Virus record (IMG/VR): IMGVR_UViG_3300046488_000110
Location: 1 to 51,101 of that record
Reading direction: 5' to 3' (one strand)
DNA: 51,101 bases
DNA from: a virus
Shown piece after piece: positions 1 to 51,101 of this stretch (position 1 is the first letter of the stretch; every line of letters starts with the position of its first letter). Both the position numbers and the translations under genes were made by a program. Below the pieces are notes generated by a model. It saw only the letters and a list, made by a program, of their open reading frames with translations. It did not search any database and was not told the origin of the DNA.

Positions 1-119
1 TGGCCGTCAATGCCATAATCACGGAGGCCCCAGTAGGGAGGCGAGGTCACGCAACAGTGAACCGATTGATCGGCCAGGGGGACATGCAGGGCATCAGAAT
101 TAACAAGTAATAAGCTCAT
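1..119 (-). CDS. DNA methylase, 5' end (intact-frame copy)
   Basis: On the minus strand the first ATG after an in-frame TGA is at 117-119. It opens a frame reading MSLLLVNSDALHVPLADQ and then SVHCCVTSPPYWGLRDYG before leaving the window. TSPPYW is catalytic motif IV of N4-cytosine/N6-adenine DNA methylases, and the preceding GDAL-like NSDAL segment is typical of their N-termini. The rest of the gene is at the other end of the window (49841-51059), where an extra G breaks this same frame. No strong ribosome site precedes the ATG, and the ParB-like ORF ends 5 nt upstream, so translational coupling is likely. Confidence 0.8.
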   Translation of the reverse strand, partial: MSLLLVNSDALHVPLADQSVHCCVTSPPYWGLRDYGIDG

Positions 120-161
120 AAAATCTATATCGGCTGCAGTTGGCCGTTCTCATGGATGCTC
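1..161. repeat. left copy of the terminal overlap that closes the genome
   Basis: Bases 1-161 match 50940-51101 except for one position: the left copy has five G (77-81) and the right copy six (51016-51021). This is what a circular or circularly permuted phage contig looks like when its end overlap was not trimmed. A true short direct terminal repeat is possible but less likely with an internal indel. The left copy keeps the DNA methylase frame open and is therefore probably the correct version. Confidence 0.9.
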
Positions 162-247
162 TGCGCCAATTCGTTCAGAGCGACCGGGGCAAACTCGCTG
201 CGGGGTTGCTGGGGATTGGATATGATTTTCTTAATTGGGATCAACAT
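125..247 (-). CDS. ParB N-terminal-domain fragment (40 aa)
   Basis: A 40-codon ORF starts at ATG 247 behind an excellent TAGGAGGT site and overlaps the stop of the upstream nuclease (CGATGTTGA). It reads MLIPIKKIISNPQQPRSEF and continues APVALNELAQSIHENGQLQPI, then TAG. That is the start of the ParB/Spo0J nuclease-like domain: NPxQPR, then a helix ending in SIxExGxLQPI. In whole proteins the domain continues with VVR and catalytic motifs, which are absent here. The DNA methylase begins 5 nt after the stop. ParB-methylase fusions are known in phages, so this may be a broken fusion or a reduced DNA-binding peptide. The ribosome site suggests it is still translated. Confidence 0.7.
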   Translation of the reverse strand: MLIPIKKIISNPQQPRSEFAPVALNELAQSIHENGQLQPI

Positions 248-564
248 CGGATACCTCCTACAAAAAACTCTTTGAATTCTTCAAGGCGCATGACAACCAA
301 CGTGTCTTTATCCAGATCGCCCTTGCGCTTGACCAGGGCGACCGGAATATCGTCCGGGTTTTCACGATTGGTCTCTGCCTGGCGACAGGCATTCAAGAGG
401 TCTTGGAATCCTGGCCGGGACAGAAGTTTGCATTCGATTGCCCAACCATCCGCGATAATGTCGGTCTTGCCGTTGTTGCGGCTGCCAGTATACGCGCCGC
501 GCCGTTTCCCTTTGAAAACAGTGGCAATGCGACGCTCGAAGGCTTTCCAGGCAAAATCAGTCAT
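241..564 (-). CDS. Hjc-like PD-(D/E)xK nuclease
   Basis: This 107-aa protein has the signature of small archaeal-Hjc/VRR-like resolvases: an N-terminal basic helix, then TDIIADGWAIECK, giving D35, E44 and K46 of the PD-(D/E)xK core. A later helix with Q and R residues (ACRQAETN) follows. It probably cleaves branched DNA during replication or packaging (family inference). The start at 564 overlaps the stop of the upstream acidic protein as ATGA and has GGAGG 6 nt ahead. It sits in a tight early operon between a small zinc protein and the ParB fragment. Confidence 0.7.
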   Translation of the reverse strand: MTDFAWKAFERRIATVFKGKRRGAYTGSRNNGKTDIIADGWAIECKLLSRPGFQDLLNACRQAETNRENPDDIPVALVKRKGDLDKDTLVVMRLEEFKEFFVGGIRC

Positions 565-794
565 ACATCCTCCAGGGTTTCATCGTCTGGGAAGAAATCA
601 TCTTCGTCCTGGTAATCTCCGTTGTCATCTTCCTCGGCTTCTTCGTCGTCCATAAAGTCGTTCACGAAGATGTCTTCTTCCCATTCGTCATCTGGATCGA
701 TCCCGATGCAGTGGGTGCAGTCGGCTGGTAGGTCCAGGCCCGGGATGCCTTTGCCACAGTCGCACATTTTCCCGCAAATAGGACAGTTATGCAT
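561..794 (-). CDS. small acidic zinc-binding protein
   Basis: I chose ATG 794 because GGAGTGAGGG lies just ahead; the longer frame to 854 has no site and overlaps primase. The 77-aa product begins MHNCPICGKMCDCGKG and has a further CTHC, so four to six Cys could bind zinc. The C-terminal half is almost all Asp and Glu. Such phage proteins (Cys knuckle plus acidic tail) have no assigned reaction. Its place between primase and the Hjc-like nuclease suggests a replication or DNA-mimic role, which is only inference. Confidence 0.75.
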   Translation of the reverse strand: MHNCPICGKMCDCGKGIPGLDLPADCTHCIGIDPDDEWEEDIFVNDFMDDEEAEEDDNGDYQDEDDFFPDDETLEDV

Positions 795-796
795 TT

Positions 797-1681
797 TTAT
801 ACCCTCACTCCTGCCAATAGATTTCCGATATCCTTGAGAGACGATTCTCCCCACGGGAAAAGGTACACATTCCTCAATCCAGCCTCTTGAAGTTTATTGG
901 TCAATTCAATTCCTCTTTTCTGCCCCGGCTCATCATTATCGTAAGCAATTGTGATTTGCTTGACAGTCGCCTGGCGAAGTTTAAATGTCCATTGCTCAGT
1001 CCAGTAATAAATACTGAATGTGGCTAGCCCGACAGCGTCAATCGACTTTAGATCTGTATTCTCCGATACCATCAATGCGTCAATTGGATTTTCACAAATT
1101 AAGGCGTTGCAACCCAAATAAAGTGCATCCTCGTTGTAGAGCGGAAGCAAATCAAGAGTCCAGCCTCCGGATGCCAGCCATTTCGGACAATCGCATTCGA
1201 TGGCTCGACCACGCAGGCAAACCAACGAGCCGCAGTTCCACACAGGAACAATTAATCGCAAGTGGTGGCACTTGCTGGCGGGTAACACCCCTACCCCTAA
1301 TCGATTCTTTTCGATTGTCTCCTGGCTCAAGGGCTTGTATTTATTCCACAGATCGAATCGCTGCGGGTGCTGTTCGCAACCGCGAACAATCTCTTCGCCG
1401 TGAGTGCGCCAACTGGGAATAGCTGGTTGCTTTCTTGGTTTTATTGGCGTACTACGCAAATCGTCAGGAATTCGATGATCGCGCCTCCAATAATATTCTC
1501 TTGGGTCTTTCCATTTGGCATCTGTACACATCCGGCAAAGCCACCGATTCTGACCGGGCTGGACGTGGAAACGATCATCCCCACCGCAAAATGGACAGGG
1601 GCCAGCCCACTCGCCGCCGCCAGACATAGCAACCTTTTTGAGTTGGGTATCGTGTTGAGCATCCAGGAAAAAGTTAATCAT
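797..1681 (-). CDS. DNA primase (CHC2 zinc finger + TOPRIM)
   Basis: The 294-aa protein carries a CHC2-type zinc ribbon near the N-terminus (C29, C32, C49, C52) and a TOPRIM domain in the second half. The TOPRIM shows the acidic motif ICENPIDAL (catalytic Glu) and IAYDNDEPG (DxD for Mg2+). This is the size and order of phage primases that lack a fused helicase, so it should make RNA primers and work with one of the helicases encoded upstream. The start overlaps the HNH gene stop as ATGA, with a GAGG site about 9 nt ahead. The HNH cassette therefore lies directly upstream of primase in the early operon. Confidence 0.85.
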   Translation of the reverse strand: MINFFLDAQHDTQLKKVAMSGGGEWAGPCPFCGGDDRFHVQPGQNRWLCRMCTDAKWKDPREYYWRRDHRIPDDLRSTPIKPRKQPAIPSWRTHGEEIVRGCEQHPQRFDLWNKYKPLSQETIEKNRLGVGVLPASKCHHLRLIVPVWNCGSLVCLRGRAIECDCPKWLASGGWTLDLLPLYNEDALYLGCNALICENPIDALMVSENTDLKSIDAVGLATFSIYYWTEQWTFKLRQATVKQITIAYDNDEPGQKRGIELTNKLQEAGLRNVYLFPWGESSLKDIGNLLAGVRV

Positions 1682-2379
1682 TTGGCAAATCCTCGTTGCT
1701 TCATGAGATTCTCAAAAAAGGATTGCCAATAAGACCGGTTAAAGTTGGTTTTTATGTGACAAAGATTACAAAGAGTTATGCAGTTTTCCGGAGTGGTGTC
1801 ACCTTTGACGTAGTTGATATGATGAACACTATTTCCAGAATTTCCGCAAGTTGCGCAAGTGTAATTATCTCTATCTCGAATAAGTTGCTTGAAAGCTCGA
1901 TTGAAAGTTTTGGGATAAGGCTCGAAGGAGATGCCCCCCTGCCAGGTTGGACTATTTTCCCCTGTTCTATGGATAGACTGCCATTTTCCATTACATTCGT
2001 AAGAACAGCACTTGGAGCTTTCGAACCGATAAGAGTCTACAAAAAATTGTTTCTCGCAAATTTTACAAACGAGTGCAACTTGTCCCCCGCGCCATAAAAC
2101 ATTATTCTCGCCTTGATAGGCTTTGGACTTCCAGGCATTTGTGCATTGTCGGGAACAAAAACGGGCGCTCTTCGCTTTTCGCTTTTCGACTTCAAACGTA
2201 CGTCCACAGACTTCGCAGATTTTCTCGACTTTGCTCCGGCCTCGCTTACGGATTCCAGCGCACTGGTTTGAGCAATACTTTCCTTGCCCCTTTAGTATTT
2301 GACAAGGTCGTACATAAAAAGGTTTTCCACAAACATCACAAGTTTGATTGGGCCGAAACTTCTCATTGCTCTTTCCCAT
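1678..2379 (-). mobile_element. HNH homing endonuclease with zinc-knuckle repeats
   Basis: I start the ORF at ATG 2379 (MGKSNEKFRPNQTCDVCGKP), 7 nt after the structured leader; the open frame farther upstream only reads through that leader. The 233-aa protein has three Cys-rich repeats (CxxCGKxF..CSxxC type), then two NUMOD-like GENxxxWxGG motifs. The C-terminal HNH nuclease reads CATCGNSGNSVHHINYVKG and then TLCNLCH. Cys-rich DNA-binding modules plus a C-terminal HNH are usual for free-standing homing endonucleases. It would nick or cut a genome lacking the cassette. It is inserted between the 99-aa gene and primase, and its stop overlaps the primase ATG. Confidence 0.88.
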
Positions 2380-2386
2380 AACAAAA

Positions 2387-2532
2387 CGCCCTCCACGTGT
2401 GCTGCCGTTGTCGAGACGAACAGCCGAGGACGTAAGTCCACACATGGAGGGCGCTTTGCGCGCAATATGCGATTGTGCGAAACCGGCAGCACTTGAAAAA
2501 CAAAGCGCCTCGATATTCTGTTCGTCTCGACA
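2387..2532 (-). ncRNA. homing-endonuclease leader RNA, copy 1 (146 nt)
   Basis: The RNA would start 6 nt after a TATAAT and end 7 nt before the HNH ATG. The pairing segments are as follows. a (2532-2518, TGTCGAGACGAACAG) pairs with a' (2423-2409), 15 bp perfect. c (2492-2484, GTGCTGCCG) pairs with c' (2407-2399), 9 bp perfect. d (2453-2440, CGCCCTCCATGTGT) pairs with d' (2400-2387), 14 bp with one G-U. The order is a, c, d, a', c', d', so c and d inside P1 pair with bases just after P1. Two local hairpins lie inside: GGCGCTTTG/CAAAGCGCC and GGAC-TTAC-GTCC. d' contains GGAGGG, the ribosome site of the HNH gene, so the d helix would hide it. Confidence 0.75.
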
Positions 2533-2538
2533 AGAACA

Positions 2539-2547
2539 ATTATACCA
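2539..2547 (-). promoter_or_regulatory. extended -10 promoter of HNH leader copy 1
   Basis: TGGTATAAT on the minus strand is a perfect TGn-TATAAT extended -10. No good -35 is present at the usual distance. The hexamer ends 6 nt before the first base of helix a, so transcription should begin at the helix. It lies 3 bp after the stop of the upstream 99-aa gene. Confidence 0.7.
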
Positions 2548-2552
2548 CACTG

Positions 2553-2852
2553 TCATGCCCTCACCCTCACTCGCTTGGCTCTCTTGCTCTTGTACCGCCT
2601 GTTGAATTCGTTCTGCGTCCATTTTGTATCCGGGCGCAACACGGGTTCTCCCAATTCTGTATGTGGCTCGCAACCCGAGAAAAGAGTCCCGCCCACTTTT
2701 GGCGATATTGAGAACCGGCAGAACTCAGCCATGCCGCACTTGTCGCATTCCGAGCGGAATTCGCCAAAATATTCGATGTCATTCTTGGCGCGCCATCGTT
2801 TCTGTTGGAGCTGCTTCCAGTATGGCACGTCAGCGAGAAGATTGTCGTTCAT
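2553..2852 (-). CDS. hypothetical protein with a Cys pair
   Basis: A 99-aa protein with an AGAGGC ribosome site before ATG 2852, overlapping the end of the coiled-coil gene by 23 nt. It contains ECDKCGMAEFCRF, a possible zinc knuckle, and ends in a very basic tail (RRYKSKRAKRVRVRA). No family is recognised. The basic tail and Cys cluster suggest nucleic-acid contact. It is the last early gene before the HNH cassette. Confidence 0.7.
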   Translation of the reverse strand: MNDNLLADVPYWKQLQQKRWRAKNDIEYFGEFRSECDKCGMAEFCRFSISPKVGGTLFSGCEPHTELGEPVLRPDTKWTQNEFNRRYKSKRAKRVRVRA

Positions 2853-3027
2853 TTTGCAGCCTCTTGATCTCGGCTCGGGCTTCCCGGAGTTGTTCCCTCA
2901 GCTCGCTAATCTCGATGTTCTTTTCGGCTACCAGGCGCAGGTTGTCTTTGGCCTCTTTTCTGGCCTTGTCAGCGGAGACTTGCCAATAAGCAATGCTGGT
3001 ATCGTCCATGGAAACGCCGGGTGTCAT
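2830..3027 (-). CDS. small coiled-coil protein
   Basis: The 65-aa product is largely one helix. After SADKARKEAKD it has heptad-like leucine and isoleucine positions through LRLVAEKNIEISELREQ up to the charged C-terminus. GGAGG precedes ATG 3027, which overlaps the stop of the gene upstream as ATGA. The function is unknown; it is probably a short dimerising accessory protein. Confidence 0.7.
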   Translation of the reverse strand: MTPGVSMDDTSIAYWQVSADKARKEAKDNLRLVAEKNIEISELREQLREARAEIKRLQNERQSSR

Positions 3028-3242
3028 GGCTTAACCTCCAATTTCGTCCGATTGGCAAAATTGCGAAAGCGGATCACGCGCTCGCGCCAACGTTTCGCAT
3101 AATCATCTGCCTCGGTAGCCGTCCGGAATTGCTTTCGACCAATCTTTATTTCTCGGATTTGTCCGTACAAAGTGATCACGGGCCGGTAATATTTCTTGTC
3201 GAGTATGGTGTATTTTCCGATTCCCCAAAAGTCTCTGCTCAT
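3024..3242 (-). CDS. hypothetical early protein (72 aa)
   Basis: I use ATG 3242 because GGAGGTGAT lies 5-6 nt ahead; the longer frame has no site. The product is basic, starts MSRDFWGIGKYTILDKKYYR, and has an RTATEADDYAKRWRERVIRF helix. No known domain is recognised. It is linked by ATGA overlaps on both sides, so it belongs to the helicase operon. Confidence 0.75.
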   Translation of the reverse strand: MSRDFWGIGKYTILDKKYYRPVITLYGQIREIKIGRKQFRTATEADDYAKRWRERVIRFRNFANRTKLEVKP

Positions 3243-3442
3243 GACATCACCTCCAATGGCGCTTGCAGATCTGCCTCGTGTACCCATTTCTGCTCGGCGG
3301 AATATTCGACCGATTCCACCTGGTACATGAACTGGCGACCGGTATCCCGGACGTCCTTGATGGCCACCTGGCTGCCGGAGAGCAGTGGCGGGATGAAGTT
3401 TTTCAGAGTGACGATCTGGTTTTTCGTATATTTGGGTCTCAT
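3239..3442 (-). CDS. small SH3-like hypothetical protein (67 aa)
   Basis: The start at ATG 3442 is fixed by AAGGA ahead and by ATGA overlap with the helicase stop. The sequence MRPKYTKNQIVTLKNFIPPL, with later GSQVAIKDVRDTGRQFMYQV, looks like a short all-beta KOW/SH3-type barrel. That reading is by pattern only. Similar small proteins are common beside phage helicases; the role is unknown. Confidence 0.7.
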   Translation of the reverse strand: MRPKYTKNQIVTLKNFIPPLLSGSQVAIKDVRDTGRQFMYQVESVEYSAEQKWVHEADLQAPLEVMS

Positions 3443-5124
3443 GAATTTATCCTTTCTGCGAATGATCCAGCCGGCTGGCTGAATTTCAGCTGCCACAGGT
3501 TTCCTTGCACGGTCCTGACGGCGAGAACATGGGTGATGGACTGTGCCAGTTCGCCTTTAGTCATACCCGCTTTAAATGCGCCGGCCAAACGGCGAGCAAA
3601 ATCCAATTGAGGATCCGTGGGCGGCTCTTTTCTCCAACTTCTTTGTTTGGCTGCCAATATGGAATTACCATATTTGTCGGCATATCGATTGGCGACTTCG
3701 GAAACTTCGTCGAACGAACCGCGGGCCAGAACAAAAGACGACCAATAGCCCGCGCTCTTTTTAGCGCAGCCGTACAGACTCATCAAGCCATCCGAGGGAG
3801 GCCCAATTACCAGGGTGCGTTCGGTCTCGTCGGAGGCTTTTCCCAGACCAAGAGACATCCATTCGTCCCGGCGGTACCAGGACCAAGGCGAGATGTCCAG
3901 GTAATCGAGTTGGCGGCTAATAATCTCCGCCGGCGATCCGTGCATCCAGGCGTAATTTCCATCAAAGGTAAATCCACCGGCGACGTCACCGGGGTCTTTC
4001 TTTTCTGTCACATAACTATCTCGACGTAGGGGCACACCCAGGACATCGCCCATCATGGCAATATTACGGGTCTCAAGTGGGGCATAGTCCAGGATCAGGG
4101 CGTCGGTTTTGCCGGGGAAGATGCGGAGCGCCCGTCCCACCATTTGGGTGTACAGGCCATCGGAGCGGGTAGGCCTGACCTGGTGGATGCAAGAGGCCTG
4201 GGGAACATCCAGTCCTTCGGTATATAGACCTACGTTACACAGAACCTGGGTACGTCCAGCGGCGAAACTGTCCAGGATACGCTGACGCTCTTTTTTGTTA
4301 GTGGTCCCATCTGCAGCCGCTGATGATATTCCAACCGCAGCGAATTTCTCGGCTAGTTTGTAAGCGCCGTCCACGGTGACGGTAAATGCTACAGCCTGGC
4401 GATCGGCGGCATATTTCTGATGGCTTTCGACGACCAGATCAAAACAGTTGTCAGTCTCAAAGACATTGGCCAGTCCCTTGCGCTGGAAATCTCCATCCAC
4501 GGTTTTGACCCCGGCCAGACTGATGCCAACCTGGATAGCAAGCCACCGGACTGATGCCAGATAGCCGGCTTTGATCAGCTCGACGATGCCGTAATGAGCC
4601 GATTCTTTTTGGTACACCCCGGATAGGCCGTTCTCGTCAGCACGTATGGGAGTGGCTGTTACACCCAGATGTTTCATGGCTGGATTTACCTGGCGCAGCT
4701 TGCGATAAACCTGCATGTAAGTTTCGGCAACGGCGTGATGAGCCTCATCGGTGATCAGGTAATCGATCGGTCCATAAGCCAGAACCTTCTCCAGCCTGCC
4801 GGAGGAAGAAAGGGTCTGGACCGTAGCCACGGTGAGCTGCCGATCCGGTTCGTTAGTATCTGCCATCACCACGCCGGCGCGGCCATACCAGTCCGGGTAA
4901 TAATCTAGCAGTCTGGCCAGGGGCTGATCGATGAGCTCTTTGCGATGAGCCAGGACCAGGCCGCGTTTACCATCGGTTATAACATCGTTCAACACGGACA
5001 GAAAGACAGCTGTCTTACCACCACCGGTAGCCATGGTCAGAAGCACATCAGTCAGACCTGAATTCCAATCGTTTTCGATGGCTGTAATTGCGTCGATTTG
5101 ATGAGGCCATAATTTGATTGTCAT
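3439..5124 (-). CDS. superfamily 2 DEAH-box helicase
   Basis: This 561-aa protein has a complete SF2 core. Walker A is ATGGGKT (K37), the Walker B box is DEAH at 126-129, motif III is GVTATP, and motif VI is QMVGRALR with the arginine finger. A C-terminal region of about 150 aa is phage-specific. It should be an ATP-driven DNA translocase of the RecG/UvsW/type III restriction-helicase-like group, acting at replication forks or in recombination. The start overlaps the upstream nuclease stop as ATGA. It is the second NTPase of the replication arm, besides the 668-aa protein. Confidence 0.88.
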   Translation of the reverse strand: MTIKLWPHQIDAITAIENDWNSGLTDVLLTMATGGGKTAVFLSVLNDVITDGKRGLVLAHRKELIDQPLARLLDYYPDWYGRAGVVMADTNEPDRQLTVATVQTLSSSGRLEKVLAYGPIDYLITDEAHHAVAETYMQVYRKLRQVNPAMKHLGVTATPIRADENGLSGVYQKESAHYGIVELIKAGYLASVRWLAIQVGISLAGVKTVDGDFQRKGLANVFETDNCFDLVVESHQKYAADRQAVAFTVTVDGAYKLAEKFAAVGISSAAADGTTNKKERQRILDSFAAGRTQVLCNVGLYTEGLDVPQASCIHQVRPTRSDGLYTQMVGRALRIFPGKTDALILDYAPLETRNIAMMGDVLGVPLRRDSYVTEKKDPGDVAGGFTFDGNYAWMHGSPAEIISRQLDYLDISPWSWYRRDEWMSLGLGKASDETERTLVIGPPSDGLMSLYGCAKKSAGYWSSFVLARGSFDEVSEVANRYADKYGNSILAAKQRSWRKEPPTDPQLDFARRLAGAFKAGMTKGELAQSITHVLAVRTVQGNLWQLKFSQPAGSFAERINS

Positions 5125-5663
5125 GGCCGCTCTCCGTGCTCGAAACGAGCTCCTTTGGCAGCGTTATAGGCTTTCTCCATGGCAGGTGTAGAACTTGCCC
5201 GTTCCCGACCTTGACGATATTTTTCTGTGGCAATCAGACAAGCCATGGGAATTACATAGGCTGGTTCTTCAATAAAATAAGCCTGGCATATTTGCGCTTT
5301 TTTCTGAAAGTAATTAACCAAAGCGGAAATCATGTCTGCCCGAGGAAGGCCAAATATTACCCAAGCAATCGTTCCGGATTTTCTCGCAAGAGTCTCTACC
5401 TTTATCAACTCTTGATTGGACACTATGTCGATATCCGCTTTTATCTCCACAAAAACCGGACACATGTAATTTTTCAAACCTGTAGAAATCCGAACTTTAG
5501 GTAGAAGAAAATCAGGTAGGTAGTACATCCCATTTCCAAGGTCATATCCTTCTGGCTCATATTCGTACTTAAGCCCGATTGCATCAAAAAACACAGCCCA
5601 ACGAGCTTCCAGCCTGGAGCGAAAACGATATCCGTTATAAATGGTCTCGATTGCTTTTATCAT
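5121..5663 (-). CDS. PD-(D/E)xK endonuclease-like protein
   Basis: The 180-aa protein opens with a recognisable phage and restriction-type nuclease motif: YNGYRFRSRLEARWAVFFD, then YLPDFLLP and VFVEIKAD. PDF and ExK supply the PD-(D/E)xK residues. AAGGGA precedes ATG 5663. The gene is visibly more AT-rich than its neighbours, and upstream of it lies a 19-bp perfect inverted repeat, so it may be a mobile insertion between the two helicases. It could equally be a replication nuclease. Confidence 0.65.
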   Translation of the reverse strand: MIKAIETIYNGYRFRSRLEARWAVFFDAIGLKYEYEPEGYDLGNGMYYLPDFLLPKVRISTGLKNYMCPVFVEIKADIDIVSNQELIKVETLARKSGTIAWVIFGLPRADMISALVNYFQKKAQICQAYFIEEPAYVIPMACLIATEKYRQGRERASSTPAMEKAYNAAKGARFEHGERP

Positions 5664-5702
5664 TGCGTTTCCCTTTAATATGTAATGTTCTAAAAGCCCA
5701 AG

Positions 5703-5762
5703 GGGACTTTTCGCGCATTACGTTAATAATATTAATTAAAGATGTAATGCGCGAAAAGTCCC
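5703..5762. repeat. 19-bp perfect inverted repeat with AT-only-like loop
   Basis: GGGACTTTTCGCGCATTAC (5703-5721) and its exact complement (5744-5762) flank a 22-nt loop made almost only of A and T. The repeat overlaps the last codons of the 668-aa gene and precedes the nuclease gene by 40 nt. The minus-strand loop contains TATTAT, which could act as a -10. No U-run follows the stem directly, so a simple intrinsic terminator is not well supported. An operator, RNA-processing site or promoter-in-loop device are the alternatives. Confidence 0.85.
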
Positions 5763-7738
5763 TGTTTTTGAACCGTTTTAGGAGCCCGTCCGTGGGTCTT
5801 GGTTTTTACGACGGCCTTCTCCCAGCCCGGCTGGTTTGCAATCAGATCCAGATATTTTGAAGCTGCCCGATATTGGATTCCCAGTTCAACGATGTCCGAT
5901 ATAGTGATGCTGTCTTTTTCGTCCATCAATTTCTGAACTTTTTCCCACTTAAAGATATTGACCCCCACGGGGGCATCCATGATCTCGCGCATGGTCAAGA
6001 GCTCGTCAGGAGGTAAGCTGGGAATAGGAATATTGGTTAAGAGCCAGATATCCACAAGATGGTTGACCGGTCGGCTGCGATGGGCGGCCTGGATGATTTC
6101 GTCCTCGCGCATAGCCTCTAAAACTGTTTGTAAATCCGGATCATTCCAGAAGCCGGAGACCGGGTAAGCGCGCCCCTGACCATCTGGAGCAATATAGTGA
6201 TAAGGTTGCTCGCGACTTATCCATTCAACCCGAAAGGCAGTATCTCGCTCAAAAAAGATCATCTTGGCCATGCGCACCACGGAGTAGATGTCTGGCTGAG
6301 GGGCGCCAACGATAAAGATTGCATCAACATCCTCGTACTCGTTTGTGCCGCGTGCTGCGTAAAAATGGCCTATTTTTATATTCTCCAGCTCAACAACAAA
6401 ATCTTTGTAGCTAATTACCGACGGCATCTGGTAGTTTCGTTCTCGGATAATGCGATTGATAAGATCCTTGGCCTGGCTGGCTTTAATGGTCGTCTTCCCG
6501 TCTTTTAGAATGCTGCTTTTGCCATTGGTCCGATCCACAACCTGGTATATTTTCCCTTGTTGGCGTGCTGTAGCATCGATAACTCTAACTTTGCGGCCAA
6601 ATATTCGCTCGTAGATAGCCGATTGTCCAGTAGCATCCAACCAGATAACGTGAAAAGGGAGCTGTTCTGGTTTATGGCGCAAAAGCAAGGACAAAAAACC
6701 GCCGGCCAGGATTATTCGATGCGGGTATGCCTGTCCGGCTTTTACCTGACCCGCTTCACGTTGTAATAGACTTACCAACGCTGGCAGGTGGAAATAAGAT
6801 ACCTCGCCGGCTTGCTCCGGTCGATGGATGTTGGTACCATAGGCAACTGCTTCAGTCGGAATCTTGTAACTTTGGCAGGCCTGCAGAACGTTATCCGGCC
6901 CTCCTAGAAACTCAAGCAACTCTGGACCCTGGATGCTGGTTTTGGCGTTTTGGGCAATAGTCATCATGTTAAATATGATCTCGGTCATGGCATCTGTAGT
7001 ATCCATACCTGCTGGGAGTATCCAACGTCCTGGGATGCGCCATTCGTGGACAAACGCACCGATCGGGGATTCATCTCCAAATAGAACGGAAAACTGCATA
7101 GGATGACCCATAGCCACATGCTGATGTTGGGTAAAAATAATCCGTTCCGGGCGTTTAGATTGGGCGTGATAAACGCAACCAGTTTTGACATAATCCCAAC
7201 CACAAACGCCCGAGCAAAAATCCATGGCGGCATAGCCTTTATTCAGCCACTCGGATATCTGACTAGCGTACAGACAAGTTTGAATTTTGCCCGTATCTTG
7301 ATCTTCGGTCTGGCGTGGTTGCCATTCATACCATTGGTTTGGCGCATTGCTTTTTGCCAGGATATCCTGGAAAAAATCATGGCGTGGACCGGCGTACTGG
7401 ATTCGATGCCCAGCTGCAGCCAGCTGCTCCACGATTTGAATGGCGGCTGTGGTTTTGCCAATTCCAGGGGATGCTTTTACCATTGCCATATCCTCGGGCT
7501 TTTCCTCTTTTAGATAATCTGTGATCCCGCTCCAAATGATCTGGCGCGCGCTATCAACGGATCCAGCCTGTGGTTTCCAGGTTGGTGGGATACAGGGCAC
7601 AAGTTTTCGTTCCTGAATGTTTGGCGGCTCAATGGTCGGCTTCCAATCGAAGTCGGGCTTTGCTGCCAGAATGCGTTCAACATAAGCGCGTAGCTGCTTG
7701 GACCCTGGGTTTGGGTTTGTCGATGTCGGGTTCTCCAT
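5732..7738 (-). CDS. helicase-like P-loop ATPase of the replication arm
   Basis: The 668-aa protein has Walker A PGIGKTT (91-97, K95), a Walker B-like VLFGDESP, and a late AAHRSRPV segment resembling helicase motif VI. The N-terminal 60 residues are proline-rich. A Cys-rich insertion (CSGVCGW..GCVYH) lies near residue 170. Overall it looks like a phage SF2-related or primase-associated helicase. Which reaction it drives cannot be read from sequence. The start has no good ribosome site and lies just after a strong hairpin (7748-7777), so expression may be controlled there. Confidence 0.7.
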   Translation of the reverse strand: MENPTSTNPNPGSKQLRAYVERILAAKPDFDWKPTIEPPNIQERKLVPCIPPTWKPQAGSVDSARQIIWSGITDYLKEEKPEDMAMVKASPGIGKTTAAIQIVEQLAAAGHRIQYAGPRHDFFQDILAKSNAPNQWYEWQPRQTEDQDTGKIQTCLYASQISEWLNKGYAAMDFCSGVCGWDYVKTGCVYHAQSKRPERIIFTQHQHVAMGHPMQFSVLFGDESPIGAFVHEWRIPGRWILPAGMDTTDAMTEIIFNMMTIAQNAKTSIQGPELLEFLGGPDNVLQACQSYKIPTEAVAYGTNIHRPEQAGEVSYFHLPALVSLLQREAGQVKAGQAYPHRIILAGGFLSLLLRHKPEQLPFHVIWLDATGQSAIYERIFGRKVRVIDATARQQGKIYQVVDRTNGKSSILKDGKTTIKASQAKDLINRIIRERNYQMPSVISYKDFVVELENIKIGHFYAARGTNEYEDVDAIFIVGAPQPDIYSVVRMAKMIFFERDTAFRVEWISREQPYHYIAPDGQGRAYPVSGFWNDPDLQTVLEAMREDEIIQAAHRSRPVNHLVDIWLLTNIPIPSLPPDELLTMREIMDAPVGVNIFKWEKVQKLMDEKDSITISDIVELGIQYRAASKYLDLIANQPGWEKAVVKTKTHGRAPKTVQKQGLFAHYIFN

Positions 7739-7747
7739 GTAGGTGGG

Positions 7748-7777
7748 GAGCCGGCCTGCTTGCGGACAGGCCGGCTC
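7748..7777. promoter_or_regulatory. strong GC hairpin ahead of the ATPase gene
   Basis: GAGCCGGCCTG and CAGGCCGGCTC form an 11-bp perfect stem with an 8-nt loop. On the minus strand it lies between the stop of the 152-aa gene and the ATG at 7738, followed by CCCACCTAC and no U-run. It could slow polymerase, protect RNA ends or block ribosome entry; it is not a classical terminator. Confidence 0.7.
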
Positions 7778-7786
7778 ACTATGGGG

Positions 7787-8245
7787 TTAGAAAGGCAGAC
7801 TATCGTCGATAGGTTGGAAAGCCGCCTGATCCACCTGGTAGCCGGCGCTGTCATCGAAGGCAGTCTCCGCCGGGTCTCCGCGCCCGTTGGATTGGACCCC
7901 GATCATAGACATCTTTTCCACGAGCTGGCCCCGGATGGCCCACTCTAGGCCGCGCCGTTCGGCTTCCGAGGCCTGGATTTCAGCATCGAAGGACAATATC
8001 TGTCCCCTGGCCGCAGCTTGCGCCTTGGTCATTTCGATCAGGGCTGGGTCAGCGGCATAGGCCTGTTGGGCAGCGGTTTTACGGGCTCCCTCGTTTTTAC
8101 CGGGCCAATCTTCTGGTGGGGTCATGGCCAGCATGCGAGCCTCTGCGTCCTGGGTAAGCTGCCACTCTTTGAAGCTGGCAGCTGCTTTATCTAGGTAAAG
8201 CTTTCCGAGGTTTAAACTGATTTCGATCATGCGGATTTGGTTCAT
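7787..8245 (-). CDS. helical protein with an SSB-like acidic C-terminal tip
   Basis: The 152-aa protein is mostly alpha-helical (residues 1-110, Ala/Glu/Gln rich, coiled-coil-like) and ends in PIDDSLPF. That tail matches the DDDIPF tip by which bacterial SSB recruits repair proteins, yet no OB fold is visible. The gene overlaps the recombination-type gene upstream as ATGA. It may be a mediator or annealing-protein partner that uses an SSB-like tail. The motif is seen; the role is inferred. Confidence 0.6.
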   Translation of the reverse strand: MNQIRMIEISLNLGKLYLDKAAASFKEWQLTQDAEARMLAMTPPEDWPGKNEGARKTAAQQAYAADPALIEMTKAQAAARGQILSFDAEIQASEAERRGLEWAIRGQLVEKMSMIGVQSNGRGDPAETAFDDSAGYQVDQAAFQPIDDSLPF

Positions 8246-9432
8246 CGGAAATCCTCCGGGATTTTGCTCTCGACGCTGATGGCGGCCAGGATGATATTGA
8301 GCTGAATGGCATTGTCGATCTCGGGCGCTTCCGCCTTGGCTTTCACGGCGTCGGCTATGCCGCGCAGACAGGCCAGCCGGTCAAAGTCCTTGGTCTTTAA
8401 CTCGGTGGCGACAAGGGGCAGGAAGGCCTCGTACCCCGGCCAGATCTTTTTGACGTGAGCGAGCATCTGTTCGGGTTTTTTGATATCGTCGCGACGACCC
8501 TGGAGAAATTTCAGGACTTTAGCGAGATCGGCCTTGCCACCGGTCTGGAAGTTGGCGGCGATATCCTTTTTCTTGGCTGCCCACACGCCTGGGTAGAGCT
8601 GTTCGCCGATGGTGTTGATTTCGGCGCCCTGGTTGCCATCGTTGGGAGGGGTGGAAGGAGGGGCCTTTGTTTCGGATGATGGGCCAGTCGTAGCTGGCAA
8701 TTCTTTAACTTCGCCCTCGATGGTGCCCTCAGGAAGCATCTGGGCCGCATTGGCCATCTCGATCTGCAAACGCACCCAGTCGGCGACCGGCTCAAGGCGC
8801 ACCAACCACTTGTTGACCCGGCTGCGTTTACCAGCCTGGTTGCCAAAACCGGGCGTGGTGATACTTTCCTGGACCCGGCGCAGGTTGAACAGGATACCGC
8901 GTAGTCCCAGCGGGTTCTCGGTGCGTGTCTCGTAGGTGGCCTGCAGGACGGACAAGATATTCAGAATGTCATGCTTGGAGTGGGTTTCCAAGGTAACGTA
9001 CCCAACAAAACCGGCCTCGATCAACTCGGGCACGATGATATCCAGGCGTCCGATGGCATCGTTCATGTAATCGCCCTTCTCATGACCGCCAGTGCAGGCT
9101 TTGGAGCCATGCACGTACTTGTCCTTTTCCAGCCAGACCGTCATCAGCTCGCCGTCACAGCGGTGCACCAATCCGGTGGCAGACCATATCTCCGCCCAGG
9201 TGGTAAATGCTTCTTGAGGTGTGGCGTAAGGGATGTACGCCTGGATCGCGTGAGGCTCCTTGCCGTAGGCTTCTTCAAAAGCCGCACAGATCTCCTTGCT
9301 CTCGCTGGTGAAGCGGAAGTGGTCCAGGTCCGGACCATACTGGCCGTTGACCTTTTCCCCGCCCTTGTGGAGTTTCCCTAAGCGGGGAAATCGAGATTGG
9401 ACCGTATCGGTAAGATTTTTAATAGGCGACAT
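8242..9432 (-). CDS. phage recombination-directionality-factor-like / metal-binding family protein
   Basis: The 396-aa protein begins IKNLTDTVQSRFPRLGKLHK and has a Cys/His-containing core (LVHRCDG, KACTGGHEKGDY). This resembles the widespread phage family often named recombination directionality factor-like or hydrolase/metal-binding protein, found next to annealing and SSB genes. A Pro/Ser/Thr linker near residues 245-270 joins a helical C-terminal domain. Context (SSB-like tip protein downstream, an 87-aa partner upstream) supports a recombination module. The family match is by memory of the motif and moderate. Confidence 0.55.
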   Translation of the reverse strand: MSPIKNLTDTVQSRFPRLGKLHKGGEKVNGQYGPDLDHFRFTSESKEICAAFEEAYGKEPHAIQAYIPYATPQEAFTTWAEIWSATGLVHRCDGELMTVWLEKDKYVHGSKACTGGHEKGDYMNDAIGRLDIIVPELIEAGFVGYVTLETHSKHDILNILSVLQATYETRTENPLGLRGILFNLRRVQESITTPGFGNQAGKRSRVNKWLVRLEPVADWVRLQIEMANAAQMLPEGTIEGEVKELPATTGPSSETKAPPSTPPNDGNQGAEINTIGEQLYPGVWAAKKKDIAANFQTGGKADLAKVLKFLQGRRDDIKKPEQMLAHVKKIWPGYEAFLPLVATELKTKDFDRLACLRGIADAVKAKAEAPEIDNAIQLNIILAAISVESKIPEDFR

Positions 9433-9695
9433 TACTTTGCTCCTTCTGGTTGTAATTCAGATGGCAGACCCAAAAAGGCCTGCTTGATATCCATCGAGCC
9501 GTTATTTTTGACGGCAGGGACGGCATTGGCTTTTACATTTTCCTTGGCCATCGACCAAAGATCGTGCATAGCCTGGTCAAGGTTCTCTCCTTCGTCGACG
9601 TCGGCCCATAACGTGCAGTCGATGGTGGCGCTGTTGTAATCCCCTAAGTTGAACTTGCGCCCATAGGTGACTGAAACGGTTTTGATTTTAGGCAT
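9432..9695 (-). CDS. conserved phage early protein (87 aa)
   Basis: The protein starts MPKIKTVSVTYGRKFNLGDY and continues NSATIDCTLWADVDEGENLD, a pattern I recognise as a small protein accompanying phage recombination genes. The first half is beta-rich and the second half helical. Its stop overlaps the next ATG (TAATG), so the two are translationally coupled. No reaction is known. Confidence 0.7.
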   Translation of the reverse strand: MPKIKTVSVTYGRKFNLGDYNSATIDCTLWADVDEGENLDQAMHDLWSMAKENVKANAVPAVKNNGSMDIKQAFLGLPSELQPEGAK

Positions 9696-9711
9696 TCTGT
9701 TCCTCCATTTT

Positions 9712-9939
9712 TTATCGGTTGTTCGGTTTGTCAGGATCGCTTGGTTGCGGGATTGCTTTTAGTAGCGAGATGATCTTGTACAGGTGATAGATGGTCTTAG
9801 CCATGACCCGCAGCAGATCGTCTCGGCTGGAATTGCAATTCAGCACAGGCTGAATATTCTCGATGGCCTCAGCAGCCTGCATGATGGCATCATCTCTCGC
9901 CCACTGCGCGTCACGCGGCCAGGGCTTAGGCTTGGTCAT
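9712..9939 (-). CDS. hypothetical protein (75 aa)
   Basis: ATG 9939 is preferred: GAGG lies 9 nt ahead, and it overlaps the end of the membrane-protein gene by 14 nt. The longer frame to 9981 lacks a site. The product begins MTKPKPWPRDAQWARDDAIM and is otherwise helical. No family is recognised. Confidence 0.65.
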   Translation of the reverse strand: MTKPKPWPRDAQWARDDAIMQAAEAIENIQPVLNCNSSRDDLLRVMAKTIYHLYKIISLLKAIPQPSDPDKPNNR

Positions 9940-10300
9940 CACGGGCCTCGTTGATCGCCTGTTCGGCGGTCTGATGAGCATGCTCCAGTTGACGGGTAAT
10001 TTCAGCCTGGCGCTGGCGGATGGTCTTGACGATCTCGCCCACGATCATCGGGGTGCCGGAGCAGATAAAACATACGCCGGTGATCACGACGGCGGGCCAA
10101 TCGGTCAGAGCGTCCATCAGGGCAATACCGATCATCGTGATAGAAACACCTGCCACAACTAGCAGGCTGGTATAGCCGCGCTTGCGTTCGTCCAGCCAGT
10201 AGACAAATACCGCATAGACAACGCCGAACATCAGCAGGCCGAAAAGCAGACCGATCAGACCGGCCAGCGTCCCATTGGCGACCGGTTGAACTCCGCTCAT
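9926..10300 (-). CDS. three-TM membrane protein
   Basis: I start at ATG 10300 (GGAGCCGGG ahead, ATGA overlap with the gene upstream). The 124-aa product has hydrophobic segments near residues 10-35, 45-65 and 68-90, then a charged coiled-coil-like C-terminus (RQRQAEITRQLEHAHQTAEQ). It is an early inner-membrane protein of unknown function; superinfection exclusion is a guess only. Confidence 0.7.
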   Translation of the reverse strand: MSGVQPVANGTLAGLIGLLFGLLMFGVVYAVFVYWLDERKRGYTSLLVVAGVSITMIGIALMDALTDWPAVVITGVCFICSGTPMIVGEIVKTIRQRQAEITRQLEHAHQTAEQAINEARDDQA

Positions 10301-10491
10301 AATCCCGGCTCCGTTATGGTAGTAATCTCGAGGCATGGATCAGGAACGTTCGCCACCACCGGCTCGACCGCATCTCTTTGGTAGATCAGGATGCTCATAA
10401 TGGTGTGGATCGCTGCCCGGAATGCGATCGGATCATAAATTTCGAGGGGTTTCGAAAGGTCTGTGTCAGGTTCTTGGCTTATGAATGTCAT
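10297..10491 (-). CDS. hypothetical protein (64 aa)
   Basis: GGAGG lies 7 nt before ATG 10491, and both ends overlap neighbours as ATGA, so this is a real operon member. The sequence (IYDPIAFRAAIHTIMSILIY) suggests one amphipathic helix. No recognised family. Confidence 0.7.
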   Translation of the reverse strand: MTFISQEPDTDLSKPLEIYDPIAFRAAIHTIMSILIYQRDAVEPVVANVPDPCLEITTITEPGL

Positions 10492-10799
10492 GATTGCGCC
10501 TCCGGGAGAATACCCACACGATGGGCCAGCTCAGCCATTGTCATTTGGGGCTGGTAGGACTTATAGGCCTGATCGTATACGTCGTGGCAGGCTTTCCAGG
10601 TGTGCTCATCAGGTCGCCACTCGGTAAAGTAGTTCTCAAACTGCTGCCACTCTTCCCCAGAGATCGGGAGTTTGTCGAACATGCGGCGGGAGAGCGAACA
10701 CTCTCCTTGCCAGTAAGAGCTATTTGGATTTGAGATTTCTTTGACCGTATAGGGCGGCCAGCAGTTATTGAAGTTTTTTTCGTAGAAGGTCGTGGCCAT
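10488..10799 (-). CDS. hypothetical protein (103 aa)
   Basis: ATG 10799 is chosen (GGCGGTGGTG ahead; it overlaps the preceding stop as TGATG). The longer frame to 10874 reads through the upstream gene. The protein starts MATTFYEKNFNNCWPPYTVK and is rich in Trp, Tyr and His, with a helical C-terminus (TMAELAHRVGILPE). No known domain is recognised. Confidence 0.65.
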   Translation of the reverse strand: MATTFYEKNFNNCWPPYTVKEISNPNSSYWQGECSLSRRMFDKLPISGEEWQQFENYFTEWRPDEHTWKACHDVYDQAYKSYQPQMTMAELAHRVGILPEAQS

Positions 10800-11068
10800 C
10801 ACACCACCGCCAGAAGGAGGATGCTTATAAGGATTACGACGACAATCAGGCCGACTTTTACAAACCACTTCCACAGAGCGTGGGAGAGACCCTTGGGAAG
10901 ATCATGGTCAGGAACAGGTTGTCCTTCACCCCGGTAGGGACCTTCGAGCATCGTTACTACACAATGAGAACCACCGTTCTGGCGTGTGACTGCTTTGGGA
11001 GGCTTAGCGAGCTTTATAAAATCGTGGCCGGTCTTATAGTGGCCATAACAAAAGGCTTGTTTAGCCAT
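10799..11068 (-). CDS. small protein with C-terminal membrane anchor
   Basis: GGAGG sits 6 nt before ATG 11068. The 89-aa product has a soluble N-terminal part (MAKQAFCYGHYKTGHDF) and one C-terminal transmembrane helix (VGLIVVVILISILLLAVV), the layout of a tail-anchored protein. It overlaps both neighbours. Function unknown. Confidence 0.7.
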   Translation of the reverse strand: MAKQAFCYGHYKTGHDFIKLAKPPKAVTRQNGGSHCVVTMLEGPYRGEGQPVPDHDLPKGLSHALWKWFVKVGLIVVVILISILLLAVV

Positions 11069-11288
11069 GCTTGGCCTCCTTGGCTGTTGCGACAAAGCGC
11101 GGGTTACATCCGGAGTCGATCAATTTAATAGCCACTCTCACGAGGGCCTGGGCGTCTGCGTAAATTTCGGCCTGGTTGATGTCATTACGATCTAAAGCCT
11201 TCATGTGCTCGATTGATAACTCGGCGGATGCTTTACAAAGGTCATTTAGGATTTTGTCGAACCTGCGCTGGCGTTTATTTTTTGACAT
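11061..11288 (-). CDS. hypothetical helical protein (75 aa)
   Basis: AGGAGG precedes ATG 11288. The product is basic at the N-terminus (MSKNKRQRRFDKI) and helical afterwards. It overlaps the upstream membrane-protein gene by 14 nt and the downstream one by 8 nt. Nothing in it identifies a function. Confidence 0.65.
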   Translation of the reverse strand: MSKNKRQRRFDKILNDLCKASAELSIEHMKALDRNDINQAEIYADAQALVRVAIKLIDSGCNPRFVATAKEAKHG

Positions 11289-11460
11289 CGAAAGCCTCCT
11301 TATTGCCGATCGCCGCCCCGGCGAGAAACATTAGCATAAAAAAAACAAGCAAATACACGACACCCCCAACGGTCAATGCTGCAAGTGCCCCAAAAAATAG
11401 CCGGGCAACGGCCCCCCAAAATAGGCCGCAGAATATTGACATAACAAGATATGTTTTCAT
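11275..11460 (-). CDS. two-TM small membrane protein (61 aa)
   Basis: GGAG lies 9 nt before ATG 11460. Nearly all of the protein is hydrophobic (segments near 5-25 and 28-52) with a charged end (NKEAFDVKK). Start and stop overlap neighbours, so the cluster 11061-11588 is one coupled block of tiny, mostly membrane-directed early proteins. Confidence 0.7.
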   Translation of the reverse strand: MKTYLVMSIFCGLFWGAVARLFFGALAALTVGGVVYLLVFFMLMFLAGAAIGNKEAFDVKK

Positions 11461-11588
11461 GATTTATCTCCAGGAGACTTGCGCATGGCAGAAACAAAGC
11501 AGACGGCGGCGGCCACGAGCATCAGATAGAGGATCAGTGCTCCAATAAGAGGGTTGACATTTAAGAGGAGTTGATTTATTATGGACAT
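11457..11588 (-). CDS. single-TM micro-protein (43 aa)
   Basis: The ORF reads MSIINQLLLNVNPLIGALIL and goes on through YLMLVAAAVCFVSAM to a charged end, RKSPGDKS. AAGGA lies 6 nt before ATG 11588, and the stop TGA overlaps the ATG of the next gene (TCATGA). One transmembrane helix fills most of the protein. Being this short, it would be missed by a length cut-off. Confidence 0.65.
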   Translation of the reverse strand: MSIINQLLLNVNPLIGALILYLMLVAAAVCFVSAMRKSPGDKS

Positions 11589-11610
11589 AATCTATCCTTT
11601 CAGTAGGGCA

Positions 11611-11641
11611 AAGCTCCCGTACATCCCCGTGGCGGGAGTTT
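11611..11641. repeat. small inverted repeat between RHH gene and membrane cluster
   Basis: CTCCCG (11614-11619) and CGGGAG (11633-11638) form a 6-bp stem extended by flanking A/T pairs. On the plus strand it is followed by TTTTGCGTTTT, on the minus strand by CTTTGCC. It may be a weak terminator or attenuator after the regulator gene. Confidence 0.4.
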
Positions 11642-11652
11642 TGCGTTTTAAG

Positions 11653-11841
11653 TTACTCGGCTGTAGGAAGAACCGGCTTTTGTTCAGCGCTTTGGGCCTT
11701 CTTCATGTCATCCCATTCCTGGATGATGATTTGAAGGGCAGCGCTAAAGTTGTTGTTACGAGTGTGCTTTTTTGCAACCTTCTCGACGATCTTTCGATCT
11801 TCAGGGTAAAGAGAGACCGATTGCTTTTTGACTATTTGCAT
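11653..11841 (-). CDS. ribbon-helix-helix regulator (Arc/MetJ/CopG-like)
   Basis: ATG 11841 is chosen because GGAGG lies 6 nt ahead; ATG 11853 has none. The 62-aa product MQIVKKQSVSLYPEDRKIVE has the beta strand (QSVSLYPED) and two helices of a ribbon-helix-helix fold. It is the first gene of the minus arm, 40 nt below its promoter and beside an array of GTAATA-like repeats. It is therefore a likely repressor of its own promoter and of the divergent plus-strand promoter. The fold is by pattern; the target is inferred. Confidence 0.65.
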   Translation of the reverse strand: MQIVKKQSVSLYPEDRKIVEKVAKKHTRNNNFSAALQIIIQEWDDMKKAQSAEQKPVLPTAE

Positions 11842-11881
11842 GTTCGCCTCCATTTGGTCAAGTAATTATTGCGTCTTTACA

Positions 11882-11910
11882 AATATACACCCAATATTAC
11901 TAAGTGTCAA
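11882..11910 (-). promoter_or_regulatory. main early promoter of the minus arm
   Basis: TTGACA (11910-11905), a 17-bp spacer and TATATT (11887-11882) make a near-consensus sigma70 promoter, with TG just ahead of the -10. Transcription should start near 11875 and read the regulator and the whole replication arm. Confidence 0.85.
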
Positions 11911-11960
11911 GGGGGTAATACCCAAAAGTATTGTAATATCCGTGTAATATTCTTGGTATT
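11893..11960. promoter_or_regulatory. operator-like repeat array in the divergent control region
   Basis: GTAATA occurs three times on the plus strand (11915, 11933, 11944), with inverted copies as TATTAC (11895-11900) and GTATT-type half-sites (11929, 11956). They cover the -35 of the minus promoter and the upstream part of the plus promoter. Short repeated half-sites next to a ribbon-helix-helix gene are typical operators of that family. Confidence 0.6.
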
Positions 11961-11982
11961 AGTGTGGTGTTTATGGTAGAAT
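11953..11982 (+). promoter_or_regulatory. extended -10 promoter of HNH leader copy 2
   Basis: TTGGTA (11953-11958), an 18-bp spacer and TAGAAT (11977-11982) preceded by TGG form an extended -10 promoter. Its hexamer ends 6 nt before helix a of the leader RNA, exactly as in the other three copies. It diverges from the main early promoter and overlaps the operator-like array. Confidence 0.7.
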
Positions 11983-11988
11983 AGGGGA

Positions 11989-12087
11989 GTCACAGGGCAA
12001 GCAGTTTTATTTGCCAACAAAAGCCCGCTACTCTACGAAACTGCTGACCTGTGACAAGCAAGGCAAACGTAGGGCGGCGGGCCTTTG
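11989..12087 (+). ncRNA. homing-endonuclease leader RNA, copy 2 (99 nt)
   Basis: Segments in order: a 11989-12007 (GTCACAGG..AGCAGTTT), c 12010-12015 (TTTGCC), d 12018-12037, a' 12038-12055 (AAACTGCT..CCTGTGAC), linker AAGCAA, c' 12062-12067 (GGCAAA), d' 12068-12087. a/a' gives 8+8 bp around a small internal loop, and c/c' 6 bp. d/d' spans 20 positions with two G-U and two A-C. The ATG at 12100 follows 12 nt after d'. Layout, spacer lengths and the TTTGCC/GGCAAA pair match copy 3. Confidence 0.75.
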
Positions 12088-12099
12088 TTTAGAAAATAA

Positions 12100-12621
12100 A
12101 TGGGTGAGCTATCGAGAGCAGAAAAAATGAGAAAAACACTCGAAGAAAGATTTTGGAGTAAGCTAACAAAAACGGATGGCTGTTGGGAATGGGCGGGGTA
12201 TATTGATGAGGATGGATATGGGATCTTTAAAATAAACGGGAACCCATTAAGAGCGCACCGTATTTCTTATTTGCTCTTGGTTGGCCCTATTCCTCCTGGA
12301 TTATTGGTTTGCCATAAATGCGATAATCGTAAGTGCGTCAATCCAGATCATTTATTTCTGGGAACACATCTTGATAATTCTATCGACTGTATAAAAAAAG
12401 GACGTAGAGCAAAGCATCCCAAGCAACCAGCGCGTCCAAATTGTTGTGGAGAGAAAATACCAAGTCACAAATTAACGAATAATCAAGTCATCGAAATACG
12501 TTCCCTGTTGGAAGTGACACCCGTAAGAAAACTCGCAAGAATGTATCATGTTGCTCCTATAACTATTAGGGACATAAAGTTAAATCGAAGTTGGAAACAC
12601 TTGATTGATTTGTCGTCCTAA
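12100..12621 (+). mobile_element. HNH homing endonuclease (HNH_3 type)
   Basis: The 173-aa protein reads ERFWSKLTKTDGCWEWAGYI, then GYGIFKINGNPLRAHRISY and VCHKCDNRKCVNPDHLFLG: the CWxW..AHR..CxxxxCxNPxHLxLGT pattern of HNH_3 phage endonucleases. A C-terminal helix-turn-helix (KLARMYHVAPITIRDIKL) would bind DNA. I keep ATG 12100 because its distance from the leader RNA equals that of the other copies; ATG 12127 is the alternative. The gene is AT-rich and is followed by an intrinsic terminator, so the unit promoter-leader-gene-terminator is self-contained. Confidence 0.88.
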
Positions 12622-12670
12622 AAAATATTACAATCTTTATAGATAATCACTTGTGTTTTGTTAAAAAAGG

Positions 12671-12702
12671 TGCTAAACTGAAAATTAGCATCTTTTTATT
12701 TT
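12671..12702 (+). terminator. intrinsic terminator after the HNH gene
   Basis: TGCTAA and TTAGCA pair around an 8-nt loop, followed at once by TCTTTTTATTTT. It ends the HNH transcript and separates it from the lysis and packaging operon. No convincing sigma70 promoter for the late operon is visible between here and 12756, so late transcription may need a phage factor or begin inside this stretch. Confidence 0.75.
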
Positions 12703-12755
12703 GGAGCGGCCCCGCATGCCGCTTCCCCCACAAATTCGGGTAGGAGGATAGACCC

Positions 12756-12944
12756 TTGCCATCAACAACAATCAAGTATTTTACCTACGAACACTTGCCA
12801 CCCAAATTGCAGGAAATCAGTAAGCCAATTGCAGAGCTTGCAAAACTGATGGAAGAAACCCTGCCAGATGGTCCGGAGAAATCCGCTGGAATGCGCAAGC
12901 TTCTCGAAGCAAAAGATTGTTTCGTCCGCTCAATATTGCCGTAA
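12756..12944 (+). CDS. Acb2/Tad1 hairpin-family protein (probable anti-CBASS/anti-Thoeris sponge)
   Basis: TTG start behind TAGGAGGATAGACCC. The 62-aa product contains FTYEHLPPKLQEISKPIAEL and LPDGPEKSAGMRKLLEAKDC, then FVRSIL. This is the two-helix signature I know from phage proteins classed as Acb2/Tad1 hairpin domain (HLPxxLQxxSxP..LP..PE+..ALRKLLEAKDxxVR). Acb2 and Tad1 sequester cyclic nucleotide signals made by CBASS and Thoeris. Whether this member binds a ligand is untested. It is the first gene of the lysis and packaging operon, a common place for such proteins. Confidence 0.65.
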   Translation: MPSTTIKYFTYEHLPPKLQEISKPIAELAKLMEETLPDGPEKSAGMRKLLEAKDCFVRSILP

Positions 12945-12957
12945 GGAGGGTAGACCC

Positions 12958-13101
12958 ATGACAAAAAATATCGGATTGTTACTTCTGGGCATTTGGCTAA
13001 TCATCTATGGATTAGCTTATTTTTTAAAAGTTGATGGCGCAGGAGTCGTGCTTGCTGTCCTTGCCATCGTTGCCGGAATCTTTATTCTGATTGGTCGCTA
13101 A
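12958..13101 (+). CDS. small membrane protein (47 aa)
   Basis: TAAGGAGGGTAGACCC precedes ATG 12958. Two hydrophobic stretches (IGLLLLGIWLIIYGLAYFL; VVLAVLAIVAGIFILIG) fill the protein. It is most likely a holin partner or a cell-envelope protein of the lysis cluster. Confidence 0.7.
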   Translation: MTKNIGLLLLGIWLIIYGLAYFLKVDGAGVVLAVLAIVAGIFILIGR

Positions 13102-13113
13102 AGGAGATATCCC

Positions 13114-13440
13114 ATGAATGGCACCGAATTATCCGCTGCGGCAGGCATTTTACTGTCGCTTATCTTCAGCTACATCCCGTTCGTCAACGACTGGTACGCT
13201 CCCAAGGACTCCCAAACTAAATCACTCATCATGCTCGTGGCCCTGGCTGTTGTGGCCGGTGGAGCATACGGCGCGTCCTGCCTGGGTTGGTGGCCGGTTG
13301 TGGTCTGTGGTCTAGTTGGCGCGAAGACATTGGTTACTGCGTTCGTGGCTGCCCTGATTACGAATCAGGCGACGTACAAAATTTCACCCCCGCGCAAGCC
13401 AACGCCCGTTGTCGCGCCAGTTGTACCACCTGCTGCGTAG
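13114..13440 (+). CDS. holin-like membrane protein
   Basis: AAAGGAGAT precedes ATG 13114. The 108-aa product has three hydrophobic segments (about 5-25, 38-57, 60-85) and a Pro/Lys-rich cytoplasmic tail (PPRKPTPVVAPVVPP), as in class I holins. Its place two genes before the GH25 lysin supports the reading. No holin family can be named with certainty. Confidence 0.6.
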   Translation: MNGTELSAAAGILLSLIFSYIPFVNDWYAPKDSQTKSLIMLVALAVVAGGAYGASCLGWWPVVVCGLVGAKTLVTAFVAALITNQATYKISPPRKPTPVVAPVVPPAA

Positions 13441-13452
13441 ACGAGTGACGCT

Positions 13453-14166
13453 ATGGTGCTGACAACCGCTGAACAAGTTTTGGCACTAATCGAAAAATAC
13501 GGTCTTTCGACCGTACTTCTGATCCTCTTGATTATCGGTCTCATTTTGTGGCTGAAACCCAAGATGGATGCTATCTGGTCTGAGTATGCAACCGCACGCG
13601 AAACCCGGGAGACAATTGCTTCCAGGAAGAAAGCCATCACGGTTGATGCCATCCTGGTGCATGACCTGAAGATCAAAGGCGTGTTGGACGGGATGCTTAT
13701 CTACCTAGAATGTGACTGGGTGCAGCTCTGGCAGTTTCATAACGGCGTTTACTCAATGGGTCACGATATGCCTTTCCTGTATTGTTCTATTACCCACGAA
13801 TCTTGGTCAGATAATGTAACGCCGATGAGTATGGTGTACCGGAGTTTACCGACGACCTTCTTCCGAAAAAGCGCGGAGAAGTTCGAGAAAGAAGATTTGA
13901 TAGAAACCACATTGGGCGAACAGTCCAACGACATCGCTCGTACTTTCGCTCTTGGCGCGTTAACGAACTGTTTGCTACCGATTAGGGGCGAGGATGGCAA
14001 CCTTGCCGCATTGTTATCAGTCGGGTGGGCTAAGGTCCACAATGTAACGGAAGAGCAAAAAGTCGAGATGAAGATTGGGGCTAGACGTTGTGCGATTACT
14101 CTTGGGACAGCATTGGCGGAAATGTACGTAGCTAAAGAGGCGGAGACGAACGCCTTGAGGGAATAG
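13453..14166 (+). CDS. membrane-anchored GAF-like protein of the lysis cluster
   Basis: The 237-aa protein has one transmembrane helix near residues 17-37 and then a soluble domain. The phrase VQLWQFHNGVYSMGHDMPFL and a C-terminal LPIRGEDGNLAALLSVGW strand pattern fit a GAF/PAS-like sensor fold. Proteins with the QFHNG motif recur in phage lysis and structural regions. Function unknown; it may regulate the holin or be a spanin-like accessory. The start has only a weak GAGTGACG site. Confidence 0.6.
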   Translation: MVLTTAEQVLALIEKYGLSTVLLILLIIGLILWLKPKMDAIWSEYATARETRETIASRKKAITVDAILVHDLKIKGVLDGMLIYLECDWVQLWQFHNGVYSMGHDMPFLYCSITHESWSDNVTPMSMVYRSLPTTFFRKSAEKFEKEDLIETTLGEQSNDIARTFALGALTNCLLPIRGEDGNLAALLSVGWAKVHNVTEEQKVEMKIGARRCAITLGTALAEMYVAKEAETNALRE

Positions 14167-14175
14167 GGAGCAGCA

Positions 14176-14889
14176 ATGACAAACGCACTTGGGTTAGACG
14201 TCAGTCGTTGGGATAACGACATATCAACGCCTCAGTATATGGACTTTCGCAAGGCCAAAGCTGCGGGCGCTGAGTTTGTATTCATCAAGTCAAGCCAAGC
14301 CTGTTGGTGTGACCGTGATTTCATCATAAATTGGCAAAACGCCAAGGACGCCGGACTGCTACGGTCTGCCTATCATTTCATGGACTGGACAAAACCAGCA
14401 GAACAGCAAGCCGACTTTTTCTCTGGACTACTTGCCAAAGACCCAGGCGAGATACCGCCAGTCCTGGATTATGAATACCGAGTAGGAATACCATCAGCGG
14501 GAACAGCGCGTTTGGAGTGCAAGGCATTTCTCGAACGTGTGAGAGCTAATCTTGGTAAGACCCCGATTATCTATACAGGTAACGATTACTGGAAGAACTA
14601 CGGGAGCGCCGATGCCTATTGGACACAATACCCATTATGGATTGCGTATCCAGCCGCCGCTCCAATTTGGCCTGCTCCCTGGACTACTTGGTTATTCTGG
14701 CAGTATTCGTGGAAAGGTGACGGTCTATTGTATGGCGCGGAGAGCCTGGAAATGGATATGAATTATTTCCAGGGAGATAGCGCCAAACTACATGCGACTT
14801 TTGGCGGAGTCTCCCCGGCACCTGCCCCTGCCCCGCTCACCCTGGAGCAGCGGGTGAAGCGACTGGAAGATAAGGTATTTGGAACGTGA
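14176..14889 (+). CDS. GH25 endolysin (N-acetylmuramidase)
   Basis: The protein begins LGLDVSRWDND, with catalytic-site D8, and has VLDYEY with D98 and E100, the GH25 (Chalaropsis-type) lysozyme residues. WLFWQYSW near the end of the barrel is also typical. Total length is 237 aa: a single catalytic domain of about 200 aa, a Pro/Ala linker (APAPAPL) and a short coiled-coil tail (LEQRVKRLEDKVFG) that may oligomerise it. It has no signal peptide, so release depends on the holin upstream. GGGAG precedes ATG 14176. Confidence 0.9.
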   Translation: MTNALGLDVSRWDNDISTPQYMDFRKAKAAGAEFVFIKSSQACWCDRDFIINWQNAKDAGLLRSAYHFMDWTKPAEQQADFFSGLLAKDPGEIPPVLDYEYRVGIPSAGTARLECKAFLERVRANLGKTPIIYTGNDYWKNYGSADAYWTQYPLWIAYPAAAPIWPAPWTTWLFWQYSWKGDGLLYGAESLEMDMNYFQGDSAKLHATFGGVSPAPAPAPLTLEQRVKRLEDKVFGT

Positions 14890-14952
14890 GTGTTCTTAAG
14901 TGGATCCGCCGGCGCTTTACCCGGCGACCAGTGCGCAAGGAAAAGAAGAAAA

Positions 14953-15591
14953 ATGGACGAACCAGAAAAGACGGGAGGTGATCCGACACCTGCCTCGGGC
15001 CAAGCCCCCGGGGAAGTTCTTACTGACAAACAGCGCATGTTTGTCGAGGAATATCTGGTTTGTTGGAATGCCACGGAAGCAGCCAGGCGGGCTGGGTATG
15101 CTGGAAACGATGCTACCCTGGGTTCGATGGGGTGGGAAAACCTTAGAAAACCTGAAATCCAGGCATATGTCCAGGCACGTTTCGAAGAAAAGGCCATGAG
15201 TGCAAACGAAGTCCTGGCCAGGCTGGCGGATATCGCCAGAGTAGATATGAGCGACTTTATATCACCGGCTGGACGTGGATATCGGATCGATCTAAAAAAA
15301 GCTGCTGCCGCTGATAAGTTACATCTACTTAAAAAGTTTTCCAAGGGTCGCAAGGGGATTGAGATCGAATTGCCTGATTTCCTGGCTGCCCTCGAAAAGA
15401 TCGGACGTCACCACGGATTATTCAAAGACGTGCACGAAGTTAATGGAACGGTTGAGGTAAAAAACGTTGGGCTTAGCGACGAAGAGCGAGCTGCTCGAAT
15501 TGCTGCCATTTTTGACGCAGCCAGAGAGAGACGAGCTGGACAGTCTCCTGCCGCCTCCGGAGCCGGATCCGATCGATTGGATCAAGGCTAA
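14953..15591 (+). CDS. terminase small subunit
   Basis: I start at ATG 14953 after AAGGAAAAGAAG; the frame back to 14890 overlaps only the lysin end. The 212-aa protein has LTDKQRMFVEEYLVCWNATE and AARRAGY, the helix-turn-helix of the terminase_2 family, then RPEI-like KPEIQAYV and a central oligomerisation domain. It recognises phage DNA and presents it to TerL. Its last 125 nt are also read as the N-terminus of TerL in another frame. Confidence 0.85.
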   Translation: MDEPEKTGGDPTPASGQAPGEVLTDKQRMFVEEYLVCWNATEAARRAGYAGNDATLGSMGWENLRKPEIQAYVQARFEEKAMSANEVLARLADIARVDMSDFISPAGRGYRIDLKKAAAADKLHLLKKFSKGRKGIEIELPDFLAALEKIGRHHGLFKDVHEVNGTVEVKNVGLSDEERAARIAAIFDAARERRAGQSPAASGAGSDRLDQG

Positions 15592-16930
15592 TTTCTACAT
15601 CCCGGAGACCGGCAAGCCGATGGAGCTGTACCCATGCCAGGAGATCCCGTTACGGGAGGCTTTGTCACGTGACGCCTCGGGACAGTTCAGATACTCGACC
15701 GTCGTTTGGTCCGCGATCAAAAAATCTGCCAAGTCCTCGATCGCAGCTGCCGTAGGTTTATGGGCAGCCTTCCGGAAGCCCTGGTCATCTGTCAAAGTCG
15801 TGGCTAATGATCTCAAGCAAGCCGATTCTCGCGTGGCTTATTACATGCGCCGGGCGATCTTGTTGCATCCGGAGTGGTCCAAGACGGTCAAGATTACTGG
15901 CTATAAAATCACACTTCCCAACCACTCCACCATCGAAGCCATTCCGATCGACCCCAAAGGCGAAGCCGGTGGTAACGATGACCTGGTCATCTACTCGGAG
16001 ATCTGGGGCTGGCGAGAGAAGGCCAGCCTGGCTATGTGGACGGAGACGACCCTCAGCCCGCTTAAGTTTGGTCAATCCTTACGCTGGTGCGAGACCTATG
16101 CTGGTTTCACTGGAGAATCGCCCATCCTGGAGCAACTCTACGAGGATGGCGTGACCGGTGGCCATGTGCTGAATGCCGAGCGCGAGATGTACGCCAATGG
16201 GCGCCTGTTCGTGCTGTGGATGACTAAGCCTGGATTGCCATGGCAAAAACCTGATTACTACGCCCAAGAGAGCTCGACCCTCATGCCCAACGAGTTCGAC
16301 CGGGTGCATCGCAACCAGTGGGTATCCTCCACCGGCTCGTTTATCCAGCCGGAATGGTGGGACGCCTGCCGTGGTCCGCTGCCCGCGCCGGAAATCAACG
16401 AGCAGCTCGTGGTTGCTTTGGATGCTTCGGTCTCTGGCGACTGTTTTGGTATCCTGGCTGTGACACGCCGGGACGGCAAAACCATTCCACGCTTTATACG
16501 CAAGTGGACACCGCCGGCTGGTGGAAAACTGCAATACATGCCGCCCTTTGGCACCGATCCGATGGACACCTCCTACCCGTCCGGATTTATCCGCTGGTTG
16601 GTCGATACGCACAACGTGCTCGAAGTGGCTTACGACCCCTACCAACTGCACTCGCTGGCGTCTGCGATGGCCCAGGAGCTCGTGACCTATTTCCGGGAGT
16701 TCAATCAGGCCTCCGACCGACTCGTGGCAGACAAGGCGCTGCAGGATGCTATCAAGGCGCGCGAGATATTGCATGATGGTAACGATGATCTAACCGAGCA
16801 CGTAGTCAACGCGGCTGCCAAGGCGGAAGGCGAGAAGATCCGCATCGTGAAAAAATCCGAATCCAAGAAGATCGACTTGTGCGTGTGCTTGTCGATGGCA
16901 CACGCTGAATGCACGAGGCTGGCGCTATGA
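15467..16930 (+). CDS. terminase large subunit
   Basis: The 487-aa protein has a deviant Walker A (IKKSAKSS), Walker B-like DDLVIYSEIWGW, and a nuclease domain with VVALDASVSGD, VAYDPYQL and a final KKIDLCVCLSMA. It is therefore the ATPase-nuclease motor that packages and cuts DNA. The N-terminus KSELLELLPFLTQPERDELD is typical for this family, so I accept the TTG at 15467 although it lies 125 nt inside terS. GTG/TTG starts slightly downstream are alternatives. The stop overlaps the portal start as ATGA. Confidence 0.87.
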   Translation: MGLATKSELLELLPFLTQPERDELDSLLPPPEPDPIDWIKANFYIPETGKPMELYPCQEIPLREALSRDASGQFRYSTVVWSAIKKSAKSSIAAAVGLWAAFRKPWSSVKVVANDLKQADSRVAYYMRRAILLHPEWSKTVKITGYKITLPNHSTIEAIPIDPKGEAGGNDDLVIYSEIWGWREKASLAMWTETTLSPLKFGQSLRWCETYAGFTGESPILEQLYEDGVTGGHVLNAEREMYANGRLFVLWMTKPGLPWQKPDYYAQESSTLMPNEFDRVHRNQWVSSTGSFIQPEWWDACRGPLPAPEINEQLVVALDASVSGDCFGILAVTRRDGKTIPRFIRKWTPPAGGKLQYMPPFGTDPMDTSYPSGFIRWLVDTHNVLEVAYDPYQLHSLASAMAQELVTYFREFNQASDRLVADKALQDAIKAREILHDGNDDLTEHVVNAAAKAEGEKIRIVKKSESKKIDLCVCLSMAHAECTRLAL

Positions 16931-18570
16931 CCGACGACGTTCTGAAACATTCCGTTACCAAAGACGATGTGCTGAGCTACACCGGCGGCCCGGTGTTTCA
17001 CTTTATGCTGCCCTTATCCATTCCGGCGTCTTTGTTGGCCATGCCGCCCGAACCGCCCATGTATTGGACTTTCGAGCGGGACGCGGTACTACGAGCGACG
17101 CTTTACCGGGAGGATATGTGGGCGTCATCCATCGGTATTGCCTGCACCAAGATGTCCAGCCAGGCCTGGGAGGTGGAGAGTGAGATTGATTTACGCACCC
17201 GTCGCGCTCAGGACTTGATGACACAGGCCGGCATGAACAAAGGCTGGGTCAACTTCATCACCAAGCATTTGCAGGACTATCTTCTCACCGACAACGGAGC
17301 CTTTGTCGAGATCGTGCGGGCTACCACTTCGCTCAACAGCCAGATCATCGGACTGATCCCGCTGGACAGCCTACGATGTCAGAGAACCGGCGATCCGGAT
17401 ATCCCCGTGATCTACCGTGACTTGAAAGGGCGCTTGCACGAGATGCAGTCCTGGCAGGTGATCGACCTGGTGGATATGCCCGATCCGGGTGAAGCCTGGT
17501 TCGGCACCGGCCACTGCGCGGCTTCGCGCGCCTATCATGCCATTCATCGTGAGGCGGCTATATCGAATTTCATCGACGAAAAAGTGAGCGGCCGGCGCAT
17601 CCTGTCGATGTACTTTGTCAATGCCATGAACCAGAAGCAGATTGATAATGCCATCAATGCTGCGAAAGGGCAAGCTGACGCCAAAGGTTTAGTATCCTAC
17701 ATGGGAGCCGTAATCGTGCCCGTGCCTGGCGAGAAAGCGCCAGAAGTAACCGCTATCCCCTTTGCCGAGATACCGGACGGGATCCAGCGCAAAGAAGAAC
17801 ACGATATCAATTTGCTGATCTATGCGGACGCTATTGGGCTGGATATCCAGGACTTGCAGCCATTGACCGGGCAGCCTTTGGGCACCGGTGCACAATCGCA
17901 GGTGCTGGATGACAAGGCAAAGGGCAAAGGACTGTCTGCCTGGCGGCAAGCCTGGACACACGCCATGAACTGGCATGTGCTGCCGGATCTGACTACGTTC
18001 TTATTTGTCGAGAAGGATTACAAGGATCAACAGGCACAGGCCGATATCACAGATAAAAACAGTCAGTGGCTGGATAGGTACGTGAAGAATATGACCATTA
18101 CCCCCGCGCAGGCGCTCCAGGTGGCCGTAGACGCCAACGACCTGCCCAAGGAATTTTTGACCAGTGATATGACGCCGGAGAGTAATCTGTCGGACGCCGA
18201 AAAGGTGGACGAAGAGACGCCGCAGGGCGATGGAGAAACACTCGCTGCGCCAGACGTGACTACCGAGGCCGTCAAGGAAGCCAGTACGGCAAAACTGATT
18301 GCAGCCGAGTTGCCCGAAGCGGTCAAGCTTTTCGAGGAGGTCAAAGGAACGTCCGGAAAGGATTGGGTTACTATCAACGGTGAGCATATATTATTTGGAG
18401 AGGGTGGGGAAGTATTAAGCGGAGGGGGTAAGGGAGGAGGAGGGAAAGGCGGTAAAAGTGGAGGTGGAGGCGGTTCAGGCGGAACTATCGGACATGGAGG
18501 TGAGTACTATAGTCGGTCGCGTGGGAACGATTATTCAGATATCAAGATACAGAAAACCAACTGGCGATGA
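16927..18570 (+). CDS. portal protein with Gly-rich C-terminal extension
   Basis: ATG 16927 follows GAGGCTGG. The 547-aa protein has portal features: a central FVEIVR..GLIPLDSLRCQ, the DIPVIYRDLKGRLHEM clip region, and an acidic helical part after residue 400. The end is unusual: DWVTINGEHILFGEGGEVLS, then a run of Gly/Lys/Ser, a tail often seen on MuF or head-morphogenesis proteins. The frame stops at 18570, but another frame continues sensibly to 18697, so the C-terminus may be frameshifted. Confidence 0.85.
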   Translation: MTDDVLKHSVTKDDVLSYTGGPVFHFMLPLSIPASLLAMPPEPPMYWTFERDAVLRATLYREDMWASSIGIACTKMSSQAWEVESEIDLRTRRAQDLMTQAGMNKGWVNFITKHLQDYLLTDNGAFVEIVRATTSLNSQIIGLIPLDSLRCQRTGDPDIPVIYRDLKGRLHEMQSWQVIDLVDMPDPGEAWFGTGHCAASRAYHAIHREAAISNFIDEKVSGRRILSMYFVNAMNQKQIDNAINAAKGQADAKGLVSYMGAVIVPVPGEKAPEVTAIPFAEIPDGIQRKEEHDINLLIYADAIGLDIQDLQPLTGQPLGTGAQSQVLDDKAKGKGLSAWRQAWTHAMNWHVLPDLTTFLFVEKDYKDQQAQADITDKNSQWLDRYVKNMTITPAQALQVAVDANDLPKEFLTSDMTPESNLSDAEKVDEETPQGDGETLAAPDVTTEAVKEASTAKLIAAELPEAVKLFEEVKGTSGKDWVTINGEHILFGEGGEVLSGGGKGGGGKGGKSGGGGGSGGTIGHGGEYYSRSRGNDYSDIKIQKTNWR

Positions 18571-18697
18571 AGATGCCTGGAAAGGTATATCGCATGTTCG
18601 GACGATTGACCGAATTAATGGGAAATTGGCGAAAACTATGACGGATGAAGAACTAATTAAAAGTTGGTCGCCAACTTCGAGAAACTGGAGTCATTAA
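18555..18697 (+). pseudogene. probable frameshifted C-terminal continuation of the portal gene
   Basis: If one A is dropped from the AAAA at 18557-18560, the portal frame continues as KPTGDEDAWKGISHVRTIDR and then INGKLAKTMTDEELI to TAA 18697. This segment has normal composition, no start of its own with a ribosome site, and directly follows the Gly-rich linker. It is either a sequencing or natural indel, or a programmed shift. Confidence 0.45.
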
Positions 18698-18700
18698 GAT

Positions 18701-18734
18701 ATGAAAACTCAGGCAAGTCGATTTCTGCCTGAGT
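18701..18734 (-). terminator. intrinsic terminator of the antisense cassette
   Basis: ACTCAGGCA (18707-18715) and TGCCTGAGT (18726-18734) form a 9-bp perfect stem with a 10-nt loop. Read on the minus strand it is followed by TTTTC, so it should end the transcript of the two antisense genes before it runs into the portal gene. Confidence 0.75.
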
Positions 18735-18757
18735 ATGAGGTGAACTATATGAAATTG

Positions 18758-19084
18758 TTAGGCGTTTTTCTTTTCGAGAATAACCTCTCCCGTGGTTGCG
18801 TCTCGGTATTGGTCGGCTCCGATGGTTTGCGGAACCAGATTAGGGCGTTCCCATCCCAACGATTCAACGTCTTTGTAGAACTGATCGAGGGTTGTTTCAA
18901 CAGGTTCCTGGGCAAAACGGTCAGATACAACGGTATAAGTGGCGGACATTTTAGACTCCTTCTGGTACATTCGGTCAATGGCGGCGGATACGATCTCTGC
19001 CTGGGTCATTTGTGTGGCCTGGCGGAGTTGCTCGATCTGGTCGAGCGTCATCTGTGGGAGGCGGTAACTGGTTGGGCGTTTCAT
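18758..19084 (-). CDS. ribbon-helix-helix protein of the antisense cassette
   Basis: The 108-aa protein has YRLPQMTLDQIEQLRQATQM and TQAEIVSAAIDRMY, the strand-helix-helix of CopG/Arc-type DNA-binding proteins, followed by a 65-residue C-terminal region of unknown fold. It is read against the late operon from the promoter at 19293-19321 and is followed by a terminator. It may be a second regulator, an antirepressor or an antitoxin-like protein. No toxin partner is recognised. Confidence 0.7.
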   Translation of the reverse strand: MKRPTSYRLPQMTLDQIEQLRQATQMTQAEIVSAAIDRMYQKESKMSATYTVVSDRFAQEPVETTLDQFYKDVESLGWERPNLVPQTIGADQYRDATTGEVILEKKNA

Positions 19085-19086
19085 GG

Positions 19087-19266
19087 TTAATCATCCGATT
19101 CGCGTGGCGCATTGTTCCACTCATACGCGTAGTCCTCAGCCTCTTTCATGGTGTCGAATGGTTTTACGAACGTTGACCATGCTCCAATTTTGGCGGCTTT
19201 TTCAGAGGCCATTGCAACGTACTCGCCGTTTTTCTTTTCTCTTACCTGGAACATTTTTTCTGTCAT
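19087..19266 (-). CDS. hypothetical protein of the antisense cassette (59 aa)
   Basis: ATG 19266 follows CAGGAG. The product MTEKMFQVREKKNGEYVAMA has three strands and a C-terminal helix (FDTMKEAEDYAYEWNN), like small phage DUF-type beta-alpha proteins. It is the first gene after a near-consensus promoter and lies 2 nt before the ribbon-helix-helix gene. Confidence 0.7.
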   Translation of the reverse strand: MTEKMFQVREKKNGEYVAMASEKAAKIGAWSTFVKPFDTMKEAEDYAYEWNNAPRESDD

Positions 19267-19292
19267 TTTGTTTTCTCCTGTCATATATATAC

Positions 19293-19321
19293 ATTGTATT
19301 GCATATTGCGCTACATGTCAA
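19293..19321 (-). promoter_or_regulatory. near-consensus promoter of the antisense cassette
   Basis: TTGACA (19321-19316), 17-bp spacer and TACAAT (19298-19293). The spacer holds a direct repeat GCAATA..GCAATA that could be an operator. The promoter fires against the late operon, only 27 nt from the start of the SGNH hydrolase gene. Confidence 0.85.
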
Positions 19322-19347
19322 GGGGCAAATTATGATTGAGGTCACAA

Positions 19348-20772
19348 ATGCTGCCTAGAGGTGGCCCAGCCATGCCGGTGGTAGTGGTCAGCGGGCAACC
19401 GGTGCAAGGCGGCCCAGCCAAACTGGTTTATTTCCTGTCGGCTGCCGAGGCCGCGCAGTGCGGCATTGAGGGTGGCCTGGCTACACCCGTGACGCTTATC
19501 AACGATTCAGACCTGCTCCAGAACGGCGGGCAGTATTGGCTGGACGGCGATCCGATGCCCATGCCAGTGTACGAACAGTCAAGCCAGGTTGGGATGTTGG
19601 GCGGGCCGGCGCTGGCGGTGGTGAACACGAATATAACTCCAAACTATATCGTATGGCTCGAACCGTTTACAACCCTGGATGCCTGGACAGTGACGGGCGA
19701 GGCCGTAAACCTGTCAGGCGGTGTAGCCAGTCTTACCGACACCGGGGCAGGCGTTACTCAAATTCAATCTAAAGTAACATCGTTTATACTGCCGACAACA
19801 CAATACACCTATGAGGCCGGTATATCTGTTCCCCTGGGCCAGAAGTGCACCTACGGTCTAAACGACAACAGTGCCGCGCGCGTTACTTGTGTCATCAACG
19901 GTAATGGGAACAACACTCTTAGGTTTTCATCTCAAGGACAAGCATACGTAGATTACGCCCCAACCAATTGGGATTGTCGTCTGAAATTCAAAATCATCAT
20001 TTGGGTTGATCCAGTTAACTTAATTGCGCGCCTTTATTTATACTGGAAGGATACATCGACGGCGCAGGGCCGCATGGAACAGTTTGGGGCCGCCACTTCC
20101 TTCTCATTCACGAACTTGCCGACCAAAGTAACAATATCGACAGGCGGATCAGGGACGGGCACGGTCACTGCCGAAAACATAATTATTCAGCGCGGGCCGT
20201 GGGGGGTTATTATCGGTGATTCGCTTGCTACGGGACATCCGCATTATGATCCGGTGCCATCATTCTACACACCGCAATACTGGCCTTATTCGATTGATTC
20301 TTATATGGATGTTGGTCGAAATAATCATATACGAGTTATCAACAATGGTATCGGAGGCCAAACCAGCACAGACCTGGCAGCGCGCATAGCAACGATGGTG
20401 GTCAATATGAAACCCAAATACTGCTTCCTGGAAATAGGTGTAAACGATTCGGGTGGCGCGCTTGCAACCTATCAGGCCAACATGGGAACCATTGTAGACG
20501 CGATCAATGCCGCAGGCATAAAGCCAGTCATCTTCGAGATTGCTCCATTGGGCGGATTACCAGCAGGGCAAATTACCTGGGTAGCGAATGCAAACGCCTG
20601 GCTGCCAGGTTTCGCCGCAAGTAAGGGCGCGATTATGATCTACTGTTTCTCCGTGCTAAACAACCCTGCTGATTCAGGTCATCCGTTGCCTACTTATATG
20701 GCAGATGACGGAATCCATCTCAGCGCTGCGGGTTATCAGTTTATGGCAAGTCAAGTCAGGAATTTGATCTGA
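19348..20772 (+). CDS. virion-associated SGNH/GDSL hydrolase
   Basis: GAGGTCACAA precedes ATG 19348. The 474-aa protein has two parts. Residues 1-280 include beta-rich, lectin-like segments. The C-terminal SGNH esterase domain has block I IIGDSLATGH (S292), block II NNGIGGQT, block III EIGVND and block V DDGIH (D454, H457), so the catalytic set is complete. Such enzymes deacetylate surface glycans and are usually in virions. Its position between portal and the MuF-like gene is odd for a tail spike and suggests a capsid-associated enzyme. Confidence 0.85.
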   Translation: MLPRGGPAMPVVVVSGQPVQGGPAKLVYFLSAAEAAQCGIEGGLATPVTLINDSDLLQNGGQYWLDGDPMPMPVYEQSSQVGMLGGPALAVVNTNITPNYIVWLEPFTTLDAWTVTGEAVNLSGGVASLTDTGAGVTQIQSKVTSFILPTTQYTYEAGISVPLGQKCTYGLNDNSAARVTCVINGNGNNTLRFSSQGQAYVDYAPTNWDCRLKFKIIIWVDPVNLIARLYLYWKDTSTAQGRMEQFGAATSFSFTNLPTKVTISTGGSGTGTVTAENIIIQRGPWGVIIGDSLATGHPHYDPVPSFYTPQYWPYSIDSYMDVGRNNHIRVINNGIGGQTSTDLAARIATMVVNMKPKYCFLEIGVNDSGGALATYQANMGTIVDAINAAGIKPVIFEIAPLGGLPAGQITWVANANAWLPGFAASKGAIMIYCFSVLNNPADSGHPLPTYMADDGIHLSAAGYQFMASQVRNLI

Positions 20773-20778
20773 GGATAT

Positions 20779-21339
20779 ATGCCTGACTACCCGGCCCCGC
20801 TGGGGGCGCTCATCCAGAAGCTATCGACCGCCATTCACGACCTGACGGCGCAGCTCGAAGCCGGCTCGATCCCGGTGAGCGACTGGCAGACCGGCATGCA
20901 AGCACTTCTGGCACGCTACCACACGGCGGCTTACATGGTTGGGCTGGACAGCACGGCGCTGTCGAAGAATGCGCTGGAAGCAATCGCCGCTCAGGTCGAG
21001 GCGCAGATGGGCTATCTAAATAACTTTGCCCTGGTAATCTCATCGGTGGGCGAATTCCAGGCGGCGTTTTACAGCCGGGCGGATATGTATTCCGGCTCGA
21101 TCACGACCGAATACTGGGAGGCGAAGTCCGGATGGCTGCCGCTGCCCGCCATGCCGGGGCAGGGAACGCAGTGCGGTGGACGGTGTAAGTGTGCGTGGAG
21201 GATTGAAACATTGGATGAGAAGGCTGGAGACTTTGATTGCTATTGGGAATTGGGCGTGGCAGACCATTGTGGCACGTGTGTCGAACGTGCTGCGCAATGG
21301 AACCCGGTTCAAATTAGAGACGGGGTACTAATGCCATGA
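20779..21339 (+). CDS. MuF-like minor head protein
   Basis: The 186-aa protein has a helical N-terminus and a Cys-rich end (CGGRCKCAWRIETL..DHCGTCVERAAQWNP) like the C-terminal part of phage head-morphogenesis (MuF-type) proteins, which bind metal through such Cys pairs. GAGGA precedes ATG 20779. It stands between portal and protease, as expected. Confidence 0.65.
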   Translation: MPDYPAPLGALIQKLSTAIHDLTAQLEAGSIPVSDWQTGMQALLARYHTAAYMVGLDSTALSKNALEAIAAQVEAQMGYLNNFALVISSVGEFQAAFYSRADMYSGSITTEYWEAKSGWLPLPAMPGQGTQCGGRCKCAWRIETLDEKAGDFDCYWELGVADHCGTCVERAAQWNPVQIRDGVLMP

Positions 21340-21818
21340 CCGAAATTATTATGACAGCCATCATTCCCAAGAAGTTTCTGGCGCTGAACCTGGAAAAGGT
21401 TATCAATAACCAACTCGAGGAACAATCCCGGGCGATCAAGGTTGATTTTGACCATACAACACAAACCTGGAAAGAGCGCCCGTCATTTTTCATCAAGACG
21501 ATTCCCAACGGACGGCGCATCTACACAGACAACTTCGTGTACATGCTTCTGGATCGTGGCACAAAGGCGCACAAAATCTCGGCGCGTAATGCCAAGACCC
21601 TGGCTTTCTTCGCCGGTGGATTTCGAGCGAAGAGCCGGCCCGGCTGGATCGGATCAAACAAGGGAAGCGCCGCCAGCAAGAATTTCATCACCCCGAAGTC
21701 GGTCAATCACCCCGGCTTCCCGGCGCGTGAGTACGAAGGCACGATCAAAGAGAAATGGGACAAAGAAGCGCCGCGCCAGTTCAGCCGGGCGCTGCGAGCG
21801 GAGTTGGAGAAAAGTTGA
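21336..21818 (+). CDS. HK97 gp10-like neck/tail-completion protein
   Basis: The 160-aa protein has YMLLDRGTKAHKI, a glycine-rich loop (FFAGGFRAKSRPGW) and NHPGFPAREYEGTI. This resembles the HK97 gp10 family (V/L-x-GTxxH, GxxxHPG) that completes the tail or neck. The start overlaps the previous stop as ATGA. Its location before the protease is unusual, since gp10 genes normally follow the capsid gene. Confidence 0.65.
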   Translation: MTEIIMTAIIPKKFLALNLEKVINNQLEEQSRAIKVDFDHTTQTWKERPSFFIKTIPNGRRIYTDNFVYMLLDRGTKAHKISARNAKTLAFFAGGFRAKSRPGWIGSNKGSAASKNFITPKSVNHPGFPAREYEGTIKEKWDKEAPRQFSRALRAELEKS

Positions 21819-23428
21819 TGACAGAAGACTTCACCATCATGAAGCAAGCCGATGGCACATACCGCTGGGTATTGTTCTCAAGCAATGCTTTCAAAGATCG
21901 GGATGCAGAAATCGTCTCTACCAAGGCGCTGGAAGGTGACGTCGATCTGACTGACCGCCTGGGCAAGTACGGCCCACTACGCTGGTGGCATGTGGGCGAG
22001 TTTGAGTACACCGATCCGGCGGATTACACCACCTACAAAGCCGGCCCTGGGCTGGATATTGGCGACTGCGATTTCCGCATGCTACAGGATAAAGTGCTGA
22101 TCGAATCGGGCACATTCCGGGAGCAGGCGATTGGCGCTGCCCTGGCTCCTGTCGCCAAGGAGCTGCAGGCCAGCATTCGTTTCGCACACCCGCGCGACGA
22201 GCCCGACGGGGATGGTGTGTTCCATCACGCAAAGACATTTGAAAGGTCGCTTCTACCAAAAGGGCGAGCTTCTAACCGATTTACACAACTAATTATTCAG
22301 GAGGTTGATGAAATGGCTACAGTAAAAGAGAAAATTGACGCGTTTGTCGCCCTTTTGAAGGATGCAGATCTGGTCAATACCATCCTTGGAAAGGCCGATA
22401 CCATCCAGAAAGAAGCTGATGAGGCCGGTGTAGCGTCCAAGGCGGCGCTCACCAAGAAGATTGGCGACGTCGAGCACCCGGCCGGTGATTTCCTGGTGGT
22501 CGAAGACCCGAAGACAGTCACGACCTGGCACCTATGTGTGAAGGATAACGGCAAGCCAGATCATGCCTTGATGGGTGCAGCCTGGGCAGCCCTGACCGTT
22601 GGGCATCGTGGCAAGAAATACTCCGGGCCGAACAGTGCGGAGGCTAAGACCGAACTCGAGGGGATGTACAAATCCGAGAAGATGCCGCTGCCTGGCGAGG
22701 CTGCGAAAGAAGAGCAACCGGATTTGCCCGAGGGCTGGATGGATGAGGCATTTTCTGACATTGCGCCGGCTGCTGATACGCCTGCAGTCGAACCCCCCGC
22801 TATCGAGCCCGCAGCCGCAGAGGCCAAGGAACTGTCATTCGACGACATCCGCCAGGCGCTATATGTGGCGCTGAATGCCGCATTCCCCCCCGATCCAGCT
22901 ACGCCTGGTGGGGTGGGCGTGATGGATGTCTTCGACGACTGGTTTATCTACCAGAACTGGACCACCGGCGAGCTCTTCCGCCAGCTCTACTCTATCGACA
23001 ACACCGGCGTGGCCGTGCTGGAAGGTGATCCCATCCAGGTCACGCGCCACACTGTTTACCTGTCGGCGGATCGCGAGCTGATGGTTGCTCAGCCGCCACA
23101 GATGGAGCCGGTGATCACCGGGCTCAAAGAACTCAAGGAACTCCTGACGACGAATGTCACTCAAAAAGATGACCTTTTGTCGTCAGTTAAAGAGGCCGCC
23201 GACGCGCAAGTAAAGCGCATTCAAACTCTGGAAGCCGATCTGACTGCCGCGAAGGAAAAGCTGGCAGAGCTGGAAGGCGCACAGCCGCGCAGCGTCAAAG
23301 CGCTCCAGGCTGCGAGAGCATCGCAGTCCGATTCCACCGTCGTGACCGACAAGGCCAGGACGGACCATAAACCCGGACCCGATCCGGATTTCTTCAAATT
23401 TGCCACTGGCGAAGGCCAGCAAACCTAA
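21818..23428 (+). CDS. prohead protease-scaffold fusion
   Basis: I use ATG 21818 (GGAG ahead, TGATG overlap). Residues 1-155 look like a phage prohead maturation protease of the XkdF-like group: WVLFSSNAFKDRDAEIVSTK, PLRWWHVGEF, ASIRFAHP, TFERSLLPKGRASN. After EVDEMATVKEKI comes a mixed middle region, and the last 100 residues are an acidic then coiled-coil scaffold (VKRIQTLEADLTAAKEKL). The whole is 536 aa and directly precedes the capsid gene, which is the usual protease/scaffold position. An internal start near 22314 could give a separate scaffold product. Confidence 0.7.
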   Translation: MTEDFTIMKQADGTYRWVLFSSNAFKDRDAEIVSTKALEGDVDLTDRLGKYGPLRWWHVGEFEYTDPADYTTYKAGPGLDIGDCDFRMLQDKVLIESGTFREQAIGAALAPVAKELQASIRFAHPRDEPDGDGVFHHAKTFERSLLPKGRASNRFTQLIIQEVDEMATVKEKIDAFVALLKDADLVNTILGKADTIQKEADEAGVASKAALTKKIGDVEHPAGDFLVVEDPKTVTTWHLCVKDNGKPDHALMGAAWAALTVGHRGKKYSGPNSAEAKTELEGMYKSEKMPLPGEAAKEEQPDLPEGWMDEAFSDIAPAADTPAVEPPAIEPAAAEAKELSFDDIRQALYVALNAAFPPDPATPGGVGVMDVFDDWFIYQNWTTGELFRQLYSIDNTGVAVLEGDPIQVTRHTVYLSADRELMVAQPPQMEPVITGLKELKELLTTNVTQKDDLLSSVKEAADAQVKRIQTLEADLTAAKEKLAELEGAQPRSVKALQAARASQSDSTVVTDKARTDHKPGPDPDFFKFATGEGQQT

Positions 23429-23444
23429 AAAAAGGAGTTTTACT

Positions 23445-24908
23445 ATGACCGACCAAGTTATTGACTACGAAGTGCTGGTCGACAAGCTTTTGGCCCGAGC
23501 CAGCACGACATCCAAGGCCGTGGGGTCCACCCCCACCGGCCAGATTGGGCATGGCCCCGGCGGGCTTTTCAGCGCGCCCGGCTTGTCCAAACCCGTTTTC
23601 TCATCCCTGCTCTTACCCAGCCTGGGACTTCTGTCCAAACTCCCCGCCAAGGGGTCCAACGATACCAACCCGATCTACGGCATCATGACGGGCGTCACTG
23701 CCACAACCGGGTCAAACCCGGTGGGTGTGTGCGATGATCCGCCTTATGCCGGGTTGATGAAGCTCTGCGAGCACCAGTTCGTCTTCGGACGCCTGTCCCG
23801 CATGAGCCGTGTCATTGATCTGGACACCGCCGGCAAGACCTTCAATCGCGGTGATTTCACCGATCTGCAACTGATGAATAACCCCTTCGATGTGGGTGGC
23901 TTGTCGCTCTCACCGACCATGCCCGGCTCCAATCCAAGGGCAGCGGTCTACAGCGAGATCGCCAAGAACCTGTTCGAGTTTGCTGTGGCTTGGGGTCGCG
24001 ACTTCGCCGGGCTGATGTACACCGGTAACCCAACCAACAACACGGCTGGTGGTGGATACAAGGAGTGGTACGGGTTGGATATCCTGATCAACACCGGCTA
24101 CAAAGATGCCGAAACTGGCACCGTCTGCCCGGGCGCCGATAGCATCGTGCGCTCCTTCGCCAACGCCGAAGTAAAGACCAACGGCGCGCTTCTGGTTCGC
24201 ACGATCACCAACATCTTCCGCAACTTGCGCTTCATCTCCAGCCGGGTTGGACTTGATCCTGTCACCTGGACGATCTGCATGCCATGGTCTCTGTTCTACG
24301 AGATCACCGAAGTGTGGCCTTGCGCCTACCTGACTTACCGCTGCACGTCGGACTTCTCGGCGAGTGCTCAGGTCAATATGATCGCCTCCGACCAGTTGGT
24401 CAAGATGCGCGATGACATGCGCGGCGATATCTTCACACGCAGCGGCCAGTATCTCCTGATCGACGGCCAGCGGGTAGATGTCACCATCGATGATGGCATC
24501 GCCGAGACGATGGTCGCCGGAGAGAGTTTCCGAGCCTCGATGTACTTTGTGCCCCTGACTGTTTTGGGCGGAACCCCGGTCACGTACTGGGAGTACTTCA
24601 ACTACGACGGTCCCAACGGGCCGCTGGAAATGGCGAAGATATTCGCTCCTGGTGATAGCTACTTCACCTCGGACGGTGGGCGCTTCCTGTGGCACAAAAA
24701 GCCACCGACCAACTTCTGCGTGCAGATGCTTTCCAAGACCGAGCCTCGTGTCATGCTCTTAACGCCCATGATCGCGGCTCGCCTGACCGGTATTCAGTAC
24801 ACGCCGCTGGCTCACGAGCGCCAGTTCGATCCGTCCGCCAGCTACTACAAGGACGGCGGAAAGACCGGCCGGGACTTCTACGGCCCGTCATATTACGCTC
24901 CGCAGTAA
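23445..24908 (+). CDS. major capsid protein
   Basis: AAAAAAAGGAG precedes ATG 23445. The 487-aa protein follows the protease-scaffold gene and has the composition of an HK97-fold capsid protein: an N-terminal helical arm, many beta segments, DILINTGYKDAETG, and a long spine region. No clear family signature is visible, so the call rests mainly on position, size and strong ribosome site. A homing endonuclease gene follows directly, as often seen for conserved virion genes. Confidence 0.75.
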   Translation: MTDQVIDYEVLVDKLLARASTTSKAVGSTPTGQIGHGPGGLFSAPGLSKPVFSSLLLPSLGLLSKLPAKGSNDTNPIYGIMTGVTATTGSNPVGVCDDPPYAGLMKLCEHQFVFGRLSRMSRVIDLDTAGKTFNRGDFTDLQLMNNPFDVGGLSLSPTMPGSNPRAAVYSEIAKNLFEFAVAWGRDFAGLMYTGNPTNNTAGGGYKEWYGLDILINTGYKDAETGTVCPGADSIVRSFANAEVKTNGALLVRTITNIFRNLRFISSRVGLDPVTWTICMPWSLFYEITEVWPCAYLTYRCTSDFSASAQVNMIASDQLVKMRDDMRGDIFTRSGQYLLIDGQRVDVTIDDGIAETMVAGESFRASMYFVPLTVLGGTPVTYWEYFNYDGPNGPLEMAKIFAPGDSYFTSDGGRFLWHKKPPTNFCVQMLSKTEPRVMLLTPMIAARLTGIQYTPLAHERQFDPSASYYKDGGKTGRDFYGPSYYAPQ

Positions 24909-24934
24909 GAGCGTAGTTAGGATATTTATAGTAT

Positions 24935-24981
24935 TCTCCCATGATCTATGTTATAATTATCAAAATATAGATCATGGGAGA
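24935..24981 (+). promoter_or_regulatory. hairpin with internal promoter controlling the GIY-YIG gene
   Basis: TCTCCCATGATCTAT (24935-24949) pairs perfectly with 24967-24981. The loop holds TGTTATAAT, an extended -10 (TATAAT 24952-24957). The 3' arm contains GGGAG (24976-24980), the ribosome site 6 nt before the GTG start. Read-through RNA from the capsid gene should form the hairpin and hide the site. RNA started in the loop (near 24964) lacks the 5' arm and leaves it free. The same logic is known from T4 homing genes. Confidence 0.75.
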
Positions 24982-24986
24982 GAAAA

Positions 24987-25946
24987 GTGGAAAAACAATC
25001 TGGAGTTTATCAAATACTTTGTAAGGTTACTGGAGATAGATATATTGGATCGTCTGGAAATATACAAGCAAGAATAAGAGAGCATATATATGATCTCAGG
25101 CACTCAATTCACATTAATTATATGCTCATGGCAACTTGGGTAAGAAATGGAGAAGAGTCATTTGAGTTTTCAGTTTTGGAAATCGTCAGTGATACCTCTT
25201 TATTGTTTGAAAGAGAACAATATTGGCTTGATCTGCTTAAACCAGAACTAAATATCGCTACTAGTGCAGATAGGTCAGCATATGGTCTAAAGAGGTCTCA
25301 GGAAACGAAAGACAAAATCAGTATTGCTGCTGTAAGGCGACATGCGAATATGTCTGAAAGTAAAAAGAAATATGTAATTGAAAACATCAAGAAGGGACGC
25401 CAGGAATGGTGGAATTCTCTCACTGAAGCCGAACAACAGGAACATATTCGCAGGATTAGCAATCCGCATTCTGAAGAAACAAAGAAGGTTCTTGCTGAAA
25501 AAAGTAAAAACAACAATGCACATTATTGGTTAGGGAAAAAAAGGTCTGATGAAACTATAGCCAAGATGAGAGCCAAAAAACAGGCAGAATGGGATCAGAC
25601 CAAAGCAGAACGTGAGGAAGAAAAATTGCGCAAGCGTGCTGAACTTGAGATAGAAATAGAACAAAGAAAAATAAATAAAGCCGAAAGGATGAGGCGTGTT
25701 CGACTTGGAAAAAAGGCATCAGAAGAAACACGCGCAAAATTACGAGAGGTTGCCCTATCTCAACAACAAGACCCTGAATATAAAAGAAAACACCATGCGG
25801 GGGTGGTAGCTGCAATGAAAGACCCCGAGGTTCTAAAACGCCTAAGCGAATCACACAAAGGCAAAAAGATGTCAGAAGAAGTAAGGGAAAACATGAGTAA
25901 GGCTCAAAAGGAACGCAGGAAACGAGAGAATGAAACTTCTTCCTGA
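24987..25946 (+). mobile_element. GIY-YIG homing endonuclease with NUMOD3 repeats
   Basis: The 319-aa protein starts SGVYQILCKVTGDRYIGSSG (GVY..YIG pair), followed by the conserved R in IQARIREH and E in FEREQYW, the GIY-YIG nuclease core. Downstream are several NUMOD3 DNA-binding repeats (GLKRSQETKDKI, GKKRSDETIAKM, GKKASEETRAKL, GKKMSEEVRENM) separated by Lys/Glu-rich helices. It starts at GTG behind the regulated GGGAG. It is AT-rich compared with the capsid gene it follows, so recently acquired. Confidence 0.92.
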
Positions 25947-26052
25947 TCTTAATAATCCAGTAACTTCAACCGGCGGTATAGGGTCGCACCTGAAGAGCGG
26001 ATCCCCTGGCCGCCTGACCGCCGGTGTTTCCAGGGTCACGAAAGGGACGTGA
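25930..26052 (+). CDS. small Gly-rich protein (40 aa)
   Basis: An ORF from ATG 25930 reads MKLLPDLNNPVTSTGGIGSH, then LKSGSPGRLTAGVSRVTKGT, ending 3 nt before the next gene. It overlaps the last 17 nt of the endonuclease and has GAGAGA ahead. The TGGIGSHL..GSPGRLTAGVSRV phrase looks like a conserved, not random, sequence. It may be the gene that originally followed the capsid gene before the endonuclease arrived. Function unknown. Confidence 0.5.
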   Translation: MKLLPDLNNPVTSTGGIGSHLKSGSPGRLTAGVSRVTKGT

Positions 26053-26055
26053 AAA

Positions 26056-26301
26056 ATGACATCACTAATACTACCGAACGGAATCAGCGAAGAAGCGCGC
26101 AATGCACTTTTGGTATTCTCGCCTGATGAGATAGAAAATATGACTGCATTTCGCGAGTGTAATGGCGAGTTCATAGGAATAGGTTGCATTGGTCCTGGTG
26201 GTGTGTATACAAGATTTGCCGAACCAAAGAAGGCCCTGGCCATCGAAGTATTGGAGAAAGAATACAGAAAAGAACTTATGGCAATGGCGATTGGAATATG
26301 A
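26056..26301 (+). CDS. hypothetical protein (81 aa)
   Basis: GGGACGTG precedes ATG 26056. The sequence has a helix, a short beta pair (GEFIGIGCIGPGGVYTRF) and a charged helix (AIEVLEKEYRKELMAM). It overlaps the glycosyltransferase-like gene as ATGA. No family is recognised. Confidence 0.65.
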   Translation: MTSLILPNGISEEARNALLVFSPDEIENMTAFRECNGEFIGIGCIGPGGVYTRFAEPKKALAIEVLEKEYRKELMAMAIGI

Positions 26302-27008
26302 GAACGATCTGCTTCACCTCCGACAAACGCAGTTGGGCGATGCCTGCTTTTGCTCATCAGTGGGGCAAATACACGCGCCTGCCCTTTGAGTTTGCCGGTT
26401 ACACAGATCCGGGCGTGCGTGTGACTCTGGGACATACTTTCCATTCGATTGGAGACTTCGCCGATTACCCCTTTGAACGCTGGTCGGATGGTGTGATCAA
26501 GTTTCTGGAGTCTATTAGCAACGATCTGATCTTGTGGATGATGGAGGATTTCTGGCTGCTGCGCAAAGCAGACGACAATGCTATCTACGAGCTGGAGAAG
26601 TACATGCTCCAGCATCCGGACATCGCTCGCATGGATTTATCGTCAGACCGGGCCAGCAACAAAGATATCCTGGACATCGGCTATCTGGGACGCCTGGACC
26701 TGGTCGAAAGCACTCCGGAGATTGTCTACCATTTCTCTTTCCAGGCCGGCATCTGGCGGCGCAAGATGCTGCTGGATTGCATGGTAGGCGGAGAGACTCC
26801 CTGGGAGGCCGAGGTCAATGGGTCGGCGCGCTTGATCGAGCACGGCTACCGCGTGTTGGGCACCCACCAGAGACCACTGCGCTACCTGATCGCGGTGCAA
26901 CAGGGGAAAGTCACCCTGGACGGCGGTTACCAGGGTAAGGCCTTTGGGCTATATGGGAAGGATCGTGGCGATCTGGAAAAGTGGGGGTACCTGACATGTG
27001 CGAAATGA
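26298..27008 (+). CDS. glycosyltransferase-like protein
   Basis: The 236-aa protein has DLILWMMEDFWLLRKADDNA in the place where GT-A enzymes of exopolysaccharide pathways carry the acidic nucleotide-sugar site (xxLxxEDYFL type), followed by MDLSSDRAS and YHFSFQAGIWRRKMLLDCMV. I read it as a small glycosyltransferase by pattern. The neighbours (aminotransferase-fold enzyme, methyltransferase, large glycosyltransferase) support this. It starts the sugar cassette inside the virion operon. Confidence 0.55.
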   Translation: MRTICFTSDKRSWAMPAFAHQWGKYTRLPFEFAGYTDPGVRVTLGHTFHSIGDFADYPFERWSDGVIKFLESISNDLILWMMEDFWLLRKADDNAIYELEKYMLQHPDIARMDLSSDRASNKDILDIGYLGRLDLVESTPEIVYHFSFQAGIWRRKMLLDCMVGGETPWEAEVNGSARLIEHGYRVLGTHQRPLRYLIAVQQGKVTLDGGYQGKAFGLYGKDRGDLEKWGYLTCAK

Positions 27009-27193
27009 CTATTCACACGGGTTGCCAGGAAGAGATAACAACCATCCATGTTGACTGGTTCAATGAGAATAATGTTCGGCAATCTACAGAACTCATGATC
27101 AGGATTCAAGAACAGGATAAGCCGCGAACGCTTGAAATTGTTGTGGATGGTTTAAAGGTGGCAATAATCAAAGGACTTGACCATCATGCGTAA
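26996..27193 (+). CDS. hypothetical protein (65 aa)
   Basis: GGGGG lies 10 nt before ATG 26996. The product MCEMTIHTGCQEEITTIHVD is beta-rich and short. It overlaps the glycosyltransferase end and the start of the DegT-like gene, so it is translationally coupled to both. Function unknown. Confidence 0.6.
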   Translation: MCEMTIHTGCQEEITTIHVDWFNENNVRQSTELMIRIQEQDKPRTLEIVVDGLKVAIIKGLDHHA

Positions 27194-28430
27194 AGTCAGT
27201 ATTGGCACCTTTCGCTCCACTCCACGCATGCTTGAGCTGATCAGCCAGGTGATGGCCTCTGGACGCATCTCCTATGGTCCCATGTCAGCCGAATTCGAGC
27301 GGCGCTTTGGAGGGTTGCACGGATGCAAATATACCATCCTATCCAACAGCGGTACCAGCTCACTGATGGTTGCTTTGCAGGCGCTTAAAGAATTGCATGG
27401 CTGGGCAGACGGCGACGAAGTGATCGTGCCAGCCACCACATTTGTAGCCACCGCTAACATTGTGCTTCACTGCCGTATGACGCCGGTATTCGTCGACGTG
27501 GATATGAATACCTATAATATGGATCCCGAAAAGCTCGACGAAGCCTTCACGTTACGTACCCGGGCAATTATACCTGTGCATTTGTTCGGTCAACCGGCTA
27601 ATATACGTAATATCTTGGAAGTCGCTGCTCGCTATGATCCCAAGATCATCGAAGACAGCTGCGAGACCATGTTCGTAAAACACTGGGGCCAGCCTGTGGG
27701 CAGTTTGGGCGATATCGGCTGCTTCTCGACCTATGTGGCGCACCTGCTGGTAACTGGCGTGGGCGGTCTGGCGACCACCAATAACCCTGACTATGCGGCC
27801 CGCATGCGCAGCCTGGTCAACCACGGCCTGTCCGTTGACAATCTTAACCCGGGCAAGAACTTTGCTCCCCAACCGATGACCGGACGGCGCTTCCACTTCG
27901 ACAGCTGCGGGCATTCCTTCCGCCTGACCGAGTTCGAGGCAGCGGTTGGCTTAGCCCAGCTGGAAGAGGTCGACGAGATGCTGCGCATCCGCCGGCGCAA
28001 TGCGCGCCACCTGACTGCGGGTATTGAGCACGTGGTCAATGTTCACTACGGCGATCCGATCCAGACGCCGCACACTGCCGAGGGCAACGAGCACGCCTGG
28101 ATGATGTATCCAATTTTGCTCAATCCCCGCAATGGGCAGGATGTTGACAAAGAGCCGCTGATGGCTTTTCTCAATGAACGCTGCATCGAGACGCGTGACA
28201 TGCTGCCAATTCTGGGGCAGCCGTTCTACCGACATTTGAATCCTGATGACTACCCGGTAAGCAAATGGATCCTAAACTCTGGCTTTTATGTAGGCTGCCA
28301 TCAAGGACTGGAACCCGAAGATATCCAATACACCGTAGAAACCATCGAGGAATTTTACGCAAAGGAGGCCAGTCTTGAACATCAACGAAATGCGCCGGCG
28401 TATATACCATCTGCCGTCTCTGCCGCCTGA
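27186..28430 (+). CDS. DegT/DnrJ/EryC1-fold PLP enzyme with His replacing the catalytic Lys
   Basis: ATG 27186 follows AAGGAC. The 414-aa protein has the family features GRISYGPMSAEFERRF, SNSGTSSLMVALQAL, VIVPATTFVATANIV, FVDVDMNTYN and IPVHLFGQPA. At the Schiff-base site it reads CFSTYVAHLLVTGVGG, where aminotransferases have a Lys (as in FSFHATKxLTTGEGG). His at this place occurs in the sugar 3-dehydratases ColD and E1 (RfbH). So this is more likely a deoxysugar dehydratase than an aminotransferase, or it is a novel variant. It acts on a nucleotide-linked sugar (inference). Confidence 0.75.
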   Translation: MRKVSIGTFRSTPRMLELISQVMASGRISYGPMSAEFERRFGGLHGCKYTILSNSGTSSLMVALQALKELHGWADGDEVIVPATTFVATANIVLHCRMTPVFVDVDMNTYNMDPEKLDEAFTLRTRAIIPVHLFGQPANIRNILEVAARYDPKIIEDSCETMFVKHWGQPVGSLGDIGCFSTYVAHLLVTGVGGLATTNNPDYAARMRSLVNHGLSVDNLNPGKNFAPQPMTGRRFHFDSCGHSFRLTEFEAAVGLAQLEEVDEMLRIRRRNARHLTAGIEHVVNVHYGDPIQTPHTAEGNEHAWMMYPILLNPRNGQDVDKEPLMAFLNERCIETRDMLPILGQPFYRHLNPDDYPVSKWILNSGFYVGCHQGLEPEDIQYTVETIEEFYAKEASLEHQRNAPAYIPSAVSAA

Positions 28431-29178
28431 TGCCGGACGCTGGCAGTACCATGCCGGCATTCTACGCCAGGATATCCTGGAGCAGGACCCCTCCGAGTTC
28501 CTAACCTGGCCGACCGTGGTTTCGACGATGTTTGTGGGCGATGGCCCCCAGCTGCGTGAGGAATATACTCAATTGCAAAAATGCGCCAACTGGTTTAGCT
28601 ACGAGCGCGCCGTTCAAGAGGATGGTGTAGGCAGCCCGCCGATTTCCGAATTGGCGCCAGGCATGAACGCCAACCTGCTCCACCAGGTCTACCATTTGAG
28701 CCGTTGGGAAACAGCCACTGGGCGACGTATCAGAGACCTGTCCAGCATTGTAGAGGTGGGTGGCGGATACGGCGCCTTCGCCAAAGTATGTCGCCAACTG
28801 CACTTCGGCGGAAGTTACACCCTGATTGACCTGCCCGAGTTTCTGACCCTACAAGAGCATTACCTGTCTCAAACTTGCGGCATTCAGGGAATAAACTTTG
28901 TTTCAGATCCTGCCAGTCTGCCCACCAAAACCGACCTCCTGGTAGGTATCTACTCCATGTCCGAGATGACCCCACAAGAACGGCAGCCTATTATGAATAA
29001 AGTCACGGCAGATAGCTATTTGCTGGCTTTCCAAGAGGTCTACGACGGGGTAAATAACGATGATTACTTCGCCAATATTCCCGTTAGCCAACCCATGGCC
29101 TGGCGCTGGATGGACGCGGCTGGTATGCCGACCTGTCACTACCTGATCGGCGCGCCCGACTTTCCGGAGGTCATATGA
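28375..29178 (+). CDS. putative sugar O-methyltransferase
   Basis: TTG start behind AAAGGAGG, inside the end of the DegT-like gene (56-nt overlap). The 267-aa protein has the SAM-binding motif I IVEVGGGYGAFAKVC, then LIDLPEFLTLQEHYL and a DLLVGIYSMSEM motif, as in putative sugar O-methyltransferase families found in lipopolysaccharide clusters. It would cap or decorate the glycan made by its neighbours. The exact substrate is unknown. Confidence 0.7.
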   Translation: MNINEMRRRIYHLPSLPPDAGRWQYHAGILRQDILEQDPSEFLTWPTVVSTMFVGDGPQLREEYTQLQKCANWFSYERAVQEDGVGSPPISELAPGMNANLLHQVYHLSRWETATGRRIRDLSSIVEVGGGYGAFAKVCRQLHFGGSYTLIDLPEFLTLQEHYLSQTCGIQGINFVSDPASLPTKTDLLVGIYSMSEMTPQERQPIMNKVTADSYLLAFQEVYDGVNNDDYFANIPVSQPMAWRWMDAAGMPTCHYLIGAPDFPEVI

Positions 29179-31865
29179 AGCTCTTTTTGACGCCTGGCCT
29201 CTCTCAAGTCACGCCGGAGAACGGTATCGGTCAGATCGTGCTGGCTCAGCATCGGTATCTGCCCGGACTGGGTATCCAATTGGTGGACGAGCCACGGGTA
29301 GCGGACGTGATTGCCTGTCACGCCGGTTCTGGCATTACTGAGAAGGTGGATTGTGCGCATGTCCATGGGCTCTATTGGAACGGAGACAAAGAAGGCATTC
29401 AATACGAAAACTGGCACAGCAGGGTAAACCGCAAGGTGATTGACACCTGCAAAAAGAGCCGGATCATCACGGTACCTTCGCACTGGGTAGGGGAGTGCTT
29501 TCGCCGGGACATGCGCATCGATCCTGTGATCATCGGTCACGGCATAGAATTGGGCGAGTGGGGACATATACCAGGCCAGCATTATGGATACGTGCTGTGG
29601 AATAAAAACCGGGGTACAGACGTATGCGACCCGACACCGGCCTGGGAACTAGCCAGCCGCAGCGTGCCGGTGATTTCGACTTTTGCGCCTCAGGGAAAGC
29701 CAGTGATTGATGGTCTGACCATAATCGGCGTTCAGTCTTACCAGGATATGCGGGATATCGTGCGCCGGGCAGAGATCTACCTGGCCACCACTCAGGAGAC
29801 TTTCGGCATCGGAACCCTGGAAGCGCTGGCTGCGGGTGTGCCAGTGTTGGGCTATGACTGGGGCGGCACCTCCGACTTGGTTAAGCATAAGGTGACCGGT
29901 TACCTCGTGCAGCCTGGCGATTTTGATGGACTGTATGAGGGTTACCAGTGGCTACATACCCATCATAAGAAGATTGTCCCGAATTGCATAGGAACAGCCT
30001 CTCACTACGGCTGGCATGCCATCATGGCTCAATATGCGGCGGTTTATCAGGCGCTTCTGGATCCGGAGCCGGACGGATTGGCCGTGATTATTACCAACCA
30101 TAACTACGAGAACTTTGTCGGCGAAGCCATCACAAGTGTTCTGGCCCAAAACGACCCGCCTGCGGAAATCATCGTGGTCGACGACGGTTCAACTGACAAC
30201 AGCCGGGAGGTCATCGCCGGATTTGGAGATAAAGTCCATGCGATCTATCAGGAAAACCAGGGGGTTGCGGCGGCGCGCAACAACGGAATTAGAGCCGCTC
30301 GGCAGCCCTTTATCATCTGTCTGGATGCTGACGATCGTCTCAACAACGAGTACGTTGGCGTGGTACGGCATGCCCTGGCCAGCGATCGCTCCCTGGGTGT
30401 GGCTTATACGGGCTTGGTGATTATCACCGATGATGGACACGAACAGGCAGCGGCGTGGCCGCCTGAGTTTGGCTGGGAAGGACAGGCTACCCCGCACATT
30501 CCCCCATCCAACTGTGTGCCCTGCGCGGCGGCTTTCCGGAAGAGCATGTGGGAGCGATCTGGTGGATATCGCCAGGTCTACGCTCCCGGTGAGGATGCCG
30601 AATTCTGGACACGTGGCCTGTCTGTTGGCTTCAACGCCCGGCTTATCACCAATGCACCTCTGTTCGAATATCGGGTACATAAGCGCTCTGCCAGTCGTAC
30701 CCGCGAGTACGTGCCCATCGACGGTTGGCTGCCCTGGATGCGCGATCAGGAGTATCCGATGGGTGCGCCGGCGCGGCTTATGCCAAAGGTGCGCTCTTAC
30801 GCCAGGCCGGTGATCAGCGTGATTATCCCAGTAGGGCCAGGACACGCCAAGTACCTGCTATCGGCGCTGGACAGCCTGCTCGGACAGACCTTGCGAGAGT
30901 GGGAAGCCATCGTGATTGAGGATGGCAGCCAGGTTGATGACGAACTCACACCCTATCCGTTCGTGCGCCTGCTGCGCACCGAAAAAGGTCCGCTCGGCGC
31001 CGGCGCTGCCCGTAACTTGGGTATCCAGGCTGCCCGGGCTCCGCTGATCTATTTCCTGGACGCCGACGATTACCTGACGCCCGATGCACTTAGAAAATCA
31101 CTGACCTTATTTGCAAAGACCGGACGCTACGTGTTCAGCGACTATATTGCCCGCGACGGAGACGGCCAAGAACAGATCATGCAAATCATGGACTACGAGC
31201 GCCAGGCCTATCTGGATACCCGCCAAATTCATGCTGTTTCTGCTCTGGTTCCGACCGCCTGGGCGCGCGATATTGGCGGCTTTGATCCAGATCTGCCGGG
31301 CTGGGAAGAGTATGAATTTTACATGCGAATGGCAGCCAAGGGTTACTGCGGAGAGCACCTAACCGAGCCACTCTTGGTCTACCGAACACACGCCGGCACG
31401 CGCCGCAACCTGAGCCAGACTAACCAGGCTAAGTTGATTACTCTATTCGAGAAACGATTTCCAGGAGGTATGACAATGCCAGGCTGTTGTGGCGGAAATG
31501 CAGAAGCTCTGCTTGCTGCGAAACGAATGATTCAAAGTGAGGTACAAATTATGGCTGAAATAGAAGCATCTCAACCCGGATCGGGAATGGTCCGGCTGGA
31601 ATTTATCGGCGACTGGGAAGGACCGGTACGCTTTATGGCCAACGGCCGTGAGTATTACGGCGCTAATACTCCCCTGTATAAATACATGGACGCGCCGGAG
31701 GAAGACGCCGTGATCCTGGAGCGAACCGGAAAGTTTCGCCGGCTGGTATTCAAATCGCCCGAACCGCCAGCTCCATTGGGGCCGCTGCCCGAACCGCAGA
31801 CGGTCAAAGAGGAACCGATGACAGCAGCGAAAAAGCTGCCTGCCAAGAAAGGATCCAAGAAATGA
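29175..31865 (+). CDS. three-domain glycosyltransferase with virion-like C-terminal domain
   Basis: The 896-aa protein joins three domains. The first is a GT4 (GT-B) domain (residues 1-290; ETFGIGTLEALAAGVPVLGY). The second is a GT2 domain (about 298-540; AVIITNHNYENFV, VVDDGSTD, CLDADD). The third is another GT2 domain (about 555-765; VIIPVGPGHAKYLL, VIEDGSQVDD, FLDADDYL). After a Cys-Cys-Gly linker, the last 100 residues (RLEFIGDWEGPVRFMANGRE, ending AAKKLPAKKGSKK) resemble the complete 76-aa protein encoded next. The gene overlaps both neighbours as ATGA. It should build an oligosaccharide; the C-terminal domain may dock it on the particle. Confidence 0.85.
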   Translation: MKLFLTPGLSQVTPENGIGQIVLAQHRYLPGLGIQLVDEPRVADVIACHAGSGITEKVDCAHVHGLYWNGDKEGIQYENWHSRVNRKVIDTCKKSRIITVPSHWVGECFRRDMRIDPVIIGHGIELGEWGHIPGQHYGYVLWNKNRGTDVCDPTPAWELASRSVPVISTFAPQGKPVIDGLTIIGVQSYQDMRDIVRRAEIYLATTQETFGIGTLEALAAGVPVLGYDWGGTSDLVKHKVTGYLVQPGDFDGLYEGYQWLHTHHKKIVPNCIGTASHYGWHAIMAQYAAVYQALLDPEPDGLAVIITNHNYENFVGEAITSVLAQNDPPAEIIVVDDGSTDNSREVIAGFGDKVHAIYQENQGVAAARNNGIRAARQPFIICLDADDRLNNEYVGVVRHALASDRSLGVAYTGLVIITDDGHEQAAAWPPEFGWEGQATPHIPPSNCVPCAAAFRKSMWERSGGYRQVYAPGEDAEFWTRGLSVGFNARLITNAPLFEYRVHKRSASRTREYVPIDGWLPWMRDQEYPMGAPARLMPKVRSYARPVISVIIPVGPGHAKYLLSALDSLLGQTLREWEAIVIEDGSQVDDELTPYPFVRLLRTEKGPLGAGAARNLGIQAARAPLIYFLDADDYLTPDALRKSLTLFAKTGRYVFSDYIARDGDGQEQIMQIMDYERQAYLDTRQIHAVSALVPTAWARDIGGFDPDLPGWEEYEFYMRMAAKGYCGEHLTEPLLVYRTHAGTRRNLSQTNQAKLITLFEKRFPGGMTMPGCCGGNAEALLAAKRMIQSEVQIMAEIEASQPGSGMVRLEFIGDWEGPVRFMANGREYYGANTPLYKYMDAPEEDAVILERTGKFRRLVFKSPEPPAPLGPLPEPQTVKEEPMTAAKKLPAKKGSKK

Positions 31866-32092
31866 GCGACAATACGGTCAAGGTGATGTTTGTCGGTGGT
31901 GGGGAAGGCCCTATCACCTTCACAGCCAATGGTCATGTTTACCTGGCGGCGAAAACTCCTGAACTCCAGACTCTCACTGTTCCAGTCGAGGACGCGATTG
32001 TCTTAGAAAAGACTGACTATTTCGTTCGGGTGGAAGAAGAGAAAGTCGCAGCGCCCAAAAAGGCTGCGCCAAAGAAGGGCGCCAAGAAATGA
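31862..32092 (+). CDS. small beta-rich protein, paralogue of the glycosyltransferase C-terminus
   Basis: The 76-aa product reads TVKVMFVGGGEGPITFTANG, then VEDAIVLEKTDYFVRVEEEK and a Lys/Ala/Pro tail ending KKGAKK. The same order (xFxGxxEGPxxFxANG..EDAxxLExTxxF..KKGxKK) ends the 896-aa glycosyltransferase just upstream. Small proteins of this style lie between capsid and tail genes in many phages. It is probably a structural or adaptor protein and a possible glycosylation target. Confidence 0.65.
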   Translation: MSDNTVKVMFVGGGEGPITFTANGHVYLAAKTPELQTLTVPVEDAIVLEKTDYFVRVEEEKVAAPKKAAPKKGAKK

Positions 32093-32367
32093 TCCTGGTC
32101 TGGGTAGTGATCGCCGGCCTGGCTGTCTACGCTGTCGCCCGCTCGATCGCCAGCGAGGAAGGGCCATTCTCCCTCTTCCTGCGCCTGCGCGATCGAGCGG
32201 GTCAGACCACCTGGTGGGGCAGGGGTCTTCAATGCGGAGCCTGTCTGTCCTTCTGGGGCGGCCTTCTGGTGGCGCTCTTGATCGGCGCTGAGAACTGGCA
32301 ACAGTTCCTGATTTTGTGGGGCGCTATCGCCGGGATAGCAACGATCCTGTGGAGGGTAGTCGGATGA
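32089..32367 (+). CDS. DUF1360-like membrane protein
   Basis: The 92-aa protein has two hydrophobic segments and the signature LQCGACLSFWGGLLVALL (GxxCxxCxSFW), which I recognise from DUF1360 proteins of phages and bacteria. The family has no known function. It overlaps both neighbours as ATGA, so it belongs to the virion operon despite being a membrane protein. Confidence 0.7.
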   Translation: MILVWVVIAGLAVYAVARSIASEEGPFSLFLRLRDRAGQTTWWGRGLQCGACLSFWGGLLVALLIGAENWQQFLILWGAIAGIATILWRVVG

Positions 32368-33614
32368 GTCTTTTATCGCTCGAACAGTTCCGCATCATCA
32401 TGGGCTTTATGCCCTGGTACTTTTGGGGCCTGTCATCTACTACAAAAACCCCGTTTACCAGCTCCTGCAATGGGTTGGTCTATCAATACGCCTGGCAGTC
32501 GGTAGATGCCGCCGGACGGGTAGATATTCAAACCGCCATCGATGCCGCCGAAGAGCGCCTGATTGACTACCTGGAGTTTTCTCCCGCACCGCATTATGTG
32601 GAGAGTACCCTGGCATGGCCGCGCTTTAACCAAACGGAACTTTTCCGCCTATACCCATCTGACGCGCGTGGGCGCTGGATGTCGGTGATGCTTCCGGAGG
32701 GGAAGGTCCAGAAGATCGGCGTGGAGACTTACACGCCCATCGAGATTGCGAATGTGGTTTTGTCTGATGCGGACGGCGATGGGCTGAAAGAGAAGTTTAC
32801 TTGTATTACCACCCTGCCTCTGGGTACCACTAATGCAGATGAGATCGCTGTGTATTTCAAGGCAGCCGATCAACTAGACGGCGCCGGTCCTTGTGATCGC
32901 TGGCGCATTCGTCCGGTTAAGGTCAAGATTGCGGCCGGTGTGGCAACCATCACTGGCCCAACGTGGTTCTTGGTCAAGCCGCTTCTGTACGAGGGAGTAG
33001 GGGTCAAGGCGCTGGACCCGGATACAGCCGCCAACTTTGTGACAACGTTGGATGTAGAGCGCCACTGGACTAACCCGGATGGTCTGACAGTTGATGATGC
33101 GCAGGCCGTACTGATCTGGGAAACGCTTCCCGTGCCCTATTACCCGGATTATACACCATCGAGCGACCCGGATTCGATTGGGCAGGCCGTAGCGCGTGTG
33201 GGGATCCGGGACGCCGATACTGGTGAGATTACTCCCGCTGAGGCGACCTATGACGCCGTTTCGGGCATCTGGTCGGCGGACAGTTGGTGTGGAGTCAAGC
33301 GCCCACCAGATCGTGTAAAAGTGCGTTACCTTGCCGGTGAGTCACTGGTCTCCGGCGAGATGAATTGGTCCTGGCAAAAGATCACGGCGAGGCTAGCTGC
33401 GGCAGAGCTGGCGCGCTCGATCTGCGGCTGCCAGGAAGCCAATCGTGAGCTCTACACCTGGCAGTTTGACCTATCACGGGCCGGCGGCCGGGAAGAAGAG
33501 CAGTATAAAGTTGCTGATGAAGACCTAACCAACCCCTTCGGACAGCGGCGCGGGCATCTATATGCCTGGAAGCAGGTCAAAAACCTGGCCCTGATGCGAG
33601 GGATCTTGATTTAA
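32364..33614 (+). CDS. virion structural protein, probably head-tail region
   Basis: The 416-aa protein is acidic and beta-rich, with MSLLSLEQFRIIMGFMPWYF at the start and a C-terminal part with helical QKITARLAAAELARSICGCQ. It lies directly before the tail tube gene, where head-tail connectors and neck proteins are found. No family is recognised; the assignment is from position and size. Confidence 0.55.
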   Translation: MSLLSLEQFRIIMGFMPWYFWGLSSTTKTPFTSSCNGLVYQYAWQSVDAAGRVDIQTAIDAAEERLIDYLEFSPAPHYVESTLAWPRFNQTELFRLYPSDARGRWMSVMLPEGKVQKIGVETYTPIEIANVVLSDADGDGLKEKFTCITTLPLGTTNADEIAVYFKAADQLDGAGPCDRWRIRPVKVKIAAGVATITGPTWFLVKPLLYEGVGVKALDPDTAANFVTTLDVERHWTNPDGLTVDDAQAVLIWETLPVPYYPDYTPSSDPDSIGQAVARVGIRDADTGEITPAEATYDAVSGIWSADSWCGVKRPPDRVKVRYLAGESLVSGEMNWSWQKITARLAAAELARSICGCQEANRELYTWQFDLSRAGGREEEQYKVADEDLTNPFGQRRGHLYAWKQVKNLALMRGILI

Positions 33615-33626
33615 AGGAGTGTAAAA

Positions 33627-35189
33627 ATGCCAAATCCAAACGCTGATGAGATTGTTACTCAAAAGCACATCCGTTCGTTTATTCAGTTGGGCGGGGCCAA
33701 AGCTTTCAACCAGCCCCGCTTTGCCGGTCAGGATGCTCAGTATATGACCATCACAGGCGTGGGCCTGCCCGAAGCCGGCAAGATCGACCCGATCTGGGTC
33801 CAAGACCCGTCCCGCCAGGGTAAATACCGCCTGGTCGGGCAAAAAATAAGCCCGCCAGACCTGGCCAAGGCCACGCTGACCTTGTACGAGAAACATGGCG
33901 CTATCCCACGCGCCCTGGGTTCCACTGGCTGCCAATTCGATATGTACGATATGGTCGGCACTTGCCGTGACCTCTCTGATTTCCTGGGAGGTTGGACAGA
34001 CTATGTGCTGATCTACTCCGGCGCAAAGGTAACCACCAAGGACCTGGGAGACCGGGGTGGCTTCGATTCGGATGCCCAGATCAAAGATGTCCTGTCTCTG
34101 GAGTTGGCCGACATTTACCCAATTGGTGGATTGTCCTTTGGCGACAATGCCAAAACCCTGGTTGATCTGGAAGTGATCGATATAACGTACGGGTCAACTC
34201 CCCAATGCGGCAACTGTGGCCCGGAAGACGATGGCACACAGCGCGCCTATGCCATCGTCAAATCGTCCGGCGCCGGTTCACCCGGTCTGCCGGCCGAGAT
34301 CATCTACACAACCGACGGCGGTCTCACCTGGAATGAAGCCAATATCACCGGAATGGGCGCTACCGAGGATCCGCAAGCCATCGACGTGGTGGGAAGTAAC
34401 TTGGTAATTTTGTCCAAAACAGCGCTATCGGCCACTGCGGGCGGCTATTACTACGCGGCCATTGACCCGGATACCGGCATTCCCGGCGTCTGGACCAAGG
34501 TCACCACTGGGTTTGTCGCCAATAAGTCACCAAATGACCTATTTGTGGCCAGCCCGCGCGAGGTTTGGATGTGCGGCGATGGTGGCTATATCTATAAGGC
34601 CATCGACATCACCGCAGGCGTTAGTGTGATTAACGCAGGCGCTGCCAGCACCCAGAACCTAAACCGCATCGATGGCGTCGATGAGTGCATCGTGGCAGCC
34701 GGTGTGGCCGGAGCCATAATCAAATCGATGAACCGGGGCCTGACCTGGATTGCCACCACCTCCACGCCCAATGGTCTGGAGATCAAGGCGCTAGAAGTGG
34801 TAGACCGCAACATCTACTGGGTAGGTGGCTTGAATGCCTATCTGTCAACCACCAAAAACGGTGGAGCTACTTGGGCAGAGGTGACTTTCCCCGGATGCCG
34901 TTCTGGAAATATTTATGACATCCGGTTTGCTACGCGGAACGTCGGTTTCTTTTCCTTCGCCTCCACCACACCAACCGCCAGTCTGTTCACTACCTGGGAC
35001 GGCGGCAGCAGTTGGACCAAGAATGCACCGCGCTTGCTGAACTGGCCGGTGTGCAACAAAATCAACCGAGTTGACGTGCCCCACTTCGGGGCTGCCTCTG
35101 ATGTGGCTGCCAACAATGTGCTCGCCGGTGGCTTGTCCGCCAGCGGTTCAGACGGTACCCTGCTCTTGGGCATCGCCAGTCGGCTATAA
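33627..35189 (+). CDS. major tail protein fused to a BNR/Asp-box beta-propeller
   Basis: AAAGGAG precedes ATG 33627. Residues 1-195 look like a tail tube protein. After a CGNCGPEDDG hinge, the C-terminal part carries at least four Asp-box repeats: YTTDGGLTWNE, KSMNRGLTWIA, TTKNGGATWAE, TTWDGGSSWTK (S/T-x-D/N-x-G-x-x-W). These form sialidase- or Ycf48-like propellers. The propeller would cover the tail tube and could bind glycans. The tail chaperone gene follows, supporting the tail-tube reading. Confidence 0.75.
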   Translation: MPNPNADEIVTQKHIRSFIQLGGAKAFNQPRFAGQDAQYMTITGVGLPEAGKIDPIWVQDPSRQGKYRLVGQKISPPDLAKATLTLYEKHGAIPRALGSTGCQFDMYDMVGTCRDLSDFLGGWTDYVLIYSGAKVTTKDLGDRGGFDSDAQIKDVLSLELADIYPIGGLSFGDNAKTLVDLEVIDITYGSTPQCGNCGPEDDGTQRAYAIVKSSGAGSPGLPAEIIYTTDGGLTWNEANITGMGATEDPQAIDVVGSNLVILSKTALSATAGGYYYAAIDPDTGIPGVWTKVTTGFVANKSPNDLFVASPREVWMCGDGGYIYKAIDITAGVSVINAGAASTQNLNRIDGVDECIVAAGVAGAIIKSMNRGLTWIATTSTPNGLEIKALEVVDRNIYWVGGLNAYLSTTKNGGATWAEVTFPGCRSGNIYDIRFATRNVGFFSFASTTPTASLFTTWDGGSSWTKNAPRLLNWPVCNKINRVDVPHFGAASDVAANNVLAGGLSASGSDGTLLLGIASRL

Positions 35190-35199
35190 GGAGTCTGAT

Positions 35200-35682
35200 A
35201 TGAGTAAATTTCCAGGGGAATTAACTCCGTTTACGTTCAAGGATACCGGCATTTCGGTCAAGATCCGCAAGGTATCGCCGCTTCTGATCAACGAGTTGTA
35301 TAAACTCTACCCGGCGCCCAAGCCGCCTCTGCAAGAGGTGGACTACGGCGACGGTAAAAAAGTGATGGAGCCCAACGAGGCGCACCCGGATCACGTCCAG
35401 GCGCTGGCCGACCACAACGTGCAGATTTACGAGCAGATGAAAAAGCTGCTGGTAAAGCGTGGTGTGGTGTGCGAGGTAGACAAAGAAGCCGTCGATGAGC
35501 TGCGCCAGTTCTGGAACGAAGAGTACGGCAAAGAGCTGGAAGGCACGGACCTGGAGGTCTATGTCTTCTACATCTGCGCCGGCTCGGACGTCGATATCGA
35601 CGACCTGATGACTGTCATCACTCGCCGCAGCCAACCAACCAAGGAGGCGAAGGAACTCGCCAAGATCACCTTTCCAGGCTAA
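35200..35682 (+). CDS. tail assembly chaperone (gpG-like)
   Basis: TAAGGAG precedes ATG 35200. The 160-aa protein is acidic and helical and lies between tail tube and tape measure, the standard place of tail chaperones. These genes usually make a second, longer product by ribosomal frameshift. Here the frame ends at TAA 35680-35682, while the +1 frame stays open through the following stretch to 35929 (see next entry). Confidence 0.7.
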   Translation: MSKFPGELTPFTFKDTGISVKIRKVSPLLINELYKLYPAPKPPLQEVDYGDGKKVMEPNEAHPDHVQALADHNVQIYEQMKKLLVKRGVVCEVDKEAVDELRQFWNEEYGKELEGTDLEVYVFYICAGSDVDIDDLMTVITRRSQPTKEAKELAKITFPG

Positions 35683-35929
35683 ATACCGGGGGCGCGACAT
35701 TTTCAAGTGCCGCGTCCCTGGCTCTGGGGTGACTTATACCGAAAAGTTGGAATGGATCCTGGCGGCGGTTTGGGCCAATTATCGGCCAGACGAAGAGCCA
35801 GGCGGCTTCTTTATGTTGGAGGGCGAGATGCAGAGCTTGATTGTGGCGGCCTACGAGGCGCATCTACAAATTGATGGCGTGATCGCGAGCGAACAAAATG
35901 ACGCGATTAGAAGATCGTCAGGAAAATAG
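35674..35929 (+). CDS. tail chaperone frameshift extension (gpT-like)
   Basis: In the +1 frame the sequence reads QAKYRGRDIFKCRVPGSGVT, then YTEKLEWILAAVWANYRPDE, to TAG 35927-35929, with no stop after the chaperone's last codons. There is no ribosome site before the internal GTG 35729. A +1 slip at ACC-TTT-C (35668-35674), moving from TTT to TTC just before the stop, would fuse both parts. This is the usual arrangement for siphovirus chaperones, although most shift -1. Confidence 0.55.
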
Positions 35930-35932
35930 ATT

Positions 35933-36619
35933 GTGAATTTTTACTTATACCAATACACCCACAAGATAAGTGGCAAGTCGTATATCGGGACAACGATGAA
36001 TTTAGAGCGACGCCAAAGGGAGCATACCAGAAGCGCAAGTTGTGCGCGAGCATTTAATAGGGCTGTGAATAAATATAGTATCGAGGCTTTTAGTTTTCGC
36101 GTGCTCGCTATTCTGGATAATGCGGGCGAGGCAGCGCGAACTGAACAGGCAGCCATCATGGCATTTGGAACTTTAGCACATAATGGGTACAACCTCAATG
36201 GGGGCGCGCCATTTACAAAATACCAAGGTCCAACTTCTGAAGAAACACGTGCTAAACAATCTGCTATAGCTATCGGTCGCGCGTCTCCAAATAAGGGTAA
36301 AAAGTTCTCACCAGAATATTGTCAGAAATTATCGGATTCACATAGAATAGAAGTGCTTTCGCCTAAATCTCGCAAAAACATGAGTGACGGTCAACGTAAC
36401 AGTGAAAAGTGTCACCAAAAAATAGACAAACTTCATGCGGCATTTAGAGGTAAGAAACACACATCAGAACATTGCCAAAAAATATCTAGTGCCCTTAAGG
36501 GTAAGCCACGCTCTCCGGAAACTTGCCAAAAAATATCTGATGCTGCGAAACTACGCGAAGCTAAAAAAAGAGAAAATAAGGCTAATAAAAATATAACAGA
36601 GGCGATGTATGGCACTTGA
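35933..36619 (+). mobile_element. GIY-YIG homing endonuclease between tail chaperone and tape measure
   Basis: GTG start behind AGGA. The 228-aa protein begins FYLYQYTHKISGKSYIGTTM (YLY..YIG), with RRQREH and an EQAAIMAF glutamate, the GIY-YIG core. Several NUMOD3 repeats follow (GPTSEETRAKQ, GKKFSPEYCQKL, GKKHTSEHCQKI, GKPRSPETCQKI). The gene is AT-rich, overlaps the tape measure start by 11 nt, and separates two genes that normally adjoin, so it is an insertion. It lacks the promoter-leader seen on four other endonuclease genes. Confidence 0.92.
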
Positions 36620-39600
36620 AAATACGGGTGTTAATTTAGTAGCCCAAAACAGCCAAGCCTTTGAATCGGCTATGGCCAGAGCCAAAAACTCTGTACAGAA
36701 CTTGACGGGCGCGGCCGGAACTGGCACCCCGAGCATAGCAGGTCTCAATATAGCAAGCGCTGCGGTGGCTGTCACAATTGGCAACCTTTTAGCGAGGGCG
36801 GTTGAAGCCGGCGCCTCTGCCATAGCAGACATTGCCAAGGAATCGGTACTATCCGCTGCGCGTCTTAACGAGGTCAGTACCGCGGCTGAATTTCTGGCTG
36901 AAGGCGCTGGCGCGACAAAATCACAAGTGGACTCGCTTATTTCCAGTGTAGTAAAAATGGGTGTGGAAGACCAGGCAGCAGCTGATGGTATAGCAGAATT
37001 CTCAAAAAATCAACTGGATCTTTCCAAAACTACAGCGCTTGCAACCGTGGCTCAAAATGCAAGCGTTCTGACCGGTCAAAGCGTTTCTGACACCTATTCG
37101 TCACTTATTTATGGCATTGAGACGGCCAACGCGCGCTACTTGAAAAGTGCTGGGATCATGGCGGATGTCACCGGTTATCAAAAACGGCTGGCCGATTCCC
37201 TCAAAATTACTGTCGCCGATCTTTCGGAGGAGCAGAAAATTTCCGCAACTTTGAACGCCGTTTTAGCTGCAGGCGTCAACATCCAGGGTCTTTACAACCA
37301 GGTCTCGGATACTGCCAGCGTTCGAATGAGAAATTTGAAAACCAGCGTGTCTGAACTGTTGGACAAACTTGGTCAGCCTTTCCAGCGAGTCTTTGATACA
37401 GGGCTCAAGGCTGTCTCCGACCTGGTAACAGGAGCCACGTCCGCTTTCGGTGAGGGAGGCGCACTCTACCCAGCGATCACGGCGTTAGGAAATAATCTGG
37501 ATAGTCTTCTGGTGAATTTTCAAGATCTCGGTGCGTATGCTGCGCAAGCCGTTGGGAAGATGTCCGGCGATGTTGGGGGGAACATGACCACGTTGATCAA
37601 TAATTCCTTCACGTGGGGGGCAAACCTGATTGACAATTTCGCCTCCGGCATGATCGAGGGTGCGGTAGCAGTGATCAATGCTTTAACTTACATCGGCAAT
37701 ATTATCTCAAGCATGTTAGAGACTCATAGTCCGCCAAAATTGCTGCCAAAGCTGGACCAGTGGGGCAAAGGCGCAATGGCCGAATATTTAAAGGGCTGGG
37801 GGAAGGCTGATTTCAGTGTCTTTACCGATATCGCCGGGACCATCGAAGCCGCTTTGAAAGCATCTTCCAAGGGCACCTCTGACACCGGCCTAATCCCCCG
37901 TATTTTGGGCGATCGATCGGCCATTGCTCAGGCGATTGAGCAGGTCCGTTCAGTCGGTCAAGTTACCAATCAGATCCTGGATCAACTCTACGCCAAGACT
38001 AAGATCACCGACAAATCTTTACAAGAATACTTAAAGACTACTTTGGAATTGTCAGTTGCTAACGACAAGGTCAAAGTCGCACAGGACGCACTGAACAATA
38101 TTACCAAGAAATACGACGATCTTCTCAAGCCGCTTCAGGCAAAACTAGATACCAGTTCGGCTGCAGCAGACAATCTTGATGATCAGCGCAAAATGTCACA
38201 GCTCCAAATGGTCATGCTGGACGTGAATGCGACTGCAGCGGATAAAGAGCGAGCTCGCCTGGAGATTGAAAAGATTAAAGCCGGCATGCAGATCCGGACT
38301 TTGGAGCAAGCCAAAGCTGGGGAAACTAGTGTGGCACAAATCGCACTCGATTCAGCTCAGGCTGATCAGGTTGCAGCGCAAGCCAAAGCGGACGCAGCCA
38401 AAGCCCTGGTTGATGTTCATACTCAGGATAACGAGCTCCTGAAACAGCAGATATCCTTGCTTGATCGGCTGGCCAAGGCCGCCGAGGCAGCCGTCAAGGC
38501 TGGAGGCGGGGGCGGAGGTGGAGGTATTCCAGCAGCGAAGATTGGGGCTGGTGTGAGTTACGGTGCTTTGACTAATACCAAGAACCTGAGACCTGATCCC
38601 GCATTGACGAACACTCGTTTTGGTTTTCCTGAAGTAGCCTCAGAAAAAACGGGGCCATTTGATGGAATCAAGAATTCCATTGACGCTCTGACGCAGTCTC
38701 TCAAAAAACTTCAAACTGCCTGGAAGCCGGTAACGGATGCAACTAAGCCTTTCCTTGACTTGATCGGGAATAATCTGCAATCTATCATCATGTTTGGAAC
38801 TGTCTTTGGAATCGCGGCCCTTGTGTTGGGGATAATAGTCGGTGTAGCTGCAGCTGCAGCCATTGCGGTGCTATCCCTGGCCAACCCGGTTGTTCTGGTA
38901 GGCGCACTGGCTGGTTTTCTGGTTATATCCATTGCGGGGGCCATTGCGATCGTCGCAACTTGGGGCGAAAAGATTGCCAGCTGGATCATGCAAACGGTCA
39001 CGAACATTAGCGGCTGGGCAACTCAGACCAAGGGAAAGTTTGATGCTTGGAAATTGGAAACTGTAACCAAGTTCGAAGCCTGGAAAGAAGAGGTCAAGCT
39101 CAAGATTGATGCCTGGGCGACTGCTGTTGAAACTTCCTTCACGACTTGGGCCACGGGTGTCGGTACAACAATCTCAACTTGGGTGACTACAGCCACCACA
39201 AGTTTCACAGGCTGGATTACTACTATTGAGACTGATATTTCCGGATGGGCGACCGCCGTCGGAGCTTCCTTCACTGGTTGGTCAACAAGTGTTGGCCTGA
39301 CGATATCGACCTGGGTGACCAGTGCCAGCACGGCGATCACAGGCTGGATAACGACTACTGGCGATGCAATCAGTGCCTGGGCAACGGCTGCCTACGATAG
39401 CGCCGTCTCTTGGGCCGAGAATATCGTTCAGGGGTTGAAGGATGGCCTGGCCGCCAAATGGGACAGTTTCAAAAAGTATTTCTCTGGCCTGGTAGCTGAC
39501 ATGCCTGATTGGGTCAAGAAGCTCCTGGGCATTTCCTCACCGTCCAAAGTGTTTGCCGAGATCGGCGCCAATATGATGGCCGGTTGGGCCAAGGGCTTGA

Positions 39601-39803
39601 TTGATAATGCCCATCTTGTTAAGAACGCCGCGCAGATTTCCCTTGGTGGGATAGTCAATGGGGTAGGAGGCGCGGGAACGGTCAGCCACATGAGCAGCAG
39701 CTATCACTATAACCCGGTGTACCAGTTGACCATGCAAACGGTGCAACAGCCACGATCGGTACAAAGCTCATTCGAAATGATGCAAATATTGGGCGGAGGC
39801 TAA
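36609..39803 (+). CDS. tape measure protein
   Basis: GAGG precedes ATG 36609. With 1064 aa it is the longest gene and sets tail length. It has helical N- and C-terminal parts, a hydrophobic pair of segments near residues 720-780 (IAALVLGIIVGVAAAAAIAV; VLVGALAGFLVISIAGAIAI) and a Gly-rich hinge (GGGGGGGIPAA). A region of W-containing repeats every 11-13 residues lies near 800-950 (WATAVGASFTGWSTSVG, WVTSASTAITGWITT). The end has a short SPSKVFAEIGANMMAGW motif common to tape measures. Confidence 0.92.
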   Translation: MALENTGVNLVAQNSQAFESAMARAKNSVQNLTGAAGTGTPSIAGLNIASAAVAVTIGNLLARAVEAGASAIADIAKESVLSAARLNEVSTAAEFLAEGAGATKSQVDSLISSVVKMGVEDQAAADGIAEFSKNQLDLSKTTALATVAQNASVLTGQSVSDTYSSLIYGIETANARYLKSAGIMADVTGYQKRLADSLKITVADLSEEQKISATLNAVLAAGVNIQGLYNQVSDTASVRMRNLKTSVSELLDKLGQPFQRVFDTGLKAVSDLVTGATSAFGEGGALYPAITALGNNLDSLLVNFQDLGAYAAQAVGKMSGDVGGNMTTLINNSFTWGANLIDNFASGMIEGAVAVINALTYIGNIISSMLETHSPPKLLPKLDQWGKGAMAEYLKGWGKADFSVFTDIAGTIEAALKASSKGTSDTGLIPRILGDRSAIAQAIEQVRSVGQVTNQILDQLYAKTKITDKSLQEYLKTTLELSVANDKVKVAQDALNNITKKYDDLLKPLQAKLDTSSAAADNLDDQRKMSQLQMVMLDVNATAADKERARLEIEKIKAGMQIRTLEQAKAGETSVAQIALDSAQADQVAAQAKADAAKALVDVHTQDNELLKQQISLLDRLAKAAEAAVKAGGGGGGGGIPAAKIGAGVSYGALTNTKNLRPDPALTNTRFGFPEVASEKTGPFDGIKNSIDALTQSLKKLQTAWKPVTDATKPFLDLIGNNLQSIIMFGTVFGIAALVLGIIVGVAAAAAIAVLSLANPVVLVGALAGFLVISIAGAIAIVATWGEKIASWIMQTVTNISGWATQTKGKFDAWKLETVTKFEAWKEEVKLKIDAWATAVETSFTTWATGVGTTISTWVTTATTSFTGWITTIETDISGWATAVGASFTGWSTSVGLTISTWVTSASTAITGWITTTGDAISAWATAAYDSAVSWAENIVQGLKDGLAAKWDSFKKYFSGLVADMPDWVKKLLGISSPSKVFAEIGANMMAGWAKGLIDNAHLVKNAAQISLGGIVNGVGGAGTVSHMSSSYHYNPVYQLTMQTVQQPRSVQSSFEMMQILGGG

Positions 39804-42230
39804 ATGCTAAAAAGCTATTACGACGTTCCCGATGTCCTGACCGGTTACCCGCTGGGCGACTTTTTCTCGGTGGTGATGCCCGAAGGTACAGACAACATCA
39901 TCACCAACCCGTCCTTCGAGATCGATACGACCGGTTACACGGCGTTTGCCTCAGCGATTGCACGCGTGGCAACCTGGCAGCGGAGAGGGGCGTATGGGTT
40001 GCAGATCACGCCCAACGCCGGAGTTGAGTCTGGTGTGCAATTCGACTCGGTTCCTCTGATAGTTGGGCAGTGGTATTCCTTCGCGATTGATTTCCAAGGA
40101 GATGCTGGGAAAACATATAATCTGTACGCCTATTCACACACCGACGCCAGCACCTTTGGTCTAAAAAGTTTCAAGGCTACCGGTTTCAAGCAGCGCGTTT
40201 GGACCAATTGGTATGAAACTACGTCAGTCATTCGCTATCTATACCTGACACGCAGCGCTTACGCAGATGTGTCGCCCTTCTACACGGACGGCTGGCAGTG
40301 CGAGAACAAAGATCATCCAACAACCTATTGCGATGGGGACTTGGTTGGATTTACGGTTGGAGTAAAGGATTATGGATGGTACGGATCGCCGCACGCCTCC
40401 GTCAGTTGGCGCAGCGCCCGCACCGCAAGCGGAGGGAAAATGGTCAAACTGCGTGATCTCGGTTTTATCCTGATGGCGATCTTTGGCTTGGGTATGGGCC
40501 AGGTCAATAATATAGCGCTGCCATCATCGTCGGGCGGCGGTTTTTACCAGGACACGATCCTGGATGAGCGCCAATTTACCCTGCTGGGCTCGATCCAGGG
40601 AACCTCATTCCCGGATTTGCAGCGCGTGCGTCGGGACCTGATCAATGCCCTCAAGCCGGACCGCGCCTATCCCAAACAGCCGCTCTTGCTGCAATACCAG
40701 GCAGTTGACGACTGTGGCAATGAAGCCAGCGAGCCGTTGAATATTCCCTGTAACTATCAGGAGGGTCTGAAAGGCCAGGTCGATAATAATTTCCAGGAGC
40801 GCCTGGGCTTGCAGTTCCAGATGTTCCTGCCACTCGTGCGCGGGGAGGGGAACGAAAGCGCATTGCTGGGATACCAAGCCAGCGTAACCGATGCTGATTA
40901 TGTCATCATGCGCACTAAAAACGGCGTCTGGCAGAAAGTTATAACCGGAGCCAGCGATAAAGTACTGGCCATAGCGATTGGCCCGGATGGGAAAATATAC
41001 GCGGGCGGGTTATTCAGCCCCTATATTTACGTGTACGATCCGCTGACCGGGGTGGTGACTACGCTGGCCGGAGGCATGGACGGGCCGGTCTACTCATTGG
41101 CTTTCGACGCAGCGGACAAATTATATGTGGGTGGCCTATTTGCTCACGCTGGCGCTGTGGCAGCAGCCAATATCGCCATGTGGGACGGGGCCTGGCACGC
41201 GCTGGGCGCTGGCTTGAATAGTTATGTGTTTGCAATCGCTCCCTCCCCGACTGGGCTGATTTATATTGGGGGTGATTTTCACGGGGGCGGCGGACCTGGA
41301 GATTATATTGTCTCCTGGAACGGAGCAGCTTTTGCTGGCCTGTTCGGCGGTGGTACAAATGGTATTGTGCGCGCATTGGCCTGGGGTCCAGGGAATAAGT
41401 TGTATGTGGGTGGAAACTTTACCCTGGCCGGTGTTGTTGTTGGCTATATTGCCATGTACAACGGCTCCTGGCACGCCATGAATGTAGGAACCAATGCAGC
41501 GGTATATGCCATTGTTGTGGGGCCGGATGGTTTGGTCTACACCGCTGGAGCGTTTTCGCAGGCTGGCAGCCCGGCGGTAACAGTTAACTATATCGCCAAA
41601 TGGAACCAGGTGTACTGGTCGGACCTGGGCGGTGGAGCGCCAGGCGGAACTATTTACCACCTGGCCTTTGGACCGGACAAACTTTTGTTGGCTTCCGGTA
41701 TCATTACTACGATTGGCGGTGTAACGGTCGTCAGTAATTCGGCGGTGTGGAACTATTCGTCCTGGTCGTCGATTGACATAGCCCTACCCGCAAATCCGAT
41801 CATTAACGCAATGATCTACGATAGCGCCGGCAATCTATATATCGGTTTCTCGGTGGCTGGTACCAGCACCGCTTCAGTCGTAACCACCGTGACCAACCAC
41901 GGCTCCGCTGAAGCAAGACCTGCGGTCGTGATCACCGGACCGGGGGGGGTCTACCAACTCAAGAGCATCACAACCGGCAAGACGATCTCTTTTAACTTAA
42001 CACTCCTGGCCGGAGAAAAAGTCATACTGGACACGGAGAAAAATACATTTATCTCCAACTTCCGGGGCGATCTGCGTTATACGATCCTGCCCGGGTCAGC
42101 TGAAGATTTCACCCTTGAGTCGGGAACAAACCTGATTTCGCTCTTTATCGGCGGGACGGTTGACGCCAACACGGCTGCGACCATGACCTGGATCGATCAA
42201 TTCCAGGGCATCGATGAGGCGGTGCGATGA
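39804..42230 (+). CDS. distal tail protein with carbohydrate-binding module and beta-propeller
   Basis: The 808-aa protein starts right after the tape measure stop. Parts in order: a short Dit-like start; a CBM-like jelly roll (about 28-170; NIITNPSFEIDTTGY, WYSFAIDFQGDAGKTY); a Dit core (GFYQDTILDERQFTLLGSIQ, FPDLQRVRRDLINAL); a propeller with repeats such as GKIYAGGLF, KLYVGGLFAHAG, LIYIGGDFHGGG, KLYVGGNFTLAG (about 390-680); and a C-terminal jelly-roll tail. It forms the tail-tip hub and very likely binds host surface sugars. Confidence 0.8.
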   Translation: MLKSYYDVPDVLTGYPLGDFFSVVMPEGTDNIITNPSFEIDTTGYTAFASAIARVATWQRRGAYGLQITPNAGVESGVQFDSVPLIVGQWYSFAIDFQGDAGKTYNLYAYSHTDASTFGLKSFKATGFKQRVWTNWYETTSVIRYLYLTRSAYADVSPFYTDGWQCENKDHPTTYCDGDLVGFTVGVKDYGWYGSPHASVSWRSARTASGGKMVKLRDLGFILMAIFGLGMGQVNNIALPSSSGGGFYQDTILDERQFTLLGSIQGTSFPDLQRVRRDLINALKPDRAYPKQPLLLQYQAVDDCGNEASEPLNIPCNYQEGLKGQVDNNFQERLGLQFQMFLPLVRGEGNESALLGYQASVTDADYVIMRTKNGVWQKVITGASDKVLAIAIGPDGKIYAGGLFSPYIYVYDPLTGVVTTLAGGMDGPVYSLAFDAADKLYVGGLFAHAGAVAAANIAMWDGAWHALGAGLNSYVFAIAPSPTGLIYIGGDFHGGGGPGDYIVSWNGAAFAGLFGGGTNGIVRALAWGPGNKLYVGGNFTLAGVVVGYIAMYNGSWHAMNVGTNAAVYAIVVGPDGLVYTAGAFSQAGSPAVTVNYIAKWNQVYWSDLGGGAPGGTIYHLAFGPDKLLLASGIITTIGGVTVVSNSAVWNYSSWSSIDIALPANPIINAMIYDSAGNLYIGFSVAGTSTASVVTTVTNHGSAEARPAVVITGPGGVYQLKSITTGKTISFNLTLLAGEKVILDTEKNTFISNFRGDLRYTILPGSAEDFTLESGTNLISLFIGGTVDANTAATMTWIDQFQGIDEAVR

Positions 42231-43330
42231 GTCTGTTCGTGCGCTACCGAGACCCAACGGGAACACCGGAGATGGCCACCTTCCGAGAATTCGTGCGCGT
42301 CGAGTGGAGCCGCAAGGAAAACGAGGTCGGCGTGCTGGATATAGATCTGCCGCCGATCTACGATCTATCTCTATTCAAACTCGATGGGCGTCTGGAAATC
42401 TGGCGTGAGGTGGCCGGACGTCTTTTCCTGGAAGGGGAGACGATATTTCTCTTGCGAGACTGGCAACACTCTACCCAAAGCGGGCAGAAAACCTTGCACC
42501 TGAAGGGTTTCGACGCCAACTATTTGCTGGGCTACGATGGCGTAGGGCGGATCGTGCCCTACAACGATCTGGCCTATGTCGAAAAGGTTGACTACTGCGA
42601 CGATATGATGAAAGCCATCGTGCGCGAGAATATGGGTAGCCTGGCGCTCGATACGGCGCGTGATCTGTCAACGTATCTATCCGTTCAGGTTGACCGACAT
42701 CTGGCGGCGTCATCTCACAAGGCCTTCGCTCAACGTGATTTGCTGGGTATATTCCAGGAACTGGCCACCGAAAGCTTCCAGCGTGGCACCTATCTGGCAT
42801 TTGATATTGTCTACACTGGGGCAGCCATGCTGGAGTTCCGCACTTACGCCGGCCAGCGAGGCAATGACCACCGGCGCACAGCCGATAAACCGGTAATCAT
42901 CAACACGGCCAGCAAAAGCCTCGAGGATCCGGTACTTGATTTCGACCACAGCCAGGAGGTTAGCTACGTGTATGCCGGCGGACAGGGCACTGAAGCCCTA
43001 CGCCCTATCTATCCCCTGGGCGACGCCAACCGCATTGGAATGTCTCCCTTTGCCCGCCGTGAGCAGTTTGTAGATGCCAGCCAGACTCAGGACGCCGATC
43101 AGTTGGAGAGTGAAGCACGCACGGCCCTGCAGGCTGGACGCCCCAAGAAAGTTTTGACCGGGCGCATCGTGGACACCGACCAACTGCTCTATGGCTTGCA
43201 TTACGGCTTTGGCGATGTGGTGGTGGCTGAATACGACGGAAATTCTTTCGACGCCCATCTGGATACGATCCATGGCGTGTACGAGAATGGGGTAGTGACG
43301 ATGGATAACCGCATCCGAGGCGAGCTATGA
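42227..43330 (+). CDS. Gp37-like tail-associated protein
   Basis: The 367-aa protein (VEWSRKENEVGVLDIDLPPI near the start; FDHSQEVSYVYAGGQG and RPIYPLGDANRIG in the second half) fits the siphovirus Gp37-like family of baseplate hub/Tal proteins following Dit. The start overlaps the Dit stop as ATGA. It would join the tip to the fibre proteins encoded next. Confidence 0.75.
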   Translation: MSLFVRYRDPTGTPEMATFREFVRVEWSRKENEVGVLDIDLPPIYDLSLFKLDGRLEIWREVAGRLFLEGETIFLLRDWQHSTQSGQKTLHLKGFDANYLLGYDGVGRIVPYNDLAYVEKVDYCDDMMKAIVRENMGSLALDTARDLSTYLSVQVDRHLAASSHKAFAQRDLLGIFQELATESFQRGTYLAFDIVYTGAAMLEFRTYAGQRGNDHRRTADKPVIINTASKSLEDPVLDFDHSQEVSYVYAGGQGTEALRPIYPLGDANRIGMSPFARREQFVDASQTQDADQLESEARTALQAGRPKKVLTGRIVDTDQLLYGLHYGFGDVVVAEYDGNSFDAHLDTIHGVYENGVVTMDNRIRGEL

Positions 43331-44388
43331 CCGATCCACTGACTGGCATTATGCGACGGCTGAAACTCATTGAGGATTATCTCTGGAAGAAAAAGACCTT
43401 TCCAACTGGAGCAGGAGGCGGAACAGGCGATGTGGTTGGTCCAGCAAGTGCAGTCGACGGCGATTTTGCCGTATTCAATGGCGCAACAGGCAAACTCATC
43501 AAGGATGGGAACGTCCATCTGTGGCTCGATCACCTGTACAACCTATTCATCGGCAATGGCGCAGGCGCGGTCAATGACTCCTCTGGATACACTATTTATG
43601 GCAAGAAAAATGTTTCGCTTGGCTATCACACGCTGAACAGAAACACCACGGGCTATCACAATACTGCCATAGGGTGTGAGACGTTAGACTTAAACACAGT
43701 TGGTTTTTCAAACACAGCCGTTGGCAATGGCGTATTACTTGGCAATGTAAATGGCTATGAAAACACAGCGATTGGCGAGCGGAGTATGGAATCGAATGTG
43801 GATGGATACGCCAATGTAGCCATTGGTGACGGTTCTCTCGCCGCTAATTCGCACGCGGTAGGAAATGTGGCAATTGGAGAAGGGGCACTAGGCAGTGGTA
43901 TTACTGGAGTAGATAATACCGCTCTCGGATATGCTGCTGGTCTACTGGCAACTGGTCTACGAAATGTGTTTATTGGTAAAGAAGCCGGCAAAAACGAGAC
44001 TGGTAACGACAAACTCTACATAGCCAATTCCAGCACTGCCACCCCGCTTATTGGCGGCGATTTCTCCACTGCCGTTCTAACGATAAACGGTGAGCTAGAC
44101 GTTGACGGAGATCTGGTAATCAAGACGGCCGGCGACGGTATTAAGATCAAAACGGGCGCCAATGCCACGGCAGGTGTGGCTACACTGGTGGCCGGAACTG
44201 TGGTGGTGAGCACTACCAAGGTTACAGCCAACTCTATTATTATACTGACGCCGCAGATCCTGGGAACCATTACCAGGCCGGTGGCAGTGGGAGTTACCGC
44301 GAGAACGGCGGGCACATCATTCACGATCACGTCTCAGGATGTGACAGACACGTCAATCATCGGCTGGGTGATTGTGGAGCCGGCATAG
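43327..44388 (+). CDS. tail fibre with adhesin-like repeats
   Basis: The 353-aa protein has a helical N-terminal attachment part and then about ten repeats of 14 residues of the type GYxNTAIGxxxLxxN (HNTAIGCETLDLNTVGFSN, ENTAIGERSMESNVDGYAN, GNVAIGEGALGSG). Such left-handed parallel coils are known from trimeric autotransporter adhesins and some phage fibres. The C-terminal 120 residues are a beta knob. It is a likely receptor-binding fibre. Confidence 0.75.
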   Translation: MTDPLTGIMRRLKLIEDYLWKKKTFPTGAGGGTGDVVGPASAVDGDFAVFNGATGKLIKDGNVHLWLDHLYNLFIGNGAGAVNDSSGYTIYGKKNVSLGYHTLNRNTTGYHNTAIGCETLDLNTVGFSNTAVGNGVLLGNVNGYENTAIGERSMESNVDGYANVAIGDGSLAANSHAVGNVAIGEGALGSGITGVDNTALGYAAGLLATGLRNVFIGKEAGKNETGNDKLYIANSSTATPLIGGDFSTAVLTINGELDVDGDLVIKTAGDGIKIKTGANATAGVATLVAGTVVVSTTKVTANSIIILTPQILGTITRPVAVGVTARTAGTSFTITSQDVTDTSIIGWVIVEPA

Positions 44389-44396
44389 GATAAACC

Positions 44397-44714
44397 ATGA
44401 CGATTAAGACGCAACCGCAACCACATTTTATAGTGAGCACAGAAGGCGAACGCAATACTGGCTGGCCTGACGGCTCACGGGTCTATTGCATAGACACAGC
44501 GCAGAGTTACATCCTGATATCGGGGGTGTTCGAACTGGTTGGACCGGGTGGAACATCATCAATTGCGCTGGACGATCTTACGGATGTGGTTATAGCATCT
44601 CCGGTCAACAACGAAGTAGTCATGTACAGCAGCGGAGCAGGACATTGGATCAATGCAGCCGCGCCTGGTGGAGCTGGCGGGATGGATGTTCTTATGGGAC
44701 AGGTATTCAGTTAG
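44397..44714 (+). CDS. minor tail protein (105 aa)
   Basis: ATAGGA precedes ATG 44397. The beginning (HFIVSTEGERNTGWPDGSRV) and LDDLTDVVIASPVNNEVVMY are phrases common in phage fibre-tip proteins. It is Gly-rich at the end. Probably part of the tail tip; function unproven. Confidence 0.65.
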   Translation: MTIKTQPQPHFIVSTEGERNTGWPDGSRVYCIDTAQSYILISGVFELVGPGGTSSIALDDLTDVVIASPVNNEVVMYSSGAGHWINAAAPGGAGGMDVLMGQVFS

Positions 44715-44723
44715 GAGCAGATC

Positions 44724-45077
44724 ATGGCAACCTATGCAGTAAAGGGCTTAAGTGGATCTACAAACGGTAAGCAGATCAAATTGACCACAGTGGCCACTCC
44801 TGGGGATTTGATTCATACTGCCGTAGCGGGAACTTCGGATTGGGATGAGATATATATCTACTGTTACAACTCTGGTGTATCCGCTGTGGAGTTGACAGTT
44901 GAATGGGGTGAGCACACTGCTCCGGATGGAAACATAAAGTGCACAGTACCAGCCAAGAGCGGCTTACAGCTAGTTGTACCCGGGCTTAAACTGCAAAACA
45001 GCATGGATGTAAATGCCTTTGCTGGAAGCGCGAATGTGCTTATGCTTAGTGGATGGGTGAACAGGATCACAGCATGA
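44724..45077 (+). CDS. small beta-rich tail protein (117 aa)
   Basis: TTAGGAG precedes ATG 44724. The sequence (DEIYIYCYNSGVSAVELTVE, VPAKSGLQLVVPGLKL) suggests an all-beta, jelly-roll-like virion protein, similar in style to phage head-fibre or decoration proteins. It overlaps the lectin-like gene as ATGA. Confidence 0.65.
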   Translation: MATYAVKGLSGSTNGKQIKLTTVATPGDLIHTAVAGTSDWDEIYIYCYNSGVSAVELTVEWGEHTAPDGNIKCTVPAKSGLQLVVPGLKLQNSMDVNAFAGSANVLMLSGWVNRITA

Positions 45078-45751
45078 ACCATGCTCTGAGAGGTAGGACA
45101 AGATATCCCGGAATGGTCAATCCGCTACTGACGGGTATTATCTCGCCTGCGGATGTGCCTGGATGCCAATTGTGGTATTCCGCCGATTCATTAGCGTTAG
45201 CCAACAACGATCCCATTGGCAGCATTACCGACAAAAGCAGCCATGCCAACAATGGATCTTCCTCGGGTGCCGCAAGACCGACATTCAAAACCGGGATAGT
45301 CAACGGGCTACCCGTCATGCGCTTTGCTGGAGCACAGTATCTGGCGTTTACTGACATCGTAAAGGCTCACGCCACCTGGTTTGTGTTGTGGAACCGGACC
45401 ATAGCCACCAACAACGATTTTGTCCTGGGAAATGTAGACAATTATTATTACTTGCAATACGACACCGCCTGGTATGTGGCTGGCGGCGCGAATATCACCG
45501 TCGCCCATCCAGCCACGACGTTTTATCTGAAATGCGCCAAATACGACGGCGCAAACTATGGCAGGTACACAAACGGTGTGGCCGAGGCCCCACAAGTTGG
45601 CTCCGGTGGCATTGACATTGCCGCATTGGGAACAATTAACTATGTGATGTACGGGGATGTGGCCGAGTTTATCATCTACGACAGCGCATTATCCGACGTA
45701 GATCGACAAAAGGTCGAAGCCTATCTTAACAACAAATATGCACTGTGGTAG
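45074..45751 (+). CDS. LamG/concanavalin-A-like lectin domain tail protein
   Basis: I use ATG 45074 (ATGA overlap with the previous stop). The 225-aa protein has the family run LWYSADSLALAND-like start, ITDKSSHANNGSSSG, GLPVMRFAGAQYLAF and the final EFIIYDSALSDVDRQKVEAY followed by LNNKYALW, typical of LamG/jelly-roll domains in phage adhesins. It is the last gene of the plus operon. Only 3 bp separate its stop from the stop of the converging minus gene, and no terminator is visible between them. Confidence 0.8.
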   Translation: MNHALRGRTRYPGMVNPLLTGIISPADVPGCQLWYSADSLALANNDPIGSITDKSSHANNGSSSGAARPTFKTGIVNGLPVMRFAGAQYLAFTDIVKAHATWFVLWNRTIATNNDFVLGNVDNYYYLQYDTAWYVAGGANITVAHPATTFYLKCAKYDGANYGRYTNGVAEAPQVGSGGIDIAALGTINYVMYGDVAEFIIYDSALSDVDRQKVEAYLNNKYALW

Positions 45752-45754
45752 CCG

Positions 45755-45949
45755 TCATTTCTTCTTCTTGGCTTCCTGGTCTACCCGGGCCGCATAGCGG
45801 CGCAGCTGCAAGGCCAGGTCACGAGCCGCGTTGGGGGACAGGCTGATGTTTTTGATCAGTGTACCAAAATCAACGATGACACGATCTTTGTAAAATCCAA
45901 CTTTGAGCTGGAGAGGAACCTGGGGGACAACGGGGATTTCGTCTGACAT
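45755..45949 (-). CDS. small hypothetical protein (64 aa)
   Basis: AAAGGA precedes ATG 45949. The product has a proline-rich N-terminus, a beta hairpin (LKVGFYKDRVIVDFG), a helix (SPNAARDLALQLRRYAARVD) and a Lys tail. It is the last gene of the minus arm. No family can be named. Confidence 0.7.
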   Translation of the reverse strand: MSDEIPVVPQVPLQLKVGFYKDRVIVDFGTLIKNISLSPNAARDLALQLRRYAARVDQEAKKKK

Positions 45950-45977
45950 GGTTTAATCCTTTCGTGGGGCAGGGGAG

Positions 45978-46067
45978 TTACTTGTAAACCTCCCGGTGAG
46001 CTGCCTTTAGATCATCGGGAAATATTTTTGCATAGATACGGGTAGACGCTGGATCATGAGCGGCTAT
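45978..46067 (-). pseudogene. possible C-terminal remnant of a tyrosine integrase
   Basis: An open frame without a start codon reads AAHDPASTRIYAKIFPDDLK and then AAHREVYK, TAA. This resembles the end of tyrosine recombinases, where GHxDPxTTxxYAHxxPexL carries the catalytic Tyr (here Y in RIYAK). It is preceded by a stop and overlaps the end of the GIY-YIG gene. Only 29 residues remain, so the match is suggestive. No other integrase sequence is present in the genome. Confidence 0.35.
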
Positions 46068-46443
46068 TTAGTGGGGGGTCGATTTTCCTAATCATGAGAT
46101 TTTCACAACGCCGAATATCAACACGATCTAGGCAAAATCCCATACTTGCAAACTCGTCTTTTAGTATAATTCTACAATCATCAAGAGTATACAATTCGAT
46201 AATCCAATCCAAAGATGCAGGCAAGTTTTCTATAACTTCTCTACCAGCTGGACTATTCCCGAAATGCTTACCCTCATAATTCGTGCCTATATGGGAACTC
46301 CAGTTGTCAAACCATCTGTTCCAGACGCCTCTCTTTGATATGCCAATATAAAGAATATTTTCAGCATTCTTGAGTACATAGAGTTCGGCATCAATATCGT
46401 CGAATTTCCCAGACATGAAATCTTTGAATTTTAGGGTAATCAT
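46054..46443 (-). mobile_element. compact GIY-YIG endonuclease
   Basis: The 129-aa protein has ELYVLKNAENILYIGISKRG (LYV..YIG), WNRWFDNW and a conserved late E (ILKDEFASMG), the minimal GIY-YIG fold without NUMOD repeats. The start at ATG 46443 has AAGGAT ahead and lies 11 nt below the structured leader (copy 3). The gene is AT-rich. It resembles stand-alone GIY-YIG proteins of phages; homing is inferred from its shared leader with the other endonuclease genes. Confidence 0.78.
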
Positions 46444-46454
46444 ATAATCCTTAA

Positions 46455-46560
46455 CCAGAAAGCCGCTATCTACGTTTTGCCAATTCTTGCTGAGGGAATC
46501 GGGTCTACCGTAAATAGCGGCTCTCTGGTGGCAAATAAAAAGACCCTTGATTCCCTCAGC
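46455..46560 (-). ncRNA. homing-endonuclease leader RNA, copy 3 (106 nt)
   Basis: Helix a starts at 46560 (GCTGAGGGAATC-AA-GGGTCT) and pairs with AGACCC-GATTCCCTCAGC: 18 bp with a 2-nt bulge. c TTTGCC pairs with c' GGCAAA. d (CCAGAGAGCCGCTATTTACG) pairs with the last 20 nt (CGTAGATAGCGGCTTTCTGG), 20 bp including two G-U. The order is a-c-d-a'-c'-d', with linkers TTTTTA before c and AAGAATT after a'. The start codon of the GIY-YIG gene follows after TTAAGGATTAT. Confidence 0.8.
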
Positions 46561-46566
46561 ACCTGT

Positions 46567-46575
46567 ATTATACCA
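46567..46575 (-). promoter_or_regulatory. extended -10 promoter of leader copy 3
   Basis: TGGTATAAT on the minus strand, inside the 11-nt run GTGTGGTATAAT-like shared with copy 1 (TGTGGTATAAT). The hexamer ends 6 nt before helix a. A -35 is poor (TGGAAC at 16 nt), as expected for an extended -10 promoter. Confidence 0.75.
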
Positions 46576-46604
46576 CAGTAGGAGAGTGGTTCCATTTTTC
46601 TAAT

Positions 46605-46823
46605 TCAGACAATAAACGTGTGCTTTTGATAAGTATTCTTATCACAAACTCTATTACGTCTCTCAATTTCTCCAAAAATGGCATAAAAGATGCGATGATA
46701 CCGGCTGCGTCCGTTTTCCGCTTTCGACGCCGAAAGCTGCCCGTACCATTCAAACAGGTCCTGCAGCTCCTGGTCGGTGCGCTCGGTTAGGTGAGCGGTG
46801 AAGTCTTTTTGCAAACCACTCAC
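46605..46823 (-). CDS. small helical hypothetical protein (72 aa)
   Basis: GTG start at 46823 shortly after the DUF551 stop. The product (HLTERTDQELQDLFEWYGQL, then RYHRIFYAIFGEIERRNR) is a plausible helical phage protein. An alternative overlapping frame, 46568-46753, ends in the TAA of the TATAAT promoter, but its sequence is less protein-like. The leader-GIY-YIG cassette follows 30 nt downstream. Confidence 0.6.
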   Translation of the reverse strand: MSGLQKDFTAHLTERTDQELQDLFEWYGQLSASKAENGRSRYHRIFYAIFGEIERRNRVCDKNTYQKHTFIV

Positions 46824-46826
46824 CCA

Positions 46827-47192
46827 CTACTTAGCTATACGCACATCTGGCGGTTCTGGTAATGGCATCCAGTGAGTAACTGCGTCTACTATCTCGATCA
46901 GGTTGGGAAGATGGTAAAAGGTGCGGTCAAGATACCATTTCAAATCATTAGGATGCAAGGACGATACCCATGCCGACGCTATAGCCAGCGATGGGTAGCC
47001 CCCAAACTCATGGCACGTAACAAGCATGGGTTTTGTAAAGCCGCCTGGTTCAAACGGAGGCATAACTGATACTGGTATCCAGCTACGCTTGACCTTCAGT
47101 TGATCAATCTCGACGCGCGCGACGGCAAGGTCAACATACAGGCGCATATTATCGGCTATCATGTTATCAATTGCATTCGTTAGATCGCTCAT
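46827..47192 (-). CDS. DUF551 protein
   Basis: AGGAGG precedes ATG 47192. The 121-aa protein has a helical start, then SWIPVSVMPPFEPGGFTKPM, LVTCHEFGG and the final VTHWMPLPEPP. That is the WIPVxxxLP..VTHWMPLPxPP signature of DUF551, a very common phage family without known function. Confidence 0.88.
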   Translation of the reverse strand: MSDLTNAIDNMIADNMRLYVDLAVARVEIDQLKVKRSWIPVSVMPPFEPGGFTKPMLVTCHEFGGYPSLAIASAWVSSLHPNDLKWYLDRTFYHLPNLIEIVDAVTHWMPLPEPPDVRIAK

Positions 47193-47237
47193 AATTCCTC
47201 CTGATAAACTCCAATCGCCGATCGACTTCTTCCGGGC

Positions 47238-47594
47238 TCATCCACGCCTGGCGGGGCTTGCGCTGGCCAGGGCAGCGGTGGGCGATCCTCTAAACGGTGA
47301 ACAAATAAAACAACGCTTCCGCCTTGGATGGTTGCTTATAAAGTATTGACCACACTCGCATAGGCTCGCCTTGATGACTTGTGCCCCATCTGGTATCTCG
47401 CCCTCCATAGCAACAACTTGAGCCATTTCAGGAAGGTTAAGTTTGTGTCGTATCTTTTTGCCGGGGTTGTACCCCATCGCGAGCAAGCGGGCCATTGCCT
47501 TGTTAATACCGTATGGCTCAGCTGCTTTTTGCCAGCTTTGCGTGGTTTCGTGGATTTCTCGGATTTCGCAAGACAGTTGCTCTAAAGCTCGCAT
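47238..47594 (-). CDS. helix-turn-helix and zinc-ribbon protein, possibly frameshifted at its end
   Basis: ATG 47594 follows CAGGAA. The 118-aa product has WQKAAEPYGINKAMARLLAM (helix-turn-helix-like) and a zinc ribbon (CECGQYF..KRCFIC). The annotated frame ends in low-quality sequence (SPTAALASASPARRG). One frame over, the DNA reads AHRCPGQRKPRQAWMSPEEV and DRRLEFIRRNYE, which looks more natural and runs to the next gene. A single-base indel near 47290 could join them. Confidence 0.6.
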   Translation of the reverse strand: MRALEQLSCEIREIHETTQSWQKAAEPYGINKAMARLLAMGYNPGKKIRHKLNLPEMAQVVAMEGEIPDGAQVIKASLCECGQYFISNHPRRKRCFICSPFRGSPTAALASASPARRG

Positions 47595-47624
47595 AGCGTT
47601 TCCTGATGTGCCCGTAAATTCCAT

Positions 47625-48377
47625 TTACTGTACGCCAGAATAGAAGTTGTCAACCTGATAATCCGTTAGAGACCTGATCCAATCAATCTGATCCTGAGAC
47701 AGATTGAACCATTCGTATTTCACGCGCTCTTTAGAGAATTTCTCGTGCATATAAAGTTCTGCCTTTATATAGTTCGCACTAGCAAAGTGATGGACTAGTT
47801 CAGTCTTATACGGGATGTCTCTATTCAACATTGTTAGGCGGTTTTGGACATTCCGAGCGCGACCTATTTTGTATAGGCCGTTTTCTGCAATCATCAAATA
47901 TACAAATCCGGGCCGCTTTTCTCCTACGATGGATTTGCTGTCATATCCACATTTTAGTCTCTCTTGTTCCAACCGTTTGGTATCTTTTCTATTTTCTTCT
48001 CTGGCCAGTCTGTCTTTATTAGCCCGTTCTAGCTCTGCCTCTATTATCGGGTTTATTGGCTTTTCTTCTTCTTCGATTTCTTCTTCGGTATCAACCTCGT
48101 TCAACTTGCCATCAATATACTCTTCAATTTCTTCGGTATCTGGTGCGCTAAATTCGTGTTCGCAAAACGGGCAGACAAGTTCATCCATTAAATCAACAAA
48201 ATAAGGATAATAGGATTGGCAATTATCGCACCGGAGAACTTTTCCACCCATGTATTCAAATTCTTCTAAGAGATAATCCTCGAGGGCAGCCATCTTTTCT
48301 AGTCCATCGTTGAAGTTTCCTATACCTCTTACAAGTTCGGCTTCGGTGTAAACTGTGTAATAGCTTTTATCTTCCAT
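47625..48377 (-). mobile_element. T5orf172/GIY-YIG-superfamily endonuclease
   Basis: I start at ATG 48377, which has TTGAGG ahead and lies 11 nt below leader copy 4; the longer frame reads through the leader and its promoter. The 250-aa protein has an N-terminal zinc ribbon (RCDNCQSYYPYF..CPFCEHEF), an acidic coiled linker, and a C-terminal T5orf172 domain (GFVYLMIAENGLYKIGRARN, LVHHFASANYIKAELYMHEK, YEWFNLS). This is a GIY-YIG relative often acting as phage-borne homing or DNA-binding enzyme. Confidence 0.85.
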
Positions 48378-48388
48378 ATTTTCCTCAA

Positions 48389-48497
48389 CCAAAAAACCGT
48401 CATCCTGCGCCTTTCCGATTCCTTGCTGAGGGGAAGCGATATAACGCAAAATGACGGTTCTTTGTTCGGAAAATAAAATACCGCTTTCACCCTCAGC
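48389..48497 (-). ncRNA. homing-endonuclease leader RNA, copy 4 (109 nt)
   Basis: Helix a begins at 48497 with GCTGAGGG, as in copy 3, and pairs with ATATCGCTTCCCCTCAGC. c TTTCCGA pairs with c' TCGGAAA (7 bp), where copies 2 and 3 have TTTGCC/GGCAAA: a compensatory change. d (CAAAGAACCGTCATTTTGCG) pairs with CGCAGGATGACGGTTTTTTG, 20 bp with three G-U or U-G. Spacers match copy 3 within 1-2 nt. The T5orf172 ATG follows after TTGAGGAAAAT. Confidence 0.8.
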
Positions 48498-48503
48498 ATC
48501 CCA

Positions 48504-48510
48504 ATTATAC
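48504..48510 (-). promoter_or_regulatory. promoter of leader copy 4
   Basis: GTATAAT preceded by GGG; the TATAAT ends 6 nt before helix a. The TAA inside it is also the stop codon of the upstream membrane-protein gene. A weak TTGGGA lies 18 bp upstream as a possible -35. Confidence 0.65.
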
Positions 48511-49104
48511 CCCATTTTCGAGTTCAATCCCAATCTCCCTCGCAAACCTTGACCGGCTGTCTGCCGTCAGCCACAGCGCCGGGTCATTGCCGTGCGCCGG
48601 TATTGCATACCCCTTCCGGCACAGCTCACCGGTCAACGCCTGGGCAAAGTCACGCTGGCCGGGGGTGTCTGAATAGTTGCCGATCTTCTCGCAGCGGGTG
48701 TAGGAACTCCGCTCCAGGAACTCCATGATGAAGCCATAGGGCAATACCGCCTCGCTCGTGATCAGCACATCCTCCCGCCCAGCAGGCGTAACGACGTGCC
48801 CAACCCTCAGCGAATGTTCCCATTTCGGTATCACGGCCAACGCCTCGGGCGACAAAAAGCGCACCTTATCGGCGGCCACGCTTGTTGGCGTGATACTGTC
48901 CGAGTAGCGCCGCTCCCTGTGCTGGTGCTCGATCACGAGAAGCATCCATTCAATCGACAGAAACATAGCCGACACTGCGCTGCCCATGAAGAGCAGCCCC
49001 GGGAAGACCATCCAGCCCTGGCCAGGGTAGTAGACCATCAGCGCCAGGCAGACACACGCGAGAAGGGTCATGAAAATCGTCGCAAACCGCTTAGGTTCAT
49101 ACAT
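48505..49104 (-). CDS. two-TM membrane protein with soluble C-terminal domain
   Basis: GGGGAGG lies 6 nt before ATG 49104. The 199-aa protein has transmembrane helices near residues 8-26 and 30-55 and then a soluble region rich in charged residues (YSDSITPTSVAADKVRFLSP onward). No family is recognised. Its stop codon is formed by the promoter of the following leader copy 4. Confidence 0.7.
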   Translation of the reverse strand: MYEPKRFATIFMTLLACVCLALMVYYPGQGWMVFPGLLFMGSAVSAMFLSIEWMLLVIEHQHRERRYSDSITPTSVAADKVRFLSPEALAVIPKWEHSLRVGHVVTPAGREDVLITSEAVLPYGFIMEFLERSSYTRCEKIGNYSDTPGQRDFAQALTGELCRKGYAIPAHGNDPALWLTADSRSRFAREIGIELENGV

Positions 49105-49117
49105 ACCCACCTCCCCA

Positions 49118-49696
49118 CTACCTTTTTATGTCCTTGCGTGCGATTCGGGCACGTTCGCACGCTTCCACATGAATCAATTCCGGTTGCATCTCGATAGCAA
49201 TAGCCAGAGCCTCTGAAATGGCATAGGGTATCCTTGCGCGCTCTGCATCCGCCGTGCTGGATAGGTGCTCTTTGTAGGACCTCACTCGAACGTGAGATAT
49301 GTCGGGAAAATGCCCCCAAAGGTAATAGGGATTGCAAACATAAGACGGCTTGCCCAAAACTGGTTTGAAATATTTAATTGCGCCCTTTACGTTTTCGATC
49401 ACCCAATATATTGGATGCACTGCTTTTATGAATTTATAACAAGCTGTCACTATTGATAAATCTGGTATCACTCCTGTTTTGCTCCAGGGCATAAACTCAC
49501 GTGCAAATTCCGTGCATGGAGGCGAACACCAAACAAGATCGGGCTGCCTGCCGTTCCAAATAAAATGTTGAATATCTTCGCAAATATCGGGATTAAAGCT
49601 TGGGTTATAGTCTAAAGTCACAACGCGCCACCCGCGCTCTTTCATGGCTGCACTTGCGCCCCCCAGACCTGAACAAATATCAAGCATCAGTTTCAT
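49118..49696 (-). CDS. C5 cytosine DNA methyltransferase (short form)
   Basis: I use ATG 49696 (GAGGA ahead). The 192-aa protein has SAM motif I MLDICSGLGGASAAMKERGW, catalytic motif IV DLVWCSPPCTEF (Cys of PPC) and motif VI WVIENVKGA (ENV). The C-terminal target-recognition part is very short compared with the usual 300-400 aa. It is active-site complete and probably methylates a short motif in phage DNA to avoid restriction. No cognate restriction gene is present. Confidence 0.82.
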   Translation of the reverse strand: MKLMLDICSGLGGASAAMKERGWRVVTLDYNPSFNPDICEDIQHFIWNGRQPDLVWCSPPCTEFAREFMPWSKTGVIPDLSIVTACYKFIKAVHPIYWVIENVKGAIKYFKPVLGKPSYVCNPYYLWGHFPDISHVRVRSYKEHLSSTADAERARIPYAISEALAIAIEMQPELIHVEACERARIARKDIKR

Positions 49697-49844
49697 CGTG
49701 TTCCTCGCAATATTCGCTCCAATGTTTCTCCATCTCGCTACGCCAGGCTGCATCGAACTCGCGCCAGTACGCGCACTCGCGCTCGAACTCGCCCTGGAAG
49801 GGCAAACTCAGTAGCCAGGTGATGAAGCGCTGCCAGAGGGTCAT
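49680..49844 (-). CDS. small hypothetical protein between the two methyltransferases (54 aa)
   Basis: The ORF starts at ATG 49844, overlapping the stop of the SPPY-type methylase as ATGA, and ends inside the C5 methylase start. It reads MTLWQRFITWLLSLPFQGEF, then ERECAYWREFDAAWRSEMEK with a charged end. It is rich in Trp, Glu and Arg. The overlaps at both ends argue for a real coupled gene. Confidence 0.65.
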   Translation of the reverse strand: MTLWQRFITWLLSLPFQGEFERECAYWREFDAAWRSEMEKHWSEYCEEHDETDA

Positions 49845-51059
49845 GGCTGAACCTCAAACATTGGCAGCCCGCTCATGTCTGTACCATCTTGCGCCGCGCC
49901 GTTCTGCCATGCGTCCAGCGCATCCAGGCTCAAGCGTGACCGTGCCTGATCGTGTAGGTAGGGGTAACTCAGGTCAAGGCCGACTGCGTTGCGCCCCAGG
50001 CTGCGGGCTACCATCAGGGTTGTGCCACTGCCAGCGAAGGGGTCTAAAACGGTAGATGCAATCGGTTGGGCGTCGTGGGTGCAGGTGGGTTGCCAGCCGA
50101 GGGTATCTTGAATTTTAGTTAATCCTGGAATATGGCCGCCAGCCGTCAATCCGCTCGACTTTGTTTGGTCTTGCATTAGGTCTTTACCTTCAGCAGTCCT
50201 TTTATTTCCGCCATTGTTATTTCGTTCATATCGCGCATCAGATACCACCCTCGCCCACTGCTTTCCGCACACTGGGCAGCAGCCCCGCTCGCTCGTGCCC
50301 GCCTTGATGCACGGCTCGACCAGCGCAGGCGGGTAAGTGGCAAAGTGAGCGCCTGAGTAGGGCGCGGTTGCGATAGTCCAAACGGTGCGGCGATTGCGAC
50401 CGGCGGTGGGAGAACAATCTTTTATCCAAGTATTGGGGGCTGCCTCATTTTGACCATCTAATCTATCGGTTCGATTAACTGATGTTTGTCCTTGCGGGTG
50501 AGTTTTCCAAAATGGACTATTTGTATCGCTTGGCTCTCTTACCGCCTCCTGGTCGTAGTAATACCGCTCCTGCTTTGCCAGCAAAAATAGGTACTCGTGC
50601 GCCTTGGTCGGCCTGTCCGTGACACTCTCCGGCATGGGGTTGGGCTTGTGCCAGATGATGTCAGACCTCAGATACCAACCGTCAGCCTGGAGCGCAAAGG
50701 CCACACGCCAGGGGATACCGCACAGGTCTTTCTCTTTCAAACCGTCGCTCATGCGATCGACGCGGTTATCTCTGCTTCCGTTTCCAATAATGTTACGTCT
50801 ACCACTTGCCCACGCACTCGCGTAACTATCCCCCAAATTCAGCCACAACGTCCCATCATCCCGCAGCACCCGCCAAACCTCCCTGAACACGGCGACCATC
50901 TTAGCCACGTACTCCGCCGGCGTTTGCTCAAGCCCAAGCTGGCCGTCAATGCCATAATCACGGAGGCCCCAGTAGGGAGGCGAGGTCACGCAACAGTGAA
51001 CCGATTGATCGGCCAGGGGGGACATGCAGGGCATCAGAATTAACAAGTAATAAGCTCAT
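49841..51059 (-). CDS. N4/N6 DNA methylase (TSPPYW type), frame broken in this copy
   Basis: Motif IV TSPPYWGLRDYG lies near the N-terminus, a Cys knuckle (CCPVCGKQW) in the middle and motif I LDPFAGSGTTLMVARSLG near the C-terminus. This is the beta-class order of N4-cytosine or N6-adenine methylases, about 405 aa in total. The six Gs at 51016-51021 shift the frame just after the start; with five, as at 77-81, translation runs from ATG 51059 without a break. In this copy alone a shorter product could start at TTG 51046 or ATG 51034, but it would lack the NSDAL start. Confidence 0.85.
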
Positions 51060-51101
51060 AAAATCTATATCGGCTGCAGTTGGCCGTTCTCATGGATGCT
51101 C
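50940..51101. repeat. right copy of the terminal overlap
   Basis: Same sequence as 1-161, with one extra G (51016-51021). It shows that the contig is circular and that the left and right minus-strand regions form one continuous early arm. Confidence 0.9.

Follow-up and report, generated by a model that had tools for sequence, protein, structure and literature searches.

Analysis of a 51,101-base virus record (the window, meaning the whole stretch of DNA that was analysed) revealed four copies of a promoter fused to a structured leader RNA. Together with homologues from other viruses, these leaders form a phage RNA family that is near certain to be real and strongly conserved, with strong covariation, and that is apparently undescribed. 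The leader is a sharply bounded module that recombines; it extends from -15/-20 to the end of strand d' and is found in near-identical form before unrelated genes. The window itself is composed of a minus-strand replication module (primase, helicase), a plus-strand late module (terminase, tail) and a minus-strand methyltransferase/nuclease region. A megablast search with its right half for a close named relative gave no match among 50,697 phage records. A named phage as the source of the window was rejected because the terminase is only about 28% identical to actinophage terminases.

The four leaders follow one design (copy 1, 2381-2544, minus strand; copy 2, 11977-12089, plus strand; copy 3, 46455-46572, minus strand; copy 4, 48388-48509, minus strand). 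Reading of the leaders and listing of all helices revealed a common order of an extended -10 hexamer, about 6 nt, strands a-b-c-d-b'-a'-c'-d' and a start codon, with a U-rich linker between b and c and an AAGAA-like linker between a' and c' (Table 1). Helix b is an inward extension of a within the loop and is new relative to the initial annotation; helix d comprises 20 to 22 bp. The whole unit spans about 120 bases and the leader RNA about 105 nt.

Table 1. Parts of the four leaders and their downstream genes (window positions).
Copy	Part	Position	Strand	Remarks
1	-10 hexamer	2539-2544	-	TATAAT
1	strand a	2518-2533	-	a' at 2423-2408
1	decoy	2500-2509	-	GGCGCUUUGU; can pair with 2459-2450 of d
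1	strand c	2484-2492	-	c' at 2407-2399, 3 nt shared with d'
1	strand d	2439-2459	-	
1	strand d'	2381-2401	-	Shine-Dalgarno GGAGGG within
1	downstream gene	1678-2379	-	HNH endonuclease
2	-10 hexamer	11977-11982	+	TAGAAT
2	strand a	11989-11996	+	a' at 12048-12055
2	strand b	12000-12008	+	b' at 12037-12045
2	strand c	12010-12015	+	c' at 12062-12067
2	strand d	12017-12037	+	
2	strand d'	12068-12089	+	with U-tract
2	downstream gene	12100-12621	+	HNH_3 endonuclease
3	-10 hexamer	46567-46572	-	TATAAT, extended, preceded by TGG; 6 nt ahead of a
3	strand a	46549-46560	-	predicted +1 at 46560
3	strand b	46541-46546	-	pairs with 46506-46501
3	strand c	46529-46535	-	TTTGCCA, past U-rich linker
3	strand d	46509-46528	-	20 nt
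3	strand b'	46501-46506	-	
3	strand a'	46489-46500	-	followed by AAGAA linker
3	strand c'	46476-46482	-	
3	strand d'	46455-46474	-	U-rich at its end
3	downstream gene	46054-46443	-	129 aa, GIY-YIG-like by motif only
4	-10 hexamer	48504-48509	-	TATAAT, overlapping end of upstream gene
4	strand a	48490-48497	-	
4	strand b	48478-48486	-	pairs with 48442-48434
4	strand c	48466-48472	-	pairs with 48418-48412
4	strand d	48445-48465	-	
4	strand a'	48425-48432	-	
4	strand c'	48412-48418	-	
4	strand d'	48389-48409	-	U-tract GGTTTTTTGG
4	downstream gene	47625-48377	-	MUG113/T5orf172 nuclease

A descriptor of the order a, c, d, a', c', d' scored 90 to 100 for copies 1, 3 and 4 and 77 for copy 2, compared with a best score of 71 for six dinucleotide shuffles of the whole window. 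A first descriptor, built without a promoter constraint, was noisy in GC-rich contigs. A covariance model (R2) for which 17 leaders from other viruses served as training set, with all window sequences held out, recovered copy 3 (E 5.7e-16), copy 2 (5.3e-12), copy 4 (9.7e-12) and copy 1 (8e-4). The helix listing, the descriptor scores and the held-out model agree on the four leaders, with the positions and strand order given in the initial annotation. That annotation had also placed strand a exactly 6 nt past every -10 hexamer, which was the case in copies 2 to 4; in copy 1, helix a starts 5 nt past the hexamer if it is taken to include its two terminal U-A pairs. Copy 1 is a divergent, distant and longer family member, in which the Shine-Dalgarno sequence lies inside d', c' and d' have bases in common, and an extra upstream decoy can pair with half of d. 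With respect to the downstream genes, the two HNH endonucleases and the T5orf172 nuclease were confirmed, while the GIY-YIG assignment of copy 3 is based only on a motif seen by eye, and no GIY-YIG was recognised in its 129-aa product by Pfam or PHROGs.

IMG/VR was scanned first with the pattern TATAAT-N6-GCTGAGGG and then with a paired a/a' pattern. The true members recovered by the pattern scan had b, c and d sequences that were new, and two further a types followed. A covariance model then added members whose a helices were also new and carried compensating changes (ATCTAGGG, GTCTAAGG, GTCACACG and GTCAGAG). About 40 homologues were obtained, all from uncultivated virus contigs. Helix a occurs in a few discrete sequences, namely GCTGAGGG, GTCACAG and GTCTAGGG, and more rarely GTCAGAG, GTCACACG, GTCTAAGG and GTCGAGAC. 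A search pattern on the U-linker and c in place of a returned 3 true members among 93 matches and zero new a types, and a search via the T5orf172 protein gave only 32% partial matches. The AAG 3' of a' belonged to the search patterns; its conservation is therefore not independent evidence. Loci picked by a/a' with a -10 match of at least 5/6 contained the d-d' helix in 32 of 40 cases, compared with 0.1% for shuffled downstream DNA; for loci picked in the same way with a -10 match of at most 3/6, the helix was present in 6 of 178. This test is non-circular, since the d-d' helix played no part in choosing the loci. The spacing from the -10 hexamer to a was 6 nt in 27 of the 32 loci with d-d'.

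A search of the genomes of 84,980 prokaryote species with the GCTGAGGG pattern gave 38 matches, not one of which was a leader, so prophage carriage was not seen. In GenBank phages (50,697 named) and PLSDB plasmids, the queries tried gave no credible blastn match, one 24-nt hit having an E value of 0.3. The family is thus known here only from uncultivated phages.

Covariation was determined in 34 non-redundant leaders, with partners permuted between leaders as a control. Pairing in d was 98%, compared with 48% with permuted partners (z 17.6), and z values of 10.5 for b and 8.0 for the extension of a were obtained; the figures for d and the selected helices are flattered by selection. Less affected are the a/a' pattern test described above, the test of c, for which no helix was preselected (z 9.8; 0 of 5,000 permutations reached the observed sum), and a plain MAFFT alignment analysed with RNAalifold, which revealed double changes in 16 of 18 predicted pairs. 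Counting a and d in the plain MAFFT alignment gave changes on both sides in 20 of 25 pairs (0/500 shuffles; sliding controls far lower), a count that includes helix a, which had been part of the search pattern. The covariation that had been predicted for a, c and d was borne out: across the permutation and alignment tests taken together, it is strong in these three helices and in b.

The leaders have an extended -10 promoter, with TGn in most of the 34 and no consistent -35 element, which suits a unit that has to work wherever it lands. On the basis of the promoter spacing, transcription is predicted to start at the first base of helix a. The upstream genes are mostly co-directional and end 7 to 50 nt ahead of this predicted start. 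The TATAAT of the leader contains the stop codon of the preceding gene in copy 4 and in the homologues L294, L396 and L414. Leaders located before unrelated genes were aligned with 400 to 500 nt of flanking sequence, and the alignments mostly began between -20 and 0 and stopped no more than about 8 nt from where d' ends. L347, which precedes a GIY-YIG gene, and L363, which precedes other downstream sequence, are 93 to 95% identical over the leader and share little else. L423 and L427 have leaders that are 98% identical, homologous diverged upstream flanks (75%) and different downstream genes. In this pair the gene is swapped at the leader border, the downstream genes differing from the 3' end of the leader onward. 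The replication-like genes of L367 and L592 (G026) are nearly identical in their C-terminal halves and differ in their N-terminal halves and leaders, which suggests recombination within the gene too.

Homologues were found upstream of other endonuclease genes, as had been expected, and the nucleases belong to several families: several HNH kinds, AP2-HNH, GIY-YIG with NUMOD3, T5orf172-like, DUF559/MTES_1575 and TnpB. Mobile nucleases stand behind about 22 of 36 classifiable leaders (roughly 60%), with the genes of L314, L359, copy 3, L593, L594 and L597 assigned by motifs seen by eye or by similarity. The leader also precedes genes for N6_N4 methyltransferases (L121 and L441, with a ParB-like N-terminus seen by eye), MT-A70 (L276; L346 and L600 by similarity), a VapE-like protein (L131) and replication- or HTH-like proteins (L277, L354, L367 and L592), whereas the products of L127, L598, L416, L591 and L596 are of unknown kind. 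Because these other genes carry homologues too, a leader restricted to homing endonucleases was rejected, and the initial claim that it marks such genes had to be abandoned; the association with endonucleases is frequent, not exclusive. The wider claim, that a promoter with a structured RNA leader recurs irrespective of protein family, is supported. The TnpB of L396 (OrfB_IS605 and a Cas12f1-like TNB domain) is encoded around position 7840 on the plus strand of a virus contig, with the leader in front of the gene. The RNA-guided nuclease may therefore be expressed from a borrowed phage leader.

The median energies of P1 (a+b), c and d are -26, -8 and -30 kcal/mol, and all three helices cross each other. 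P1 and d form an H-type pseudoknot with a long U-rich L1 and an A-rich L3, and P1 and c form another pseudoknot. The median gap is 0 nt both between c and d and between c' and d'. Since c abuts d, c' abuts d', and a c helix of 7 bp is too short to reach across the whole 20-bp d helix, P1+c would be an alternative to full P1+d; by this geometric reasoning, c-c' and full d-d' are probably mutually exclusive. A second class (L120, L021/L294, L423 and L427) carries the Shine-Dalgarno sequence within d'. In its members c precedes d by about 20 nt in the 5' half, which makes the steric argument weaker for them. This class has an internal promoter (TTGATA or TTGACG, 17 to 18 nt, TATAGT) with the start placed at the first bases of d. 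Such a complete sigma-70-type promoter inside L120, L021/L294, L423 and L427 would yield, for each gene, two transcripts that overlap.

GC content is high in the d hairpin, whose 5' end is A-rich and whose 3' end is U-rich. U occupies at least 5 of the 8 positions past the GC part of d' in 71% of the leaders, compared with 13.5% of matched control stretches ahead of other genes. The succession of a GC-rich hairpin and a U-tract, as in intrinsic attenuators, indicates that d-d' is a probable intrinsic terminator; its loop of about 35 nt is unusually long for one, and the U-tracts are often interrupted by G or paired with the A-rich start of d. The covarying c-c' helix is a candidate for the alternative structure of an attenuator, its incompatibility with d-d' being suggested by geometry and, in copy 1, by base overlap. 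The Shine-Dalgarno sequence lies in a helix in copy 1, L120, L294, L414, L423 and L427, and not in copies 2 and 3 or in most other leaders. The initial annotation had overlooked the probable exclusion between c-c' and complete d-d', the terminator-like or Shine-Dalgarno-burying character of d-d', the second promoter at d in some homologues and the sharply bounded, recombining nature of the module.

The probable mutual exclusion of c-c' and full d-d', together with a d-d' helix that is terminator-like or buries the Shine-Dalgarno sequence, favours a two-state, default-low attenuator on mobile cargo, a reading to which we give slightly less than even odds. The extended -10 promoter would be fused to the leader RNA, beginning at the first base of helix a, and P1 would form first, with c and d held in its loop. 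As transcription proceeds, c' would pair with c to give the P1+c pseudoknot, and later d' would pair with d to give the P1+d pseudoknot. The d-d' helix would serve as the expression platform, probably as an intrinsic terminator in most members and by burial of the Shine-Dalgarno sequence in others. Because these two forms occupy the same position behind the same fold, as is the pattern of expression platforms, d-d' would be the OFF state and P1+c, formed earlier in transcription, a competing ON or delaying state. Because d far exceeds c in thermodynamic stability, the switch would be of consequence only if some further factor tipped the balance towards c. Candidate inputs are the transcription speed, a ribosome finishing the upstream gene, and a protein reading helix a; no sensor or ligand for the leader was evident. 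The promoter-leader unit would move between genes as one piece and would provide single mobile cargo genes (for nucleases, methyltransferases or replication) with throttled expression of their own at any landing site. A broader proposal, a mobile promoter-attenuator module that spreads independently of its cargo and uses three crossing helices (ABCABC) as a co-transcriptional switch or a true RNA knot, is put forward more tentatively, as something that may well not hold. The leader would offer a rare natural example of three mutually crossing helices, on which switching by co-transcriptional folding can be tested, as well as a small, portable part that combines promoter and attenuator. It is also relevant to the question of how TnpB and free-standing homing endonucleases, once landed in unrelated operons, are expressed without harm to the phage.

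It is rather unlikely that the leader is instead a static 5' armour or insulator that locks the 5' end in P1 at +1 without switching. In such a structure, the P1+d pseudoknot, with its U-rich loop over d and A-rich loop over P1, would block 5'-dependent decay and separate the gene from the operon. The position of helix a at the predicted +1 in all members, the high stability of P1 and d, and the location of the leaders just behind co-directional genes, with a stop codon often 7 to 50 nt upstream, are consistent with this role, and the U5-N-U3 and AAGAA linkers may be suited to the triplex and A-minor interactions found in H-type pseudoknots. However, a static element does not account for why c-c' is conserved despite its conflict with d, why a U-tract is present, or why one class has the Shine-Dalgarno sequence in d' and a second promoter at d. 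By analogy with the put RNA of phage HK022, the nascent leader might bind the elongating RNA polymerase and suppress downstream pausing or termination; the extreme 5' position on phage-promoter transcripts, the compact cis-acting fold and the replication-like genes among the carriers point in this direction. This is improbable, since many carriers are single mobile genes of a few hundred bases with little to antiterminate, no Rfam family matched, and d' is itself terminator-like. There is likewise only a small chance that a trans-acting protein of the phage or the host binds the leader and recognises it by helix a: this helix is more conserved than pairing needs and is confined to few discrete sequences, but different a types occur in one genome and before unrelated genes, and no common partner gene was identified. 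A DNA-level feature without RNA function (mobile element ends or a recombination hot spot) could account for near-identical leaders before different genes, as in L347/L363 and L423/L427, but is very improbable, because the constant promoter spacing, the start codon behind d', the G-U pairs and the compensatory changes in all helices indicate RNA and the strand order is unlike that of terminal inverted repeats.

The leader, with the two-state attenuator as its favoured reading, was compared with known systems. In T4-type homing endonuclease genes (T4 I-TevI, Aeh1 mobE, T4 segB), hairpins at the ribosome-binding site limit expression; the hairpin forms on long read-through transcripts, and the late promoter of I-TevI omits one arm (PMC3014915). 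The leader is likewise a phage leader RNA with a proposed limit on endonuclease expression, and the second class and copy 1 have the Shine-Dalgarno sequence in a helix. Unlike the T4-type hairpins, it has a promoter before the whole structure, three crossing helices, a mostly free Shine-Dalgarno sequence and non-nuclease cargo as well. A promoter dropping one helix arm was not found among the leaders: the outer promoter precedes all strands, and a transcript from the internal promoter (L120, L294, L423 and L427) would still contain the two d strands. The put RNA of HK022 is cis-acting on phage early-gene transcripts. It acts on the polymerase (PMC9378689). Both are cis-acting structured phage RNAs, comparable only in their 5'-end position, whereas the leader has crossing helices and a terminator-like 3' helix and sits before single mobile genes. 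The leader resembles the T4-type hairpins and put RNA in place or proposed effect and lacks the defining architecture of the T4 type.

In pseudoknot riboswitches such as preQ1-I, a pseudoknot competes with a terminator or a Shine-Dalgarno-sequestering hairpin, and both platforms occur in one family. A similar competition is proposed for the leader family, which also includes both platform types; in contrast to riboswitches, no ligand core was recognised, the helix sequences drift freely, the cargo is non-metabolic and the promoter belongs to the moving unit. The HEARO/omega RNA of IscB and the reRNA of TnpB are RNA structures adjoining mobile nuclease genes, as is the leader in many cases, but the leader had no Rfam hit and no recognised guide, and its cargo has no shared family and includes one TnpB among many genes. 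Phage morons consist of a single cargo gene with its own promoter and a nearby terminator-like signal. The leader and its single cargo gene share this arrangement, and differ from morons in that the leader is a conserved RNA family moving separately from the cargo.

No description of this RNA was found in the open-access literature. At the gathering threshold, no Rfam 15 family matched the leaders of the window or any of 15 homologue loci, and copy 3 matched only miRNA models at E values up to 1, far under their thresholds. A known Rfam class, a group I intron and HEARO were accordingly rejected, and the initial view that the leader belongs to no described Rfam family (HEARO, group I introns and riboswitches included) is in line with this result. 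The sole Rfam hit of the window was an int-alpA RNA (RF02996; 25971-26035, plus strand), just above threshold, which follows immediately after the gene of a GIY-YIG homing endonuclease (24987-25946), a gene without the studied leader.

Follow-up and report, generated by a model that had tools for sequence, protein, structure and literature searches.

Why should a phage place one and the same elaborate arrangement of complementary strands in front of several genes for DNA-cutting enzymes, and what would such an arrangement do there? In the window, by which we mean the whole 51,101-nucleotide stretch of viral DNA analyzed here (IMG/VR record IMGVR_UViG_3300046488_000110), four leaders (c1 to c4) were found directly 5' of nuclease genes, two of which encode unrelated HNH proteins and two GIY-YIG-type proteins. 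Each leader lies between a -10 box and a nuclease start codon and comprises 111-154 nt of structured 5' sequence. The strand order A-c-d-A'-c'-d' is the same in 4/4 leaders, and helices A, c and d all cross one another, as in a pseudotrefoil. Every copy thus reads as a -10 box, six bases, the strands A, c, d, A', c' and d', and the start codon, with helix A beginning at the predicted transcription start (+1) or, in c1, one base earlier. The sequence likeness between copies runs from approximately the extended -10 box to the start codon, and the extended -10 region is TGTGGTATAAT in both c1 and c3. Because the -35 elements upstream of these -10 boxes are weak or absent, the leader promoters are predictions. 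The features are as follows.

48504..48509, minus strand: c4 -10 box, TATAAT
48497-48377, minus strand: c4 leader, from the predicted +1
48478..48497, minus strand: c4 helix A, 5' strand, at the predicted +1
48466..48472, minus strand: c4 helix c, 5' strand, TTTCCGA
48445..48466, minus strand: c4 helix d, 5' strand, its first A common to c
48425..48442, minus strand: c4 helix A, 3' strand
48412..48418, minus strand: c4 helix c, 3' strand, TCGGAAA
48388..48409, minus strand: c4 helix d, 3' strand, its U-rich end adjoining the SD (GAGG)
47625..48377, minus strand: c4 gene, GIY-YIG-type nuclease of 250 aa (T5orf172 / MUG113; PF13455 1.6e-14, PF10544 1.8e-11)
46567..46572, minus strand: c3 -10 box, TATAAT
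46444..46560, minus strand: c3 leader, +1 to start codon, SD AAGG
46560-46542 (A), 46535-46530 (c) and 46529-46509 (d), minus strand: c3 5' strands
46505-46489 (A'), 46481-46476 (c') and 46474-46454 (d'), minus strand: c3 3' strands
46054..46443, minus strand: c3 gene, 129-aa GIY-YIG-like protein (LYVL...ILYIGIS motif, by eye)
11977..11982, plus strand: c2 -10 box, TAGAAT (extended TGG)
11989..12099, plus strand: c2 leader
11989-12007 (A), 12010-12015 (c) and 12016-12037 (d), plus strand: c2 5' strands
12038-12055 (A'), 12062-12067 (c') and 12068-12089 (d'), plus strand: c2 3' strands
12100..12621, plus strand: c2 gene, HNH_3 endonuclease (PF13392 1.4e-12; phrog_1872 1.2e-34)
2539..2544, minus strand: c1 -10 box, TATAAT
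2380..2533, minus strand: c1 leader, longer than the others
2533-2518 (A), 2511-2501 (extra strand e) and 2491-2484 (c, then a hairpin), minus strand: c1 5' part
2458-2439 (d), 2423-2408 (A'), 2407-2400 (c') and 2401-2382 (d', with SD GGAGGG), minus strand: rest of c1
1678..2379, minus strand: c1 gene, HNH endonuclease with zinc motifs (phrog_1271 4.7e-30; PF01844 3.4e-4)

The spacing of the strands is close to constant in c2, c3 and c4 (in that order, A-c 2/6/5 nt, c-d 0/0/0, d-A' 0/3/2, A'-c' 6/7/6, c'-d' 0/1/2 and d'-ATG 10/10/10), and the c1 linkers differ (26, 25, 15, 0, -2 and 2, from A-c to d'-start). Across the copies, the 3' end of d' is located 2-10 nt 5' of the start codon, and helix d-d' either reaches into the ribosome-binding region or stops 0-10 nt short of it. 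The SD lies inside d' in c1 only and just past d' in c3 and c4; it is unrecognisable in c2. The extra strand of c1, GAGGCGCTTTG (2511-2501, minus strand), is able to pair, within helix A, with 2458-2447, the 5' half of d; this additional option besides d-d' was not seen in c2-c4.

The proteins encoded downstream share less than the leaders do. The c1 HNH protein is unrelated to the c2 HNH protein, and the N-terminal part of the c4 nuclease is zinc-finger-like. We read the c3 protein as GIY-YIG-like by motif only, as it had no significant Pfam match and reached a phrog_1111 endonuclease only at E 0.2. The c2 start codon is uncertain, a second ATG at 12127 being possibly the true start. The protein families differ, yet HNH and GIY-YIG genes alike bear the leader, and so what the four loci have in common is the leader rather than a type of gene. 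Open frames span the leader in c1 and c4 but not in c2 and c3, and a leader-peptide reading was dropped. At c4, the gene boundaries are tight: as the sequence-only reading had noticed, the promoter and the upstream gene share a codon, the TAA at 48507-48505 that ends ORF 48505-49110 being part of the TATAAT at 48509-48504. This sharing is confined to c4, and c1-c3 are without it. At the other end, the c4 nuclease stop codon directly adjoins the ATG of ORF 47238-47624. Such boundaries fit a cassette placed between two genes; of the sequence-only reading's proposal of insertion precisely where a gene ends, the shared TAA is the part confirmed. Neither neighbor (ORF 48505-49110 or ORF 47238-47624) had a detectable phage homologue, and a search for a relative lacking the cassette at the c4 site found none.

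The sequence-only reading, whose four copies are presumably c1-c4, had further claimed that c3 and c4 differ by compensatory changes and that pairing, rather than sequence, is under selection. Both leaders indeed open with GCTGAGGG at the predicted +1, and helix c changes from TTTGCC/GGCAAA in c3 to TTTCCGA/TCGGAAA in c4 as described. A structure-based alignment with a count of substitutions, which that reading had proposed, bore out the claim that helix d diverges while staying complementary: between c3 and c4, 9 of 20 pairs are identical, 3 have changed on one side, 8 on both sides and none is broken. Two details were too strong. The spacers were said to be kept between c3 and c4, which is correct for c-d (0/0) and d'-ATG (10/10), whereas the four others are off by 1 nt; and the statement that d departs from Watson-Crick pairing by wobbles only is true of the inner 20 pairs, whereas an A-G mismatch lies near the outer end of the 22-nt d of c4.

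The central claim, selection on pairing, held in every control. In a MAFFT alignment of c2-c4 with sequence as sole input, helix d of c2 and that of c4 occupied identical columns (22/22 pairs), 19 of the 21 d pairs of c3 joined them, and the outer eight A pairs coincided in all three copies. Over helices A and d, 96.6% of cells were paired compared with 86.0 +/- 2.4 after shuffling, and 13/30 pairs showed two-sided changes compared with 5.7 +/- 1.7; neither observed value was reached in any of 500 shuffles. Sliding the partner strand by 1-3 columns lowered the paired cells from 96.6% to 39-50%. Helix A alone was 100% paired, with two-sided changes at 5/8 pairs. When d strands were exchanged between copies, pairing was lost, from -29.5 to -38.6 kcal/mol with their own partners to -8.2 to -22.0 kcal/mol with swapped ones, a penalty of some 8 to 30 kcal/mol. 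A change on one strand of a helix is thus matched on the other strand, which indicates that the folding itself is under selection. Helix c-c' is short and, with a combined chance probability of 2.8e-5, is likely, although less certain than A and d. Because no leader was found outside this virus, the covariation argument is limited to copies within one genome; these copies are still informative, since their d strands have diverged by 7-11 substitutions per 20.

The arrangement is also far from random in the window. A purpose-written scanner for compact A-c-d-A'-c'-d' arrangements ranked the four leaders as its top four sites (scores of 94.7, 93.6, 81.4 and 74.4), with the next-best real site at 62.2 and a maximum of 64.6 over 28 dinucleotide-shuffled windows; it found no other convincing crossing-helix leader in the window. 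Across the window and 83 loci, the best score outside this virus was 73.8, in a GC-rich sequence, so the score alone is no proof for the weakest copy, c2. The c2 leader is supported beyond its score by its position, its predicted promoter and its alignment to c3 and c4. A covariance model (R1) built from c2-c4 recovered the unseen c1 at E 0.013. Taken together, the scanner results against shuffles, the partner swaps and the covariation test ruled out chance inverted repeats.

What could such a fold do? When growing prefixes of the leader were folded, A-A' appeared once A' was complete and d-d' once d' was complete, in 4/4 copies. Helix d-d' alone forms the minimum-free-energy core in all copies, and with the helices enforced, the ensemble favored the d state over the A state by 3.9, 5.3, 10.9 and 14.0 kcal/mol in c1-c4, respectively. 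The predicted start-codon accessibility was lower in the d state than in the A state (0.12 vs 0.32 in c1, 0.54 vs 0.67 in c2, 0.36 vs 0.56 in c3 and 0.54 vs 0.58 in c4), the change being small in c2 and c4. ViennaRNA does not score crossing folds, and A-A' and d-d' may therefore coexist. By rough A-form geometry, complete A and d helices could stand together in c3 and c4 provided that c stays unpaired, and barely so in c1; in c2, L1 is too short for them. In c2-c4, strands c and d adjoin, as do c' and d', so that pairing of c with c' and closure of the outer half of d-d' would be mutually exclusive.

We put at roughly one in two the probability that the leader acts in cis, each copy being a promoter and leader of its own, to hold down or time nuclease expression. 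During transcription, A-A' would close first and enclose d in its loop, so that d' and the ribosome-binding region stay accessible, a state from which the nuclease could be expressed. The more stable d-d' would then close on the ribosome-binding region and constitute the off state; with its A-rich start, GC core and U-rich end, it may terminate transcription as well. Two turns of d' around the looped d would, for topological reasons, require A-A' to open, and c-c', a competitor of the outer half of d-d', may stabilize the open form. Nuclease output would then be set by the rate and the extent of the leader's passage between the folds. As d would be trapped in the closed A-A' loop, we propose a time-gated leader, the fold of which probably limits when the DNA-cutting nucleases are made. 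If the fold acts as proposed, it would be a natural example of topological exclusion, occurring during transcription, between two helices that have no base in common. A bolder suggestion, which we make only tentatively and with considerable doubt, is that phage regulatory RNAs include a new class to which the four leaders would belong: a portable promoter-leader module with three long crossing helices, which would exert topological control over four endonuclease genes of unrelated families, a helix closed early blocking a later one with which it has no base in common.

Some of the same observations can be read differently. Helix d-d' could be an intrinsic terminator just 5' of the gene, with the earlier A-A' serving as antiterminator by topology, so that the product would be mainly a short leader RNA with regulated read-through. 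Its being the most stable helix, with d beginning A-rich and d' ending U-rich (6-7 T in 9) in 4/4 copies, would suit such an attenuator; however, the U tract is interrupted and lies within the helix, the d-d' loop holds 30-50 nt, and a terminator scan, which accepts loops of 3-8 only, did not flag d-d'. We consider an attenuator unlikely. The leader may instead be no switch and simply a compact structural fold, in which A-A', c-c' and part of d-d' stand together as a static pseudotrefoil that provides a nuclease-resistant 5' end, a site for protein binding or a means by which the encoded nuclease represses itself. The short, nearly conserved linkers of c2-c4, the retention of three crossing helices in four copies, the better-than-chance c-c' and the geometry that allows A and d together in c3 and c4 all speak for it. 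In c2-c4, by contrast, linkers of 0-2 nt at c-d and c'-d' would preclude c-c' together with the whole of d-d', the short L1 of c2 does not admit full A with full d, and the linkers of c1 are quite different; we doubt that a static fold is the answer.

Two simpler readings fare worse. If d-d' alone mattered, as a plain RBS-adjacent hairpin of the T4 or seg43 type, A and c would be incidental. Although d-d' is the core of every minimum-free-energy fold and such hairpins are known for homing-endonuclease genes (PMC2988022), the covariation of helix A and its location at the predicted +1 in every copy (one base earlier in c1) make this very improbable. A DNA-level element, such as a cruciform or a recombination or homing unit, would account for inverted repeats at the boundary of mobile-type genes and for the shared TAA overlapping the c4 promoter. 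Among the non-Watson-Crick pairs, however, G-U far exceeds A-C on the sense strand (about 10 vs 2; one-sided binomial estimate, p about 0.02), which points to sense-strand RNA; moreover, the predicted transcription start coincides with the beginning of the helices, and the proteins scanned included no transposase-like one. We give a DNA-level element hardly any credence.

Several known systems come near to these leaders, the T4-type RBS hairpins of homing endonucleases being the nearest. RNA control of phage homing endonucleases is already known (PMC2988022, PMC3014915), and RNA structures that block the RBS are established for them (PMC2988022). Like the T4-type RBS hairpins of I-TevI, I-TevII, I-TevIII, segB and Aeh1 mobE, the present leaders are structured, have a nearby promoter of their own and precede GIY-YIG and HNH phage homing-endonuclease genes (PMC2988022, PMC3014915); a nuclease gene lies downstream in c1, c2 and c4, and in c3 by motif only. 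In contrast, the T4-type hairpins are single and occur only on read-through RNA, the internal promoter skipping the 5' arm, whereas here the -10 box precedes helix A, the whole structure is predicted to be transcribed and three helices cross. T4 thus controls its homing endonucleases by single hairpins, whereas here one leader of rare strand order serves both HNH and GIY-YIG genes. In seg43 of Aeromonas phage 25, a stable hairpin stands immediately 5' of an unsequestered RBS (PMC2988022), as does the very stable helix of c3 and c4; seg43 has one hairpin, and nothing like helix A or c is described there. The T4/T2 gene 32 leader pseudoknot, which was described in 2010 as possibly the sole viral example in translational autoregulation (PMC3014915), likewise has a pseudoknot strand arrangement in a phage mRNA leader and controls translation. 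It is, however, of the H type, with two coaxial stems, and is bound by gp32, whereas the present leaders have three mutually crossing helices, two of them of ~16-22 bp. The strand order is identical to that of pseudotrefoil (ABCABC, 'L') pseudoknots, which are rare (51 RNAs vs 1688 H-type in one survey) and have a mean length of 74 nt (PMC3390330).

Metastable mRNA leaders are represented by the MS2 maturation gene and hok, and in classical switches the exchanging helices share a strand. Helices A and d of the present leaders have no nucleotides in common, and any exclusion between them would be topological. That folding during transcription can decide SD opening is described for the AapA3 toxin mRNA (PMC6733600).

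Searches beyond this virus returned no second case. Against Rfam 15, the leaders matched no family (c2-c4 at both thresholds, c1 at the gathering score), and the sole Rfam match in the window, int-alpA at 25971-26035, lies away from them. Three alternatives, a group I intron, an HDV-like RNA and HEARO, were set aside, since their strand order or helix sizes are wrong for these leaders and Rfam gave no match. Of 77 viral relatives of the c2 HNH protein, one was the same virus and the other 76 lacked a leader near the gene; protein scans with the c1, c3 and c4 products gave no useful relatives. Three degenerate leader patterns searched in IMG/VR and one in GTDB genomes yielded the same virus or chance matches only, and blastn of the c3 and c4 leaders against phages yielded none. 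Model R1 recovered only the same virus, a positive control, over 94 records (92 viral), and no leader outside the same virus over 791 genomes belonging to the same phyla as two arbitrarily chosen bacterial MAGs. The leader was absent from a distant phage (35% TerL). One 24-kb contig (G001) that carries it is the same virus, 99.996% identical, and added no variation. In Rfam and the open-licence papers searched, no leader of this shape is described on such genes, and those papers yielded no described phage-leader family with the pseudotrefoil shape.

The same phage has other features of interest. A GIY-YIG gene with NUMOD3 (24987-25946, plus strand), among rightward genes, is preceded by a hairpin at 24935-24981 (plus strand) with 23-nt arms, 87% complementary, which holds a TATAAT (24952-24957) in its 5' arm and an SD in its 3' arm. 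This is the arrangement described for T4 I-TevI and Aeh1 mobE, in which the internal promoter yields RNA without the blocking arm (PMC2988022), and the hairpin looks as if it acts like that of T4 mobE / I-TevI. Two sorts of RNA leader thus appear to serve genes of the homing-endonuclease type in this phage. Also among rightward genes is a GIY-YIG homing-endonuclease-like gene (35933-36619, plus strand; phrog_314, 2.6e-28), and neither kind of leader was present in the upstream stretch read. The int-alpA RNA (RF02996, 36.5 bits, plus strand) is located directly 3' of the GIY-YIG/NUMOD3 gene, a curious position. A 28-nt inverted repeat (5703-5762, 86%, 4-nt loop), close to the 3' terminus of leftward gene 5732-7738, is perhaps a terminator or operator. 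Finally, the rightward gene cluster encodes an 896-aa protein (29175-31865, plus strand) with several glycosyltransferase-like stretches.
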